Source of the DNA: Solirubrobacteraceae bacterium
GTDB lineage: Bacteria > Actinomycetota > Thermoleophilia > Solirubrobacterales > Solirubrobacteraceae
Reading direction: 5' to 3'
Length of the DNA: 64,000 nucleotides
Assembly: GCA_017882375.1 (NCBI GenBank)
Contig: JADGPP010000005.1
Span: 23,803-87,802 of the forward strand
Under the pieces are notes generated by a model. That model did no database searches. It worked only from the letters and a program-made list of their open reading frames with translations, and had not been told where the DNA came from. Positions 1 to 64,000 of the stretch are shown here, piece after piece. The stretch's first letter is position 1. Every line of letters begins with the position of its first letter. The position numbers and the translations under genes are program-made.

Positions 1-815
1 GCGGCCAGCAGCTTGGAGTAGCTGGGCGCGCGCGCCAGCGCCGGGCCGCCGGAGGTCGTGTCGATCACCGCGTGCACCGCCGGCTCGGTGCCGATCACCG
101 CCAGGTGCGCGACGACGGCGAAGGCGATCCCGCTCGTCGTCGCCTGGTAGGAGATTCCGCGATAGGAGGTCGTCTGTGCGCCCGCCCGTCCCGCCAGTGC
201 CTTGACGAACGACCGGGCCTTGGCCGTGTCGCGCGTGTCGAGCACGATCGCGCCTTCCACCGAATGGGCGGCGAACGGGAATGCTCCGCCTGACTGGCCG
301 AGCAGGCCCTGCTGCACGAGCGTCAGCAGCTTGCTGACGGCCTGTTCTGAGCCACCGGACCCGCCCGCGCTCAGGAACACACCGGCGCGAGGACCGAGCC
401 AGGGCGCCACGTCGCGCTTGAAGTCCAACGCGCCCGAGCCCGGGGTCTGCAACGCGCCGAGCAGGCGCAGGTAGGGATCGGCCTGGTGGGTCAGCGTCTG
501 CCCGGCCGACCGCGCGGCCGTCTGCAGCGCTCCCTCGGGGCGGACGACAGCCCCTGCGTACAGGGCGGCCGAGGCCGGGACGGCATTTGCCGGGTCGATC
601 GACGTTCCCGAGGTTCCCGACGAGCCGCATCCGGCGCCGGCTGCCGAGAGCGCTGTGAGCGCGAGTGCGGCGAGCGCGCGTGGCGTCCAACCGCCGGCCT
701 GCAGCCTGGCGCGGCCCAGCCGCCGTGCGGTGCGCCGGCGAAGCGCGCCGCGAGCATCGCGAGTGGATCGAGGAGATCGGCGGCAGCCGCGGTCGAGCAG
801 GGAGAGGATCGCCAT
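1..815 (-). CDS. DUF3352-like secreted/lipoprotein-type protein (C-terminus truncated by window edge)
   Basis: Reverse-strand open frame from ATG at 815 runs off the window start and is absent from the ORF track. Translation includes ...LALTALSAAGAGCGSSGTSGTSIDPANAVPASAALYAGAVVRPEGALQTAA...FPFAAHSVEGAIVLDTRDTAKARSFVKAL..., resembling actinobacterial DUF3352 proteins with a lipobox-like AGC. Confidence 0.7.
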   Translation of the reverse strand, partial: MAILSLLDRGCRRSPRSTRDARGALRRRTARRLGRARLQAGGWTPRALAALALTALSAAGAGCGSSGTSGTSIDPANAVPASAALYAGAVVRPEGALQTAARSAGQTLTHQADPYLRLLGALQTPGSGALDFKRDVAPWLGPRAGVFLSAGGSGGSEQAVSKLLTLVQQGLLGQSGGAFPFAAHSVEGAIVLDTRDTAKARSFVKALAGRAGAQTTSYRGISYQATTSGIAFAVVAHLAVIGTEPAVHAVIDTTSGGPALARAPSYSKLLA

Positions 816-1025
816 CGCCGGCGATCGTAGCGGCTGGCATGGCTGCTCCGACGCGCTTGACGCCAGCGCGTCGAGTCCGGCGCGGCCGATGCAAGGTCCG
901 TCCCAGCGAGCGGATCTGCACCGTCGCCTGCAATTCACGAGCGTTTGCGCAGGTGCAGCCGGGATCGCGCAGAAGTGGCCGTTAGCAGGCGTTTTCGCGC
1001 GAAAGAGGACAGCGGAGCGTCGTGG

Positions 1026-1071
1026 TGGGAGAAAATGTGCAATTAGGGTTGCGTTGTGGGAGGAAGTGGGG
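1026..1071 (+). promoter_or_regulatory. Candidate MraZ-binding repeats upstream of mraZ
   Basis: TGGGA (1057-1061) - N5 - TGGGG (1067-1071), exactly 10-bp period, plus a further TGGGA at 1026-1030. Matches the TGGGN direct-repeat architecture of MraZ boxes. Confidence 0.6.
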
Positions 1072-1085
1072 TATGTTCGCGTCAG

Positions 1086-1130
1086 CGAGCCGGGGTGGAG
1101 GGGCTCCTCCCACTCCTCCACCTCGGCTCG
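1086..1130 (+). promoter_or_regulatory. Strong stem-loop in the mraZ leader
   Basis: CGAGCCGGGGTGGAGG (1086-1101) pairs with CCTCCACCTCGGCTCG (1115-1130): 16 bp with one G-U, 13-nt loop. Confidence 0.6.
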
Positions 1131-1155
1131 GTAATCAATTTCGGAGCTCTCCCCA

Positions 1156-1599
1156 GTGGTCCCTTTTCGTGGCACGTTCGACCATACGCTCGACGCGAAG
1201 AACCGCCTCACGGTGCCGGCGCGCTATCGCGCCGCGCTCGCCGAGGGGGTGGTGCTCGCGATGCCCGTCGACCTGAAGCCGTGCGTCGGCGTCTGGCACC
1301 CGGAGGAGTACGAGCGCTACAGCCGCCGCGCGCTGGCCGAGCTGCCGCCGCTGTCGCCACGCCTGACCGAGCTGGAGCGCTTCTTCTACGGCAGCTCGCA
1401 GGACGCCGACCTGGATGCCGCCGGGCGGATCATGGTCCCGGGCTTTCTCTCAGAGCACGCCAAGCTGCACAAGGAGGTCGTCGTCGTCGGGGCCGGCGAG
1501 CGGCTGGAGCTTTGGAGCAAGGACGCCTGGAACGCCCACCGACCGACGCTGCTCAGCGGCGTCGCGGAGATCACCGCGCATGTCGACGACACTGCTTGA
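1156..1599 (+). CDS. mraZ: Transcriptional regulator MraZ
   Basis: GTG start; FRGTFDHTLDAKNRLTVPARYR...DAAGRIMVPGFLSEHAKL; first gene of the dcw cluster. Confidence 0.95.
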   Translation: MVPFRGTFDHTLDAKNRLTVPARYRAALAEGVVLAMPVDLKPCVGVWHPEEYERYSRRALAELPPLSPRLTELERFFYGSSQDADLDAAGRIMVPGFLSEHAKLHKEVVVVGAGERLELWSKDAWNAHRPTLLSGVAEITAHVDDTA

Positions 1600-1600
1600 C

Positions 1601-2656
1601 ATGAGACGTTCACAGCGGCGCCCCCCGCGCGGGCGGTCGTCGGCCTCCGGCGCGAGACAGCTCGCGAGGACCGACCGACCCCAGAGCGGCCAGCAGGCCG
1701 GCTGCAAGGGCCACACGCCGGTGCTCGCCGCCGAGCTGTTGGCGCTGCTCGACCCGCAGCCGGGGCAGACGGCGATCGACTGCACCTTTGGCGACGGCGG
1801 CCACGCGCGCCTGCTCGCCGAGCGCCTGGGCTCCTCGGGCACGCTCGTGGCGATCGATCGCGACCCGCTGGCCGAACAGCGCTTCCAGGAGCTCGCGCAG
1901 GAGGTGGCATGCTCGGTGCGCTTCATCCGCGCCGGCTACGCCGAGGCGCTGGAGCTGCTGGGCGAGGAGGGCGTACGCGCCGACGCGGCGTACTTCGACC
2001 TGGGCATGTCCTCGATGCAGGTGGACACGCGCGAGCGCGGCTTCTCCTACTCCTATGAGGCGCCGCTGGACATGCGCATGGATCCGGCACAGCAGCTGAG
2101 CGCGCGCGAGATCGTCGCCGAATGGGACGAGCGCAGCCTGGCGCGCGCGCTGCGCGACTTCGGCGAGGAGCGCCACGCGGGCGCGATCGCCCGGGCGATC
2201 GTGCGCCGGCGCGCACAGGCGCCGATCGAGACGACGCTCGAGCTGGTCGACACGATCAGCTCGGCGATTCCCGCGCCCGCGCGGTTCGGCGGCGGGCATC
2301 CGGCCAAGCGCTCCTTCCAGGCCCTGCGCATCGCCGTCAACGACGAGCTCGAGCAGCTCGACCGCGCGCTCCCGCTCGCCTGGGGCCTGCTGCGCGAGGG
2401 CGGCGTGCTTGCCGGGATCTCCTTTCACTCGCTCGAGGACCGCCGCGTCAAGCGCTTTCTGGTGGAGCGCGCGCGGGGCTGCATCTGCCCGCCCGACCTG
2501 CCGGTGTGCGCCTGCGGTCGCGAGCCCGAGGGTGCGCTGCTGACGCGCCGCTCGATCGTTCCCACGCCGGAGGAGGTCGCCGGCAACCCCCGCGCCTCCT
2601 CGGCGCGCCTGCGGGCGGCCCGGAAGCTGACCGAGGATCGCGAGGCGGGAGAGTGA
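1601..2656 (+). CDS. rsmH: 16S rRNA (cytosine1402-N4)-methyltransferase RsmH
   Basis: GHTPVLAAELLALL...DCTFGDGGHARLLAERL...FDLGMSSMQVD..RGFSY motifs; start chosen as ATG 1601. Confidence 0.93.
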   Translation: MRRSQRRPPRGRSSASGARQLARTDRPQSGQQAGCKGHTPVLAAELLALLDPQPGQTAIDCTFGDGGHARLLAERLGSSGTLVAIDRDPLAEQRFQELAQEVACSVRFIRAGYAEALELLGEEGVRADAAYFDLGMSSMQVDTRERGFSYSYEAPLDMRMDPAQQLSAREIVAEWDERSLARALRDFGEERHAGAIARAIVRRRAQAPIETTLELVDTISSAIPAPARFGGGHPAKRSFQALRIAVNDELEQLDRALPLAWGLLREGGVLAGISFHSLEDRRVKRFLVERARGCICPPDLPVCACGREPEGALLTRRSIVPTPEEVAGNPRASSARLRAARKLTEDREAGE

Positions 2657-3483
2657 CGCCTCCGGCGGCCGCAGCGGCGCCGGCCGTCCGGCCACGCCGA
2701 CCGCTTGCCCCGCGCGGCCCGCGGCGCGTATCGGGCCCCGTGCGTCCATCGGCTCCGGCGCGGCCTGCACGCTCGCGGCGCGGGGCTGGCGAGGCGGGAT
2801 TCGCGCTCGGTCTGATCTCTGCGCTGGAGAGCCTCGCCCAGCACCGCTTGCTCGATCGGCTGATCCGCGGGCGCACGTGGATCGGCATCCTGGCCTTCGC
2901 GCTGATCGGCATCGTGACGCTGCAGCTCGGTCTGCTCAAGCTCAACGGCGGGATCGGCCGCGCGCTCGAGCACGAGGCGCTGCTGCAGCGCGAGAACGCG
3001 GCGCTGAGCATCGAAAACTCAGAACTGGCGGCCGGCACCCGCGTCGAGACGCGCGCTGCGCGCCTGGGCATGGCGTCCGTGCCCTCGGGTGCGCTGCGCT
3101 TTCTCTCAGCGTCCTCTCGCGGCGACGTCGCCAAGGCGGCCGGCGTGCTGAGCGCTCCGACGCACGTGGCAAGCGCCGAAGGCCGCGGAGCCGGCGCGGA
3201 AACCAGCGGATCCCAGGCCGGCGGGAAATCGTCGACTCCCGCGAAAAGCGCGGGCGCGGAAGCGGGCAGCTCGGAATCCTCCGGTGAATCGCAAACGCCG
3301 AGCGGCCCGACCTCGCAACCGGCTTCCAACGAAACCGCCTCCAGCGGCGAATCTTCTTCCGCCAGCGAATCGAGCGCGGCCGCGACGAGCTCGCCGTCGA
3401 CGGGCGAAGCGGAATCCTCCAGTGGCGCTTCGGCTGAAACGAGCCAGAGCGGCGGGATTCAGGCGAGCGCGCCCGGCGGATGA
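2653..3483 (+). CDS. ftsL: FtsL-like septum protein with long Ser/Ala/Glu-rich C-terminal tail
   Basis: GTG 2653 overlaps the rsmH stop (GTGA). One TM (WIGILAFALIGIVTLQLGLLKL) then a coiled-coil-like segment (HEALLQRENAALSIENSEL); position between rsmH and ftsI. Confidence 0.7.
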   Translation: MTPPAAAAAPAVRPRRPLAPRGPRRVSGPVRPSAPARPARSRRGAGEAGFALGLISALESLAQHRLLDRLIRGRTWIGILAFALIGIVTLQLGLLKLNGGIGRALEHEALLQRENAALSIENSELAAGTRVETRAARLGMASVPSGALRFLSASSRGDVAKAAGVLSAPTHVASAEGRGAGAETSGSQAGGKSSTPAKSAGAEAGSSESSGESQTPSGPTSQPASNETASSGESSSASESSAAATSSPSTGEAESSSGASAETSQSGGIQASAPGG

Positions 3484-3487
3484 TGCG

Positions 3488-5149
3488 GTGACGATCGTCC
3501 AGCGCCGGATCGGGGGGATCTTCGGGCTGTTCTTTCTCCTGCTCGTGCTGGCGGGTGGGCGGACGCTGTATCTGGGAGCGCTGAAGGGCAGCAGCCTGCG
3601 CAAAGCGGCCGCCACGCAGCAGCTGACCTACGAAGCCGTGCCGGCGCAGCGCGGCTCGATCACCGATCGCAACGGCATCGACCTCGCCGTGTCCGAGCCC
3701 GCGCAGGACATCTCGGCGACGCCGTATCTCGTCAAGGAACCGCTGGCGGCGGCGCAGAAGCTCGCTCCGCTGCTCGGCAAGCCGCAGGACAAGGTGCTGC
3801 GCGAGCTCTCCGAGCGCAGCGGCTTCGTGTACCTGGCGCGCGCGCTGCCGGCCACGCAGGCCCACGCCGTGATGGCGCTGAAGATTCCGGGCGTCGCGGG
3901 GGCGCCTGTGATGCGGCGTGTGTATCCGCGCGGCACGCTCGCCGCGCAGGTGCTCGGTGTGGTGGGGACCGAAGGCAACGGGCTGTCGGGTCTGGAGTAC
4001 TCGCGCAATGCGCTGCTGCACGGTCAGACCGGACAGCGCCACGTCGTCAGCGACGCGCTCGGCCAGCCGGTGTCGATCAACGAAGTCCACCCGGAGGAGC
4101 CGGGAATGCCGGTCTCGCTGACGCTCGACGCGAACATCCAGCAGCGCACCGAAGACGTTCTCTCGGCGGTCGGGCGCGTGTTTAGCCCGAAAGACGCCAC
4201 GGCGATCGTGATGGACCCGCGCAGCGGCGCGATTCTCGCGATGGCCAACTGGCCGCAGGTCAACGCCAACGACCCGGCGTCCTCGTCGCCGGAATCGCTG
4301 CAGAACCGCGCGGTCGGCTTCGACTACGAACCGGGCTCGACGTTCAAGGCGTTCACCGTCGCGGGCGCGCTGCAGCGAGGCCTGCTCAAGCCGACGAGCA
4401 GCTTCTACATTCCCGACAAGATCCAGGTCGCCGACCGCACGATCCACGACGACACCGAACACGGCGACGAGTCGCTGACGACAGCGCAGATCCTCGCGCA
4501 GTCGAGCAACGTCGGGGCGATCAAGATCGGCCTGCTGGAGGGCAAGAGCGACTTCTCCAATTGGGTCAGCAAGTTCGGCTTCGGCAAGCGCACCGGAATC
4601 GAGCTGCCCGGCGAGGAAATCGGCCAGGTGCTGCCCGTCAGCCACTACTCGGGCTCCTCGATGGGCAACCTGCCGATCGGCCAGGGCCAGTTGGTGACGC
4701 CGTTGCAGATGGCCAGCGCGTATGCGGCGATCGCCAACGGCGGCATCCTGCGCGCACCGCACATCATCCGCTCGGTCGGCTCTGAGCCACAGGCTGTGCC
4801 GACCGGGCGCAGGGTGATCTCCAGCGCCACGGCGGCGTCGCTGCGCCAGATGCTCGAGGGCGTGCTGGCGCCCGGGGGCACGGCGAGCGAGGTCTCGATC
4901 CCCGGCTATCAGCTGGCCGGCAAGACGGGCACGGCGAGCAAGGTCGACCAGGCCACCGGCGAATACTCCAAGACCGCGTACGTCGCCTCGTTCATGGGCT
5001 TTGCGCCGGCCTCTGACCCGAAGCTGCTGTGCGCTGTGATCGTCGACGAACCGCAGGCCGGGTCGATCTTCGGCGGAACCGTCGCGGCGCCCGCGTTCGG
5101 GCAGATCATGAGCTTCGCGCTCCCGTACCTGCGCATCGCGCCGGGATAG
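3488..5149 (+). CDS. ftsI: Peptidoglycan D,D-transpeptidase FtsI / penicillin-binding protein
   Basis: PAQRGSITDRNGIDLAVS, YEPGSTFKAFT, SSNVGAIKIG, GKTGTA motifs. GTG 3488 is preferred; the ORF track start at 3284 would overlap ftsL by 200 bp. Confidence 0.9.
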   Translation: MTIVQRRIGGIFGLFFLLLVLAGGRTLYLGALKGSSLRKAAATQQLTYEAVPAQRGSITDRNGIDLAVSEPAQDISATPYLVKEPLAAAQKLAPLLGKPQDKVLRELSERSGFVYLARALPATQAHAVMALKIPGVAGAPVMRRVYPRGTLAAQVLGVVGTEGNGLSGLEYSRNALLHGQTGQRHVVSDALGQPVSINEVHPEEPGMPVSLTLDANIQQRTEDVLSAVGRVFSPKDATAIVMDPRSGAILAMANWPQVNANDPASSSPESLQNRAVGFDYEPGSTFKAFTVAGALQRGLLKPTSSFYIPDKIQVADRTIHDDTEHGDESLTTAQILAQSSNVGAIKIGLLEGKSDFSNWVSKFGFGKRTGIELPGEEIGQVLPVSHYSGSSMGNLPIGQGQLVTPLQMASAYAAIANGGILRAPHIIRSVGSEPQAVPTGRRVISSATAASLRQMLEGVLAPGGTASEVSIPGYQLAGKTGTASKVDQATGEYSKTAYVASFMGFAPASDPKLLCAVIVDEPQAGSIFGGTVAAPAFGQIMSFALPYLRIAPG

Positions 5150-5158
5150 CATCAGCCC

Positions 5159-6712
5159 ATGAGGCTCGACGAGTTGACCGCCGGCCTGGCCACGCCAGCC
5201 ACCGGTGATCTCGGCGCGGGCGCCGACGCGCAGATCACCGGTCTGGCCTACGACAGCCGCGCGGTGCACGGCGGCGAGCTGTTCTTCTGCGTGCGCGGCT
5301 CTCAGAGCGACGGACACGACCACGCCCCGCGGGCCGTCGCCAACGGCGCTGCGGCGCTGGTCGTCGAGCGACCGCTCGGTCTCGGCGTGCCGGAGGTGAT
5401 GGCGGCCTCGCCGCGCGCGGCGATGGCGCCGATCGCTGCGCGCTTCTTCGGCGATCCGACGTCGCAGCTGCAAGTCGTCGGCGTCACGGGGACCAACGGC
5501 AAGACGACGACGGCGTATCTGCTGCGCGCACTGCTAGAGGCCGCGGGCGAGCAGTGCGCGCTGCTGGGGACGGTCAAGTCGGTCGTCGGCGGCCATGACC
5601 GGCCGGTCACGCGCACGACGCCCGAGGCGGTCGACCTGCAGCGCGACTTCCGCGCGATGCTCGACGGCGGCGACCGTGGGTGCGCGATGGAGGTCTCTTC
5701 ACATGCGCTGGAGCTCGGACGCGCCGACGCGATTCACTTCGCCGCGGGGGTCTTCACGAACCTGACGCAGGACCACCTCGACTTCCACGACACGATGGAG
5801 GACTACTTCCAGGCCAAGCGGCGCCTGTTCACCGAGCACACGCCGGCGGCAAGCGTGATCAACGTCGGCGACCCCTACGGACGCCGTCTGGCGGCGGAGA
5901 TCGAGGGGGCGCGGACGTTCGCCGTGGAAGCTCCCGCCGACTACAGCGCCACCGATCTGCGCTGCGACTTCGCCGGCTGTCGCTTCGTGCTGCGCACGCC
6001 CGCCGGCGAGCACTCCGTCAGCCTGCCGATGCCGGGGCGCTTCAACGTCGCAAACGCGCTCGGCGCGCTCGCCGCCGCGCACGCGCTCGGCGGTGAGCTG
6101 CAGATGCTGCTCGATGCGCTTGCACGTGGCGTCCGCGTGCCGGGGCGCTTTGAGCCGGTCGAGGAGGGGCAGGACTTCGCCGTGCTGGTCGACTACGCGC
6201 ACACGCCCGACTCGCTGGAGAACGTGCTCGCCGCCGCACGCGAGCTGATCGACGCCGGTGAGCGTCCGGACGGGCGGGTGCTATGCGTGTTCGGCGCCGG
6301 CGGCGATCGCGATCGCGGCAAGCGACCGCTGATGGGCGAGATCGCCACACGCCTGGCCGACGTCGTCGTCGTGACCTCCGACAACCCGCGTTCGGAGGAT
6401 CCTGAGCAGATCATCGCCGAGATCATGGCCGGGGTGGCGCGCGCGGAGGGCTCACACGGCGCCGCGACGACGACTAACGCAGACGCTCCGGCGGGCGGCG
6501 ATGCGCCGGCGGGCGCCGCCGCGGTGCGCTCGATCGCCGACCGCGCGGTGGCGATCGACGAGGCGGTCGCCCAAGCGCAGGCGGGCGACGTGCTGGTGAT
6601 CGCCGGCAAGGGCCACGAGCAGGGCCAGGAGTTCGCACAGGGGCGCAAGCAGCCGTTCGACGACGTGGCGGTCGCGCGCAAGGCGCTGCGCGTGCGCAGG
6701 GCGCGCGTATGA
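5159..6712 (+). CDS. murE: UDP-MurNAc-tripeptide synthetase MurE
   Basis: GVTGTNGKTTTAYLLRALL, DNPRSEDP motif, dcw order. Confidence 0.95.
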   Translation: MRLDELTAGLATPATGDLGAGADAQITGLAYDSRAVHGGELFFCVRGSQSDGHDHAPRAVANGAAALVVERPLGLGVPEVMAASPRAAMAPIAARFFGDPTSQLQVVGVTGTNGKTTTAYLLRALLEAAGEQCALLGTVKSVVGGHDRPVTRTTPEAVDLQRDFRAMLDGGDRGCAMEVSSHALELGRADAIHFAAGVFTNLTQDHLDFHDTMEDYFQAKRRLFTEHTPAASVINVGDPYGRRLAAEIEGARTFAVEAPADYSATDLRCDFAGCRFVLRTPAGEHSVSLPMPGRFNVANALGALAAAHALGGELQMLLDALARGVRVPGRFEPVEEGQDFAVLVDYAHTPDSLENVLAAARELIDAGERPDGRVLCVFGAGGDRDRGKRPLMGEIATRLADVVVVTSDNPRSEDPEQIIAEIMAGVARAEGSHGAATTTNADAPAGGDAPAGAAAVRSIADRAVAIDEAVAQAQAGDVLVIAGKGHEQGQEFAQGRKQPFDDVAVARKALRVRRARV

Positions 6713-8130
6713 GGGAGTGGGATGCCGCCCGTGTCGCCGAGGCGGCGGGCGCCAGCGTGGTCTTGGGCGCCGAGGCGGGTCCGAGCGCGGCGACGGTCGA
6801 CTCGCGCACGGTGTCGGGCGGAGAGCTGTTCGTGGGCCTGCGCGGCGAGCGCGCTGACGGGGGCGAGCACGCAGCCGAGGCGTTGCGGGCCGGCGCCTGG
6901 GGAGTCCTAGTGAGCCCAGAGCACGCCGACGCAGCCGCCGCAGCAGCGGCTGAGGCGGGTGTTGCCGTGGGCGCTGTGCTTGTCCATCGCGACCCGCTGG
7001 CGGGCATGCAGGCGCTCGCGCGCGCCTGGCGGCGCGAGCTGGGGGCGAGCGGGGCGAAGGTCGTGGGAATCACCGGCTCGACCGGCAAGACCTCGACGAA
7101 GGACATCCTCGCCGCGCTCGCCGCCGCGCGCCGTCGTGTCGCGTCGAGCCCGGAGAACCGCAATACGGAGATCGGCCTGCCGCTGGCGGTGCTGGCCGCG
7201 CCGCCGGGCACTGAGGTGCTGGTGCTGGAGATGGCGATGCGCGGCGTCGGGCAGATCGCCGAGCTGACGGCGATCGCCGAGCCGGACGTGGGCGTGATCG
7301 TCAACGTGGGCCCGGTGCACCTCGAGCTGCTGGGCACGGTCGAGGCGATCGCGGCAGCCAAGGCGGAGCTGCTCGCCGGCATGGCGGCGGGTAGCACCGT
7401 CGTGATCCCGGCGGCCGAGCCGCTGCTGACGCCGCACCTGCGCGCCGACGTGAAAACGATCACGTTCGGCGAGGACGCGGACGTCGTGCTGCGCCAGGCG
7501 CTGCCGGACGGCGAGGTGCTGATCGGCGCGCACGGGCGCGAGATCGCACTGCGGCCGTCGTTCGGGCAGGCGCACAACCTGCTCAACCTGCTGGCGGCGG
7601 TCGCGGCGGCGCTGGCGCTGGGGATCGACCCGCAGGGCAGTCTGGACGTGCGTTTCTCGGCACTGCGCGGCGAGCGCCGCGAGCTCCCCGGCGAGGTGGT
7701 CGTGATCGACGACTGCTACAACGCCAACCCGATGTCCATGCGCGCGGCGATCGACGACCTGACTCAGACGGCCCCCGCGCGCCGCGTGGCGGTGCTCGGC
7801 GACATGCTCGAGCTGGGAGGCGACGCGCAGCGACTTCACCGCGAGATCGGGCTGTACGCGGGCGAACGCGGCGTCGACGTGCTCATCACGGTCGGGCCGC
7901 TGGCGGCGGAGATGCGCAGGGAGTTCGAGGGCGAGTCCTATCCGACGGGCGATGCGCGGGCGGCTGCGGAGCTGCTGGCGACGCTGCTGGCGGACGGCGA
8001 CACGGTGCTCGTGAAGGCCTCGCGCGGGGTCGGGCTCGAGCACGTGGCGCAGAAGCTCGCCGCCTCGCGCGAGCATCAGCGCATGCCCGGTGACTCGGGC
8101 GCCGGCGCGGGCGCGCCCCGGGGGCGCTGA
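6709..8130 (+). CDS. murF: UDP-MurNAc-tripeptide:D-Ala-D-Ala ligase MurF
   Basis: GITGSTGKTSTKDILAALA, DDCYNANPMSM; overlaps murE stop. Confidence 0.95.
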   Translation: MREWDAARVAEAAGASVVLGAEAGPSAATVDSRTVSGGELFVGLRGERADGGEHAAEALRAGAWGVLVSPEHADAAAAAAAEAGVAVGAVLVHRDPLAGMQALARAWRRELGASGAKVVGITGSTGKTSTKDILAALAAARRRVASSPENRNTEIGLPLAVLAAPPGTEVLVLEMAMRGVGQIAELTAIAEPDVGVIVNVGPVHLELLGTVEAIAAAKAELLAGMAAGSTVVIPAAEPLLTPHLRADVKTITFGEDADVVLRQALPDGEVLIGAHGREIALRPSFGQAHNLLNLLAAVAAALALGIDPQGSLDVRFSALRGERRELPGEVVVIDDCYNANPMSMRAAIDDLTQTAPARRVAVLGDMLELGGDAQRLHREIGLYAGERGVDVLITVGPLAAEMRREFEGESYPTGDARAAAELLATLLADGDTVLVKASRGVGLEHVAQKLAASREHQRMPGDSGAGAGAPRGR

Positions 8131-9095
8131 TGGGGCGGATCCTGTTCGGCGGCACGGCGGCGCTGCTCATCTGCCTGTTTCTCAGCCCGAAGTTCATCGA
8201 TTTCCTGCGCGAGCGCGAGTTCGGCCAGCACATCCGCGAGGAGGGGCCGGAGGGTCACCACCAGAAGGCCGGCACGCCGACGATGGGCGGCGTGATCATC
8301 TTCGTCGCGATCTCCGTGCCGTTCTTGATCCTGACCGACTACGACTGGCGTTCGGTGGGCGTGTTCGGGGCGATGATCGCGTGCGCGCTGCTGGGCTTCG
8401 CCGACGACTACGTAAAGCTCGTGCGACGGCGCTCGCTGGGCCTGCGGGCGCGCACGAAGCTCGCGGTGACGATCGCGATCTCGCTGGCGCTGTGGTGGGT
8501 GGCCCAGCACGAGGCGCACCTGGCGCCGACGCTGCGCCTGCGCTTTGTCGACTACCAGATCGACCTCGGCCCGTTCTACCCGCTGCTGATCTACTTCGTC
8601 GTCGCCGGTACGACGAGCGCGGTCAACCTGACCGACGGCCTCGACGGTCTGGCGGCGGGGTGCGCGGCGATCGTGCTGCTGGCGTACATCGGCATCACGT
8701 TCATCACCGGTGAGGACGACCTGGCGATGCTCGCCGGCTGCCTGGTCGGCGGGTGCATCGGCTTTCTCTGGTTCAACGCCTTTCCGGCGACGATCTTCAT
8801 GGGCGACACCGGCTCGCTCGGCCTCGGCGGAGCGATCGCCGGGCTGGCGGTGATGACGAAGACCGAGCTGCTGCTCGTGCTGCTCGGCGGGATCTTCGTG
8901 ATCGAGGCGCTGTCGGTGGTGATCCAGGTGATCTCCTTTCAGACGACGCGCAAACGCGTGTTCCTGATGGCGCCGATCCACCATCACTTCGAGCTGCGCG
9001 CGTGGTCTGAGACGAAGATCATCCTGCGCTTCTGGATCGTCGCGGCGATCTGCTGCGCGATCGGCTTCACGATCTACCGTCAGAGCATCGGCTAG
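8130..9095 (+). CDS. mraY: Phospho-MurNAc-pentapeptide translocase MraY
   Basis: GTPTMGG, NLTDGLDGLAAG, MGDTGSLGLGGAIA, APIHHHFE. Confidence 0.96.
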   Translation: MGRILFGGTAALLICLFLSPKFIDFLREREFGQHIREEGPEGHHQKAGTPTMGGVIIFVAISVPFLILTDYDWRSVGVFGAMIACALLGFADDYVKLVRRRSLGLRARTKLAVTIAISLALWWVAQHEAHLAPTLRLRFVDYQIDLGPFYPLLIYFVVAGTTSAVNLTDGLDGLAAGCAAIVLLAYIGITFITGEDDLAMLAGCLVGGCIGFLWFNAFPATIFMGDTGSLGLGGAIAGLAVMTKTELLLVLLGGIFVIEALSVVIQVISFQTTRKRVFLMAPIHHHFELRAWSETKIILRFWIVAAICCAIGFTIYRQSIG

Positions 9096-10430
9096 GTGAA
9101 CCCGCGGCCGGAGATCCCCGGCGGCCCGTACCTGGTCGTCGGCCTGGCGCGCTCGGGCGCGGCGGCGGCGCTGGCGCTGCGCAAGAGGGGAGAGAGGGTG
9201 GTCGGTCTCGACGTCGGCTCGCCGGCGGGCGCCGACGCGCTGCGTGTCGTAGGGGTCGAACTTCATTTGGATGATGAGGATGGGGTCGCGCTGCTGGATC
9301 GCGTGCGCGCGGTCGTCAAGAGCCCCGGCGTTCGCGCTCAGAATCCGGTCGTCGCGGCGGCGCGTGAGCGGGGCTTGCCGGTGCTGGGCGAGCTCGAGCT
9401 CGCCTGGCGGCTGCTCGACAACGAGTTCGTCGCCGTTACGGGCACCAACGGCAAGACGACGACGGTCGAGCTGATCGGCCACATCCACCGAACGGCCGGG
9501 CTGCCGGTCGCCGTGGCGGGCAACGTGGGAACGGCCGTGAGCTCGCTGGTCGGATCGCTCGATGCGCGGGCGACGGTCGTCTGCGAGGCGTCCTCGTTCC
9601 AGCTGCAGGACGCGCTCGAGTTCGCCCCCGAGGCGGCCGTGCTGCTGAACATCACGCCCGACCACCTCGACCGCCACGGCACGCTCGACGCCTACACCGA
9701 GGCCAAGCTGCAGATCTTCGCGCGCCAGGACGAGCGCGACGTCGCCGTGGTCGCGCGCGAGCTGGCCGGGGAGATCGACACGGGGAGGGCGCGCCTGGTC
9801 GACTTCGCCTGGGGGCCGCCGGCGTCGCTGTTCGAGCGCGACGGCCGGCTGTGGTGGCGGGACGAGCCGCTGATCGCGCTCGACCAGCTGCGCCTGCGCG
9901 GGCGACACAACACGGAGAACGCGATGGCGGCGGCGGCCGCCTGCCTGGCGCGCGGGATCGAGCCCGACGCCGTGCGTGCAGGGCTTGCCTCGTTTGCCGG
10001 CGTCGCGCACCGCCTGCAGGAGATCGCGACGCTCGACGGCGTGCTCTACGTCAACGACTCCAAGGCGACGAACGTCGCGAGCACGCTCGTCGCGCTCGAC
10101 GCGTTCGCCGGGCGCCGCGTGCACCTGATCGCCGGCGGCCAGGGCAAGGGCCAGGACTTCTCGCCGCTCGGCGACGCTGTGGCGCGAGGCTGCGCGGGCG
10201 TCTACCTGATCGGTGAAGACGCGCCCGCGCTCGCCGTGGCTCTGGGCGCCGTCGCGACGCCGGTGCGCGACTGCACCGACCTCGCCGCCGCGTTGCGCGC
10301 GGCGTGCGAGGCGGCCGCAGCGGGGGACGTCGTGCTGCTGTCGCCGGCCTGCGCGAGCTTCGACCAGTTCGCCGACTTCGAGGCCCGTGGCGAGGCGTTT
10401 GCCGAGCTCGTGGGGGAGATGCAGGGTTAG
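9096..10430 (+). CDS. murD: UDP-MurNAc-L-Ala:D-Glu ligase MurD
   Basis: AVTGTNGKTTTVELIGH, NITPDHLDRHG, NDSKATN. Confidence 0.95.
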   Translation: MNPRPEIPGGPYLVVGLARSGAAAALALRKRGERVVGLDVGSPAGADALRVVGVELHLDDEDGVALLDRVRAVVKSPGVRAQNPVVAAARERGLPVLGELELAWRLLDNEFVAVTGTNGKTTTVELIGHIHRTAGLPVAVAGNVGTAVSSLVGSLDARATVVCEASSFQLQDALEFAPEAAVLLNITPDHLDRHGTLDAYTEAKLQIFARQDERDVAVVARELAGEIDTGRARLVDFAWGPPASLFERDGRLWWRDEPLIALDQLRLRGRHNTENAMAAAAACLARGIEPDAVRAGLASFAGVAHRLQEIATLDGVLYVNDSKATNVASTLVALDAFAGRRVHLIAGGQGKGQDFSPLGDAVARGCAGVYLIGEDAPALAVALGAVATPVRDCTDLAAALRAACEAAAAGDVVLLSPACASFDQFADFEARGEAFAELVGEMQG

Positions 10431-10456
10431 CGCGGCGGACGTCGAAGTCAGCCGTG

Positions 10457-11803
10457 ATGCCAGCAGCCGCAGCACGCGCCGGATCCTCCGGCGCGCCGCG
10501 ACCCGACGGCAAGCGTGCGCGGCGCAAAGCGCCGGCGAAGGGCGCACAGCCGCTGGAGCAGCGGATCTTGCTGACCGCGACGCTGTGCCTGCTGGCTTTC
10601 GGCGCGGTGATGGTCTACAGCGCCTCGTCGGCGACCTCGCTGCTGCAGGGCCGGGGCAACGGCAGCGGCTACCTGGTCAAGTACCTCGTCTACGGAACGA
10701 TCGGACTCGTGCTGATGCGTGTGCTGGCGCGCGACGGGGTGGAAAAAGCCCAGAAGATCACGGCGCCGCTGCTGGTCACCTCGTTCGTGCTCGTGCTGGC
10801 CGTGCACATCCCGCATGTCGGCGTCAGCGTCAACGGCGCGCGGCGCTGGATCGGCCCCGGTCCGTTCCAGTTCCAGCCGTCGGAGCTGATGAAGCTCGCG
10901 CTCGTGCTCTACGGCGCGACGCTGCTGGCCAAGCGCCCGGAGCGCGTGCACGACCTGCGCGAACTGGCCAAGCCGCTGCTCGTGGTCGTCGGCGGCGCAT
11001 GCCTGCTGGTCGTCACCCAGCCGGACCTCGGCACGGCGATGGTGATCGCCTTCACGACGATCGCGCTGCTCGTCGCCACCGGCATCGAGATGCGCAAGCT
11101 GGCGATCATCGTCGGCTCGGCGTTCTTCGTGGTCGTGCTCTACGCGCTGGTCAAACCGTACGCGCGGGCGCGCCTGACCTCGTTCTTGGATCCCTGGGCG
11201 CACGCCTCCTCCAGTGGCTTTCAGGCCGTGCAGGGTCAGATCGCGATCGGTTCGGGCGGCCTGTTCGGCGTCGGCCCAGGCGAGTCGGTGCAGAAGATCT
11301 TCTACCTGCCCGAGGCTCCCACCGACTTCATCCTCGCGGTGATCGCCGAGGAGCTCGGCGCGATCGGCGTGTGCGCGCTGCTGTTCCTCTACGGCCTGAT
11401 CGCCTACGCGGGGCTGCGCGCGGCCAAGGGCGCGCGCAGCATGCAGAGCGCGCTGATCGCCGTCGGCGTGACCTCGCTGATCGTCTCCCAGGCGCTGCTC
11501 AACGTATTCGCCGTGCTCGGCCTCGCGCCGCTCACCGGCGTGCCCCTGCCGTTCGTCTCCTACGGCTCGAGCAGCCTGATCGTCATGCTCGCCGCAATGG
11601 GGCTGCTGCTGAACGTCGCCTCGGGCGGGACGGCGCACGTGCGCGCCGTGTCGACCCCGCGCAAGCGCTCGGCCGACGCCCGCGGTCGCGAAAGGGCACG
11701 ATTGGGCGATGAGCACAGCGTCGAGGAAGATCGTGATCGCCGCCGGCGGGACCGCGGGGCACGTGGTGCCGGCGCTCGCGGTGGCCGCCGCGCTGCGGGC
11801 TGA
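10457..11803 (+). CDS. ftsW: SEDS family lipid II flippase/polymerase FtsW
   Basis: Polytopic SEDS protein (FGAVMVYSASSA, FQPSELMKLA, LPFVSYGSSSLI). ATG 10457 chosen in-frame; C-terminus overlaps murG by 95 bp. Confidence 0.92.
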   Translation: MPAAAARAGSSGAPRPDGKRARRKAPAKGAQPLEQRILLTATLCLLAFGAVMVYSASSATSLLQGRGNGSGYLVKYLVYGTIGLVLMRVLARDGVEKAQKITAPLLVTSFVLVLAVHIPHVGVSVNGARRWIGPGPFQFQPSELMKLALVLYGATLLAKRPERVHDLRELAKPLLVVVGGACLLVVTQPDLGTAMVIAFTTIALLVATGIEMRKLAIIVGSAFFVVVLYALVKPYARARLTSFLDPWAHASSSGFQAVQGQIAIGSGGLFGVGPGESVQKIFYLPEAPTDFILAVIAEELGAIGVCALLFLYGLIAYAGLRAAKGARSMQSALIAVGVTSLIVSQALLNVFAVLGLAPLTGVPLPFVSYGSSSLIVMLAAMGLLLNVASGGTAHVRAVSTPRKRSADARGRERARLGDEHSVEEDRDRRRRDRGARGAGARGGRRAAG

Positions 11804-12875
11804 CGGCGCCGAGGTCGCGTTCATCGGCGCCGGGCGCGCCGAGGCCACGCTCGTCCCGGCCGCCGGCTATGAGCTGCACGCGATCTCCGTCGAAGGCCTC
11901 AGCCGCTCGAACCCGCTGCGCGCCCTGCGCGCGCTGCTGCGCGCGGCGCTCGCCGTGCCGCGGGCGCGCGCGCTGCTGGCGCGCCTGCGCCCCGACGCCG
12001 TGATGGGCGGCGGCGGCTATGTGGCGGGCCCGGTCGTGCTCGCCGCGCTGTCGCTGCGCATCCCCGTCGTGCTCACCGAGGCCGACAGCCGCCTGGGACT
12101 GACCAACCGGATGCTCGCGCCGTTCGTCCGGCGGGTCTGTCTAGCGTTTCCGCTCTCTGCGGGCGAAGCCGACGAGCGGGCGCCACAGCGTCGCCGCCTC
12201 GGCTCGCGAGCGCCACGGCGATGGCGCTCGCGCCGGCGCGAGCGCCGTGCCGGCTCCTACCGCGTGACCGGCAGGCCGATCCCCGCTCCGTCGCGTGATC
12301 CGCTTGGCGCGCGCGAGCGCTTGGGCATCGGGGCCGACGAGACGTGCGTGCTCGTGTTCGGCGGCTCGCTCGGCGCGCGCACGATCAACCGCGCGGCCGC
12401 CGAGGCGTTTGCTGGCCGATCTTCGATCGGTAGCGCCTTTCGCGTGCTGCACATCGCCGGCAGTCGCGAATACGCCGAGCTGGCCGCGCGCGAGCTGCCG
12501 GGCGGCTATGACCTGCGCGAGTACCTCGATGAGGAGGACTTCGCCGACGCGCTCGCGGCGGCCGACCTCGCGATCTCGCGCGCCGGTGGGTCGGTGTTCG
12601 AGATCGCCGCGCACGGCGTCCCGGCGATCCTCGTTCCCTATCCGCACGCAGCAGCCGGCCATCAGACGACCAACGCACGCTGGATGGCGGACGCCGGGGC
12701 GGCCGTGGTGATCGCCGACGGCGAGCTGACCGCGGCGCGGCTGGCACGTGCGGTCGCCGAGCTGCTCGCTGACCGCACGGGCCTGGCGATGATGGCCGCG
12801 GCGTCGCGCGGGCTCGCCCGCCCGGACGCCGCCCGCGAGGTCGCGCGCGAGCTGGAGGAGGTCGCGCGCCGATGA
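11709..12875 (+). CDS. murG: Undecaprenyl-PP-MurNAc-pentapeptide GlcNAc transferase MurG
   Basis: IVIAAGGTAGHVVPALAVA, GGGGYVAGPVVLAA, GGSLGAR; carries an atypical Arg-rich insertion around 12160-12255. Confidence 0.93.
   Translation: MSTASRKIVIAAGGTAGHVVPALAVAAALRADGAEVAFIGAGRAEATLVPAAGYELHAISVEGLSRSNPLRALRALLRAALAVPRARALLARLRPDAVMGGGGYVAGPVVLAALSLRIPVVLTEADSRLGLTNRMLAPFVRRVCLAFPLSAGEADERAPQRRRLGSRAPRRWRSRRRERRAGSYRVTGRPIPAPSRDPLGARERLGIGADETCVLVFGGSLGARTINRAAAEAFAGRSSIGSAFRVLHIAGSREYAELAARELPGGYDLREYLDEEDFADALAAADLAISRAGGSVFEIAAHGVPAILVPYPHAAAGHQTTNARWMADAGAAVVIADGELTAARLARAVAELLADRTGLAMMAAASRGLARPDAAREVARELEEVARR
12223..12246. repeat. Perfect 24-bp palindrome inside murG
   Basis: GGCGCTCGCGCCGGCGCGAGCGCC equals its own reverse complement; adjacent GCGAGCGCCA...TGGCGCTCGC inverted pair immediately upstream. 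Confidence 0.8.
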
Positions 12876-14221
12876 GCGCCGCCGCCGGGCAGTGGCAGGG
12901 CCGTCGCCTGCATTTCGTCGGCGTTGGCGGCGCCGGCATGAGCGGCTATGCGCGCGCAGCGCGTGCGCTCGGCGCCGAGGTGAGCGGTTCCGACGGCGCA
13001 GACGGCCCTTACGTCCAGCGCCTCGCCGCCGACGGCGTGCTGCAGGCGCAGATCGGCCACGCCGCCGCCAACGTGCCGCCGGGCGACGACGTCGAGGTCG
13101 TGTACTCCTCGGCCGTGCCCGCGGAGAACCCCGAGCGCGTGGCAGCGCGCGAGCGCGGCCTGCCCGAGCGCCCGCGCGCGCAGCTGCTCGCCGAGCTCAC
13201 GGCGCTGCGGCGTACCATCGCCGTGGCCGGCACGCACGGCAAGACGACGACCGCGTCGATGACCGTGCACGCGCTTCGCGCCGCCGGGCTCGATCCCGGT
13301 TGGCTGGTCGGCGGCACGGTCGGCGACGGCCTCTCCAACGCGCACTGGAGCGACGGCGAGTGGCTGGTCGTCGAGGCCGACGAGTCCGACCGCTCGATGC
13401 TCAGTCTCAGCGTCGAGATCGCCGTGCTGACGAACGTCGAGCTCGACCACCACACCGCGTTTGCGTCGCTGGCGCAGCTGCGCGAGGCCTTCCGCGAGTT
13501 CGTCGCGCTGGCAAGGCGCGCGATCGTCGTCTGGGATCGGCCCGAGCTGCTGGAGCTGATGCCCGACGGGCCAGCCGAGATCGCCGACTTCGACGTGCCC
13601 GAGCCCACGCTCGACGCCGGCGGCTCGCGCTTTGACTGGCGCGGGACCGAGGTTCAGCTGGCGGTTCCCGGCGCGCACAACGCGCTGAATGCCGCCGCCG
13701 CCCTGGAAGCGGCGCGCCTGGCCGGCGCGGTCGCCGCCGGCGCGGTCGCCGGGCTGGCGCGCTTTCACGGCGCCGGACGGCGCTTTCAGCCGCTCGGGCG
13801 CAGCGCGCGCGGAGGGCGCGTGTACGACGACTACGCACACCACCCGACGGAGGTTGCGGCGACGCTCGACGCCGCGCGCACGCTGGAGCCGCGACGGCTC
13901 GTGGCCGTGTTCCAGCCGCACCTGTACTCACGCACGCAGCTGCTCGCCACCGACTTCGGCCGCGCGCTGGCCCGCGCGGACGTCGTCGTCGTGCTCGACG
14001 TCTACCCGGCGCGCGAGCGCGCCGAGGACCATCCGGGCGTCAGCGGGCTGCTGATCGCCGAGGCGGCGGCCGACGCCGCGGCCGGACACGCGGTCTACTG
14101 GCTTCCTTCGTTTGACGCCGCCGCGGCCGTGCTCGACCGTCTGCTCGGCGACGGCGACGTGTGTCTGGTGATGGGCGCCGGCGACGTCGATGCGCTCGGC
14201 CGCAGGCTGGTCGCCGCGTGA
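12872..14221 (+). CDS. murC: UDP-MurNAc-L-Ala ligase MurC
   Basis: FVGVGGAGMSGYA, VAGTHGKTTTASM, DDYAHHPTEVAATL. Confidence 0.95.
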   Translation: MSAAAGQWQGRRLHFVGVGGAGMSGYARAARALGAEVSGSDGADGPYVQRLAADGVLQAQIGHAAANVPPGDDVEVVYSSAVPAENPERVAARERGLPERPRAQLLAELTALRRTIAVAGTHGKTTTASMTVHALRAAGLDPGWLVGGTVGDGLSNAHWSDGEWLVVEADESDRSMLSLSVEIAVLTNVELDHHTAFASLAQLREAFREFVALARRAIVVWDRPELLELMPDGPAEIADFDVPEPTLDAGGSRFDWRGTEVQLAVPGAHNALNAAAALEAARLAGAVAAGAVAGLARFHGAGRRFQPLGRSARGGRVYDDYAHHPTEVAATLDAARTLEPRRLVAVFQPHLYSRTQLLATDFGRALARADVVVVLDVYPARERAEDHPGVSGLLIAEAAADAAAGHAVYWLPSFDAAAAVLDRLLGDGDVCLVMGAGDVDALGRRLVAA

Positions 14222-15129
14222 GCGCGCCCGCGCCACCCGACGGCGTGCGCCAGAGCTTCCCGATCGCGCGGCTGTCGACCGTGAGGACCGGCGGCGATGC
14301 CGAGTTCTTCGCCCGCGCGGGCAGCGATGGCGAGCTGTCCGAGCTCCTGCGCTGGGCCGAGACGACGGGTGTCGCCGTCAACGTCGTCGGCTCGGGTTCG
14401 AACCTGCTGATCGCCGACGACGGCGTCGCCGGGCTCGTGCTCAAGCTCGATCGCGAGCTCGCGCAGGTCGAGCTTGATGGCACGCAGATCGCCTGCGGCG
14501 GCGGCGCGCGCCTGCCGGCCGTCGCGGCTGCCGCCGCGCGCGCCGGGCTGTCGGGGATCGAGTTCGGCGTGAACATCCCCGGCACGGTCGGCGGCGCCGT
14601 GCGCATGAACGCCAACGCCTACGGCGGCGAGCTCGCGCGCGCGCTTGCGTGGGTGGACGTCGTCACCGCCGCCGGCGCCGAGCGCCGGACACCGTCGCAG
14701 CTCGGCTTTGCCTACCGGCGCTCGAACATCGCCACCGGCGAGGTCGTCGCGCGGGCGTGCTTTGCGCTGGCACAGTCCGATCCCGAGACGGTCACGGCGA
14801 TGCTCGCGCAGATGCGCGCACGCCGCCACGAGGCCCAGCCGCAGGGGATAAGGACGTTCGGCTCGACGTTCAAGAACCCCGACGATCCCGTCGCGCAGGG
14901 GCGCAGCGCCGGCATCCTGCTGGCCGAGGCCGGCTGCAACGGCCTGAGCGTCGGCGGCGCGCGCTTCTCGCCCAAGCACGCCAACTTCATCGAGAACACC
15001 GGCGGCGCGAGCACGGCCGACGTGCTTGCCGTGATGGCCGAGGGGCGCCGGCGCGTGCTCGAGCACTTCGGCGTGGCGCTCGAGCCCGAGGTGCAGACGC
15101 TGGGCGACGTGCGCGTGCCCTGGTCGTGA
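14218..15129 (+). CDS. murB: UDP-MurNAc dehydrogenase MurB
   Basis: TVRTGGDAEFF, GSGSNLLIADDGV, GIEFGVNIPGTVGGAVRMNANAYG, FGSTFKNP; GTG 14218 overlaps murC stop. Confidence 0.94.
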   Translation: MSAPAPPDGVRQSFPIARLSTVRTGGDAEFFARAGSDGELSELLRWAETTGVAVNVVGSGSNLLIADDGVAGLVLKLDRELAQVELDGTQIACGGGARLPAVAAAAARAGLSGIEFGVNIPGTVGGAVRMNANAYGGELARALAWVDVVTAAGAERRTPSQLGFAYRRSNIATGEVVARACFALAQSDPETVTAMLAQMRARRHEAQPQGIRTFGSTFKNPDDPVAQGRSAGILLAEAGCNGLSVGGARFSPKHANFIENTGGASTADVLAVMAEGRRRVLEHFGVALEPEVQTLGDVRVPWS

Positions 15130-15204
15130 GCGACCCCGTGAGCCGACGTGACCGGCGACCTTCGCGAGCGGACGTAGGGGTTCGCGCGCGGAGGTCGAAG
15201 ACAG

Positions 15205-16368
15205 ATGCCGATGGATCGCTCGCTCGCCGGCCGCCTGGGAATCGGCAGCCTCACCCGCCAGCCTGCCCGTGCCCGTCAGGTTGCACCCGCTGCCCGGCGG
15301 CCCAAGCGCCGGCGCGCCCCCGCCCGCCGCCAGGCCAACGCCTTGGACTGGGCGATCGGCCGCCTCGCGGCGCTGCTCGCCGCCGCCGCGCGGCTGGCCG
15401 GCGACGGCTGGTCGCACGTCTGGCGCCGCCGGCGCCTGCGCCTCGTGGCGATCGTCTTGCTGCTCGCCACGCCGCTGCTCGCCGGCGGCTGGCTGTGGCT
15501 GCGCGGCTCCTCGCTGGTCGCCGTGCGTGATGTCCACGTGACCGGAGCGCACGGCTCGGACGCGCGTGCGATCGACGCAGCGCTGAGCTCGGCGGCGCAC
15601 GGGATGACGACGCTGCAGGTGCACCCCGCGACGCTGCGCTCGGCGGTCGCCTCCTACCCGGTCGTTCGCGAACTGAAGATCTCCACGAGCTTTCCGCACG
15701 GGCTGAGCATCCGCGTGGTCGAGCAACCGGCTGTCGCGGCGCTGACGGTCGCCGGCACGAAGACCGCCGTGGCGGCCAACGGCGTCGTGCTCGGTCCCGG
15801 GCTGGCGTCCGCATCGCTGCCAGCCGTCGCCGGTGTCTCGCTGCCGGCACCCGGTCAGCGACTGCACGACGCGGCGCTGCTCAGCGCCGTCGCGGTGCTC
15901 GGGGCCGCTCCCGCGCCGCTGGCCACGCAGGTCACGCGCGCGTACAGCTCCACCAAGGGTCTGACGCTCGTGATGCACAGCGGCCTGCTGGCGTACTTCG
16001 GCGACGCCACGCGCCAGCATGCCAAGTGGCTGTCGCTCGCGCGGGTGATCGCAGACCCGAGCTCGGCCGGCGCCTCCTACGTCGACGTGCGCCTGCCCGA
16101 ACGTCCCGCAGCCGGCTTCCGCGGCGGCGTGGCACCGCCGAGCACATCCACTGAAGCCGAAACCCCCTCCGCGGGATCGAGCGGCGGTGAATCGAGCAAG
16201 ACGCTCGACGAAGGACTCACGGCGGCTGTCGGCGGCGGGTCATCGGCCAGCCCGCAGGGGAGCTCGAGCCCATCCTCGGGCGAAGCCGAAACGCAAGCGG
16301 GAGCGCAATCGCCGTCGACGAGCAGCGGCGAAGCGAGCGGCACGGCGGCTGCGCAATCAGGGGGATAG
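15205..16368 (+). CDS. ftsQ: FtsQ/DivIB-like division protein (POTRA) with long Ser/Glu/Gly-rich tail
   Basis: Basic cytoplasmic N-terminus, one TM, POTRA-like segment (VAVRDVHVTGAHGSDARAIDAAL...), position between murB and ftsZ. Confidence 0.85.
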   Translation: MPMDRSLAGRLGIGSLTRQPARARQVAPAARRPKRRRAPARRQANALDWAIGRLAALLAAAARLAGDGWSHVWRRRRLRLVAIVLLLATPLLAGGWLWLRGSSLVAVRDVHVTGAHGSDARAIDAALSSAAHGMTTLQVHPATLRSAVASYPVVRELKISTSFPHGLSIRVVEQPAVAALTVAGTKTAVAANGVVLGPGLASASLPAVAGVSLPAPGQRLHDAALLSAVAVLGAAPAPLATQVTRAYSSTKGLTLVMHSGLLAYFGDATRQHAKWLSLARVIADPSSAGASYVDVRLPERPAAGFRGGVAPPSTSTEAETPSAGSSGGESSKTLDEGLTAAVGGGSSASPQGSSSPSSGEAETQAGAQSPSTSSGEASGTAAAQSGG

Positions 16369-16398
16369 CCACGCGCGACCAGCACCAGATTAACACTA

Positions 16399-16415
16399 AA
16401 TCTCAACTAGAGGTT
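16399..16415. promoter_or_regulatory. Candidate MerR-type (FtsR-like) operator upstream of ftsZ
   Basis: AATCTC-N5-GAGGTT interrupted inverted repeat (AATCTCAACTAGAGGTT) between ftsQ and ftsZ. Confidence 0.4.
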
Positions 16416-16497
16416 GATGCCACGCTCCGACCGATCCTCAGGCGGCGGTCGAGGGTTGGCCGATCTGCAACGATTGTTGCGAGATTGCACGTTGTCG

Positions 16498-16526
16498 TTG
16501 ACAGGGCGAAGTTGCCTGCATAACGT
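16498..16526 (+). promoter_or_regulatory. Putative sigma70-type promoter for ftsZ
   Basis: TTGACA (16498-16503) - 17 bp - TAACGT (16521-16526). Confidence 0.6.
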
Positions 16527-16540
16527 GCACATCCCGGCGG

Positions 16541-16597
16541 TTCGCAGGTCTGTATGCTGCGAACCCTAATTTCTTACTGAAGGGTTCGGACAGAACC
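16541..16597 (+). promoter_or_regulatory. Overlapping-hairpin leader of ftsZ
   Basis: TTCGCAG/CTGCGAA (16541-47/16557-63), CGAACCCT/AGGGTTCG (16560-67/16581-88), GGTTC/GAACC (16583-87/16593-97); consecutive hairpins share strands and are mutually exclusive. Confidence 0.5.
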
Positions 16598-16600
16598 ATC

Positions 16601-17677
16601 ATGGAGAGCAGCGGAAGCTATCTGGCGGTCATCAAGGTCGTGGGTGTCGGCGGCGGCGGCACCAACGCGGTCAGCCGCATGGTCGACGCCGGACTGCGCG
16701 GCGTGGAGTTCATCGCCGCCAACACCGACGCTCAGGCGCTCGCCATGTGCGACGCCGACATCAAGCTGAACATCGGCCACGAGTCGACCAAAGGCCTCGG
16801 CGCCGGCGCCAACCCCGACGTCGGCCTGGGCGCTGCCGCGGAGTCGCGCGACGAAATCAAGGAGGCGCTGAAGGGCGCCGACATGGTGTTCGTCACCGCC
16901 GGCGAGGGCGGCGGCACCGGCACCGGCGCAGCTCCCGTGATCGCCGAGATCGCCAAGAACGAGATCGGCGCCCTGACCGTCGGCGTGGTCACGCGCCCGT
17001 TCGAGTTCGAGGGCTCCCAGCGCGGGCGGCAGGCCACCGAGGGCATCGAGCGCCTGCGCGAGGTCGTCGACACGCTGATCGTGATCCCCAACGAGAAGCT
17101 GCTGACCGTCGTCGAGCGGCGCACGTCGATGCTCGACGCCTTCCGCGAGGCCGACAACGTGCTGCGCCAGGGCGTCCAGGGGATCACCGACCTGATCACG
17201 ATCCCCGGGCTGATCAACCTCGACTTCGCCGACGTGCGCACGATCATGCAGGACGCCGGCTCGGCGCTGATGGGCATCGGCACGGCCGGCGGCGAGAACC
17301 GCAGCGCCGACGCTGCCAAGGCCGCGATCTCCTCGCCGCTGCTGGAAGAGTCAGTCGACGGCGCCACCGGCATCCTCTTGAACATCACCGGCGGCAAGGA
17401 TCTCGGCCTGTTCGAGGTCAACGACGCCGCCGAGACGATCCAGAACGCCGCCGACCCCAACGCCAACATCATCTTCGGCGCGGTGATCGACGAAAGCATG
17501 TCCGACGAGGTGCGCGTGACCGTCATCGGCACCGGCTTCGACCACCGTCCCGGGCGCAGCGCGCGCCGCGACAGCCGCTCGCGCGGTCGCGACCGCGGGC
17601 CGCGCATCGACGATCGCCAGCGTTCCTCGCTGGAGATCTCCGACGACGACATCGACGTACCGCCGTTCTTGCGTTAG
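16601..17677 (+). CDS. ftsZ: Cell division GTPase FtsZ
   Basis: [30 protein letters not shown]-terminal DIDVPPFLR peptide. Confidence 0.98.
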
Positions 17678-17719
17678 CGCTCGCCAGGCCGACGGTCCGA
17701 GACCGCTAGCCTGCGGGCC

Positions 17720-18802
17720 GTGCCCTCGACCCTGCGCCGCACTGCCCTCTATGACCAGCACGTGGCGGCGGGGGCGAAGCTGGTCGAGTTCGCCGGTTGG
17801 GAGATGCCCGTGCAGTACGAGGGCGTCGCGGCCGAGCACCGCGCGGTGCGCGAGGCTGCGGGTGTGTTCGACGTCTCGCACATGGGCGAGATCGAAGTGT
17901 CCGGCCCGCAGGCGCTACAGCTGTTGCAGCGACTGCTCTCAAACGACGTCGCGCAGATCGCGCTCGAGCTCGACGGCGGCGGTGCGCAGTACAGCGTGCT
18001 CTGCCGCGAGGACGGCGGCGTGCTCGACGACCTGTTCACCTATCGCCTCGACACCGACCGCTACCTGACCGTCACCAACGCCGCCAACCACGAGCGCGAC
18101 CTCGACTGGTTTCAGACGCACGCGCGCGACTTCCCCGAGGCTCAGGTCGTCGACCGGATCGACGACTACGCGATGATCGCCGTGCAGGGTCCGCTGGCGC
18201 GCGGCATCGTGCAGGCGATCTCCGATGCGCCGCTGCCCGCGCGCATGGCCGCCGCGACGCGTCGCCTGGCCGGCGAGGAGGTGCTCGTGTGCGGCACCGG
18301 CTACACCGGCGAGGATGGCGTCGAGCTGCTTTGCAGCCCCGCCGAAGCTGCCGGCCTGTGGGACGAGCTCGTGCGCCGCGGCGCCGTGCCCGCCGGGCTT
18401 GCCGCGCGCGACACGCTGCGCCTGGAGGTCTGCTTTCACCTCTACGGCAACGACCTGTCGACCGAGCGCGGCCCGATCGAAGCCGGCCTCGGCTGGTGTT
18501 GTCGCGAGGACACTCACTTCATCGGCGCGGATGCCGTGCGCGCGGTGCGCGAGTCCGGCCCGCGCGAGAAGCTCGTCGCGTTCGCGATCGACGGGCCCGG
18601 CATCGCCCGCCAGGGCAACCTGGTCGCCGGCGGCGGCGAGGTGACCAGCGGAACGATGTCGCCGAGCCTCGGCGTGGGCATCGGCATGGCTTACGTCCCC
18701 GCCGAGCACGCCGCGCCCGGCACGGCGCTGGAAATCGACGTTCGTGGCAAGATGCGCCGCGCCGTCGTCAAGCAGAAGCCGCTCTACCGAAAGGGCTCGT
18801 GA
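17720..18802 (+). CDS. gcvT: Glycine cleavage system T protein (aminomethyltransferase)
   Basis: LRRTALYDQHVAAGAKLVEFAGWEMPVQY, GTGYTGEDGVEL. Confidence 0.95.
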   Translation: MPSTLRRTALYDQHVAAGAKLVEFAGWEMPVQYEGVAAEHRAVREAAGVFDVSHMGEIEVSGPQALQLLQRLLSNDVAQIALELDGGGAQYSVLCREDGGVLDDLFTYRLDTDRYLTVTNAANHERDLDWFQTHARDFPEAQVVDRIDDYAMIAVQGPLARGIVQAISDAPLPARMAAATRRLAGEEVLVCGTGYTGEDGVELLCSPAEAAGLWDELVRRGAVPAGLAARDTLRLEVCFHLYGNDLSTERGPIEAGLGWCCREDTHFIGADAVRAVRESGPREKLVAFAIDGPGIARQGNLVAGGGEVTSGTMSPSLGVGIGMAYVPAEHAAPGTALEIDVRGKMRRAVVKQKPLYRKGS

Positions 18803-19201
18803 ATGGCCGAGGCAAGCTACCCCGAGGATCTGCTCTACCACCCCGAGCACGACTGGGCGCGCATCGACGCCGCCGACCCTGCTGTGGCGACGCTCGGCAT
18901 CACCTGGTACGCCCAGGATTCGCTCGGCGAGGTCGTCTTCTTCGACCTGCCGGCGGTCGGCGCCAGCGTCAGCAAGGACGCCTCCTACGCCGAGGTCGAG
19001 TCGGTCAAGGCCGTCTCGGACGTGATCGCCCCGCTGTCCGGTGAGATCGTCGAGGTCAACGAGGCGCTCGCCGACGACCTGCAGAAGATCAACGAGGACC
19101 CCTACGGCGAGGGCTGGCTGGTCAAGGTGCGCATCGCCGATCCCGCCGAGCGCGAGCAGCTGATGGACGCGCGCGCGTATGCAGCCACGCTCGGTGGCTA
19201 G
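18803..19201 (+). CDS. gcvH: Glycine cleavage system H protein
   Basis: GITWYAQDSLGEVVFFDLP, EVESVKAVSDVIAPLSG lipoyl motif. Confidence 0.96.
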   Translation: MAEASYPEDLLYHPEHDWARIDAADPAVATLGITWYAQDSLGEVVFFDLPAVGASVSKDASYAEVESVKAVSDVIAPLSGEIVEVNEALADDLQKINEDPYGEGWLVKVRIADPAEREQLMDARAYAATLGG

Positions 19202-19216
19202 GCTGACGCCAGCACC

Positions 19217-20632
19217 TTGAGCCGTTACACCGCCATCACCCCCGCGGACCTCGACGCGATGCTCGCCGCCATCGGCGTGTCATCCGTGCAGGAGATCTTC
19301 GAGCGCCAGATCCCCGAGGGGGTCCGCCTCGGCCGCGAGCTCGACCTCCCACAGGGCCTCTCCGAGCAGGAGGTCTTCGCGCACCTGTCGCAGCTCGCTG
19401 CGCGCAACGTCTCAGCCGAAGACGAGCTGAGCTTCCTCGGCGCCGGCATGTACGACCACTACGTGCCCGCGCTGATCGACATGCTGATGGAGCGCTCGGA
19501 GTTCCTCACCCCGTACACGCCGTATCAGCCGGAGATCTCCCAGGGCGGGCTGCAGGTGATGTTCGAGTACCAGACGGCGATCTCCGAGCTCACCGGCCTG
19601 CCCGTCTCCAACGCCTCGACCTACGAGGGCCCGTCGGCGGTCGCCGCAGCGGCCTACCTGGCCAAGCTGCACAACTCAAAGCGGCGCCTGGTCATCAGCG
19701 CCGGGCTTCATCCGCACACGATCGAGACGCTGCGCACGCTCGCGCACGGCTACGGCATGGAGGTCGTGCTGGTGGCGCTGACCACCTGCTCCGCCGGCGC
19801 TGCCCCCGGCTCCACCGGCGGCGTCACCGATCCCGACGCCTGGGCGGGCGCGATCGACGACGACACCAGCGCCGCGATCTTCGCGCAGCCGAACTTCTAC
19901 GGCGCCGTGGAGGACGCCGCGGCGCTCAGCGCCGCCGCCAAGGACGCCGGCGAGCCGGTGGTGATCGCCCAGGTCGACCCGATCACGCTCGGCATCCTTC
20001 AGCCGCCGGGCGCGTGCGGCGTCGACGTCGCCGTCGGCGAGGGCCAGCCGCTCGGCAACCGCCTGGACTTCGGCGGGCCGTCCTTCGGCTTCTTCGCCGC
20101 GCGCGAGGAGTACCTGCGCCGGATGCCCGGGCGGATCGCCGGCGAGACCGTCGACGTCGACGGGCGGCGCGGCTTCGTGCTCACGCTGCAGACGCGCGAG
20201 CAGCACATCCGCCGCGAGAAGGCCACCTCGAACATCTGCACCGCGCAGGCGCTCAACGCGCTCGCCGGCGTCGTCTACCTGGCGTGGCTCGGGCGCCGCG
20301 GGATCGTCGAGCTGGGCGAGCTGCTGCTCTCGCGCACGCACTATGCGCGCGAGCAGCTCGCCGCGCTGGCCGGCGTGGAGAAGCTGCACGAGCAGTCCGT
20401 CGTCCGCGAGTTCGCGCTGCGCCTCGATGCCGATGTCGCCGCCGTTCGCGGGCGTTGTCTGGCCCAGGGCGTCAACCCGGGCGTCGACGTTCAGGCGCTC
20501 AGCGGCCGCGACGAGGATCGCGGGGTGCTGCTCGTGGCGATCACAGAGCGGCGCTCGCGCGCTGACATCGATCGGCTGGCCGAGGTGCTGGGAGCCGCCG
20601 TCGCGTCCGAGCGCCAGGCGGTGCCCGCGTGA
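19217..20632 (+). CDS. gcvPA: Glycine dehydrogenase (decarboxylating) subunit 1
   Basis: SRYTAITPADLDAMLAAIGV..., GMYDHYVPALID, YTPYQPEISQGGLQ. Confidence 0.95.
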   Translation: MSRYTAITPADLDAMLAAIGVSSVQEIFERQIPEGVRLGRELDLPQGLSEQEVFAHLSQLAARNVSAEDELSFLGAGMYDHYVPALIDMLMERSEFLTPYTPYQPEISQGGLQVMFEYQTAISELTGLPVSNASTYEGPSAVAAAAYLAKLHNSKRRLVISAGLHPHTIETLRTLAHGYGMEVVLVALTTCSAGAAPGSTGGVTDPDAWAGAIDDDTSAAIFAQPNFYGAVEDAAALSAAAKDAGEPVVIAQVDPITLGILQPPGACGVDVAVGEGQPLGNRLDFGGPSFGFFAAREEYLRRMPGRIAGETVDVDGRRGFVLTLQTREQHIRREKATSNICTAQALNALAGVVYLAWLGRRGIVELGELLLSRTHYAREQLAALAGVEKLHEQSVVREFALRLDADVAAVRGRCLAQGVNPGVDVQALSGRDEDRGVLLVAITERRSRADIDRLAEVLGAAVASERQAVPA

Positions 20633-22209
20633 GCGCGATCGACGAAAACCACCTTCACGCCGATCCGGGGATCGACGGCCACCATCCCCACCATCCCGCG
20701 ACCGCGGCCGCCGCCGGGCCGATGCAGCGCGAGCGCGCGCGGACGATCTTCCAGAAGGGCTCGCCCGGGCGGCGCGCGTTCGTCTGCCCGCCGCTGGACG
20801 TGCCGATGCCCGACGCCGAGGAGCTGTTGCCCAAGCGTTTTCGCCGTGAGCAGCCGCCGCGCCTGCCGGAGGTCTCAGAGCCGGAGATCGTGCGCCACTA
20901 CGTCGGCATCTCCAAGCGCAACTTCGATCTGGACTCGGGCTTCTATCCGCTCGGCTCGTGCACGATGAAGCACAACCCGCGCCTGCACGAGCGCGCCGCC
21001 GCGCTGCCCGGTCATGCGCGGCTGCACCCGCTGCAGGACCCCGAGCGCGCGCAGGGCGCGCTTGAGCTGATGTTCAACCTGCAGGGCGCGCTGGCGGAGA
21101 TCTCCGGCCTGCCGCACGTCTCGCTGCAGCCCTCGGCGGGCTCGCACGGCGAGCTCGCGGGCGTTCTGCTGACGCGTGCCTACCACGAGGATCGCGGCGA
21201 GACGCGCCACAAGGTGCTCACGCCCGACACCGCACACGGAACCAACCCGGCGACCGTCACGATGGCCGGGCTGGAGGTCGTCAAGCTCGCGACCAACCCC
21301 GACGGCGGCATCGACCTCGACGATCTGCGCGCGAAGGCCGATTCCGACGTCGCCTGCCTGATGCTCACCAACCCGAACACGCTCGGGCTGTTCGACCCGA
21401 ACATCGAGGAGATCGCGGCAATCGTGCACGGCGTCGGCGCGACGCTGTACTACGACGGCGCGAACCTCAATGCCGTCATGGGCCTCTCGCGCCCCGGCGA
21501 CATGGGCTTTGACATCGTGCACTTCAACCTGCACAAGTCCTTCACCCAGCCGCACGGCGGCGGCGGCCCGGGATCCGGCCCGATCGCCGTGTCCGAGCGC
21601 ATCGCCCCGTTCCTGCCGCGCCCGGTCGTCGCGCGCGACGGCGACGGCTCCTTCGCGCTGGACTTCGACCGCGAGCCCGGATCGAAGTCGATCGGGCGCC
21701 TGCGCGGCTTCCACGGCAACTACGGCTGCTTCGTGCGCTCTTATGCCTACATCTGCTCGCTCGGCGCCGACGGGCTCAAGGACGCCTCCGAAGTGGCCGT
21801 GCTCAACGCCAACTACCTGCTCGCCCGGCTGCGCGAGAAGGGCGTTGCCGAGCACCTGCCGCTGGCCTACGGCGAGCTCTGCATGCACGAGTTCGTGCTC
21901 TCCGGCGGCCCGATGAAGCGCGCGCTGAAGATCAAGACGCTCGATCTCGCCAAGCGCCTGCTCGACTTCGGCTTTCACCCGCCGACCGTCTACTTCCCGT
22001 TGCTCGTCGACGAGGCGCTGATGATCGAGCCGACCGAGACCGAGACCAAGGAGACGCTCGACGCGTTCGCCGATGCGATCGCGCAGATCCTCGCCGAGGC
22101 GGCCGCCGACCCCGAGATCGCGCTCGGCGCGCCCTACTCCACGCCCGTGCGGCGCCTAGACGAGGTGGCGGCGGCCAAGCGTCCGGTCATCCGCCAGGCG
22201 CTCGACTAG
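20629..22209 (+). CDS. gcvPB: Glycine dehydrogenase (decarboxylating) subunit 2
   Basis: FYPLGSCTMKHNPR, DTAHGTNPA, NLHKSFTQPHGGGGPGSGP. Confidence 0.95.
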   Translation: MSAIDENHLHADPGIDGHHPHHPATAAAAGPMQRERARTIFQKGSPGRRAFVCPPLDVPMPDAEELLPKRFRREQPPRLPEVSEPEIVRHYVGISKRNFDLDSGFYPLGSCTMKHNPRLHERAAALPGHARLHPLQDPERAQGALELMFNLQGALAEISGLPHVSLQPSAGSHGELAGVLLTRAYHEDRGETRHKVLTPDTAHGTNPATVTMAGLEVVKLATNPDGGIDLDDLRAKADSDVACLMLTNPNTLGLFDPNIEEIAAIVHGVGATLYYDGANLNAVMGLSRPGDMGFDIVHFNLHKSFTQPHGGGGPGSGPIAVSERIAPFLPRPVVARDGDGSFALDFDREPGSKSIGRLRGFHGNYGCFVRSYAYICSLGADGLKDASEVAVLNANYLLARLREKGVAEHLPLAYGELCMHEFVLSGGPMKRALKIKTLDLAKRLLDFGFHPPTVYFPLLVDEALMIEPTETETKETLDAFADAIAQILAEAAADPEIALGAPYSTPVRRLDEVAAAKRPVIRQALD

Positions 22210-22220
22210 GCTCAGCGCCG

Positions 22221-23258
22221 ATGGCGATCTCCTACCGCGAGCTCGGCAGCACCGGCGTAAAGGTCAGCCCGCTGTGCCTCGGCGCGATGATGTTCGGGGC
22301 TTGGGGCAACACCGACCACGAGGACTCGATCCGGATCATCCACCGCGCGCTCGACGCGGGCATCAACTTCATCGACACCGCCGACGTGTACTCGCGCGGC
22401 GAGTCCGAGGAGATCGTCGGCGAGGCGCTCGCCGGGGGGCGCCGCGACTCGGTCGTGCTCGCCACCAAGGTGCACGGCAAGATGCACGACGACGATCCCA
22501 ACCAGTTCGGCAACACGCGTCGCTGGATCGTCCAAGAGGTCGAGAACAGCCTGCGGCGTCTGAAGACCGACTGGATCGACCTCTACCAGATACACCGCCC
22601 CGAGCTCGACACCGACATCGACGAGACGCTCGGCGCGCTGACCGACCTCGTGCGCGCTGGCAAGGTCCGCTACATCGGCAGCTCGACGTTCCCCCCGGGT
22701 CAGATCGTCGAGGCCCAGTGGGTCGCGCAGCGGCGCGGACGCGAGCGCTTCGTCTGCGAGCAGCCGCCCTACTCGCTGCTGCACCGCGCGATCGAGGCGG
22801 AGGTGCTGCCGGTGTGTGAGAAGCACCGCATGGGCGTGATCGCGTGGAGCCCGCTGGCCGGCGGTTGGCTGTCGGGCAAATACGGCAAGGGGGGCCAGTC
22901 GCCGGACACCAGCAGGCGCGCGCAGATGATGCCCTCGCGCTTTGACATGTCGCTGGCGGCCAACCAGGCAAAGCTCCAGGCCGTGGATGCCTTCACCAAC
23001 CTCGCCGAGCAGTCGGGCATGACGCTGATCGAGCTCGCGCTGGCGTTCGTCACGACCCATCCCGCAGTGACCGCCGCGATCATCGGGCCGCGTACGATGG
23101 GGCAGCTGGAGAGCCAGCTGCCGGCGCTCTCGCAAACGCTCGACGCACAGACCCTCGACCGGATCGACGAGATCGTCGCGCCCGGGACGAACGTCAAAGC
23201 CGACGAGCGTGGTTGGGATCCGCCGTGGCTGACCGACAGCGCCCTGCGGCGGCGCTGA
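22221..23258 (+). CDS. Aldo/keto reductase
   Basis: YRELGSTGVKVSPLCLGAMMFG, FIDTADVYSRGESEEIVG, DLYQIHRPELDTDI. Confidence 0.92.
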   Translation: MAISYRELGSTGVKVSPLCLGAMMFGAWGNTDHEDSIRIIHRALDAGINFIDTADVYSRGESEEIVGEALAGGRRDSVVLATKVHGKMHDDDPNQFGNTRRWIVQEVENSLRRLKTDWIDLYQIHRPELDTDIDETLGALTDLVRAGKVRYIGSSTFPPGQIVEAQWVAQRRGRERFVCEQPPYSLLHRAIEAEVLPVCEKHRMGVIAWSPLAGGWLSGKYGKGGQSPDTSRRAQMMPSRFDMSLAANQAKLQAVDAFTNLAEQSGMTLIELALAFVTTHPAVTAAIIGPRTMGQLESQLPALSQTLDAQTLDRIDEIVAPGTNVKADERGWDPPWLTDSALRRR

Positions 23259-23274
23259 GCGACGGCGAGACCGC

Positions 23275-24288
23275 GTGCGCATCTTCTCCGGCATCCAGCC
23301 CACCGGGCGCAAGCACCTGGGCAACTACATCGGCGCGATCGTCCAGTACGTCTCCAGCCAGGACCGCGGCGAGGGCTTCTTCTGCATCGTCGACCTGCAT
23401 GCGATCACCGTCGCCTACGACCCGGCCGAGCTGCGCCAGCGCACCTATGACACGACAGCGATCCTGCTCGCGGCGGGACTCGATCCGGCGCGCTGCACGC
23501 TGTTTCGCCAGTCAGACGTCCCGCAACACACCGGGCTGACCTGGCTGCTGTCCAGCGTCACCGAGCTCGGGCGCCTGCAACGCATGCACCAGTTCCGCGA
23601 CAAGTCGCTGGCCCAGCGCGAGCTCGTCCCGGCGGCGCTGCTGCTGTATCCGGTGCTGCAGGCCGCCGATGTGCTTGCCTACCGTGCCCACGAGGTGCCC
23701 GTCGGCGAGGACCAGCGCGAGCACCTGGAGCTGATGCGCGACGTCGCGCGGCGCTTCAACGCACGCTTTGGCGATGGCGAGGACGTGCTCGTCGTTCCCG
23801 AGCACCGCATCCCGCAGGTCGGCGCGCGGGTCATGGACCTGCAGGACCCGACGCGCAAGATGTCCACGACGGGCGGCTCCGAACAGGGGACCGTGTACGT
23901 GCTCGACGAGCCCAAGGCGATCGAGAAGAAGCTCAAGAGCGCCGTCACCGACTCCGGCTCGGAGGTTCGCCGCGCGTCCGACAAGCCTGGCGTCAGCAAC
24001 CTGATCGAGATCCTCGCCGCCGTGCGCGGCTCAGACCCTGCGGCGGTCGAGGCAGAGCTCGCACAGGCGCGTTACGGCGAGCTGAAGGCGGCGGTCGCCA
24101 CCGCCGTCGTCGACTACCTCGCGCCGGTGCGCGAACGCTACGAGCGCCTGCGCGCCGACGAGGACGCGCTCGAGCAGATCCTCTCAGATGGCGCCGTGCG
24201 CGCCGAGACGATCGCCGCCGAGACGCTCGCCGACGTGCGCGAGCGCATGGGCGTCGGCGGTCCCCGTCGGGCGCGGACAGTAACTTGA
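23275..24288 (+). CDS. trpS: Tryptophanyl-tRNA synthetase
   Basis: FSGIQPTGRKHLGNYIGAI (HIGH-like), KMSTT (KMSKS-like). Confidence 0.95.
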   Translation: MRIFSGIQPTGRKHLGNYIGAIVQYVSSQDRGEGFFCIVDLHAITVAYDPAELRQRTYDTTAILLAAGLDPARCTLFRQSDVPQHTGLTWLLSSVTELGRLQRMHQFRDKSLAQRELVPAALLLYPVLQAADVLAYRAHEVPVGEDQREHLELMRDVARRFNARFGDGEDVLVVPEHRIPQVGARVMDLQDPTRKMSTTGGSEQGTVYVLDEPKAIEKKLKSAVTDSGSEVRRASDKPGVSNLIEILAAVRGSDPAAVEAELAQARYGELKAAVATAVVDYLAPVRERYERLRADEDALEQILSDGAVRAETIAAETLADVRERMGVGGPRRARTVT

Positions 24289-24292
24289 GCGC

Positions 24293-25075
24293 ATGAGCCT
24301 GGCGACGCTGGAGCTTGACTTGGAGGTCTTCACGGGCCCGTTCGACCTGCTGCTGACGCTCGTGCTGCGCGAAGAGGTCGACCTGCTCGAGCTGCAGCTA
24401 GCCGAGGTCGTGCTCGCCTACCTCGACCACCTCGAGGAGCGCGGCGAGCTGGACCTGGAGACCGCGACGGAGTTCATCGTGCTGATCGCGGCGTTGCTGG
24501 AGCTGAAGTCGCGGCTGATGCTGATGGGCGAGGAGGAAGAGGAGCTCGACATCGAGCCGGAGCAGGCCGCCGAGGAGCTGCTCGCGCGGATGCTCGACGC
24601 GCGCCGCTACCGTTCGGCGGCAGCTCACCTCGGCGAGCTGCTGGCGCAGGAGCGCGGAGTTTGCTTCCGCGAGGCGCCGCTGCCGGCGGGCCTGCGGCGA
24701 ACGATCGTCGCCCCGGCCGCGGGCTCACAGGACCCGCAGGTGCTCGGCGAGGCGATGGGCCGCCTGCTGCTGATGCCTGCGCAGATCAACCTGCGCCACG
24801 TCGCCGTTGCGCGCGTCGCCGTGGCCGAGCGACTGGCGCTGCTGCGCGGTCTGCTGCGGCGCGGGGCGTTCAGCTTCGACGAGGCCGTGCGCGGCGCCGA
24901 CCGGATGACCGTCGCGGTGACGCTGTTCGCGCTGCTGGAGCTGTACAAACGCGGCGAGGCCGACTGGGAGCAGGGTGAGAACTTCGGCGAGATCGCCGTG
25001 CACGCCCCAGAGGCCGCCCTCCCCGCGGTGCCAGTCACGCTGGCCGGCACAGCCGCCGGAGGGCTCGCGGGGTGA
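24293..25075 (+). CDS. scpA: Segregation and condensation protein A
   Basis: FTGPFDLLLTLVLREEVDLLELQLAEVV; adjacent scpB. Confidence 0.93.
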   Translation: MSLATLELDLEVFTGPFDLLLTLVLREEVDLLELQLAEVVLAYLDHLEERGELDLETATEFIVLIAALLELKSRLMLMGEEEEELDIEPEQAAEELLARMLDARRYRSAAAHLGELLAQERGVCFREAPLPAGLRRTIVAPAAGSQDPQVLGEAMGRLLLMPAQINLRHVAVARVAVAERLALLRGLLRRGAFSFDEAVRGADRMTVAVTLFALLELYKRGEADWEQGENFGEIAVHAPEAALPAVPVTLAGTAAGGLAG

Positions 25076-25674
25076 GCGATGCGCCCGCTGACGCTCCAAG
25101 CCTGGCGCGTACGGTCGAGTCGCTGCTGTTCCTCTCGACCGATCCGCTGAGCACGGCGGAGCTGGCCGAGGCGACGCAGGCCGGAGAGGGGGCGGTGGCG
25201 ACCGCGCTAGCGCTGCTGTCAGAACGCCACGCGCCGGGACGCTCGGGCATCGCGCTGCGCGAGCTCGGCGGCGGCTGGACGTTCGCCAGCGATCCCGGCT
25301 CCGAGGACGCCGCGCGGCGCCTGTTCAGCCGACCGCGCGTCTCCACGCTGACCCCGGCGCAGGCCGAGACGCTGGCGATCGTCGCCTACCTGCAGCCGGT
25401 CTCGCGACCGGAGATCGCACGCATCCGCGGTGTGAGCGCCGATTCGGCCGTCGCGACGCTGCTCGACCGCGGCCTGATCGACGAGGCCGGTCACTCGCAG
25501 TTCGGCGCCGTCATCTACCGCACGACCACGCAGTTCCTCAAGCTGTTCGGTCTGCGCAAGCTCGACGAGCTGCCCGACGTCGCCCGCTGGGACCCGACGC
25601 CCGAGGAGCAGGCCGAGCTGCGCGATCGGCTTCTTCGCGCCGGCGAGGCGCGCGCGGGCGGCGGCGAGTCCTGA
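25072..25674 (+). CDS. scpB: Segregation and condensation protein B
   Basis: ESLLFLSTDPLSTAELAEA, LAIVAYLQPVSRPEIARIRGV. Confidence 0.93.
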   Translation: MSDAPADAPSLARTVESLLFLSTDPLSTAELAEATQAGEGAVATALALLSERHAPGRSGIALRELGGGWTFASDPGSEDAARRLFSRPRVSTLTPAQAETLAIVAYLQPVSRPEIARIRGVSADSAVATLLDRGLIDEAGHSQFGAVIYRTTTQFLKLFGLRKLDELPDVARWDPTPEEQAELRDRLLRAGEARAGGGES

Positions 25675-25727
25675 GGCTTGATGCGGGTTCATCGCCCGCA
25701 TCGCGCACTGCGCGCGGCGCACAGCGT

Positions 25728-25829
25728 GGGCTGAGTGTGTGCGCAAATAACGCCAGCGATAGCCATAGTAGTTACGCAGCGCCGGGCTGAGTGTGCGCAG
25801 ATAGCGCTGGCGATAGCCATAGTATTTAC
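25728..25829. repeat. Two-copy imperfect tandem repeat, ~55 bp period
   Basis: GGGCTGAGTGTGTGCGCAAATAACGCCAGCGATAGCCATAGTAGTTAC and GGGCTGAGTGTGCGCAGATAGCGCTGGCGATAGCCATAGTATTTAC. Confidence 0.8.
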
Positions 25830-25843
25830 ATCGTATATACGAT
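25830..25843. repeat. 14-bp AT-rich perfect palindrome
   Basis: ATCGTATATACGAT. Confidence 0.8.
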
Positions 25844-25957
25844 TGCTATCGCAGTTCGCGTAAAGAGGACACAGCCCACTGTCCCTCTGGCAATCTGCTC
25901 GCGAACAGATCAGAGACCCAGAGACTCCAACCCGCATCAAGCCTCTCGTCGACGCGG

Positions 25958-26971
25958 TCAGGTCGCTCGTGCGGCCAGCTGGCCGCAGGCTGCGTCGATG
26001 TCCTGCCCGCGCGTGAGGCGGATCGTCGCGGGGATCTCGTTTGCCAGCAGGGCGTCGCGGAAGGCGGCGATCGAGGCGCGCATGGAGCCCTCATACGGCG
26101 AGCCGGTGGGGTTGTAGGGGATCAGGTTGACCTTGAAGATCGAGGTTTCCCCCTCGCGCTTGCGCGCGAGCGCGCGAGCCAGCGCGAGCGCCTGCTCGTA
26201 GCGGTCGTTTACGCCCTTGAGCATCACGTACTCGACGAACACGCGCCGGCGCTTGCGCGCGTAGAAGGCGCGGCACGCCTCGATCACGTCGTCCAGCGGA
26301 TAGCGCTCGTTGACGGGCATCAGCTCCGAGCGCAGCGCGTCGTCGGCCGCGTGCAGCGACAGCGCCAGGCGCAGCGGCATGTCCTGTTCGGTCAGCCGTT
26401 CGATCCCGGGAATCCAGCCGACGGTGGAGATCGCCGTGTGGCGGTGGCCGATACCCAGGTCGGGCAGGCGCTCGCATGCGCCGAGCACGTTGTCGAGGTT
26501 GAGCATCGGCTCGCCCATGCCCATGAACACGCAGTTCGTGACGCCCTGCGGCGCGGACTCCAGGCGGCGGAAGTGCAGCGCCTGGTCGATGATCTCCGAG
26601 GCGGTGAGGTTGCGCGCGAATTTCATCTGCCCGGTCGCGCAGAAGGTGCACGTCAGCGGACAGCCCGACTGCGAGGAGACGCAGATCGAGCGGCGCCCGT
26701 CGCGGTAGCGCATCAGCACGGCCTCCAGCGGGCGCCCGTCGGCGGTCGCGAACAGCGCCTTGACCGTGCCATCTGCGGCACGCGCCTCGTCGCGCAACGT
26801 GAGACTGGAGAACGGCAGCTCGCGCTGCAGCGTCTCGCGCAGCGACGCCGGCAGGTCGGTCATCTCCTGAAAGCTCGTCGCGCCCCTCGCCGTCCATGCC
26901 CACACCTGCCGCGCGCGAAAGCGCGGCTGGTCGCTTGCGGCGAGCGTCTTCTCGAGCAGGGGGAGGTCCAT
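25958..26971 (-). CDS. rlmN: Dual-specificity RNA methyltransferase RlmN (radical SAM)
   Basis: SSQSGCPLTCTFCATGQMKFARNLTASEI, FMGMGEPMLNLDNV. Confidence 0.95.
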   Translation of the reverse strand: MDLPLLEKTLAASDQPRFRARQVWAWTARGATSFQEMTDLPASLRETLQRELPFSSLTLRDEARAADGTVKALFATADGRPLEAVLMRYRDGRRSICVSSQSGCPLTCTFCATGQMKFARNLTASEIIDQALHFRRLESAPQGVTNCVFMGMGEPMLNLDNVLGACERLPDLGIGHRHTAISTVGWIPGIERLTEQDMPLRLALSLHAADDALRSELMPVNERYPLDDVIEACRAFYARKRRRVFVEYVMLKGVNDRYEQALALARALARKREGETSIFKVNLIPYNPTGSPYEGSMRASIAAFRDALLANEIPATIRLTRGQDIDAACGQLAARAT

Positions 26972-26992
26972 GACTTCCTATGGTTGCAGCAC

Positions 26993-27688
26993 ATGCGCCT
27001 GGTCAAGTACCTCGCCCACGCCGGCGTCGCCTCGCGCCGCGCGGCCGAGACGCTGATCGCCGCCGGGCGCGTGAGCCTCGACGGAGAGGTGGTGACCGAC
27101 CCCGCGCGCGACGTGGGACAGGACAGCCGCGTGAGCGTCGACGGGCGGCCGCTGGACGGACCTGAGCAGCGCGTCACCTACGCCGTGCACAAGCCCGTCG
27201 GCGTCGTCTCGACCGCCCGTGACACGCACGGGCGCCCGACCGTCGTCGGCCTGGTCCCGGCGCAGGGGGTCCGCCTGTACCCGGTCGGGCGCCTGGATGC
27301 CGACAGCAGCGGGCTGATCCTGCTGACCAACGACGGCGAGCTGGCCAACCGGCTGACGCACCCGAGCTTCGAGGTCGCCAAGACCTACCGCGCGACGCTC
27401 GCGGGGTGGCCGATCGGCGATCGTGCGCTGGCACGCCTGCGCGACGGCGTGGAGCTCGACGACGGCCCGACGGCGCCGGCGCGGGTGCGGCGCCTGGGCG
27501 AGCACGAGATCGAGCTGACGATCCACGAGGGGCGCAACCGCCAGGTGCGGCGCATGTGTGCGGCGGTCGGTCATCCGGTGCTGGGGCTGTCGCGTGTCGG
27601 CTTCGGCCCGCTGGGCCTGAATGGGCTGGGGCCGGGCGAGCACAGGCGCCTGAGCGACGCGGAGCTCGGTCGGCTGCGGGCGCTCTGA
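26993..27688 (+). CDS. rluB: RluB/RsuA-family 23S rRNA pseudouridine synthase
   Basis: S4 domain MRLVKYLAHAGVASRRAAETLI; PVGRLDADSSGLILLTNDGELANRLTHP; RNRQVRRMCAAVGHPV. ATG 26993 is the plausible start. Confidence 0.92.
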   Translation: MRLVKYLAHAGVASRRAAETLIAAGRVSLDGEVVTDPARDVGQDSRVSVDGRPLDGPEQRVTYAVHKPVGVVSTARDTHGRPTVVGLVPAQGVRLYPVGRLDADSSGLILLTNDGELANRLTHPSFEVAKTYRATLAGWPIGDRALARLRDGVELDDGPTAPARVRRLGEHEIELTIHEGRNRQVRRMCAAVGHPVLGLSRVGFGPLGLNGLGPGEHRRLSDAELGRLRAL

Positions 27689-27701
27689 CACAATCGCCCG
27701 T

Positions 27702-28067
27702 ATGCGGCTGTTCGCCCTGCGGGGCGCTATCAGCGTCGAGCGCAACGACGCTGACGAGATCCTCGCGGCGACGACTGCGCTGATGCGGGAGATCATGCAG
27801 CGCAACGCGCTCACCCCGGAGAACGTCGTCAGTTGCATCTTCACGGCGACCAACGACCTCAACGCGGAGTTCCCGGCGGTCGCGGCGCGCGCGCTGGGCT
27901 TCGAGGGCGTGCCGCTGCTTTGCGCGCGCGAGATCGCCGTGCCGCGGGCGCTGCCACGCGTGATCAGGGTGCTGATCCACTACTACGCCGAGGACGGGCA
28001 TGAGTCAAAGCACGTGTACCTCGGCGAGGCGAGCACGCTGCGCGAGGACTTACAGGCTGCGCAGTAG
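27702..28067 (+). CDS. aroH: Chorismate mutase, AroH type
   Basis: RGAISVERNDADEILAATTALMREIMQRNALTPENVVSCIFTATNDLNAEFPA. Confidence 0.93.
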   Translation: MRLFALRGAISVERNDADEILAATTALMREIMQRNALTPENVVSCIFTATNDLNAEFPAVAARALGFEGVPLLCAREIAVPRALPRVIRVLIHYYAEDGHESKHVYLGEASTLREDLQAAQ

Positions 28068-28079
28068 GCGTCTGGCTCG

Positions 28080-29213
28080 GTGTTGACCCCGGCGGGCCCG
28101 CCATCGACGCCACGGGCACGGCACAATGGAGCGGTGCCCCTCGAGTTCTCAGAGCGCGTCGCCAGGCTGCCGACGTACCCGGTCGCGGGCGGCTACGCCG
28201 GGGACGCGCCGCTGGTGCGCCTGGCGAGCAACGAGTCGCCCTATCCGCCCCTGCCGGAGGTGCGCGCGGCGATCGAGCGGGCGCTGGGCACGCTCAACCG
28301 CTACCCGGATCCCGCCAACTCGCTGCTGCGCAGGCGCCTGAGCGATCGCTACGGCGTCCCGCAGTCGCGCATCGCGATCGGCAACGGCTCGTGCGACATC
28401 CTGCTGGCCGCCGGCGAGGCGCTGCTCGAGCCCGGCGCCGAGCTCGTCTACTCGTGGCCGTCGTTCTCGGTCTATCCGCACCTCGGCGCGGCGTCGGGCG
28501 CGCGCGCGATCACCGTGGCGCTCGACGACGAGGATCGTCACGACCTGCCGGCGATGCTGCGTGAGATCACCGTCGCCACGCGACTGGCGATCATCTGCAA
28601 CCCCAACAATCCGACGAGCACGGCGATCACGCTGCGGGAGATCGCCGCCTTCCTCGACGAGGTCCCGCCACACGTGTGCGTGATCGTCGACGAGGCCTAC
28701 TGCGAGTTCAACCTGCTCGAGGACCCCGACGCATCGATCGATCTGCTCGATCACCACCCCAACCTGATGCTGCTGCGGACGTTCTCCAAGGTTCATGGGC
28801 TGTGCGGGCTGCGCGTCGGCTTCGCCCTGTGCGGCTCCGAGCGCCTGCCCCAGGCGCTCGACCAGGTGCGCCAGCCGTTCTTCTGCAACGCGCTCGCGCA
28901 GGCCGCCGCTGTCGAGGCGCTGGAGCACCAGGACGCGGTGATCGACCGCGTCGCGCGCAACGTCGCCGAGCGCATCTCCGTCGCCGAGCGGCTGCGCGCG
29001 CTGGGGATCGAGCCGGCCGAGTCGCAGGCCAACTTCTGCTGGTTCTCACTCGGCGCCGAGCGCGACGAGCAGGCGGTCATGCGCGGTCTGCAGGAGCGCG
29101 GCGTGCTGGTCCGCGGCGGCACCGCGCTGGGCGGCGCGGGATCGCTGCGCGTGACCTACGGCACGCCGCAGGAGAATGCACGCTTTCTCGACGCGCTTGC
29201 CGAGGTGCTCTGA
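28080..29213 (+). CDS. hisC: Histidinol-phosphate / aromatic aminotransferase (PLP, class I/II)
   Basis: LASNESPYPPLPEV, NPNNPTSTAI, DEAYCEF, RTFSKVHGLCGLRVGF. Start may be GTG 28134. In this cluster it may act on phenylpyruvate/HPP. Confidence 0.85.
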   Translation: MLTPAGPPSTPRARHNGAVPLEFSERVARLPTYPVAGGYAGDAPLVRLASNESPYPPLPEVRAAIERALGTLNRYPDPANSLLRRRLSDRYGVPQSRIAIGNGSCDILLAAGEALLEPGAELVYSWPSFSVYPHLGAASGARAITVALDDEDRHDLPAMLREITVATRLAIICNPNNPTSTAITLREIAAFLDEVPPHVCVIVDEAYCEFNLLEDPDASIDLLDHHPNLMLLRTFSKVHGLCGLRVGFALCGSERLPQALDQVRQPFFCNALAQAAAVEALEHQDAVIDRVARNVAERISVAERLRALGIEPAESQANFCWFSLGAERDEQAVMRGLQERGVLVRGGTALGGAGSLRVTYGTPQENARFLDALAEVL

Positions 29214-29225
29214 AGGTGCTACAAC
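29197..29225 (+). promoter_or_regulatory. Putative promoter for the aromatic leader/DAHP synthase transcript
   Basis: TTGCCG (29197-29202) - 17 bp - TACAAC (29220-29225), placing a TSS near 29232, about 8 nt before the leader ATG. Confidence 0.4.
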
Positions 29226-29239
29226 GTCCAACAACGACT

Positions 29240-29326
29240 ATGTCAGCCGCCGCCACCGTATCCACCTGCAGCTCCCGCGCGCGCGTCGAATGGTCGTATC
29301 ACGCCCGCACCTGGCGATTTAGCTAG
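29240..29326 (+). CDS. Putative aromatic amino-acid leader peptide MSAAATVSTCSSRARVEWSYHARTWRFS
   Basis: 28-codon ORF ending in a cluster of Trp, Tyr, His, Trp, Phe codons just before a run of competing hairpins and upstream of a DAHP synthase gene. Confidence 0.55.
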   Translation: MSAAATVSTCSSRARVEWSYHARTWRFS

Positions 29327-29449
29327 GCGCTTCGGCCTGGCCCCGTACGTGAGCGGGGGCCTCGTGCCGCATCGGGTCCCCACCACGGGGACTGAGCGCC
29401 TTGCAGACGGGACCCAGCGTCCCAGCTCGCGGGCCGGACAGCGCCGGCC
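29323..29449 (+). promoter_or_regulatory. Candidate transcription attenuator / structured leader
   Basis: 1 GGCCCC 29339-44, 2 GGGGGCC 29355-61, 3 GGTCCCC 29375-81, 4 GGGGAC 29387-92; 1:2, 2:3 and 3:4 pairings are alternatives. Extra hairpins at 29409-29423 and 29432-29449; closing pair AGGCGCT/AGCGCCT 29325-31/29395-401. Confidence 0.6.
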
Positions 29450-29497
29450 AGGCAGTTGTTCGCACCACGACTTCGGGATTGTTGAAAGGATGAATCG

Positions 29498-30539
<1,042 letters not shown>

Positions 30540-30547
<8 letters not shown>

Positions 30548-31649
30548 CCTATCCGGCGCCGAGCTGCGCCCGGCCGACTACGTCCGAGACAGGCGGATCG
30601 AACGGGTCGTCCCGCTGCTCGCGCCTGATGCGCTGCTCGAGGAGCTGCCTCTGAGCGGCGAGCACGCCGACGTTGTCGTCCGCGGCCGCCGCGAGGTCCA
30701 GGCTGTCCTGCAGGGTGCCGGCGACAGGCTCCTCGTCGTCGTCGGGCCCTGCAGCGTGCACGACCCCGACGCGACACTCGAGTACGCGGCGCGGCTCGCG
30801 CAGCGCGCGCGCGATCTGAGCAGCGAGCTGCTGATCGTGATGCGGGTCTACTTCGAGAAGCCGCGCACGACGACCGGCTGGAAGGGCCTCATCAACGACC
30901 CGCACCTCGATGGCTCGGGCGACGTCAACGCAGGCCTGCACCTTGCGCGGCGCGTGCTGCTGGGCGTGCTCGACAGCGGGCTTCCCGTCGGCTGCGAGTT
31001 CCTCGATCCGATCACGCCGCAGTACATAGCCGACGCGGTCTCCTGGGGCGCGATCGGAGCGCGCACGACCGAGAGCCAGATCCACCGCCAACTGGGCTCC
31101 GGTCTATCGATGCCGGTCGGCTTCAAGAATCGCACCGACGGCAACGTGCAGGTCGCCGTGGATGCCGTGCGCGCCGCTGCGGCGCCGCACGCCTTCGCCG
31201 GCATCGATCCGAACGGCACCCCCGCGATCCTGTATACGCGTGGGAACGCCGACTGTCACATCATCCTGCGCGGGGGCAAAGGCCAGCCCAACTACGAGGC
31301 CTCCAGCGTGGCGGCGGCGCTCGATCTGCTCGAGGCCGCCCGGCTTCCGAGGCGCGTGATGATCGACCTCAGCCATGACAACAGCGGCAAGGAGCCCGAA
31401 CGACAGCCAGCTGTCGCAGCAGACGTAGGTAGGCAGGTTGCGCACGGCAGCGAGGCCATCGTCGGTGTGATGCTGGAGTCGTTCCTCGTCGCCGGCCGAC
31501 AGGATCTACGGCCGGGTGTCGAGCTCTGCTACGGCCAGTCAATCACGGACGGGTGTCTGGGCTGGGAGACGACCGTCGAGGTGCTGGAGGGCTTGGCACA
31601 ATCCGTCCGCGATCGCAACGCCACCCGGAAGCACTCGGCGCAGCACTGA
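30540..31649 (+). CDS. aroG: 3-deoxy-7-phosphoheptulonate synthase, AroG/E. coli type (class I-alpha)
   Basis: VVVGPCSVHDPDATLEYA, MRVYFEKPRTTTGWKGLINDPHLDGSGDVNAGL, MIDLSHDNSGK, SITDGCLGWETT; TTG 30540 start overlaps the aroF stop. Confidence 0.92.
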
Positions 31650-31653
31650 TCGG

Positions 31654-32727
31654 ATGCGAATCGCGGTCCTCGGGGTCGGGCTGATCGGCGGCTCAATCGG
31701 CCTGGCCGCCCGGCGGCGCGCGGGGGCGCGCGTGTGCGGGTATGACCCCGACGAGCGGGTGCTGGCCAAGGCGCTAGCGCTCGGCGCGATCGACACCGCG
31801 GCGACGGACATCGCCGGCGCCGTGCGCGACGCCGACGTGGTGTTCGTCGCGGCGCCGGTTGGCGCGCTGGGCGAGACGGTGGCGCTGGCGCTCCAGAGCG
31901 CCGGGGCCGACTGCGTGGTCAGCGACGTGGGCTCGACCAAGCGCGTGCTCGCCGATGCCGGCTCCGACGAGCGCTTCATCGGTGGCCACCCGCTTGCCGG
32001 TGCGGAGACTTCGGGCGTGGAGCATGCGCGCGAGGATCTGTTCGAGGGCGCGGTGTGGTACCTGACGCCGGCGGCCAACAGCACCGGAGTGCTCTACGAG
32101 CGCCTGCATCGGCTGCTGACGACGATCGGCGCGCGCCCCGTGGCGATCGACGCCGAGACCCACGATCGCCTGCTCGCGGCGGTCTCACATCTGCCGCACG
32201 TGCTCGCCAACGTGCTCGCGGCACAGGCGGCGAGCACGCTCGGCGGCGCCGCCGAAGGACGCGTGCCGGCGGTCGGGCCGAGCTTTCGCGACGCGACGCG
32301 CGTGGCCGGGGCCAACAGCGCGATCTGGACGGACATCTACATGTCCAACCGCGACGCGCTGATTCCCGCGATCGACGCCTTCGCCGCGGCGCTGGGCGAG
32401 GTGCGCGCCACGCTGGCGGCGGGCGACGCGCAGGCCGTCGCCGCATGGAACGACAGCGCGCGCGCTGATCGCGACGAGCTGCTCGGTGCGGGACTGACGG
32501 GCGGCCCGGTGAGCGAGCTGCGCGCCTCTGTGCCCAACCGCCCGGGCGTGATCGCCGAGATCGCGCTGGCGCTGGGCCGCGCAGGTGTCAACATCCTCGA
32601 CATGGCGCTCTCGCCCTCGGAGGACAATCGCCAGGGCGTCGTGGCGCTGTGGATCGGCGGCGAAGACAGCGTCGGGCGCGCCGAGCAGCTGATCGGCGAC
32701 CTCGGCTTTCCCGTCGCGCGGGCATGA
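31654..32727 (+). CDS. tyrA: Prephenate dehydrogenase with C-terminal ACT domain
   Basis: MRIAVLGVGLIGGSIGLAARR, SDVGSTKRVLADA, FIGGHPLAGAETSGVEHAREDLF; ACT-like SVPNRPGVIAEIALALGRAGVNILD. Confidence 0.93.
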   Translation: MRIAVLGVGLIGGSIGLAARRRAGARVCGYDPDERVLAKALALGAIDTAATDIAGAVRDADVVFVAAPVGALGETVALALQSAGADCVVSDVGSTKRVLADAGSDERFIGGHPLAGAETSGVEHAREDLFEGAVWYLTPAANSTGVLYERLHRLLTTIGARPVAIDAETHDRLLAAVSHLPHVLANVLAAQAASTLGGAAEGRVPAVGPSFRDATRVAGANSAIWTDIYMSNRDALIPAIDAFAAALGEVRATLAAGDAQAVAAWNDSARADRDELLGAGLTGGPVSELRASVPNRPGVIAEIALALGRAGVNILDMALSPSEDNRQGVVALWIGGEDSVGRAEQLIGDLGFPVARA

Positions 32728-32737
32728 CGGCGGTCCG

Positions 32738-34023
32738 ATGAACAGGCGCTTCGAGCCCGCTCGTGGGCTGACGGGGGAGCTGCGCGCGCCGCCGGACAAG
32801 TCGATCTCCCATCGCGCGGCGCTGCTCGGCGCGATGGCCTCCGAGCCCGTGCGGATCGAGCGCTACCTGCACGCGGCCGACACCGACTCGACGCTGGAGG
32901 CGGTGCGCGCGCTCGGTGCGCTGGTGGAGCTGCGCGGCGAGGAGGTCGTCGTGCGCGGCACTGGCCTGCGCGAGGCGCGCGAACCGGACGGCCCGATCGA
33001 CGTGGGCAACGCGGGCACGCTGCTGCGCCTGCTGCCCGGCTGGCTGGCCGCGCAGGAGGGGCGCTCGTTCACGCTGGACGGCGACGAGTCGATCCGCCGA
33101 CGCCCGGTCGACCGGATCGCCGAGCCGCTGCGCCTGATGGGCGCGCAGCTGAGCGCGCGAAATGGCCGCTTTGCGCCGCTGACGGTGCGCGGCAGCCACC
33201 TGCGCGCGATTTCCTACGACCTCTCCGTGGCCAGCGCGCAGGTCAAGTCGTGCGTGCTGCTCGCGGCGCTGGCGGCGGACGGCGCGACGACGGTGTCAGA
33301 GCCCGCGCGCAGCCGCGACCACACCGAGCGGATGCTGCTGCGGGCGGGGGTGGGCATCCACCGAAACGGCCGCCGCGTCACGGTCGTCAATGCCGACGAG
33401 CTGCTGCTGGACAGCGTGCGCATACCCGGGGACGCCAGCTCGGCGGCGTTCTTGATCACCGCCGGCGTGCTCGTGCCGCACTCGCGCCTGCTGATCGGCG
33501 ACGTCGGCGTCAACTGGACTCGCACCGGCTTCATGCGCATCGTCAGGCGAATGCAGGGCATCGTGCTCGGCGATCTCGAGGACGAGACGGGCGAGCTGAT
33601 CGGCGACGAGCCCGTCAGCGACCTCGACGTCGCCTACGGGGCGCTGGAGGGCACCGTCGTCGAGGCCGACGAGGTGCCCTTGGCGATCGACGAGCTGCCG
33701 CTGGTCGCGCTGCTGGGCTGCTTCGCCGAGGGCGAGACGATCGTGCGCGGTGCGCAGGAGCTGCGCGTGAAGGAGTCCGACCGGATCGCCGGCGCGGTCG
33801 AGGGGCTGCGCGGCCTGGGCGCGGAGATCGAGGCGACGCAGGACGGGTTTGCCGTGCGCGGCACGGGCGGTCTGCGCGGCGGCACGATCGACGCGCGCGG
33901 CGACCACCGCATGGCGATGATGGGCGCGATCGCCGGCCTGGCCTCGCGCGAGGGCGTCGAGGTCGTGGGAATGGAGGCCGCGACGGTCTCCTACCCGCAG
34001 TTCGTCGAGGATCTGGCGGGGCT

Positions 34024-34033
<10 letters not shown>
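32738..34033 (+). CDS. aroA: 3-phosphoshikimate 1-carboxyvinyltransferase (EPSP synthase)
   Basis: PPDKSISHRAALLGAMA, GNAGTLLRLLPG, KESDRIAGAVEGLRGLG, DHRMAMMGAIAGLAS. Confidence 0.95.
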
Positions 34034-34686
<653 letters not shown>

Positions 34687-34778
34687 TCCGTCCACAGCTC
34701 GCCGCGCCCGCGCCGAGCAGGCGGCGACGGCGCACCGGCCCGCCCGGAACGACGGTCGCGGCGGGTCATACTGGCTGC

Positions 34779-36194
34779 ATGAAGGTCGCAATCGTCGGTT
34801 ACCCCAACGTGGGCAAGTCCTCGCTGATCAACCGCCTCACGGGCACGCGCGAGGCGGTCGTGCACGAGCGTCCCGGGATCACGCGCGACCGCAAGGAGCT
34901 CGACTGCGAGTGGAACGGGCGCCAGTTCAAGCTGATCGACACCGGGGGAGTGGACTTCGAGGACGAGGATCCGCTGGCCGGCTCGATCCGCGACCAGGCG
35001 CGCGCCGGCCTGGCCGATGCGCAGGTCGCGGTGCTCGTCGTCGACGCGCGCGCCGGCGTGCGCCCGGGCGACGAGGAGATGGCCGATCTGCTGCGCCGCT
35101 CGCCGCTGCCGACGATCGTCGCGGCGAACAAGTGCGACGGCGTAGCCGAGCTGCCGCTGGCCGCCGAGTTCCATCGCCTCGGCCTCGGCGAGCCGCTGGC
35201 CGTGTCGGCCTCACAGGGACTCGGCTCGGGCGACCTGCTCGACCGGATCGTGGCGCTGCTGCCGGCGGGCGACGAGAGCGTGGACGACGACACGATCCGC
35301 CTGGCGGTGATCGGCCGCCCGAACGTGGGCAAGTCCTCGCTGGTCAACCGCTTCCTCGGCGAGGAGCGCGTGATCGTCTCGGAGGTCGCGGGAACGACGC
35401 GTGACGCGATCGACATGCCGCTGCTGGTCGGCGAGCGCAAGCTGACGCTGATCGACACCGCGGGCATGCGCCGCCAGTCCAAGGTCGCCGACTCGGTGGA
35501 GTACTACACGGCGCTGCGCTCGCAGCGCGCGGCCGAACGCGCCGACGTGGCGCTTGTCGTCTGCGACGCCACCGACGGCGTGACCTCCCAGGATCTGCGT
35601 GTGGCCGAGCTGGCGATGAAGGCCGGCTGTGCAACGGCGATCGTGCTGAACAAGTGGGACATCCGCGAGGGCAGCGAGGACGATCTCGACCACGAGCGCG
35701 CGCACGTCGCCGAGAAGCTGCGCCTGCGTCCGCGCGTGATGACGGCCAGCGCGAAGACCGGCCGCCACGTCGATCGCCTGCTCACCGAGGTCATAGCGCT
35801 CGGCGACCGCATGGCCGCTCGCATTCCCACGCCCGAGCTCAACCGCTTTCTCGCCGAGGCGATACAGGCGCGCCAGCCGCCCGTGGGCACGCGTCGCGGC
35901 TCCAGCCAGCACCGCCTGAAGCTGATCTACATGACGCAGATCGGCGAGCGCCCGCCGCGCTTTGCGATCCAGGTCAACTCGCGCACGCGCGTCACGCGTG
36001 ACTACGCCTACTTCCTGGAGAACCGGATGCGCGCCCGCTACGGGATGGACGGCATTCCTTTGATCATCGACTTCGTCGAGCGTGGGCAGCGTGGTCGCTC
36101 CGACAAGCGCGCAGCCCGTGGGGGCAAGTCGCCCGACGGCGCGCAGGCGACCGCGACCGCGGCGCTGACGGAGTCGCGCACGCCCTTCCCCTAG
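34779..36194 (+). CDS. der: Ribosome-associated GTPase Der (EngA), double G domain
   Basis: Two GxxNVGKSS motifs ([34 protein letters not shown]); ATG 34779. Confidence 0.95.
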
Positions 36195-36256
36195 ACTTTC
36201 CCGGCTCTCGCCGGTCCCTGCCCGACGCAACGAACCTGGAGCCAATTCCCGCTGCC

Positions 36257-37468
36257 ATGACCGAGTTTTCCGACAACGAATTCCTGTTCACGTCCGAGTC
36301 CGTCACCGAGGGACACCCGGACAAGATCGCCGACCAGATCTCCGACGGCGTGCTCGATGCCGTGCTCAAGGACGATCCGTACGGCCGCGTCGCATGCGAG
36401 ACGCTCGTGAACACGGGTCTGATCGTCGTATCCGGCGAGATCTCGACCGACACCTACGTGGACATCCAGGAGGTCGCACGCGAGACCGTGCGCAAGATCG
36501 GCTACACCGACGCCGACCTCGGCTTCTCGGCGGACTCGTGCGCGGTGCTCAACGCGATCGACAAGCAGTCGCCGGACATCGCGCAGGGGGTGGACAAGGC
36601 CTATGAGGCGCGAACCGATGCAAGCGACGAGGACGAGCTGGACGTCGCCGGCGCCGGCGACCAGGGGATGATGTTCGGGTACGCGACCAACGAGACCGAC
36701 ACGCTGATGCCGTTGCCGATCTCGCTGGCGCACCGCCTCGCCGAGCGCCTGGCCGCGGTTCGCAAGACCGGCACGCTCGACTACCTGCGCCCGGACGGCA
36801 AGACGCAGGTCAGCGTCCGCTACCAGGACGGCAAGCCGGTCGAGATCGAAAAGCTTCTGATCTCCACGCAGCACGCCGCGGGAGCGGAGTCGCTGATCCC
36901 GGACGACCTCTGGGAGCACGTCGTAGAGCCGATCCTGGCGAAGGACCTGTATGACGCCGACAAGCTGCGCAAGAACTTCCTCGTCAACCCGACCGGCAAA
37001 TTCGTGATCGGTGGCCCGGTGGGCGACGCGGGGCTGACCGGACGCAAGATCATCGTCGACACCTACGGCGGCATGGCCCGCCACGGCGGCGGCGCCTTCT
37101 CCGGCAAGGACCCCTCCAAGGTCGATCGCTCGGCCGCCTACGCTGCGCGCTGGGTCGCCAAGACGATCGTCGCCGCGGGATTGGCCGAACGCGCCGAAGT
37201 GCAGGTCGCCTACGCGATTGGCGTCGCCCACCCGGTATCGGTGATGGTCGAGACGTTCGGCACCGAGCAGATCGGCCGCGGCCAGATCGCCAAAGCCGTC
37301 GACGCGGTCTTCGACCTGCGCCCGGGCGCCTTTCGCGAGGAGCTCAACCTGCACCGCCCGATCTACCAGAAGACGGCCGCATACGGCCACTTCGGCCGCG
37401 ACGACCACGACTTCACGTGGGAGCGGACCGACAAGGCCGACGCCCTGCGGTCTGCCGCCGGGCTCTAG
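36257..37468 (+). CDS. metK: S-adenosylmethionine synthetase
   Basis: [52 protein letters not shown]. Confidence 0.97.
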
Positions 37469-37494
37469 CCGCCGGCCAGTCTAAGGTCCGGGCG

Positions 37495-39579
37495 ATGTCC
37501 TCCATCGCCCAGGTCGAGCCGATGACCACGGCCCGCGCGCTGCGCGGGCCGTTCGACTACCGGCTGCCGGAGGAGCTGCGCGGCGGCGCGGTGGAGGTGG
37601 GCTCGATGCTCGTCGTGCCGTTCGGACGGCGCGAGGTTCTCGGCGTCGTCGTGGGCCTCGCCGACAGCAGCGATGTCGCCGCGGAGAAGCTGCTGGCGCC
37701 GCTGCGCGCGCTGGAGCTCGGCGTGCCTGCCGAGATGGTGGCACTGGCCGAATGGATCGCCGCGGAGTACTGCTCGACGCTCGCCCGCGGTCTCGGCCTC
37801 GTTCTGCCGCCGGGGGCGACGCGCAGGCTCAGTGGGCGCAAACGCCGCGCGGTGAAGCGCAGCGAACATGTTCCCGTGGGGGCGCGCTCGCCCGAGCCGC
37901 CGGTGCCCAACGACGAGCAGCAGGCCGTGCTCACGCTGCTTCAGGATGCATTGAGTGAGCGCGCGGCGCATGCGCGGCTGCTGCACGGGGTCACCGGCTC
38001 GGGCAAGACGGAGATCTACCTGCGGGCCGCCGAGACGGCGCTCGCACAGGGCCGCGGCGCGATCGTGCTCGTTCCCGAGATCGCCCTTACACCGCAGATT
38101 GTCGGGCGCTTCATCGAACGCTTCGGTGACACGGTCGCGGTGATGCACTCACAGCTGCGCCCGGGCGAGCGCTACGCGGAATGGCGACGGCTGCGCGAGG
38201 GCGACGCGCGCATCTGCGTCGGCCCGCGCTCGGCCGTGTTCGCGCCGATCGATCGGCTGGGTCTGATCGTCGTCGACGAGGAGCACGACGCCTCCTACAA
38301 GCACGAAGGCGATCCGCGCTACGACGCCCGCGACGTGGCCGCCGAGCGCGCGCGGCGCAGCGACGCGGTGCTGCTGCTCGGCAGCGCGACGCCGCGCGCC
38401 GAGAGCGCACTGCGCGTGCCCCGCTCGACGCTCGCACGCAGGGTCGACGGACGCCCGCTGCCCGACGTGGAGATACTCGACATGCGGGGCGAGACCCACG
38501 GGCTGCACCCGACGACCGCGCAGGGGCTCGCGCAGGTTCGCGCCGCGCGCTGCAAGGCGATCGTGCTGCTCAACCGCCGTGGCTGGTCCAACTTCCTCTC
38601 CTGCCGCTCCTGCGGCCGGGTATGGGGATGTCCGCACTGCGATGTCGCGCTCGTCCTGCACCGCGCGGGCGGCTTCGTCGCCTGCCATCACTGCGGCCAT
38701 CGCGAGCCGGCGCCGCAGCGATGCGAGGCCTGCTCGTCAACGTCGGTCGCGCGTCACGGCGTGGGCACCGAGCGCCTGCAGCACGAACTGGCGGCCGTGC
38801 TCGACGACGACGGCGCCTTCCCGATCTTCCGCCTCGACGCCGATGTCGTCTCCGGCGCCGGCTCGGGGGCGCGTGCAGCCGGCGCGGACGCCGCCGATGC
38901 AGCGGGCGCAGCCCGGCACGCCGAGGATGGCCAGGGCGGCGTCGGAGCGCTGCTGCGGCGCTTCGAGGCGGCCGAGTGCGGGGTGCTGATCGGGACGCAG
39001 ATGGTCGCCAAGGGCCACGACTTCCCCGACGTCGCGCTCGGCGTGGTGCTCGATGCCGACGCGACGCTGCGCTTCCCCGACTTCCGCGCCGAGGAGCGCA
39101 CGTTCGCGCTGATCGCCCAGCTCGCCGGTCGCGTCGGGCGAGGCGGCGAGGGGCGCGTGCTCGTGCAGACGATCGCGCCCGACGCGCGCGCGATCGCCTA
39201 CGCGGCACGGCATGACAGCGATGGCTTCTTGGCGGGCGAGCTGCAGCGACGCGAGGCGCTCAGCTATCCGCCGTTCTCGCATCTGATCAGGGTCGTGTGC
39301 TCGGCCGAGCACGCCGAGGCGGCGCGCACGGCCGCGGCGGCCGTTCGCGCGAGCTTCACCGCTCACATGCGACAAAGCGAGGCCGGCGACAGCGATGGCG
39401 CCACGGTGCTCGGCCCGGCCTCGCTGTTTCGCCTGCGCGGGCGCGAGCGCGAGGTGCTGGTCATCAAGGCGGCCGAGCGGCGCGGCGCCGTGCAGGCCGT
39501 CGGCGCGGCCGTGCAGGACGTCTCGGGAGGGCGCGAGCACCAGGGCGTGAACTTCAGCGTCGACGTGGATCCGCAATAG
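37495..39579 (+). CDS. priA: Primosomal protein N' (PriA helicase)
   Basis: LLHGVTGSGKTEIYLRA, DEEHDASYK, zinc-binding CRSCGRVWGCPHC...CHHCGHREPAPQRCEAC. Confidence 0.95.
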   Translation: MSSIAQVEPMTTARALRGPFDYRLPEELRGGAVEVGSMLVVPFGRREVLGVVVGLADSSDVAAEKLLAPLRALELGVPAEMVALAEWIAAEYCSTLARGLGLVLPPGATRRLSGRKRRAVKRSEHVPVGARSPEPPVPNDEQQAVLTLLQDALSERAAHARLLHGVTGSGKTEIYLRAAETALAQGRGAIVLVPEIALTPQIVGRFIERFGDTVAVMHSQLRPGERYAEWRRLREGDARICVGPRSAVFAPIDRLGLIVVDEEHDASYKHEGDPRYDARDVAAERARRSDAVLLLGSATPRAESALRVPRSTLARRVDGRPLPDVEILDMRGETHGLHPTTAQGLAQVRAARCKAIVLLNRRGWSNFLSCRSCGRVWGCPHCDVALVLHRAGGFVACHHCGHREPAPQRCEACSSTSVARHGVGTERLQHELAAVLDDDGAFPIFRLDADVVSGAGSGARAAGADAADAAGAARHAEDGQGGVGALLRRFEAAECGVLIGTQMVAKGHDFPDVALGVVLDADATLRFPDFRAEERTFALIAQLAGRVGRGGEGRVLVQTIAPDARAIAYAARHDSDGFLAGELQRREALSYPPFSHLIRVVCSAEHAEAARTAAAAVRASFTAHMRQSEAGDSDGATVLGPASLFRLRGREREVLVIKAAERRGAVQAVGAAVQDVSGGREHQGVNFSVDVDPQ

Positions 39580-39629
39580 GCGGACCTTCAGGTAATTTGC
39601 TCGACTCGAAATCGGATACGAGGGTAATC

Positions 39630-41804
39630 ATGTGGGAGACGCGCCGCAGGTTCGCTGTGCCTGCCGACTGCGAGCGGTCGCAGACTCGTAGCGCCTCGCG
39701 CGTGATGGCGCTCCGCGTCGCGATGACCGCGCTGATCGTCGTCTCGACGGTCGCGATGGCCGCGGCGACTGCCGGGGCCACGGTCGCGGATCTTCCCAAC
39801 GGCCAGCGCTTGAGCTACCAACCCGCGCCCATCGCGCACAGCAAGGCCGCGGCTCGCGCACGAGTGTTCGACACGTTCTTCACGAATCTGGACTACGGCG
39901 GCGGGCCGATCATGACGTCGAACACCGACTACACCCTCTACTGGCGCCCCGCCACTGCCACCGCGTATCCGGCCGACTTCAAGTCCGGCGTGAACACGTA
40001 CTTCAAAGACCTCGAACACGACAGCGGGGGCAATCAGAACGTCGAGTCGGTCGCGACTCAGTACAACGACTCGTCCGGGCAGTTCGTCAAATACCAGACG
40101 GCGTTCGGCGGCGAACTCGCAGATGAAGACCTCTACCCGACCAACGGCTGCACGCGCGCGCCGAAATGCCTGACCGATGAACAGCTGCGCACCGAGATCG
40201 TCAAATACGTTGGGGAACACAAACTACCGACAGATATGAATCACGAGTACTTCCTGCTCACGCCGGAAGGCGTTGAGAGCTGCTTCGAAGAATCGCCAGA
40301 AGCCGAATGCTCGGCGAACGTCAGCAACGAAGAATTCGCCTCCTACTGCGCTTATCACGGGATCATCCACCTGGTGGGCGGAGGGGTGATCGTCTATGCA
40401 AACGACCCGTTCGTAAACGGCAAACTTTGCGACGAAGAACACCACATCAACGGCACGTCTGATTCAGCGCTGTTCGGAGGGCTAAGCCACGAGCACAACG
40501 AGTCGATCACGGACCCGGAACCCAACAACGCGTGGACGGACTGGGGTAAACTCACCGGAGAGAACGGCGACAAGTGCCGCACGTTCGAACCTCCAAGCGA
40601 ATTCGGCGAACCGTTGGGCGAAGTAGAGGTTGGGGGCAAAAAACTCACGTACAACCAGGAAATCAACGGCCACAAGTACTGGTATCAGCAGGAGTGGAGC
40701 AACAAAGGTGACCAATGCCTGCAGAGGCTGACCTTCAGTGCTTCGGAAGCTCCGACTGGAAGATTCCTCGCCGGGGCCGTGGGTGTTAACGAAGTCGAAC
40801 TCGACGTCGCCGGATCGAGCGCGGGGGCAAGCGTCCGCTATAGCTGGCAATTCAACGATCGCGAAGGCAATCTCGAAGACCAAACGAGTGAGACCACGGC
40901 GCTGACGATCCGGCACAAATTCCCTACATCCGGCGTCTACACGGTGGCGCTCACGGTCTTTGAGCCCGACGGAACGAGCATCGGCACCGCGCACACCATA
41001 GAAGCTGGCGGGTCTGGCCCGGCGGCGAAAATAGCCGTCGCCACCGCCACGCCCACGGCGGGGCTGCCGGTCGCCTTCGACGGCACTGAATCCACCGATC
41101 CACCCGGCGGCTCGATTGCCACCTACGCGTGGGACTTCGGCGACGGCGCGGAAGGTAGCGGCGCGACGCCGTCGCACACCTACGCCGCGGTCGGCTCCTA
41201 TACCGCCACACTGACGGTGATGGGCACAGACGGTCTGACCGCGAGCACGACACGTCTGGTGACTGTCGCCGCGCCGTCCTCGGGCAGCGGAGGTGGGGAC
41301 GGAGGAAGCGAAGCGGGCGGAGCTACCGGCGGCGGAACCCGAACCAGCGCAAGCAGCTCGAGCACGCCAGCGACCGCCGCCGCGCGGACGGTGGCGCCGA
41401 ACAGCGCGTTCAGCGCTCGCACTGGCACGTTCGCTCCGGCGACCGGCGCGATCGCCTTCACGGAGTCGGTCTCAGACCCGGGAACCTTCAGCTGGCTTGC
41501 GACCTTCCAGAACGGCAGGTTCGGCGCGTTCGCCTCGAGCAGCACGTGCAAGGCCGGCTTCATCAAGCTGGCCGGCAAGTGTCGTCCGGCGAAGATCGTG
41601 TTCGCCAAAGGGCGTCAGGCAGTTGCGGGCGCGGGCACGGTGAGCTTCACACTGAAGCCGAGCGCGTCGGCCGCGAAGGCGCTCAAGAACGCATTGAAGA
41701 AGGGCAAGGGTCTTCCGGTCTCGGTCTCGCTGTCGTTTCAGTCCTTGCGCGGCGGGGGCCCGGTCACTCACGTCCTGTCGTTGACCGTCAAGCTGAAGAA
41801 GTAG
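39630..41804 (+). CDS. Secreted EXORDIUM/Phi-1-like protein with PKD repeats
   Basis: Hydrophobic signal segment; FFTNLDYGGGPIMTSNTDYTLYWRP..., SHEHNESITDP motif, two PKD-type domains (YSWQFNDREG..., YAWDFGDGAEGSGATPSHTYAAVGSYTATLTV). Confidence 0.75.
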   Translation: MWETRRRFAVPADCERSQTRSASRVMALRVAMTALIVVSTVAMAAATAGATVADLPNGQRLSYQPAPIAHSKAAARARVFDTFFTNLDYGGGPIMTSNTDYTLYWRPATATAYPADFKSGVNTYFKDLEHDSGGNQNVESVATQYNDSSGQFVKYQTAFGGELADEDLYPTNGCTRAPKCLTDEQLRTEIVKYVGEHKLPTDMNHEYFLLTPEGVESCFEESPEAECSANVSNEEFASYCAYHGIIHLVGGGVIVYANDPFVNGKLCDEEHHINGTSDSALFGGLSHEHNESITDPEPNNAWTDWGKLTGENGDKCRTFEPPSEFGEPLGEVEVGGKKLTYNQEINGHKYWYQQEWSNKGDQCLQRLTFSASEAPTGRFLAGAVGVNEVELDVAGSSAGASVRYSWQFNDREGNLEDQTSETTALTIRHKFPTSGVYTVALTVFEPDGTSIGTAHTIEAGGSGPAAKIAVATATPTAGLPVAFDGTESTDPPGGSIATYAWDFGDGAEGSGATPSHTYAAVGSYTATLTVMGTDGLTASTTRLVTVAAPSSGSGGGDGGSEAGGATGGGTRTSASSSSTPATAAARTVAPNSAFSARTGTFAPATGAIAFTESVSDPGTFSWLATFQNGRFGAFASSSTCKAGFIKLAGKCRPAKIVFAKGRQAVAGAGTVSFTLKPSASAAKALKNALKKGKGLPVSVSLSFQSLRGGGPVTHVLSLTVKLKK

Positions 41805-41844
41805 CTCCACGCGCTGAGCTCACGAGCCTCATAAACTGGGCTCT

Positions 41845-42504
41845 ATGAGCGCAGAGGAACGCACCCGAGAGGGAGAGGCCGAGCTCGAGGAGCTGCCGAT
41901 CCCGACGTCCGAGGACGCCGACGTCGAGGTCGAGCGCGAGCAGGATGCGCCCGAGCCGGCCGAGCTCGATCCCGAGACCCGCGAACGTCGCGACGCGGCG
42001 CTGGCTCACGTGCGCAAGCTCGGCGATCCCGTGCTGCGTGCGACCGCGCTGCCGGTCGAGCGCTTCGACGACTCTCTGCGTCGGGAGGTGCAGCGGATGG
42101 GCGTGTTGATGCACGATGCGCTCGGCGTGGGCCTGGCGGCGACGCAGCTGGGGGTGCTTCATCGCGTGCTCGTCTACCGCGCCTATCCCGAGGATCCGCT
42201 GGCGGCGCTCGTCAATCCGGTGATCGAGTGGACGAGCGACGAGTTGGAGGCGGCCGAAGAGGGGTGTCTGAGCCTGCCCGGCGTGCACGTCGAGGTGCAA
42301 CGGCCGGTGCGCGTGCGCGTTCGCGCGCGCGACGAGCACGGCCAGGAGCTGCAGGTCGAGGCCGAGGGGCTGCCGGCGCGCGTGATCCAGCACGAGATCG
42401 ACCACCTCGACGGCATCCTGATCCTCGATCGCATCTCGCGCGAGGCACGCAAGGAGGCGATGCGCGCGATGCGCGAGGCGCAGGAGACGGCGAGCGCGGC
42501 CTAG
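41845..42504 (+). CDS. def: Peptide deformylase with acidic N-terminal extension
   Basis: GVGLAATQLGVLHRVLVY, EEGCLSLPGVHVEVQRP, QHEIDHLDGILILDR. Confidence 0.95.
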   Translation: MSAEERTREGEAELEELPIPTSEDADVEVEREQDAPEPAELDPETRERRDAALAHVRKLGDPVLRATALPVERFDDSLRREVQRMGVLMHDALGVGLAATQLGVLHRVLVYRAYPEDPLAALVNPVIEWTSDELEAAEEGCLSLPGVHVEVQRPVRVRVRARDEHGQELQVEAEGLPARVIQHEIDHLDGILILDRISREARKEAMRAMREAQETASAA

Positions 42505-42523
42505 CGGCCGCTCGTCGCGCGCC

Positions 42524-43447
42524 TTGAGAACCGTCTTCCTCGGCACGAACGACTTCGCCGCGCAGATACTGCAGCGCCTCGCCGATCGCCCAGAGCATCG
42601 CCCTGCGCTCGTCCTGACGCGTCCGGACCGCCCGCGCGGACGGGGGCGCCGCCTCGCCTCGCCGCCGGTCGCCGAGCGGGCGCGGAAGCTCGGCCTTGCG
42701 CTCGAGCAGCCCGACAGCGTCAACGACGCGCAGACCGTCGAGCGAATCGCGGCGGCCGAGCCCGACGCGGTCGTGGTGTGCGCTTTCGGCGCGCTGATCA
42801 AGGAGCCGCTGCTGTCGGCGCACGAGCTGCTCAACGTGCATCCCTCGCTGCTGCCGCGCTGGCGCGGGGCCGCGCCGATCGAGCGGGCGATCATGGCCGG
42901 CGACGCCGAGAGCGGCGTTTCGATCATGCGCCTGACCGTGGGCCTGGACAGCGGGCCGGTGTGCCTCTCCGGATCGCAGCCGATCGACGAGCGTGACACC
43001 TACGGCTCGCTCGCCGCGCGCCTGCAGCAGCTGGGCGCCGATCTGCTGCTCGATGCGCTCGACCGCAAAGCACAGGGGAGCCCGCTGGAGTTCGTCGAGC
43101 AGGACGAGGCCGCAGCGACGTACGCCGAGAAGATCGCCGCGGAGGACCGCCTGCTCGACCCGGCTCGCCCGGCGCAGGAGCTCGAGCGCGCCGTGCGCGC
43201 GCTCAGCCCGCATATCGGCGCGCGCGTGCAGCTGTCCGACGGCACCGCGCTCGGCGTGCACGAGGCGACGCTCGTCACACTGGCGCCCGCCGGAGAGGCC
43301 GGACTGGGCGTGAGCGAGCACGAGGGACGCCTGCTGCTTGGCTGCAGCGTCGGGGCGCTGGAGCTGCGCAGCGTGCAGCCGCCCGGCGGTCGGCCGATGG
43401 ACGCCGGCTCCTACCTACGCGGTCACGGTCTTCCCGGGCGGCGGTAG
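42524..43447 (+). CDS. fmt: Methionyl-tRNA formyltransferase
   Basis: TTG start; RTVFLGTNDFAAQILQRL; NVHPSLLPRWRGAAPIERAIMAGD; downstream of def. Confidence 0.94.
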   Translation: MRTVFLGTNDFAAQILQRLADRPEHRPALVLTRPDRPRGRGRRLASPPVAERARKLGLALEQPDSVNDAQTVERIAAAEPDAVVVCAFGALIKEPLLSAHELLNVHPSLLPRWRGAAPIERAIMAGDAESGVSIMRLTVGLDSGPVCLSGSQPIDERDTYGSLAARLQQLGADLLLDALDRKAQGSPLEFVEQDEAAATYAEKIAAEDRLLDPARPAQELERAVRALSPHIGARVQLSDGTALGVHEATLVTLAPAGEAGLGVSEHEGRLLLGCSVGALELRSVQPPGGRPMDAGSYLRGHGLPGRR

Positions 43448-44121
43448 GCCGTCGCGGACGGCGGCGCTGGCGTGCCGGGCGCCAAGCGGGGGTCCTGGCG
43501 CGGGTCGCGCGCTTCGCTGACGATCGGGATCACGCCGGCCCAGACCGGCAGCCCATGGTCCTCCTCGTCGTCCATCGGCGGCCCCGTGCGGATCTTCGCC
43601 GAGGCCTGCTCGATCGGCAGCGCGAGCACCGCGGTGGCCTTCAGCTCCTTCTCCGTCGGCGTGCGCGCTTCGGCCCAGCGCCCCGGGACTATGTGCTCGA
43701 CGATCGCTTCCAGCGCGGTCAGCTTCTCCGCGGAGGACTCGACGAGGGTCGCCTTTCCGAGCAGCATCACCGAGCGATAGTTGGCCGAGTGCTGCATCGC
43801 CGCACGCGCGAGCACCAGGCCGTCGAGCAGTGAGACGGTGAGACAGGCGGGTGCGCCCGCGCGCAGGGCGCGCAGCGTGCGGCTGGCGGTCGAGCCGTGC
43901 AGGTAGACGACGTCGCCGCGGCGGGCGTGCAGCGTGGGGACCACGAATGGCTGGCCGTGCTCGTCGGCGATGCCGAGGTGGGCGATCAGCGCCTCGTCGA
44001 GGATCGCGTCGATCGCCGCCCGCTCGTGGCTGCCGCGTTCGCGCTTGCGGCGCAGGCGAACTCTGTCGCTGGCTGGTTCGCTCGACGCGGAAGGTGACAC
44101 CGCCGCTCCTCCATCTGCCAT
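43423..44121 (-). CDS. Pyridoxamine 5'-phosphate oxidase-related FMN-binding protein
   Basis: AHLGIADEHGQPFVVPTLHARRGDVVYLHGSTASRTLRAL; HSANYRSVMLLGKA; divergent from a MocR gene. Confidence 0.85.
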   Translation of the reverse strand: MADGGAAVSPSASSEPASDRVRLRRKRERGSHERAAIDAILDEALIAHLGIADEHGQPFVVPTLHARRGDVVYLHGSTASRTLRALRAGAPACLTVSLLDGLVLARAAMQHSANYRSVMLLGKATLVESSAEKLTALEAIVEHIVPGRWAEARTPTEKELKATAVLALPIEQASAKIRTGPPMDDEEDHGLPVWAGVIPIVSEARDPRQDPRLAPGTPAPPSATAYRRPGRP

Positions 44122-44132
44122 AGTACAGACAA

Positions 44133-45464
44133 GTGACTGACCTGAAACAGTATCGAATCACGGCCTCGACCGCAGCGGAGCTCGTCGACGGCGTCGAGTC
44201 GGCGCTGGCGCGCGGAGAGCTGGCGCCCGGCCAGCGGCTCGCGTCGGTCAGGCGGCTCGCGCTGGAGGTGGGCCTGAGCCCGGTGACCGTCGCGGCGGCG
44301 ATCGCCGAGCTTCGCCGCCGTGGCGTGGTGGTGACCGAGCCGCGCCGCGGCATGCGCATCGGCGAACGCCCGCCGATCGGAGCGGCACGCGCCGCGCTGC
44401 CGGTGCCGCCGGGCGCGCGCAATCTCTCGCTGGGCAATCCTGACCCGCAGCTGCTGCCCGATATCTCGCTCGCGCTCGCCTACACGCAGCTGCCGGTGCG
44501 CCTCTATGGAGAGCCCGCGGCGCTGCCCGAGCTGGCCGAGCTCGCGCGCGAGCAGCTGAGTGCCGACGCGATCCCGGGGGAGTTGCCGTGCATCGTCAGC
44601 GGCGCGCTCGACGGGATCGAGCGGGTGATCGAGGCGCATCTGCACCCGGGAGATCGCGTCGCGGTGGAGAACCCCGGCTATGCAGCGCTGTTTGATCTGC
44701 TGCGCGCGCACGGCCTCGTGCTCGAGCCGGTGGCGATCGACGAGCGGGGCATGCGCCCGGAGGAGCTCAGGGCAGCGTTGCATCGCGGCGCCAGCGCCGC
44801 GATCGTCACGCCGCGCGGTCAGAACCCGACGGGCGCGGCGCTCGATGCCCGCCGCGCGGCTCAGCTGCGCTCTGTGCTTGCCGGCGCGCCGCAGACGCTC
44901 GTGATCGAGGACGACCACCTCGGTCCGATCGCCGGCAGCGAGCTGCACACGACGGTCACCGCAATGCAGCGCTGGGCCGCGACCCGCTCGGTGGCCAAGG
45001 CGCTCGGCCCGGACCTGCGCTTGGCGGTGCTTGCCGGCGATCCGCAGACGCTCGCGCGCGTGCAGGGGCGCCAGCAGTGTGGCCCCGGCTGGGTGAGCCA
45101 CATTCTCCAGCGCCTGGTGCTCGGGATGTGGCGCGATCCCGCAGTGCTCGCACGGATCGAGCGCGCCCGCACGACCTACGCGTCGCGACGCGAGCACTTC
45201 CTGGGAGCGCTCGACGAGCACGGGATCGGCGCCACCGGGCCGTCTGGCCTGAACGTGTGGGTGCCGGTCGAGGACGAGACGGGCGTCGTCGGAGCGCTCT
45301 TGCAGCGCGGCTGGGTGGTGGCGCCCGGAGCGCCATTTCGCCTGGCGGCAAGTCCCGCGGCGATCCGCGTCACGATCGCCACGCTGGCCGAGCAGGAGTC
45401 CACGCGACTGGCGGCCGATCTGGCGGATGTGCTCGCGCCGGCGCGAGCCAGCCGCGCGGGATAG
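44133..45464 (+). CDS. MocR/PdxR-like regulator (GntR HTH + aminotransferase-like domain)
   Basis: GQRLASVRRLALEVGLSPVTVAAAIAELRRRGVV HTH; NPGYAALFDLLRAHGL, VTPRGQNPTGAALDARRAAQL, IEDDHL. Confidence 0.88.
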   Translation: MTDLKQYRITASTAAELVDGVESALARGELAPGQRLASVRRLALEVGLSPVTVAAAIAELRRRGVVVTEPRRGMRIGERPPIGAARAALPVPPGARNLSLGNPDPQLLPDISLALAYTQLPVRLYGEPAALPELAELAREQLSADAIPGELPCIVSGALDGIERVIEAHLHPGDRVAVENPGYAALFDLLRAHGLVLEPVAIDERGMRPEELRAALHRGASAAIVTPRGQNPTGAALDARRAAQLRSVLAGAPQTLVIEDDHLGPIAGSELHTTVTAMQRWAATRSVAKALGPDLRLAVLAGDPQTLARVQGRQQCGPGWVSHILQRLVLGMWRDPAVLARIERARTTYASRREHFLGALDEHGIGATGPSGLNVWVPVEDETGVVGALLQRGWVVAPGAPFRLAASPAAIRVTIATLAEQESTRLAADLADVLAPARASRAG

Positions 45465-45470
45465 CCGATC

Positions 45471-46856
45471 ATGGGCGTCGTGTCGAGCACGCCGAAGACC
45501 GCGATCGCGCCTGCACGGCGCTGCGCGTTTGCCGTGCTGCGCCGGGTGTTCGAGCACGGCGCGTATGCCGATCTGGCGCTGCAGTCCGAGGCCGCGGGGC
45601 TGGATCGCCGCGACCGCGCCCTGGCGATGCGCCTGGCCTACGGCGCGGTGCAGCGCAAGGGAACGCTCGACCACCTGATCGAACGGCTCGCCGAGCGTCC
45701 GCCCCAGCGCCTGGACCCGCCGGTGCTCGCGGCGCTGCGCCTCGGGCTATACGAGCTGCTGTACCTGTCCGGATCGCCCGACCGCGCGGTCGTCGCCGAC
45801 GCTGTCGAGCTCGCCAAGACGCAGGGGCGGGGCGGCCACGGCCTGGTCAACGCCGTCCTGCGGCGCACCGCGCGCGAAGGCCCGGACAAGCTGCTCGGCG
45901 CGCTGAGTGACGCGACGGTCGAGCAGGCGGCGGTGAAGCACTCCCACCCCGAGTGGATCGCGCGCCTGTGGTGGGAGCAGCTCGGCGCGGCCGATGCGCG
46001 CGCGCTGATGGCCTACGACAACGAGCCCGGCGAGCTGGCGCTGCGCGCGAACACGCTCGTGACCGACGCACCGACGCTGGCGGCCGAGCTGCGCGCGGCC
46101 GCGGTGCCGACCCACAGGGATTCAGAGCTTCCCGAGGCGGTGGTGCTCGACGGTCCGCTGGACATGCACGACTCGCCGCTGTGGAAGGCGGGCGCGTTTC
46201 ACGCGCAGTCGCGCGCCGCGATGCACGTGGCGCGGGCGCTGGGCCCGCACAGTGGCGAGCGCGTGCTCGACCTGTGCGCGGCGCCGGGGGGCAAGACGAC
46301 GCATCTCGCGGCGCTGATGGACGGCAGCGGCGAGGTGCTCGCCGTCGAGCGCAACCGCCGCCGTGCAGGCGAGCTGACGCGCACCGCCGCGCGGCTGCGC
46401 GCCGGCAACGTTCGCGTCGAGGTGGGCGACGCGGCCGGCGACAGACGCGGCGCGATGTTCGACCGTGTGCTCGTCGATCCGCCCTGCTCGGGCCTGGGCA
46501 CGCTGCAGGCGCGTGCCGATCTGCGCTGGCGGGTGACGCCGGCCGCGATCGGCGAGATGGCGCGAGCCCAGGCGGCGATCCTCGCGGCCGGTGCCGACGC
46601 CCTCCGTCCGGGGGGCGTGCTTGTCTACTCTACATGCACGATCTCTCCTACTGAGAACGAGCATGTGGTCACGACCTTTCTGGATTCTCACGCCGATTTC
46701 AGCCTCGATGATCTCGCCTCGGAGCTGCCCGCCTTCGCGCCGGGGCGGCCGACCTCGGGTGTCCCTCAACGCGCACAGGCGGCGGGAACCGTGCTGACGC
46801 TGCCTCACCGCGACCGTACGGCGGGCTTCTTCATCGCCCGTCTGCGCCGGAGCTGA
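45471..46856 (+). CDS. rsmB: 16S rRNA (cytosine967-C5)-methyltransferase RsmB
   Basis: NusB-like N-terminus; VLDLCAAPGGKTTHLAALM; VDPPCSGLGTLQARADLRWRV; VYSTCTISPTENE. Confidence 0.93.
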   Translation: MGVVSSTPKTAIAPARRCAFAVLRRVFEHGAYADLALQSEAAGLDRRDRALAMRLAYGAVQRKGTLDHLIERLAERPPQRLDPPVLAALRLGLYELLYLSGSPDRAVVADAVELAKTQGRGGHGLVNAVLRRTAREGPDKLLGALSDATVEQAAVKHSHPEWIARLWWEQLGAADARALMAYDNEPGELALRANTLVTDAPTLAAELRAAAVPTHRDSELPEAVVLDGPLDMHDSPLWKAGAFHAQSRAAMHVARALGPHSGERVLDLCAAPGGKTTHLAALMDGSGEVLAVERNRRRAGELTRTAARLRAGNVRVEVGDAAGDRRGAMFDRVLVDPPCSGLGTLQARADLRWRVTPAAIGEMARAQAAILAAGADALRPGGVLVYSTCTISPTENEHVVTTFLDSHADFSLDDLASELPAFAPGRPTSGVPQRAQAAGTVLTLPHRDRTAGFFIARLRRS

Positions 46857-46859
46857 GGC

Positions 46860-47108
46860 GTGGACAGCGAGCACAACGCACCGGCCAAGGCTGCTGTCGA
46901 TCTCGGTCCGCTGTGCCCCCATTGCGGCGAGCCGTGGCTGCGGGCGACCAACCTGCCCGGGCGCTATCGCTGCGTCTACTGCCTGCACCGCTTCGAGCTG
47001 ACCTCGGTGTGCCCCAACTGCGGGGAGCACTCGACGATCGTGCGCATGTCCTCGACCGCGATCATGAAGTGCAATCACTGCGGCGACTCCATGCTGCAGC
47101 CCATATGA
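46860..47108 (+). CDS. Small four-CxxC (double zinc-ribbon) protein of unknown function
   Basis: CPHC..., CVYC..., CPNC..., CNHC in 82 aa; tightly packed between rsmB and rpe. Confidence 0.75.
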   Translation: MDSEHNAPAKAAVDLGPLCPHCGEPWLRATNLPGRYRCVYCLHRFELTSVCPNCGEHSTIVRMSSTAIMKCNHCGDSMLQPI

Positions 47109-47794
47109 GTGACCTGGCCAGCGAGCTGTTGGCCGGCGTGCGTGTGTCGCCGTCGATCCTGTCGGCGGACTTCGGGCGGCTGCGCGAGCAGGTGGGGGAG
47201 GTGCTGGACGCCGGTGCGCGGGTGATTCACGTGGACGTGATGGACGGGCACTTCGTGCCGCCGATCACCGTCGGGCCGCTGGTCGTGGATGGGCTTGCCG
47301 AGCAGGCGCGAGAGGCGGGGGCGATGCTCGACGTGCACCTGATGATCGAGCGGCCCGAGCGCCACGTCGAGGACTTCGTCAAGGCCGGCGCGGACTCGGT
47401 CACCTTCCACGCGGAGGCCACACCGCACGTCGCGTACACCGCGAGCCTCGTGCGCGACCTCGGCGCGTGCGTCGGCGTGGCGATCAACCCGGGCACGCCG
47501 GTGGGTGCGCTGTCGGAGGTCGCGGGGGCGATCGACATGGCGCTGTGCATGACGGTCAATCCCGGCTGGGGCGGGCAGGCGTTCATCGAGCACTCGCTCG
47601 ACAAGATCCTGCGCGTGCGCGCGATCGTCGGCGATCGCGTGGCGGTGCAGGTGGACGGTGGGGTCGCTCCGGACACGGCGCCGGCCTGCCGCTCGGCGGG
47701 CGCGAACGTGTTCGTCGCCGGCTCGGCGATCTTCGGCGCCGAAGATCCGGGTGAGGCCTACCGGGCGATCGCCGTGGCCGTGCAGGCGAGCTGA
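47105..47794 (+). CDS. rpe: Ribulose-phosphate 3-epimerase
   Basis: VSPSILSADFGRLREQV, VIHVDVMDGHFVPPITVGP, MTVNPGWGGQAFIEHSLDKI. Confidence 0.95.
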   Translation: MSDLASELLAGVRVSPSILSADFGRLREQVGEVLDAGARVIHVDVMDGHFVPPITVGPLVVDGLAEQAREAGAMLDVHLMIERPERHVEDFVKAGADSVTFHAEATPHVAYTASLVRDLGACVGVAINPGTPVGALSEVAGAIDMALCMTVNPGWGGQAFIEHSLDKILRVRAIVGDRVAVQVDGGVAPDTAPACRSAGANVFVAGSAIFGAEDPGEAYRAIAVAVQAS

Positions 47795-47796
47795 CG

Positions 47797-49206
47797 CTAG
47801 GGCGCCGCGCGCGCCTCGATCTGGCGCGTGCCCTGCCGGTAGAGAGCGGTGAGCGCGAGCGCCAGCACGGCCGTCGCGCCGGCGTAGCCGACCTCCGCGC
47901 GCAGCAGCTGTTCGGAGATCGCCGGGAGCAGCATCCAGGCGACGAACAGCGCGGCGGCCAGCAGCCAGCAGCCGGCCGCCGCGCGCGCTCGATCGCGCGC
48001 GAGCGCGGCCTGGTTGAGCGCGCCCGAACAGAGATGCAGCCCCATGCCGACCCCGATCAGCGCCAGTCCTGTGCCTTTGTAGGTGAAGTGCTGGCCGAAG
48101 AACACGTGGCGCAGCGCGAACGGTCCGATGACGAGCAGGCCGAGCGAGACGACGGATGCGAACGCGAGGATCGCCAGCACGGTCGTGCGGATGGCGCGCG
48201 CGAAGGCCTCGTGGCCGGCGGTCGCCTCCAGGCCGGTGAGATGCGGCAGCAGCGAGGTCTGAATCGCCTGGAACAGCTGCAGCGGCGCGCGTGCGATCAA
48301 CAGCACGTTGAACACGATTCCCGCCAGCGCCCGGTGGCGAGCGGTCGCGTCGACGGTCAGCACCGCCGCGTTCAGCAGCGTCTGCTCGGAGAGCATGATC
48401 CCCGACACCCACACGGCGAAGCCGCCGCCGCGACGCAGCGAGAGGTCGTCATGTGCTGCCGTCTCCTGGACGCCCTCGGTCCCCGGGCCGGCCAGCGCCG
48501 CGTCGGCCTCGTCCACGGTGATCGCCGCGGCGAGCACGTCCTCGTGGCCGCCGCCGGACTCTTCGTCTCCATGTGCCCGCTCCGCGCGCGTGCGGGCGAA
48601 GGCGGCCGGCACGACGACCAGCGAGACGAACGGCGCGGCGGCGATCCCGAGCGCGACGGCCGTCTGCCCGCTGGCGATGCCGATCGCCACCGCGATCGCG
48701 AAGCTGATGCGCGAGACCGACTCCATCAGCACGAGCCCGCCGAACAGTCCGAAGCGCTGATGTCCGGCAAGCCAGCCGCGGGCGAAGTAGCTGGCGGCGT
48801 AGGCGAGCGTGCCGACGACGAGCACGTCGTACAGCGCACCCTGGTGTTCGAAGACGTTGTCGACCAGCTCGTCGTGCAGCGCCAGCGCGATCACCAGGAA
48901 GATCAGCGCGAATGCGCCCTGGATCAGCATCGGCACGCGCAGCGTGTGCTGGGCTTGGCCGCGCGCTCGGCGTTCGGCGATCGTGCGCGAGAGCAGCTGT
49001 TCGATCGGCCGGTAGATCACCGAGATGATCACGAACATGACCGACCACAACAGGTCGATCCGCTTGGCCGACTGTTCGCCGAGCACGTGGCTGGCGATCG
49101 AGAAGTAGGCGAACGTCAGCAGCCCGGTGGAGGCGATCCCGATCGACAGGATCCGCGCGCCGCTGCCGTAGGAGCGCTGCCGGCGCTCGGCGTTCGGCGC
49201 GCTCAC
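47797..49206 (-). CDS. Polytopic membrane protein, polysaccharide flippase-like (MOP superfamily)
   Basis: ~12 hydrophobic segments; neighbours a GT2 and a methyltransferase; GTG 49206 chosen (VSAPNAERRQRSYGSGARILSIG). Confidence 0.7.
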   Translation of the reverse strand: MSAPNAERRQRSYGSGARILSIGIASTGLLTFAYFSIASHVLGEQSAKRIDLLWSVMFVIISVIYRPIEQLLSRTIAERRARGQAQHTLRVPMLIQGAFALIFLVIALALHDELVDNVFEHQGALYDVLVVGTLAYAASYFARGWLAGHQRFGLFGGLVLMESVSRISFAIAVAIGIASGQTAVALGIAAAPFVSLVVVPAAFARTRAERAHGDEESGGGHEDVLAAAITVDEADAALAGPGTEGVQETAAHDDLSLRRGGGFAVWVSGIMLSEQTLLNAAVLTVDATARHRALAGIVFNVLLIARAPLQLFQAIQTSLLPHLTGLEATAGHEAFARAIRTTVLAILAFASVVSLGLLVIGPFALRHVFFGQHFTYKGTGLALIGVGMGLHLCSGALNQAALARDRARAAAGCWLLAAALFVAWMLLPAISEQLLRAEVGYAGATAVLALALTALYRQGTRQIEARAAP

Positions 49207-49223
49207 GGAGCCGCGGCAGCCAT

Positions 49224-49847
49224 CTACAGGCGGACGAGCAGCATCGTCCACGGAAACGGCGAGCGCAGCTCGACGACCTCGCCGTGTTGGGAGAGCAGGC
49301 GCGCAAACGAGCGCCTGGACCAGTGGTTGAGATGCCCGGGCGTGTTGCCGAGTTGACTCAGGTAGGCGCCACGGGCCATGTTCAGCATGCGCCACAGCGG
49401 CTCGCGCGGCACCGAGACCAGCAGGTGGCGCTCGGCGCAACGGGCCATCTCGGCCAGCGTGTGCTCGGGATCGGGCACGTGCTCGAGCACCTCGATCGCG
49501 GTCGCCAGGTCGAACTCGTCGGCCGCGAAGGGAAGATCCTCGGCGGGCATCGTGCGGTATTCCAGATTCGGCGCCTGGCGCTGTGACCAGCCCGCCTGGA
49601 TCGACTCCTCCTGCAGGTCGATGCCGACGACGCGCCTGCCGGGCAGGCTCTGCGCCCAGCGGTGCACGAGCACACCCTCGCCGCAGCCGACGTCGAGCAG
49701 CGATTGTGGCTCGGCGCGTGCCATCAGCTCGTCCAGCGTGCGCTCGAAGGAGCTCATCAAGCGGCGCACCACCGGGTTGGTGGAGCCGTACTTGTCGTAG
49801 GTGTTGCCGGTGACGACCCCGTCGTCTGAGACGGTCACGCCGCTCAC
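49224..49847 (-). CDS. Class I SAM-dependent methyltransferase
   Basis: SLLDVGCGEGVLVHRWAQSLPGRRVVGIDLQEESI...FDLATAIEVLEHVPDPEHTL; start overlaps the upstream GT2 stop. Confidence 0.88.
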   Translation of the reverse strand: MSGVTVSDDGVVTGNTYDKYGSTNPVVRRLMSSFERTLDELMARAEPQSLLDVGCGEGVLVHRWAQSLPGRRVVGIDLQEESIQAGWSQRQAPNLEYRTMPAEDLPFAADEFDLATAIEVLEHVPDPEHTLAEMARCAERHLLVSVPREPLWRMLNMARGAYLSQLGNTPGHLNHWSRRSFARLLSQHGEVVELRSPFPWTMLLVRL

Positions 49848-50905
49848 AGGCGCACCGCCTCCTGGCGCTCGGGCCCGCCGTGCTCGGGCCCGCCGTGCTC
49901 GGGCTCGGCTGAGGGCTGCCCAGGCGGCTGGGCCTGTCCGGCTTCGTAGTGCGAAGGCGCGACGCCTAGCGCCAGCTCGATTCGCCGCACGCGCTCGAAG
50001 GTCTTCTGGGTCATCACGCGCTGCGCGGCCAGCAGGTCGCCGATCACGCCGAGCGCGAACAGCACCACGGCGGCCATGAACAGCACGGCACCGAGAATCA
50101 GCGACTGCACGTGACCCTTGCCGTTGCCTTCGACGTAGGCGACGGTGAAGCGCACCCACACGCCGATCGAGGCCAGGCCCATCAGGAGCGCCAGGCTCCA
50201 GAACACGCGCAGCGGCTCGTACTGGGCGTAGATGCGAAAGATCGAGACGGCGTTGCGCCTGACGTAGGCGCCCATCGATGGGAACAGGCGCGACTCGCGC
50301 GTCTTGGCATTGGTGCGGATCGCGACGTGGTCGATCGCGACCAGCAGCTTGCCCGCCTGGATGATCGTCTCCAGCGTGTAGGTGAACTTGGAGACCACGA
50401 GCATCTGGATCGCCGCCTCGCGGTTGTAGGCGCGAAAGCCCGATGTGGTGTCCGGTATCGATGTCGAGGAGGCCTGGCGCACGACCCACGAGCCCAACCG
50501 CTGCAGCGTCTTCTTCAGCGGCGAGAAGTGCTCGATCCCGGTCACCTCGCGGTCGCCGACGACCATGTCCGCGCGACCCTCGAGGATCGGGCGCACCAGC
50601 CGCGCGACGTCCGGGCCGTAGTACTGGTTGTCGGCGTCGGTGTTGACGATCACGTCGGCGCCGAGCTTCAGCGCCGTGTCGATGCCCGCCTGAAAGCCGG
50701 TCGCCAGGCCCTTGTTGTTGGTCAGGCGCACGAGGTGCTCGACGCCGTGTGCGCGCGCGACGGCGACGGTGTCGTCGGTCGAGCCGTCGTCGATGACCAG
50801 CCGCTCGACGACGTCGAAGCCCTCGACCTCTCGCGGCAGATCCGCGAGCGTCTGGGGTAGCTGGTCTGCCTCGTTGAAGCAGGGGATCTGGATGATGAGC
50901 TTCAT
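49844..50905 (-). CDS. Glycosyltransferase family 2, DPM1/polyprenol-phosphate type with C-terminal TM
   Basis: MKLIIQIPCFNEADQLPQTLADLP, VIDDGSTDDTV, NTDADNQY, DTTSGFRAYNREAA. Confidence 0.92.
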   Translation of the reverse strand: MKLIIQIPCFNEADQLPQTLADLPREVEGFDVVERLVIDDGSTDDTVAVARAHGVEHLVRLTNNKGLATGFQAGIDTALKLGADVIVNTDADNQYYGPDVARLVRPILEGRADMVVGDREVTGIEHFSPLKKTLQRLGSWVVRQASSTSIPDTTSGFRAYNREAAIQMLVVSKFTYTLETIIQAGKLLVAIDHVAIRTNAKTRESRLFPSMGAYVRRNAVSIFRIYAQYEPLRVFWSLALLMGLASIGVWVRFTVAYVEGNGKGHVQSLILGAVLFMAAVVLFALGVIGDLLAAQRVMTQKTFERVRRIELALGVAPSHYEAGQAQPPGQPSAEPEHGGPEHGGPERQEAVRL

Positions 50906-51006
50906 TGCAATTGGTGCCTGAACGCGGGTCTCGCCAGCGGGGGGAGGTCAGGAGGGGGGCCTGCCCCCCTCCTGCCCAAGCAGGGGATCTGGATGATGAG
51001 CTTCAT
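50902..51006 (-). CDS. Putative 34-aa upstream ORF of the GT2 gene (MKLIIQIPCLGRRGAGPPPDLPPLARPAFRHQLQ)
   Basis: Starts in the upstream repeat copy and its TGA overlaps the GT2 ATG (ATGA). Confidence 0.4.
   Translation of the reverse strand: MKLIIQIPCLGRRGAGPPPDLPPLARPAFRHQLQ
50949..50974. terminator. GC-rich near-perfect hairpin in the divergent intergenic region
   Basis: CAGGAGGGGGGC-CT-GCCCCCCTCCTG, 12-bp stem; no T tract, so termination function is uncertain. Confidence 0.4.
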
Positions 51007-51116
51007 CGGCGAGATTGCCTAGACTTGGCTTCCGGCAGTATCCCAAAGCGCAGGCCGCAATCTCGGCGCTGGGCGCGCGGACGGCGCCGGAGCCGGCGCC
51101 AGCCGGCCGACTCTCG

Positions 51117-52634
51117 ATGGAAAGCGCGACGCTCACCCGGTTTGGCCCGGGCTCGATCCGGCTAGGGCCGCTTCGCGCGATGCGGGGAGCCACCTGGGCG
51201 AAGATCGCCTTCGCGGTGATGTGCGTCGGAGCGCTGATCGGCTACTTCGCGTTCCCCACGTACCCGACCTACGACTCCTTTTACGCGCTGCTGTGGGGAC
51301 GCGACCTGCTGCACGCCCACCTGCCCGACTTCCGCGTCTACCGCGGCCCGACCGAGCATCCGCTGGCGATCGCCTTCGGGATGCTCTGCTCGATCTTCGG
51401 CGAGGGCGGGGCGCGCCTGATGGTGCTCGGCTCGATCGCCTCCTTCGTCGCGCTCGTCGCCGGGCTGTACCGGCTCGGGCGGCTGTGCTTCGGACCGGTC
51501 GTCGGGGTCGTCGCCGGACTGCTCGTGCTCAGTCGCTTCTTCTTGGAGAACCTCGCCGCGCAGGGCTACCTGGACATCTCCTACGTGGCGCTGATCGTCT
51601 GGGCGGTCGTGCTGGAGGTCGAAAGGCCCCGTCGCGGCACGCCGGTGCTCGCCACGCTGGCCGCCGCCGGACTGCTGCGACCGGATGCGTGGGTGCTCGC
51701 CGGCGTCTACTGGCTGTGGTGCTCGTGGCGCGCCGACAACCGCACCCGGCTGAAGTATCTGGCGATCGCGGCGATCGGGCCTGTCGTGTGGGTGCTCGTC
51801 GACCTGATCGTGACGGGCAAGCCGTTCTACTCGCTGAACTCGACGGCCGGACTGGCGCAGGAACTCGGGCGCACGCAGGGGCTCTCCAGCGTGATCGGCT
51901 CGCTGTGGACGTTCGCCGTGCGAATCGACAAGCTGCCGGTGCTGCTGGGCGCGCTGGCGGGGATAGCGCTGGCGATCTGGCTCACGCCCAGGCGGGTGCG
52001 CACGCCGCTTGGCGCGCTCGTGCTACTGCTCGGCGTGTTCGTGCTGGAGGGCGCGGCCGGAGCGTCGGTGATCGACCGCTACCTGATGGGCGCGGCGATC
52101 ATGCTCGTGCTGTTCTGCGCTGTGGCGATCGGCGGCTGGGCGATGCTCGAGCGGGGCACGCTGCTTCGCCGCGTGTGGATGGGCTTTGCGGCGCTGCTGG
52201 TCGTCTATGGCGCGGCGTCGGCGGCGACGACGCTGAGTCTGACCAGCCTGAGCAACACGCTGGCCTACCACGAGGACTTCCACAAGGGCCTGGCCGTCGC
52301 GCTGCGCGCGCCGGCGGTCGAGCGCGAACTGCGTCGCTGCCCGCTGCTGACGCTGCCCAACAACAAGCTGATCCCCGACACGCGCTGGATCCTCGACACG
52401 ACCAGCCAGCACAACATCGTCGCGCGCAGCCAGGCGCGCGCGGACGTGCGCAAGGGCTCGCACACGCTGGAGAACCGCATCCGCCGGGGCAGCGTCGCCG
52501 TCTACCCGCTCGGCAGCGCCGTCTTCTACGAGGCGATCGTCGATGTCGGCGACGACGCGCGCGACCAGATCCCGCAGGATGGCTACAGACGCATCTTCAC
52601 CAGCCGTTACTACGCGATCTATGGCAACTGCTGA
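51117..52634 (+). CDS. Polytopic membrane glycosyltransferase-like protein (GT39/ArnT-like fold inferred)
   Basis: Many TM segments; FPTYPTYDSFYALLWGRDLL...YRGPTEHPLAIAFGML. The ORF track start is 51015 (TTG); ATG 51117 seems more natural. Confidence 0.65.
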   Translation: MESATLTRFGPGSIRLGPLRAMRGATWAKIAFAVMCVGALIGYFAFPTYPTYDSFYALLWGRDLLHAHLPDFRVYRGPTEHPLAIAFGMLCSIFGEGGARLMVLGSIASFVALVAGLYRLGRLCFGPVVGVVAGLLVLSRFFLENLAAQGYLDISYVALIVWAVVLEVERPRRGTPVLATLAAAGLLRPDAWVLAGVYWLWCSWRADNRTRLKYLAIAAIGPVVWVLVDLIVTGKPFYSLNSTAGLAQELGRTQGLSSVIGSLWTFAVRIDKLPVLLGALAGIALAIWLTPRRVRTPLGALVLLLGVFVLEGAAGASVIDRYLMGAAIMLVLFCAVAIGGWAMLERGTLLRRVWMGFAALLVVYGAASAATTLSLTSLSNTLAYHEDFHKGLAVALRAPAVERELRRCPLLTLPNNKLIPDTRWILDTTSQHNIVARSQARADVRKGSHTLENRIRRGSVAVYPLGSAVFYEAIVDVGDDARDQIPQDGYRRIFTSRYYAIYGNC

Positions 52635-54411
52635 GATCCCGCGCCGGTGGGCGTGGCCGGCGCTGGCGGTCGTGCTTGCGGGCGGCCTCGGCCTGCGCCT
52701 GTGGGGGGTGGCGCAGGGGCTGCCGTACGCCTACAACGCCGACGAGGCCGATCACTTCGTCCCGCATGCGGTGGCGATGTTCGGGCACGACCTCAACCCG
52801 CACTACTTCGCAAACCCGCCGGCCTTCACCTACGTCCTGCACTACCTGTTCGCCGTGGCCTACGGCGGCAAGACGGGCGTGCGCCACGCTCTGGCGTTCG
52901 ATCCGACCGAGGTCTACACGCTCGCGCGGATCGCCGCGGCAGTCCTCGGCGTGGCCGCGCTGTGGCTGCTGTACGCGACCGGGGCGCGGCTGTTCGGTCG
53001 CGCCGTCGGGCTGCTCGCGGCGGCGATCGAGGCTGTCGCGTTCCTGCCGGTCTTCTATTCGCATCTGGCGCTCAACGACGTTCCGACGCTCGCGCCGCTG
53101 ACGCTGTCGCTGCTCGGCAGCGCCGGCGTGCTGAGCAAAGGCCGCAGGCGCGACTATCTGCTCGCGGGGGTCGGACTGGGGTTGGCGTGTGCGAGCAAGT
53201 ACACCGCGGGAATCGCGATCGTCGCGTTCGTCGCGGTCGTCGCCGCGCGCTACCTCGACGGCAATCCGCGAGCCGGGCGCGACGCGCTGGTGGGAATCGC
53301 GATCAGCGCTGCGACAGCGCTGCTGGCGTTCTTGCTGGCAAATCCGTACTCGCTGCTGGACTACAACGCCTTCCACCACGAACTCGTGCATCAGTCGACG
53401 CTGTCGGCCGAATCGCAGGGCAAGCTCGGCGCGCCGCGCGATGGCGGACTTGCCTACTACCTGTGGTCGCTGACGTGGGGGCTGGGCTGGCTGCCCGCGC
53501 TCGCCGCGCTCGGCGGGGCGATCGCGATCTGGCGCCGAGGCCAGCGCTACGGCTGGATGCTCGTTCCCGCACCGCTGCTGTTCCTCGCCTTCATGGGCCT
53601 GCAGGGCCGCTACTTCGGCCGCTGGCTGCTGCCGATCTTCCCGCTGCTGTGCCTGCTTGGCGCGGTGTTCGTGCTGTGGAGCGCGGATCTGCTGGGTCGT
53701 TTGGCCGGCCGGGCGATCTCCGCGCGCCGGCGCTCGGGCGCTGCAAGCGGCGACCGTGGCGGCGACGCAGCGCCCGGGCGGCGGCTGGGAATCGTCATTG
53801 CGGCGTTGCTCGTCGCGGCCGTGCTGGCGCAGGGGCTGGTGTCCAGCGTGCACTCCGGCCTGGTGCTCTCGCGCGCGGACACGCGCAACCTGACGCGCGC
53901 GTGGATGCTCGCCAACGTGCCCGCGGGAACGAAAATCGTCGCCGAGCCCGTCTCGCCCGACGACTGGGCGCGCGAACGAAAGCCGGGCACGTCGACGGCT
54001 GCAAACGACTACCGCTGGAGCAAGTACCCGTCGCTGCTGGCGCGCATCTCGCCCTCCGGACAGCTGCTGCGCAGCGGCTTGAGCGTCGTCGGCATCGAGA
54101 ACTACGAGCGCACGCTCAGCCCGGCGCTGATCGGCTACTACGAGCGCCACGGCTATTGCATCGTGGTCAGCGGTTCCACGCAGTCCGGGCGGGTCTTCGC
54201 CGATCGTGGCCAGGCGCCGCTGGCGGTCGCCTACTACCGGGCGCTGCAGACCCGGGGGCAAGTGATCTATCGCGCCTCTCCGTACGCGCGCGGCAAGGGC
54301 CCGGTCGCCTTCGGCTTTGACTGGAGCTTTGACTACTACCCGCTGGCCTATCATCGGCCGGGGCCGACGATGACCGTCTATCGGCTCCACGGGGGCCGGT
54401 GCGGACGTTGA
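52621..54411 (+). CDS. Glycosyltransferase family 39-like membrane protein
   Basis: GLGLRLWGVAQGLPYAYNADEADHFVPHAVAM, multiple TM, LLPIFPLLCLLGAVFV. Confidence 0.78.
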   Translation: MATAEIPRRWAWPALAVVLAGGLGLRLWGVAQGLPYAYNADEADHFVPHAVAMFGHDLNPHYFANPPAFTYVLHYLFAVAYGGKTGVRHALAFDPTEVYTLARIAAAVLGVAALWLLYATGARLFGRAVGLLAAAIEAVAFLPVFYSHLALNDVPTLAPLTLSLLGSAGVLSKGRRRDYLLAGVGLGLACASKYTAGIAIVAFVAVVAARYLDGNPRAGRDALVGIAISAATALLAFLLANPYSLLDYNAFHHELVHQSTLSAESQGKLGAPRDGGLAYYLWSLTWGLGWLPALAALGGAIAIWRRGQRYGWMLVPAPLLFLAFMGLQGRYFGRWLLPIFPLLCLLGAVFVLWSADLLGRLAGRAISARRRSGAASGDRGGDAAPGRRLGIVIAALLVAAVLAQGLVSSVHSGLVLSRADTRNLTRAWMLANVPAGTKIVAEPVSPDDWARERKPGTSTAANDYRWSKYPSLLARISPSGQLLRSGLSVVGIENYERTLSPALIGYYERHGYCIVVSGSTQSGRVFADRGQAPLAVAYYRALQTRGQVIYRASPYARGKGPVAFGFDWSFDYYPLAYHRPGPTMTVYRLHGGRCGR

Positions 54412-55568
54412 GCGGGGTTATCCTGATGAAAGGCATGCCGATCATCGTCGACACCGACAAGACGCACCTGGCGCGGGCGATCGAGCTCGCGCAGAACGGC
54501 GCGGGCGCGGTGAAGCCCAATCCGGTCGTCGGCGCCGTCGTGGCGCGTGGCGAGGACGTGATCGGCGAGGGCTGGCACGAGCGCTTCGGCGCGGCTCACG
54601 CGGAGGTCAACGCGATCGAGGCGTGCGGCGTGGAGGATCTGACCGACGCGACCCTGTACGTCTCGCTGGAGCCGTGCTGTCACGAGGGCAAGACGCCCCC
54701 CTGCACGGACGCCATCCTGGCGGCCGGCATCAGTCGTGTGGTGATCGCCTCCGACGATCCGACCGAGAAGGCCTCGGGCAGGGGCCTGGGCATCCTGCGC
54801 GACGAAGGTGTCGAGGTCGTGGTGGCCGAGGGAGAGCTGGCGGCTCGCGCCAGGCTGCTCAACCAGGCATTTCGCAAGCACGCCCGCGTAGGACGTCCAT
54901 GGGTGCTGTTCAAGTCGGCGATGACGCTCGACGGCAAGGTCGCCACGCGCACGGGCGACTCCAAGTGGATCAGCGGCGAGGACAGTCGCGCGCTCGCCCA
55001 CGAGTGGCGAGCGGCGGTGGACGCCGTGATCGTCGGCATCGGCACGGCCCTGGCCGACGACCCGCAGCTGACGGCTCGTCCCGAGGGGACGCCGGCCGCG
55101 CCGCCGTATCAGCCGCGCCGCGTCGTCTTCGACACGCTGGCGCGCCTTCCGCCGACATCGCAGCTCGTCGCCGCAGCCGCCGAGATTCCGCTCACGGTCG
55201 TCGTCTCGCGCGCCGCCGCGCGGGCCGACACAGACGCGCTGGAAGCCGCCGGGGCGCAGGTGCTGGTCGCGACGGGCGAGAACGAGCCCGCTCGCGTGCG
55301 CTCGGCCCTGGAGCAGCTCGGCACGATGGGCGTCGCCTCCGTCCTGCTGGAGGGCGGGCCGCACCTCGCCGGGGCCTTTCTCGACGCCGGCGAGATTGAC
55401 GAGGTCCGCCTGTTCCTCGCGCCGCTGCTGCTCGGCGGAAGCGCCGCCAGGGACCCTCTGGAGGGGATGGGCGTGGAGCGGATCTCCGAGGCGATGCGCG
55501 CGCTCACCTGCGACTGCGAGCGCATCGGCGACGATCTCTTGATCTCGGCACGGCTGCGCGAGTGGTGA
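54399..55568 (+). CDS. ribD: Bifunctional pyrimidine deaminase/reductase RibD
   Basis: ARAIELAQNGAGAVKPNPVVGAVV, HAEVNAIEA, VSLEPCCHEGKTPPCTDAILAAG. Actual start could be ATG 54426. Confidence 0.94.
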   Translation: MRTLSGVILMKGMPIIVDTDKTHLARAIELAQNGAGAVKPNPVVGAVVARGEDVIGEGWHERFGAAHAEVNAIEACGVEDLTDATLYVSLEPCCHEGKTPPCTDAILAAGISRVVIASDDPTEKASGRGLGILRDEGVEVVVAEGELAARARLLNQAFRKHARVGRPWVLFKSAMTLDGKVATRTGDSKWISGEDSRALAHEWRAAVDAVIVGIGTALADDPQLTARPEGTPAAPPYQPRRVVFDTLARLPPTSQLVAAAAEIPLTVVVSRAAARADTDALEAAGAQVLVATGENEPARVRSALEQLGTMGVASVLLEGGPHLAGAFLDAGEIDEVRLFLAPLLLGGSAARDPLEGMGVERISEAMRALTCDCERIGDDLLISARLREW

Positions 55569-55626
55569 GGCGCGCAAGCGCCCCGAAGATGGCCGGCAAG
55601 ACATCTAAGAGGATGGCGTTCGCGAG

Positions 55627-56244
55627 ATGTTCACGGGTCTGATCGCCGACATCGGCAGCGTGAGTGAGCTGCAGCGCGACGACGCGGGCGCCCGGCTGCG
55701 CATCGCCACCAGGCTCGCCGATCAGCTCGGCGAGGGCGATTCAATCGCGGTCAACGGCGTTTGCCTGACCGCCTCCGACGTGCGCGACGGCAGCTTCGGC
55801 GCTGACGCGATGGGCGAGACGCTGATGCGCTCCTCGCTGGGCGAGCTGCAGGCCGGGGCGCCGGTCAACCTCGAGTTGCCGCTGCGCGCCGAGGACCGCC
55901 TCGGTGGTCATGTCGTGCAGGGTCACGTCGACGGCACCGCAACCGTCGCGAAGATCGCCCAGGACGGCATCGCGCGCGTGCTGGAGATCGAGATCGACCC
56001 GCGGCTGGCGCGCTACCTGGTGGAGAAGGGCTCGGTGGCGCTCGACGGTGTCAGCTTGACCGTGGGCGCGCTGCACGAGCGCGGCTTCGCCGTGTCGCTG
56101 ATCCCCGAGACGCTGCGCCGCACGACGCTCGGCGCCCTCGCGCAGGGCGCGCGTGTGAACGTCGAGGTCGACGTGCTCGCCAAGCACGTCGAGCGCCTGA
56201 TGGCGGTGCAAGCCGCCGTTCTCGTGGCGGAGCGCGCGTCGTGA
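55627..56244 (+). CDS. ribE: Riboflavin synthase (alpha subunit)
   Basis: MFTGLIADIGSV, VNGVCLTAS, LGGHVVQGHVDGTA, VEKGSVALDGVSLTV. Confidence 0.95.
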   Translation: MFTGLIADIGSVSELQRDDAGARLRIATRLADQLGEGDSIAVNGVCLTASDVRDGSFGADAMGETLMRSSLGELQAGAPVNLELPLRAEDRLGGHVVQGHVDGTATVAKIAQDGIARVLEIEIDPRLARYLVEKGSVALDGVSLTVGALHERGFAVSLIPETLRRTTLGALAQGARVNVEVDVLAKHVERLMAVQAAVLVAERAS

Positions 56245-57581
56245 GCGATCGATCGGACAGCGGCCAGCGCACGGCCACGCCGTTCGCGACGATCGAGGAG
56301 GCGCTCGACGAGATCCGCCGCGGCCGGATGGTGGTCGTGTGCGACGACGAGGACCGCGAGAACGAGGGCGACCTGGTGATGGCGGCGCAGTTCGTCACGC
56401 CCGAGGCGATCAACTTCATGGCCAAGGAGGCTCGCGGCTGGATCTGCCTGGCGCTGACGCCCGATCGCTGTGACGAGCTCGGCCTGGAGCTGATGACGGC
56501 GAAGAACGAGTCGGCGCTGCAAACGCCGTTCACGATCACGATCGAGGCTCGCCACGGTGTCACGACGGGCGTCTCTGCGCACGACCGCGCGCACACGATG
56601 CAGGTGGCGGTCGACCCCAAGACCAGCCCACAGGACCTCACCCAGCCGGGGCACGTCAACCCGCTGAAGGCCAAGCCCGGAGGTGTGCTCGAGCGAACGG
56701 GGCACACCGAGGCGAGTGTCGATTTGGCCCGCCTGGCGGGCCTGGTCGCGGCGGGTGTGATCTGCGAGGTGATGAACGAGGACGGCTCGATGGCGCGCGT
56801 GCCCGACCTGGCCAACTACTGCGAGCGCCACGACCTGAAGATGGTCACGATCGCCGACCTGATCGCCTATCGCCGCCGCAACGATCGCCTGATCGAGCGC
56901 GTCGTCGAGACCCGGCTGCCGACGACCTTCGGCGACTTTCAGGCGGTCGGATACCGCTCGACGGTCGATGACAAGCACCACGTGGCGCTGGTCAAGGGCG
57001 ACGTCGCCGGCGCAGCCGATGTGCTCGTGCGCGTGCACTCGGAGTGCCTTACCGGCGACGTGTTCCACTCGCTGCGCTGTGACTGCGGCGAGCAGCTCGT
57101 GTCGGCCCTGTCGATGATCGAGCGCGAGGGGCAGGGGGTGCTGCTCTACCTGGCCCAGGAGGGTCGTGGCATCGGCCTGCTGAACAAGCTGCGCGCCTAT
57201 CGCCTGCAGGAGGACGGCCTGGACACCGTCGAGGCCAACGAACGGCTCGGCCTGCCGGCTGACCTGCGCGACTACGGGATCGGCGCGCAGATCCTCGCCG
57301 ACCTCGGGCTCAGCTCGATCCGCATTCTCACCAACAACCCGAAGAAGATCAGGGGCCTTGAGGGTTACGGCCTATCGGTCAGCGCGCAGCTTCCGATCGA
57401 GCACGCGCCCAACGCGCACAACGAGGCCTACCTGCGCACCAAGGCCCAGCGGATGGGCCACACGCTGCACCATCAGGGACTGAACCTCGACCAGGAGCTG
57501 CGGCACGCCGAGCGCGAGCACGACCGCGCCGCCGGCGAGCGCCGGGCGGCGGACTCGCCCGAGGGTCGGCGCGATCGGTGA
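56241..57581 (+). CDS. ribBA: Bifunctional DHBP synthase / GTP cyclohydrolase II RibBA
   Basis: MVVVCDDEDRENEGDLVMAAQFV; VHSECLTGDVFHSLRCDCGEQL. Confidence 0.96.
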   Translation: MSDRSDSGQRTATPFATIEEALDEIRRGRMVVVCDDEDRENEGDLVMAAQFVTPEAINFMAKEARGWICLALTPDRCDELGLELMTAKNESALQTPFTITIEARHGVTTGVSAHDRAHTMQVAVDPKTSPQDLTQPGHVNPLKAKPGGVLERTGHTEASVDLARLAGLVAAGVICEVMNEDGSMARVPDLANYCERHDLKMVTIADLIAYRRRNDRLIERVVETRLPTTFGDFQAVGYRSTVDDKHHVALVKGDVAGAADVLVRVHSECLTGDVFHSLRCDCGEQLVSALSMIEREGQGVLLYLAQEGRGIGLLNKLRAYRLQEDGLDTVEANERLGLPADLRDYGIGAQILADLGLSSIRILTNNPKKIRGLEGYGLSVSAQLPIEHAPNAHNEAYLRTKAQRMGHTLHHQGLNLDQELRHAEREHDRAAGERRAADSPEGRRDR

Positions 57582-58012
57582 GCGGCACCTACGCGATCGC
57601 GCTCGGGCGCTTCTACGGGGAGCTGGCCGAGCGGCTGCTGGCGGGCGCCGAGGCTGCCTTCGCGCAGGGCGGTGGCCATGCCGTCGAGGTGTTCGACGTC
57701 CCCGGCGCCTTTGAGTTGCCGCTCGCGGCGAGCTACGCGGCGCGGACGGGACGCTTCGCCGGTGTCGCCTGCCTGGGAGCAGTCATCCGCGGCGAGACCG
57801 ATCACTACGACTTCGTCTGCGCAGAGGCCGCGCGGGGCGTGATGCGCGTGCAGCTGGACACCGGCGTGCCGTGCGCGTTCGGCGTGCTGACGTGCGAGAC
57901 GATGGAGCAGGCGCTCGCGCGCTCCGGCGGCGACAAGCGCGACCAGGGCCGCCATGCCGCCGAGGCGGTGCTGAGAATGGCGGCGCTTCGCCGTGAGCTG
58001 GCGAACGGCTAG
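57578..58012 (+). CDS. ribH: 6,7-dimethyl-8-ribityllumazine synthase
   Basis: [49 protein letters not shown]. Confidence 0.94.
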
Positions 58013-58022
58013 ACTGCGCGCG

Positions 58023-58214
58023 ATGGCAAAGGTGTGTCACAGCTGCGGCAAGGGGCCGGCGTTCGGCCAGAGTCGCAGCCACTCGATGGTCGCGACCAAG
58101 CGGCGCTTCGATCCGAACCTGCAGAAGGTGAGGATCATCGTCGGCAAGGCGCCGCGGCGTGCCTACGTGTGCACGCGCTGCCTGAAAGCCGGCAAGGTAC
58201 TGAAGGCCGTCTGA
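58023..58214 (+). CDS. rpmB: 50S ribosomal protein L28
   Basis: [38 protein letters not shown]; CxxC pairs. Confidence 0.95.
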
Positions 58215-58233
58215 CGTCGATCGATCGTCCGCG

Positions 58234-58259
58234 GGGCGGCGTCCCTGGGCACGCCGCCC
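58234..58259 (+). terminator. Hairpin downstream of rpmB, candidate terminator
   Basis: GGGCGGCGT - CCCTGGGC - ACGCCGCCC, 9-bp perfect stem; no clear T-run. Confidence 0.45.
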
Positions 58260-58283
58260 GGTGAAGGTGATAGAGGTGTCTTC

Positions 58284-60074
58284 GTGACCGATACGAATCT
58301 GGTCCGCTTTCGCGCGGCGGTGGCTGGCGCGCTCGCGCATCTGGAATCGCGCCGTCAGGAGGTCAACGACCTCAACGTGTTCCCGGTCGCCGACGGCGAC
58401 ACCGGCGACAACATGACGCTGACGCTGCGCGCGGTCCTCGACGAGCTCGACCGCCTGATGGGCACCGACGCCTCGCGCACGATCGACGAGATCGGCCGCG
58501 AGGAGATCGTGCAGTCGGTGGCGCGGGCGGCGCTGCTCGGCGCGCGCGGAAACTCGGGCGTGATCCTCTCCCAGCTGATCCGTGGCGCCGCGGAGGAGCT
58601 CGTCTCGCGGCCCGGTCAGCTGATCGACGCGACGCTGATCGGCGCGGCGCTGGCGAAAGCCGCCGACAGGGCCTACTCCTCGGTGCGCGACCCTGCCGAG
58701 GGAACGATGCTGACGGTGGCTCGCGAGATGGCGCACAAGATCGTCACAGACGTTGCCCACAGCGCCGAGAACCCACGGCTCGGGCCGGCGACCGAACGCA
58801 GCGTGCAGGACGAAGCGATCGCCGCGGCGCTGGAGCGCGCGGTGATCGCCGGCCAGGACTCGGTCAAGCGTGGCCCGGAGCTGCTGGCCGCGCTGCGCGA
58901 CGCGGGCGTGGTCGACGCAGGCGGCTACGGCCTGACGATCATGTTCGCCGGCGTGGTCGCGGCGCTGCGCGGAGACGAGCCACCTGAGCTCGACCACCAC
59001 GCTCCCGCGCGCATAAGCCACCCCGAGCACAGCTCGGGCACGTATCGCTTCTGCACGAACTTCGCCGTCACGGGCCGCGACCTGAACCCGGGGCACTTCA
59101 TCGAGCCGCTGGAGCAGCTGGGCGACTCGGTGCTGGTCGTCGGCGACTCAAGAACGCTGAAGGTCCACCTGCACACCGACGATCCCGAGCTGGCGACAGA
59201 GATCTTCGCGAGCGTCGGCGAGGTCTCGCGGCTGGACGTCGCCGACATGCGCCTGCAGGTGCAAGAACGCGATGCGCGGCTGACCGGCGGCGCGAGCGAT
59301 CACGCCAACGGTGCGCAGCCACAGCAGGGCGCCAACGGTCACGTGTCACAGGCCGAAAACGGCACCTCGCAGTCCGCCCAAGGTCGCGCAGGGGCGCCGG
59401 TGGATGGCGATCGCGAGGTGCCCATGGTGCGCTGTGGTGCGCTGGCGGTCGTCAGCGGCGACGGGCTCGCGGCGATGTTCCGCGAGCTCGGCGTGCAGAC
59501 GCTCGACGGCGGCCCGACGTTGAACCCCTCCACCTACGACCTGCTCGCGGCGATCCACGAGGTTCACGCCGAGGAGGTCGTCGTGCTGCCCAACAGCGCC
59601 AACGTGATCATGGCGGCCGAGCACGCCGCCCAGCTGTCTGACAAGGAGGTGTCGGTGGCGCCGACGACCAGTCAGCAGGCGGGCCTGGCCGCGGCCGTCG
59701 CGCTGGCGCCGGATCGCTCGGTCGAGGAGAACGCGCAGGCGCTGCGCGAGGCCCTCACGCGCGTGCGCACGGGCGCCGTGGCGCCAGCCGCGCGCGACGA
59801 TGCGCAGGGACGGTTCAGCCGCGGCGACGCGGTCGGCTTCGTGCAGGACGAGGTGCTCGCCTGGGGCGATCCCGGCGATACCCTGCGATCGATCCTGCAG
59901 GCGCTCGCGGCGGGCGATGGCGAGCTGGGAGAGCCCGAGCTGATCAGCGTGCTGGCGGGCGAGGACGCGCCGCTGGGCCTCGGGGACATTGCGGGAATGG
60001 TCAACGGCGGCGTCGAGCTGGAGCTGCGCCAGGGCGGTCAGCCGGCCTACTGGTGGCTGCTCGCCGCCGAGTAG
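58284..60074 (+). CDS. DAK-phosphatase domain / FakA-YloV-like fatty acid kinase family protein
   Basis: RQEVNDLNVFPVADGDTGDNMTLTL; LGARGNSGVILSQLIRG; Gln/Asn/Ser-rich linker then EVVVLPNSANVIMAAEHAA. Confidence 0.9.
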   Translation: MTDTNLVRFRAAVAGALAHLESRRQEVNDLNVFPVADGDTGDNMTLTLRAVLDELDRLMGTDASRTIDEIGREEIVQSVARAALLGARGNSGVILSQLIRGAAEELVSRPGQLIDATLIGAALAKAADRAYSSVRDPAEGTMLTVAREMAHKIVTDVAHSAENPRLGPATERSVQDEAIAAALERAVIAGQDSVKRGPELLAALRDAGVVDAGGYGLTIMFAGVVAALRGDEPPELDHHAPARISHPEHSSGTYRFCTNFAVTGRDLNPGHFIEPLEQLGDSVLVVGDSRTLKVHLHTDDPELATEIFASVGEVSRLDVADMRLQVQERDARLTGGASDHANGAQPQQGANGHVSQAENGTSQSAQGRAGAPVDGDREVPMVRCGALAVVSGDGLAAMFRELGVQTLDGGPTLNPSTYDLLAAIHEVHAEEVVVLPNSANVIMAAEHAAQLSDKEVSVAPTTSQQAGLAAAVALAPDRSVEENAQALREALTRVRTGAVAPAARDDAQGRFSRGDAVGFVQDEVLAWGDPGDTLRSILQALAAGDGELGEPELISVLAGEDAPLGLGDIAGMVNGGVELELRQGGQPAYWWLLAAE

Positions 60075-60114
60075 TCGCCGTTACGACCGCCGCCGCGATC
60101 ATCATCCGCGCGCA

Positions 60115-62403
60115 ATGCCCGCGACGAGGATCACCGAACCGGGCTCGACGCGTGTGAAGGCATCCGCCGAGCAGGCCGCCTGGCCGATGCGCGCGTTTGC
60201 CGACCGGCGCGCGCTGAGTCGCCAGGAGATGCTCGCCACGGCACTTCGCTGGCCGCGTCCCGAGCGCCTGCTCGAGCCGCTGGCGCTGCCCGAGGGCAAG
60301 CTCGACGATGGGATGCGCACGCTGGGTTTGACGACCGTTGGCGAGCTGCTCGAGCACCTGCCGCGAGCCAGCCGCGAGGCGCGCACGGTCGCCGACTTGG
60401 CGCCGGGCGAGCAGGCAACCGTCGCCGTGCAGGTGCGCGCGATCTCGGCACGGCCGGTGCGCCGCCGCGGAATGCGCCCGCTCGTGCAGGCGACCGTCCA
60501 CGACGCCACCGGGAGCATGCGCGCAACCTTCTTCAACCAGCCCTGGCTGGTCCAGCGCTACCCGCCTGGCACGCAGCTGCTGCTGCACGGCAAGGCCGAC
60601 GAGCGCGGGGGGTTTCGCGTCGCCCACCACGCGATCGGCGCACAGCTCGCGCTCGCCGAGAGCGATGCGCCGGTCGCGCAGGACGCCCCGCCGGCAGCGG
60701 TCGGCGGGCGCCCCGGCGAGGACGATGGCGGCGCTGTCGGCCGCGCGGTCGCCCACTATCCGGCGAGCGAGGGCGTCAGCTCGACGCAGATCCTCACGTT
60801 GGTGCAGGGGGTCAGGGAGCGCCTGGCCGACGTGCCCGAGCCGCTACCCGCCTTGACACGCGTCGACGAGGGGCTGCCCGATCGCGCGAGCGCGCTCGCG
60901 GCAATGCACTTCGCTCGGGACGAGAGCGACAGCGAGCAAGGGCGCGGGCGCCTGGCGTTCGACGAGCTGCTGCTGACGCAGCTGGTGTTCCTGCGTCGCC
61001 GGGCGCGCCGCGGGGAGCAGCAGGCCGCGCACGCGCTCAGCGACCGGCCACAGATGAGCGCGCGCTGGCTGGCCGACGGATTGCCGTTTGCGCCGACCGG
61101 CGACCAGCGCCGCACGATCGAGGAGATCGACGCAGACCTGAGCGGCACGCGGGCGATGCAGCGCCTGCTGATGGGCGAGGTCGGAAGCGGCAAGACGGTC
61201 GTCGCCCTGTACGCGATGCTGCGCGCGGTCGAGCACGGCCATCAGGCCGCGCTGATGGCGCCGACGGAGACGCTCGCCGAACAGCACTTCGCGACGATCC
61301 AGCGACTGATCGGCGCCGAGCCCGTGGCCTGCGCGCTGCTCACAGGCTCCACCGCCGCACGCCGGCGCGAGGACGTGGTCGGCAAGCTCGCCAGCGGCGA
61401 GCTGTCACTCGTCGTCGGCACGCACGCGCTGATCGAGCCGGACGTCGCGTTCGCGTCGCTCGCCGTCGCCGTCGTCGACGAGCAGCACCGCTTCGGCGTG
61501 CGCCAGCGCGCCGCGTTGCATGCCAAGGGGGTCCCGCACACGCTGCACATGACCGCCACGCCGATTCCGCGCACGCTGGCGCTCGCGGGCTACGGCGATC
61601 TGGACACGAGCACGCTGCGCGAGCTGCCCCACGGCAGGCAGCCGATCGACACCCGGATCGTCGCCGGCGAGCGTGCCCGCGCTCGCGCCTATGACCGGTT
61701 GCGCGAGCAGCTCACGGCCGGGCGCCAGGCGTTCGTCGTGTGTCCGCTGATCGACGAGGAGCCCGCGGGCGATGCGCAGCAGGAGACGCCGCCGAGCGGT
61801 CTGGGGGATCTTCGCGCGGCGACAGCCGAGCTTGAGCGTCTGCGCAAGGGCGAGCTGTGCGGCTATCGGCTCGTGCTGCTGCACGGCGGCATGCGCCCGC
61901 GCGAGAAGCGGCTCGCGATGACGGAGTTTGCGCAAGGAAAGGCGGATGTGCTGGTGGCGACGACGGTCATCGAGGTGGGGATCGACGTGCCCAACGCCAC
62001 GGTCATGCTCGTGGAGAACGCCGAGCGCTTCGGGATCTCCCAGCTGCACCAGCTGCGCGGGCGGATCGGGCGTGGCGAGCATCGCGCCAGCTGCCTGCTG
62101 ATGGGTCCACCCGGATCGGCGCGGCTGCGCGCGCTGGCCGAGCACTCCGACGGCTTTGCACTGGCGGAGATCGACCTGGAGCTGCGCAGCGAGGGCGAGC
62201 TGGTGGGGACGCGTCAGTCGGGCCTGCGCCAGTTCAACGTGGCTCAGCTGCCCCGGGACGCGCCGCTGTTGGAGCGGGCGCGCGCGCGGGCCGAGGCGAT
62301 CGTCGCGTCCGATCCCGAGCTGCGCGAGCCGGAGAACGCGCTGCTCGGCGACGCGCTGCGCGACAGCTTCGGCGCAGAGGCGCTGGAGCCGATCCCGGCT
62401 TAG
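60115..62403 (+). CDS. recG: ATP-dependent DNA helicase RecG
   Basis: LMGEVGSGKTVVALYAML, VDEQHRFGVRQR, MTATPIPRTLAL, GRIGRGEHRASCLL. Confidence 0.94.
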   Translation: MPATRITEPGSTRVKASAEQAAWPMRAFADRRALSRQEMLATALRWPRPERLLEPLALPEGKLDDGMRTLGLTTVGELLEHLPRASREARTVADLAPGEQATVAVQVRAISARPVRRRGMRPLVQATVHDATGSMRATFFNQPWLVQRYPPGTQLLLHGKADERGGFRVAHHAIGAQLALAESDAPVAQDAPPAAVGGRPGEDDGGAVGRAVAHYPASEGVSSTQILTLVQGVRERLADVPEPLPALTRVDEGLPDRASALAAMHFARDESDSEQGRGRLAFDELLLTQLVFLRRRARRGEQQAAHALSDRPQMSARWLADGLPFAPTGDQRRTIEEIDADLSGTRAMQRLLMGEVGSGKTVVALYAMLRAVEHGHQAALMAPTETLAEQHFATIQRLIGAEPVACALLTGSTAARRREDVVGKLASGELSLVVGTHALIEPDVAFASLAVAVVDEQHRFGVRQRAALHAKGVPHTLHMTATPIPRTLALAGYGDLDTSTLRELPHGRQPIDTRIVAGERARARAYDRLREQLTAGRQAFVVCPLIDEEPAGDAQQETPPSGLGDLRAATAELERLRKGELCGYRLVLLHGGMRPREKRLAMTEFAQGKADVLVATTVIEVGIDVPNATVMLVENAERFGISQLHQLRGRIGRGEHRASCLLMGPPGSARLRALAEHSDGFALAEIDLELRSEGELVGTRQSGLRQFNVAQLPRDAPLLERARARAEAIVASDPELREPENALLGDALRDSFGAEALEPIPA

Positions 62404-62452
62404 CGTCGCGCAGCGGTCGTTCTGTCCGCCGGCGGGCGTTACGGTGAGGCGC

Positions 62453-62995
62453 ATGCGCGTGATCGCCGGAGACCTGGGTGGCAGGCATATCCAGGCGCCC
62501 AGCGGCCGGGTCACGCGGCCGACGTCCGATCGTGTGCGCGAGGCGCTGTTCGCGATGCTCGATGACGTCGCCGGGGCGAACGTGCTCGACCTGTTCGCGG
62601 GCAGCGGCGGCCTGGGCATCGAGGCGCTCTCGCGGGGCGCCGCCAGCGCGGTGTTCGTCGAGCGAGACGCGCTCGCGCTGCGTGCGCTGCGGGCGAATCT
62701 GGCCTCGCTCGGGCTCGCGGCGCCGAAGGCGCGAGTGCGCCGCTCGGACGCCCTGGTCGCGCTCCGGAGCGCACGGCGGCGTGAAGAGACATACGATCTG
62801 ATCTTCATCGACCCTCCCTACGCTCAGGCGCGCGACTGGGAGGCCGGGCTCTCGGTGGTCTTGGCGCCGCTGCTGGCAACGGCGGCGCGCGTGATCGTCG
62901 AGAGCGATCGGCGGGCGCCGCTGCAGCTCGACATGCAGGTCGAGCTGCAGCGGCGCTATGGCGACACAACGATCAGGATCCACAGGCACCAATGA
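62453..62995 (+). CDS. rsmD: 16S rRNA (guanine966-N2)-methyltransferase RsmD
   Basis: MRVIAGDLGGRHIQAPSGRVTRPTSDRVREALFAML; LDLFAGSGGLGIEALSRGA; FIDPPY. Confidence 0.95.
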   Translation: MRVIAGDLGGRHIQAPSGRVTRPTSDRVREALFAMLDDVAGANVLDLFAGSGGLGIEALSRGAASAVFVERDALALRALRANLASLGLAAPKARVRRSDALVALRSARRREETYDLIFIDPPYAQARDWEAGLSVVLAPLLATAARVIVESDRRAPLQLDMQVELQRRYGDTTIRIHRHQ

Positions 62996-63492
62996 CCCCA
63001 TCTGAGAAGACGATAGTCGTGTGCCCGGGCTCGTATGACCCGATCACCAACGGACACCTGGACGTCATCAGGCGAGCCGCGCGCCTGTACGACGAAGTGG
63101 TCGTCGCCGTCGTCAACCGCTCGGTGCGCAAGAGCCAGGCGCTGTTCGGAATCGACGAGCGCATGGGCTTCATCGAGCGCGCGATCGCCGACCTCGACGG
63201 CGTCCGCGCGGAGCCGTTCTCGACGCTCGTCGTGGAGTTCGCAAGGCACGTCGGCGCCCGGGCGATCGTCAAGGGCCTGCGTGCGATCTCCGACTTCGAG
63301 TACGAGCTGGAGATGAACCAGCTCAACCGCCGCCAGGATCCCGAGATAGAGTCCGTTTACCTGATGGCCAGCCCGCAGTACAGTTTTCTGTCGTCGAGCG
63401 GCGTCAAGGAGCTCGCCACGTTCGGAGGTAAGATCGATGATCTCGTCCCCGACGAGGTGGCTCGGCGCTTGCAGGAAGAGCTGAAGCGCTGA
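62992..63492 (+). CDS. coaD: Phosphopantetheine adenylyltransferase
   Basis: VVCPGSYDPITNGHLDVIRRAARLYDEVVVAV; LMASPQYSFLSSSGVKELA. Confidence 0.96.
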   Translation: MTPSEKTIVVCPGSYDPITNGHLDVIRRAARLYDEVVVAVVNRSVRKSQALFGIDERMGFIERAIADLDGVRAEPFSTLVVEFARHVGARAIVKGLRAISDFEYELEMNQLNRRQDPEIESVYLMASPQYSFLSSSGVKELATFGGKIDDLVPDEVARRLQEELKR

Positions 63493-63571
63493 CGAAATGG
63501 GACGTGACTCGTGATTTGCAACTGGATCGAAGGCCCGGCTGGGCCACAGACCGCGCAGCGGTAGCCCGCAC

Positions 63572-64000
63572 ATGGACGTTCTCGTACTCATAGACAAGCT
63601 CGATGACTTGGTGCACAACGCCAAGCCTGTGCCCCTGACCGACCAGGTGCGTGTCGACAAGGAGGAGATCTACGACATCCTCGATCAGATGCGCGCGACG
63701 ATCCCCGAGGAGATCAAGCAGGCTCGCTGGATCGTCAAGGAGCGCCAGGAGATGCTCGCGGAGGCCAAGAAGGAGGCCGAGCGGATCATCAAGGACGCGC
63801 GCGAGCGCCAGGAGCGCCTGGTCGGCGAGGAGGAGGTCACCAAGCAGGCCGAGCGCGCCGCCGAGGACATCGTCGAGGACGCCAGAGCGAGAGAGCGCGA
63901 GATCAGGCTCGGCGCGGAGGACTACGCCGACGAGATCCTCAACACGCTCGAGGTCAACCTTTCGAAGTTCATCGCCGCCGTCCAGCGCGGCCGCGAGCGC
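63572..64000 (+). CDS. DivIVA/SepIVA-like coiled-coil protein (truncated by window edge)
   Basis: MDVLVLIDKLDDLVHNAKPVPLTDQVRVDKEEIYDILDQMRATIPEEIKQARWIVKERQEMLAEAKKEAERIIKDAR...; open to the window end and absent from the ORF track. Confidence 0.75.
   Translation, partial: MDVLVLIDKLDDLVHNAKPVPLTDQVRVDKEEIYDILDQMRATIPEEIKQARWIVKERQEMLAEAKKEAERIIKDARERQERLVGEEEVTKQAERAAEDIVEDARAREREIRLGAEDYADEILNTLEVNLSKFIAAVQRGRER

What the first reader, a model, noticed from the sequence alone, without database searches (positions are those of the whole stretch)
50877..51006. Duplicated gene start creates an upstream ORF that is translationally coupled to the glycosyltransferase
Seen directly: the first 29 bp region of the GT2 gene (minus strand ATGAAGCTCATCATCCAGATCCCCTGCTT) is repeated exactly 101 bp upstream. 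Translating from the upstream copy gives MKLIIQIPCLGRRGAGPPPDLPPLARPAFRHQLQ*, whose TGA overlaps the authentic ATG as ATGA. The two copies flank 72 bp containing a 12-bp-stem GC hairpin. Inference: a decoy/coupling uORF or translation-control device born from a duplication, or a recent aberrant repair event.
Basis: partly seen in the sequence, partly recalled or inferred. Interest (0 to 1): 0.66.

Follow-up and report, generated by a model that had tools for sequence, protein, structure and literature searches.

The report
Hairpin insertion that duplicated gene start
The repeated gene start is real and is most likely the scar of a small GC-rich hairpin element that inserted just inside the gene and duplicated its target; the same hairpin, also flanked by a copied gene end, sits at four different genes across this bacterium and its relatives, and the copies stay matched as the genes evolve.

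Summary
In detail: 50877-50905 and 50978-51006 (- strand) are identical 29-mers, 101 bp apart, with 72 bp including a GC hairpin between them. The uORF and its ATGA junction read as stated. It is not a one-off. The same ~38-bp hairpin core occurs twice more in this genome, and each copy is also flanked by a copied gene end: 37 bp at the start of an epimerase gene and 21 bp at the end of secY. A random 44-bp site in this genome has such repeats with frequency 1.4e-4. Relatives carry it at the same glycosyltransferase (G005), at secY (G017) and at ilvB (G008). Most relatives have an empty site in which a conserved promoter abuts the ATG, so this is an insertion with target duplication. The outer copy changes together with the coding copy. 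Between sister species it differs at 3/29 sites, against 39% at 4-fold sites, which indicates homogenisation or constraint. The uORF is not the common denominator: G005 has lost its ATG, and secY and ilvB are hit at their 3' ends. In this genome, coupling remains a plausible side effect, since two genes have a uORF ending in NTGA on the start codon. The mechanism of insertion is unknown.

The parts
49844..50905 (-). GT2 glycosyltransferase gene (353 aa, MKLIIQIPCFNEADQ...)
   Evidence: ORF; orthologues in nearly all relatives
50877..50905 (-). inner repeat copy = first 29 nt of the GT2 gene
50906..50938 (-). filler V, not shared with other copies of the element; has CAGGCA at 50915-50920, the same offset from ATG as the TAGGCA before the outer copy
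50939..50974 (-). hairpin core CAGGAGGGGGGCAGGCCCCCCTCCTG + ACCTCCCCCC, member of a dispersed family
   Evidence: paired with covariation
50975..50977 (-). 3-nt filler GGG between outer copy and hairpin
50978..51006 (-). outer repeat copy of the gene start
50902..51006 (-). 34-codon uORF from the outer ATG, TGA overlapping the GT2 ATG; not conserved in G005
51016..51046 (-). promoter-like block TTGGGA-19-TAGGCA conserved upstream of the empty site in 10 relatives; ends 9 nt before the outer ATG (probably leaderless start)
   Evidence: sequence comparison; TSS not mapped

Best explanation
In the common ancestor of this species and its sister G005, a short GC-rich hairpin element of a REP/miniature-element kind inserted just inside the GT2 gene, with duplication of the target, so that the gene kept a complete start (inner copy) and a truncated copy stayed at the old promoter (outer copy). 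The same happened at the start of a wecB-like gene, at the 3' end of secY and (in G008) at the 3' end of ilvB. Since then the outer copy has been kept matched to the functional copy, most simply by slippage or gene conversion between the two short repeats, while the non-coding flanks decayed. This leaves repeats that end exactly at the coding boundary. Expression of GT2 in G000 probably starts at the old promoter and reaches the gene by reinitiation from the leaderless uORF, or from a weak promoter in V. Shown: the repeats, the family, the empty sites, the co-variation of the copies. Inferred: the duplication at insertion, the homogenisation, the expression route. Unknown: the enzyme that inserted it.
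For: The hairpin core recurs in G000 at C82 and C66 and nowhere else strongly, each copy between direct repeats of 37 and 21 bp. The frequency of DR>=19 around random 44-nt sites in 0.7 Mb of G000 is 27/199,959. Empty sites in relatives for GT2, wecB, secY and ilvB. The conserved promoter abuts the ATG in empty sites and the outer copy in G000. G000 and G005 are sisters, 0.84 support. Same stem variant and same repeat end in both; outer copies differ 3/29 while 4-fold sites differ 70/180 (binomial about 5e-4 at 0.40), and the CCC-to-CCA change of G005 is in both copies. secY: TTC/TAG in both copies of G000, TTT/TAA in both copies of G017. Another hairpin with a 20-bp duplication at the GT2 start in G007 includes the -10 region. 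Stem covariation: 4 pairs with double changes, 0/500 shuffles.
Against: The inserted pieces share only the ~38-bp core; filler on both sides differs, and there are no terminal inverted repeats, so this is not a standard transposon footprint. Longer elements with the same hairpin and a 540-aa ORF show no flanking duplication. G000 has no match to Y1 transposase or to the 540-aa protein. Homogenisation between 19-37-bp repeats round a hairpin should also cause precise deletion, so persistence across species is odd; the secY insertion shared by the distant G000 and G017 needs several losses or two insertions. The ilvB copies differ at 10 sites, 9 of them synonymous (count by inspection), which fits a donor/recipient origin as well.
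Confidence: 0.6

Rival explanations
1. Selected uORF: the outer copy is a leaderless upstream ORF that delivers ribosomes to GT2 by termination-reinitiation at ATGA, with the hairpin as a control element.
For: Conserved promoter directly upstream of the outer ATG; uORFs end in NTGA on the start codon in both GT2 and wecB of G000; the outer copy is slower than neutral. ATGA overlaps couple translation in many prokaryotes (PMC6728339, abstract read).
Against: G005 has ATC for ATG and its frame ends 16 nt before the gene. The same hairpin and repeat layout occurs at the 3' ends of secY and ilvB. A start ATGAAG/GTGAAG gives NTGA automatically when the spacing is 2 mod 3, so two of two is weak evidence.
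Confidence: 0.13
2. Gene-end replacement by recombination: a donor segment carrying hairpin, own upstream region and gene start joined the recipient gene; the outer copy is the recipient's old gene end, so the repeat stops where coding homology stops.
For: Repeats end within 0-2 nt of the coding boundary at all four genes; ilvB copies differ mainly at synonymous sites; V has a -10-like CAGG at the expected offset in GT2 and wecB.
Against: 36/36 identity of the wecB coding copies, where relatives differ at several sites, and rare secY variants matched in both copies of one genome, would need very close donors, whose upstream regions should then also match.
Confidence: 0.14
3. Selected cis element: outer copy plus hairpin is a functional RNA or DNA unit whose match to the adjacent gene is needed (guide-like or regulatory), hence co-evolution.
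For: The outer copy is always 3-8 nt 5' of the hairpin, in the same order at all sites; both copies carry the same lineage-specific changes; stem covariation.
Against: Orientation relative to the gene differs (sense at starts, antisense at ends); no Rfam family; no effector identified; most relatives do without it.
Confidence: 0.1
4. Assembly artefact or chance repeat.
For: The genome is a draft of 172 contigs.
Against: A diverged version in an independent genome and three more sites with the same hairpin.
Confidence: 0.02

Closest known systems
REP sequences and REPINs mobilised by RAYT (Y1) transposases
   Same: Short GC-rich hairpin, gene-proximal, dispersed, stem kept by paired changes
   Different: Three copies only; no GTAG or CGTC tag; no Y1 transposase match in G000; REP-type elements are not known for 20-40-bp target duplications
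IS200/IS605 elements and their left-end hairpins
   Same: Longer relatives carry the hairpin at one end before a single large ORF and show no target duplication
   Different: The ORF is not a recognised TnpA/TnpB; the G000 copies do have duplications
IS1202-group insertion sequences with long target duplications (16-28 bp, PMC10132070)
   Same: Similar duplication length
   Different: Those have terminal inverted repeats and a DDE transposase and are ~1.5 kb; none seen here
Mycobacterial interspersed repetitive units (MIRU), from memory
   Same: Short unit whose small ORF overlaps the next start codon as NTGA
   Different: MIRUs are tandem units with a conserved ORF; here the overlap comes from a copied gene start and is not conserved
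Rickettsia palindromic elements and other small mobile repeats (PMC2229807)
   Same: Palindromic element in or at coding genes
   Different: Those insert in frame inside genes; here the gene is kept intact by duplication

Membership tests
REP / REPIN | 20-40-bp hairpin with paired changes | tested here: met
REP / REPIN | high copy number, extragenic | tested here: not met
   3 strong copies in G000
REP / REPIN | RAYT / Y1 transposase in the genome | tested here: not met
   PF01797 no match in G000, G005, G008, G017 (draft genomes)
REP / REPIN | GTAG or CGTC tag next to the palindrome | tested here: not met
   flanks read: filler differs between copies, no constant tag
Classical MITE | terminal inverted repeats | tested here: not met
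   only the internal hairpin
Classical MITE | target duplication on insertion | tested here: met
   empty sites in relatives, repeats at each copy; length 19-37 bp is far above usual
IS1202 group | target duplication of 16-28 bp | tested here: inconclusive
   19-37 bp observed
IS1202 group | DDE transposase and terminal inverted repeats | tested here: not met
   nothing of the kind in the 72-bp insert
uORF translational coupling device | start codon and stop/start overlap conserved in relatives with the arrangement | tested here: not met
   G005 has ATC and a different frame
uORF translational coupling device | uORF translated and affecting the gene | not testable with these tools
   needs reporter or ribosome profiling

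The most novel reading that the evidence does not exclude
A mobile or domesticated hairpin unit that works through a copy of its neighbouring gene's end: the copy is kept matched to the gene by an active process (RNA-guided or recombination-based), and insertion takes place at coding boundaries through a mechanism that makes 20-45-bp duplications without terminal repeats or a known transposase.
Probability: 0.13. Interest if true: 0.8.

Novelty: new variant of a known kind. Interest (0 to 1): 0.45.

Why it matters
Small hairpin insertions that spare genes by duplicating their ends, with copies that then evolve in concert, are not a standard footprint of any bacterial element known to me. They raise two testable questions: what inserts them, and why direct repeats round a hairpin, normally very unstable, persist across species. 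They also show how insertions can create leaderless uORFs in GC-rich genomes.

Tried and rejected
Rfam: no family. Viral contigs and phages: no hairpin core. Exact pattern in GTDB genomes: only Solirubrobacterales and Acidimicrobiia drafts. The 540-aa ORF behind the hairpin in other genera: no Pfam, NCBIfam or PDB relative, multi-copy in some actinobacterial plasmids, but absent from this genus and without flanking duplications, so not shown to be the mobiliser. RAYT: absent from G000. The G007 hairpin is unique in its genome and in the genus. Unbiased scan of 1.1 Mb for repeats flanking 35-160-nt spacers: only the window case looked of this kind.

Full report
What is there. On the minus strand the first 29 nt of the GT2 gene (inner copy, 50877-50905) are repeated exactly at 50978-51006 (outer copy); 72 nt lie between, made of 3 nt filler, a 26-nt hairpin, the run ACCTCCCCCC and 33 nt filler V. 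The outer ATG opens a 34-codon frame whose TGA overlaps the gene's ATG. The description is accurate.

It is a family. A search of the window's own genome (G000) with the region found the hairpin core at two other places. Both are flanked by direct repeats: 37 bp at the start of a UDP-GlcNAc 2-epimerase-like gene (C82; named here from its sequence, not tested against a family library) and 21 bp at the end of secY (C66). Random 44-nt sites in 0.7 Mb of the same genome have a repeat of at least 19 bp around them in 27 of 199,959 trials, so three of three is not chance. A covariance model found further copies in relatives: at the same GT2 start in G005, at the same secY end in G017, at the ilvB end in G008, one without repeats in G023, and several in a different, REP-like setting in G029. 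The stem is kept by paired changes (4 of 11 pairs, none of 500 shuffles).

It is an insertion with duplication. Most same-genus relatives have an empty GT2 start in which a conserved block TTTGGGATACTGCCGGAAGCCAAGTCTAGGCAAT lies directly before the ATG; in G000 that block precedes the outer copy, and the inner copy continues into the gene. The other sites are likewise empty in most relatives. Only secY (G000 and G017) and GT2 (G000 and G005) are shared. Because the -10-like TAGGCA lies 9 nt before the outer ATG, the transcript is probably leaderless there (inference; no TSS data).

The copies evolve together. G000 and G005 are sister species in a four-gene tree (support 0.84), and their GT2 insertions share the stem variant and the repeat's end, so they are most likely one event. 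Fourfold sites of GT2 differ by 39% between them and the region around the insertion has diverged strongly, yet the outer copies differ at only 3 of 29 sites (P about 5e-4 at a neutral rate of 0.40), and one change (CCC to CCA) is in both copies of G005. At secY, G000 has TTC/TAG in both copies and G017 has TTT/TAA in both. G000 and G017 are distant in the tree, so this pair means either several losses or two insertions at one place. The outer copies, which encode nothing obvious in secY or ilvB, are therefore kept similar to the coding copy. Slippage or conversion between the repeats is the simplest cause; constraint on the outer copy is the alternative. The repeats end at the coding boundary to within 0-2 nt at GT2, wecB, secY and ilvB. 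In a younger case with an unrelated hairpin at the GT2 start of G007, the duplication is 20 bp and includes the -10 region. This fits decay of the non-coding part and upkeep of the coding part, but it also fits recombination with donor DNA, which I keep as a rival because the ilvB copies differ at 9 synonymous positions out of 10 (counted by inspection).

The uORF. In G000 both GT2 and the wecB-like gene have an outer-copy frame ending in NTGA on the start codon. That makes reinitiation plausible in this species. It is not the common purpose: in G005 the first codon is ATC and the frame stops 16 nt before the gene, in G007 it stops 10 nt before, and two of the four genes are hit at their 3' ends.

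What moves the hairpin. In G113, G123 (CP_BM_ER_R8_22), G131 and Acidimicrobiaceae BP_113 the same hairpin, followed by a second one, stands before a 540-aa ORF of unknown family. Those longer units have recurrent ends (TAGCGGGAGG... and ...AAGTCGAACTA) and no flanking duplication. The ORF is not in this genus, homologues in Mycobacterium and Caballeronia plasmids do not carry this hairpin, and G000 has no Y1 transposase match. The inserting activity is therefore not identified; capture of a hairpin during repair of a staggered break would also give variable filler and 20-45-bp duplications (inference).

Verdict. What remains surprising is the long, boundary-limited, co-evolving duplication.

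Noticed in passing
L094 6286-6425 (G000 C82): The wecB-like gene of the same genome has the same arrangement: 37-bp copied start, hairpin, 35-codon frame from the outer GTG ending GTGA on the gene's GTG.
   Followed up: yes
L019 2502-2591 (G007): Independent insertion of an unrelated GC hairpin at the GT2 start with a 20-bp duplication that includes the -10 region.
   Followed up: partly
L188 1725-3347; L263; L264; L185: A 540-aa protein family without Pfam, NCBIfam or PDB relatives behind the hairpin in several Actinobacteria; homologues are multi-copy on Rhodococcus and Mycobacterium plasmids. Possibly a new type of mobile-element protein.
   Followed up: partly
L082, L083, L084 (G029 contigs 1 and 44): About a dozen related hairpins spaced along two contigs, each preceded by CGCGATCCGCGGCCCAAC and followed by a second hairpin: a REP-like composite repeat.
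   Followed up: partly
L259 2501-5921 (Mycobacterium riyadhense plasmid): Two diverged members of the 540-aa family lie in tandem (26% identity) next to IS4-family transposase genes.
   Followed up: no
L184 1935-1978 and L186 3085-3129: In Acidimicrobiia MAG nzgw83 the same hairpin sits immediately upstream of the argH and truB starts (genes named by inspection of the translations).
   Followed up: no
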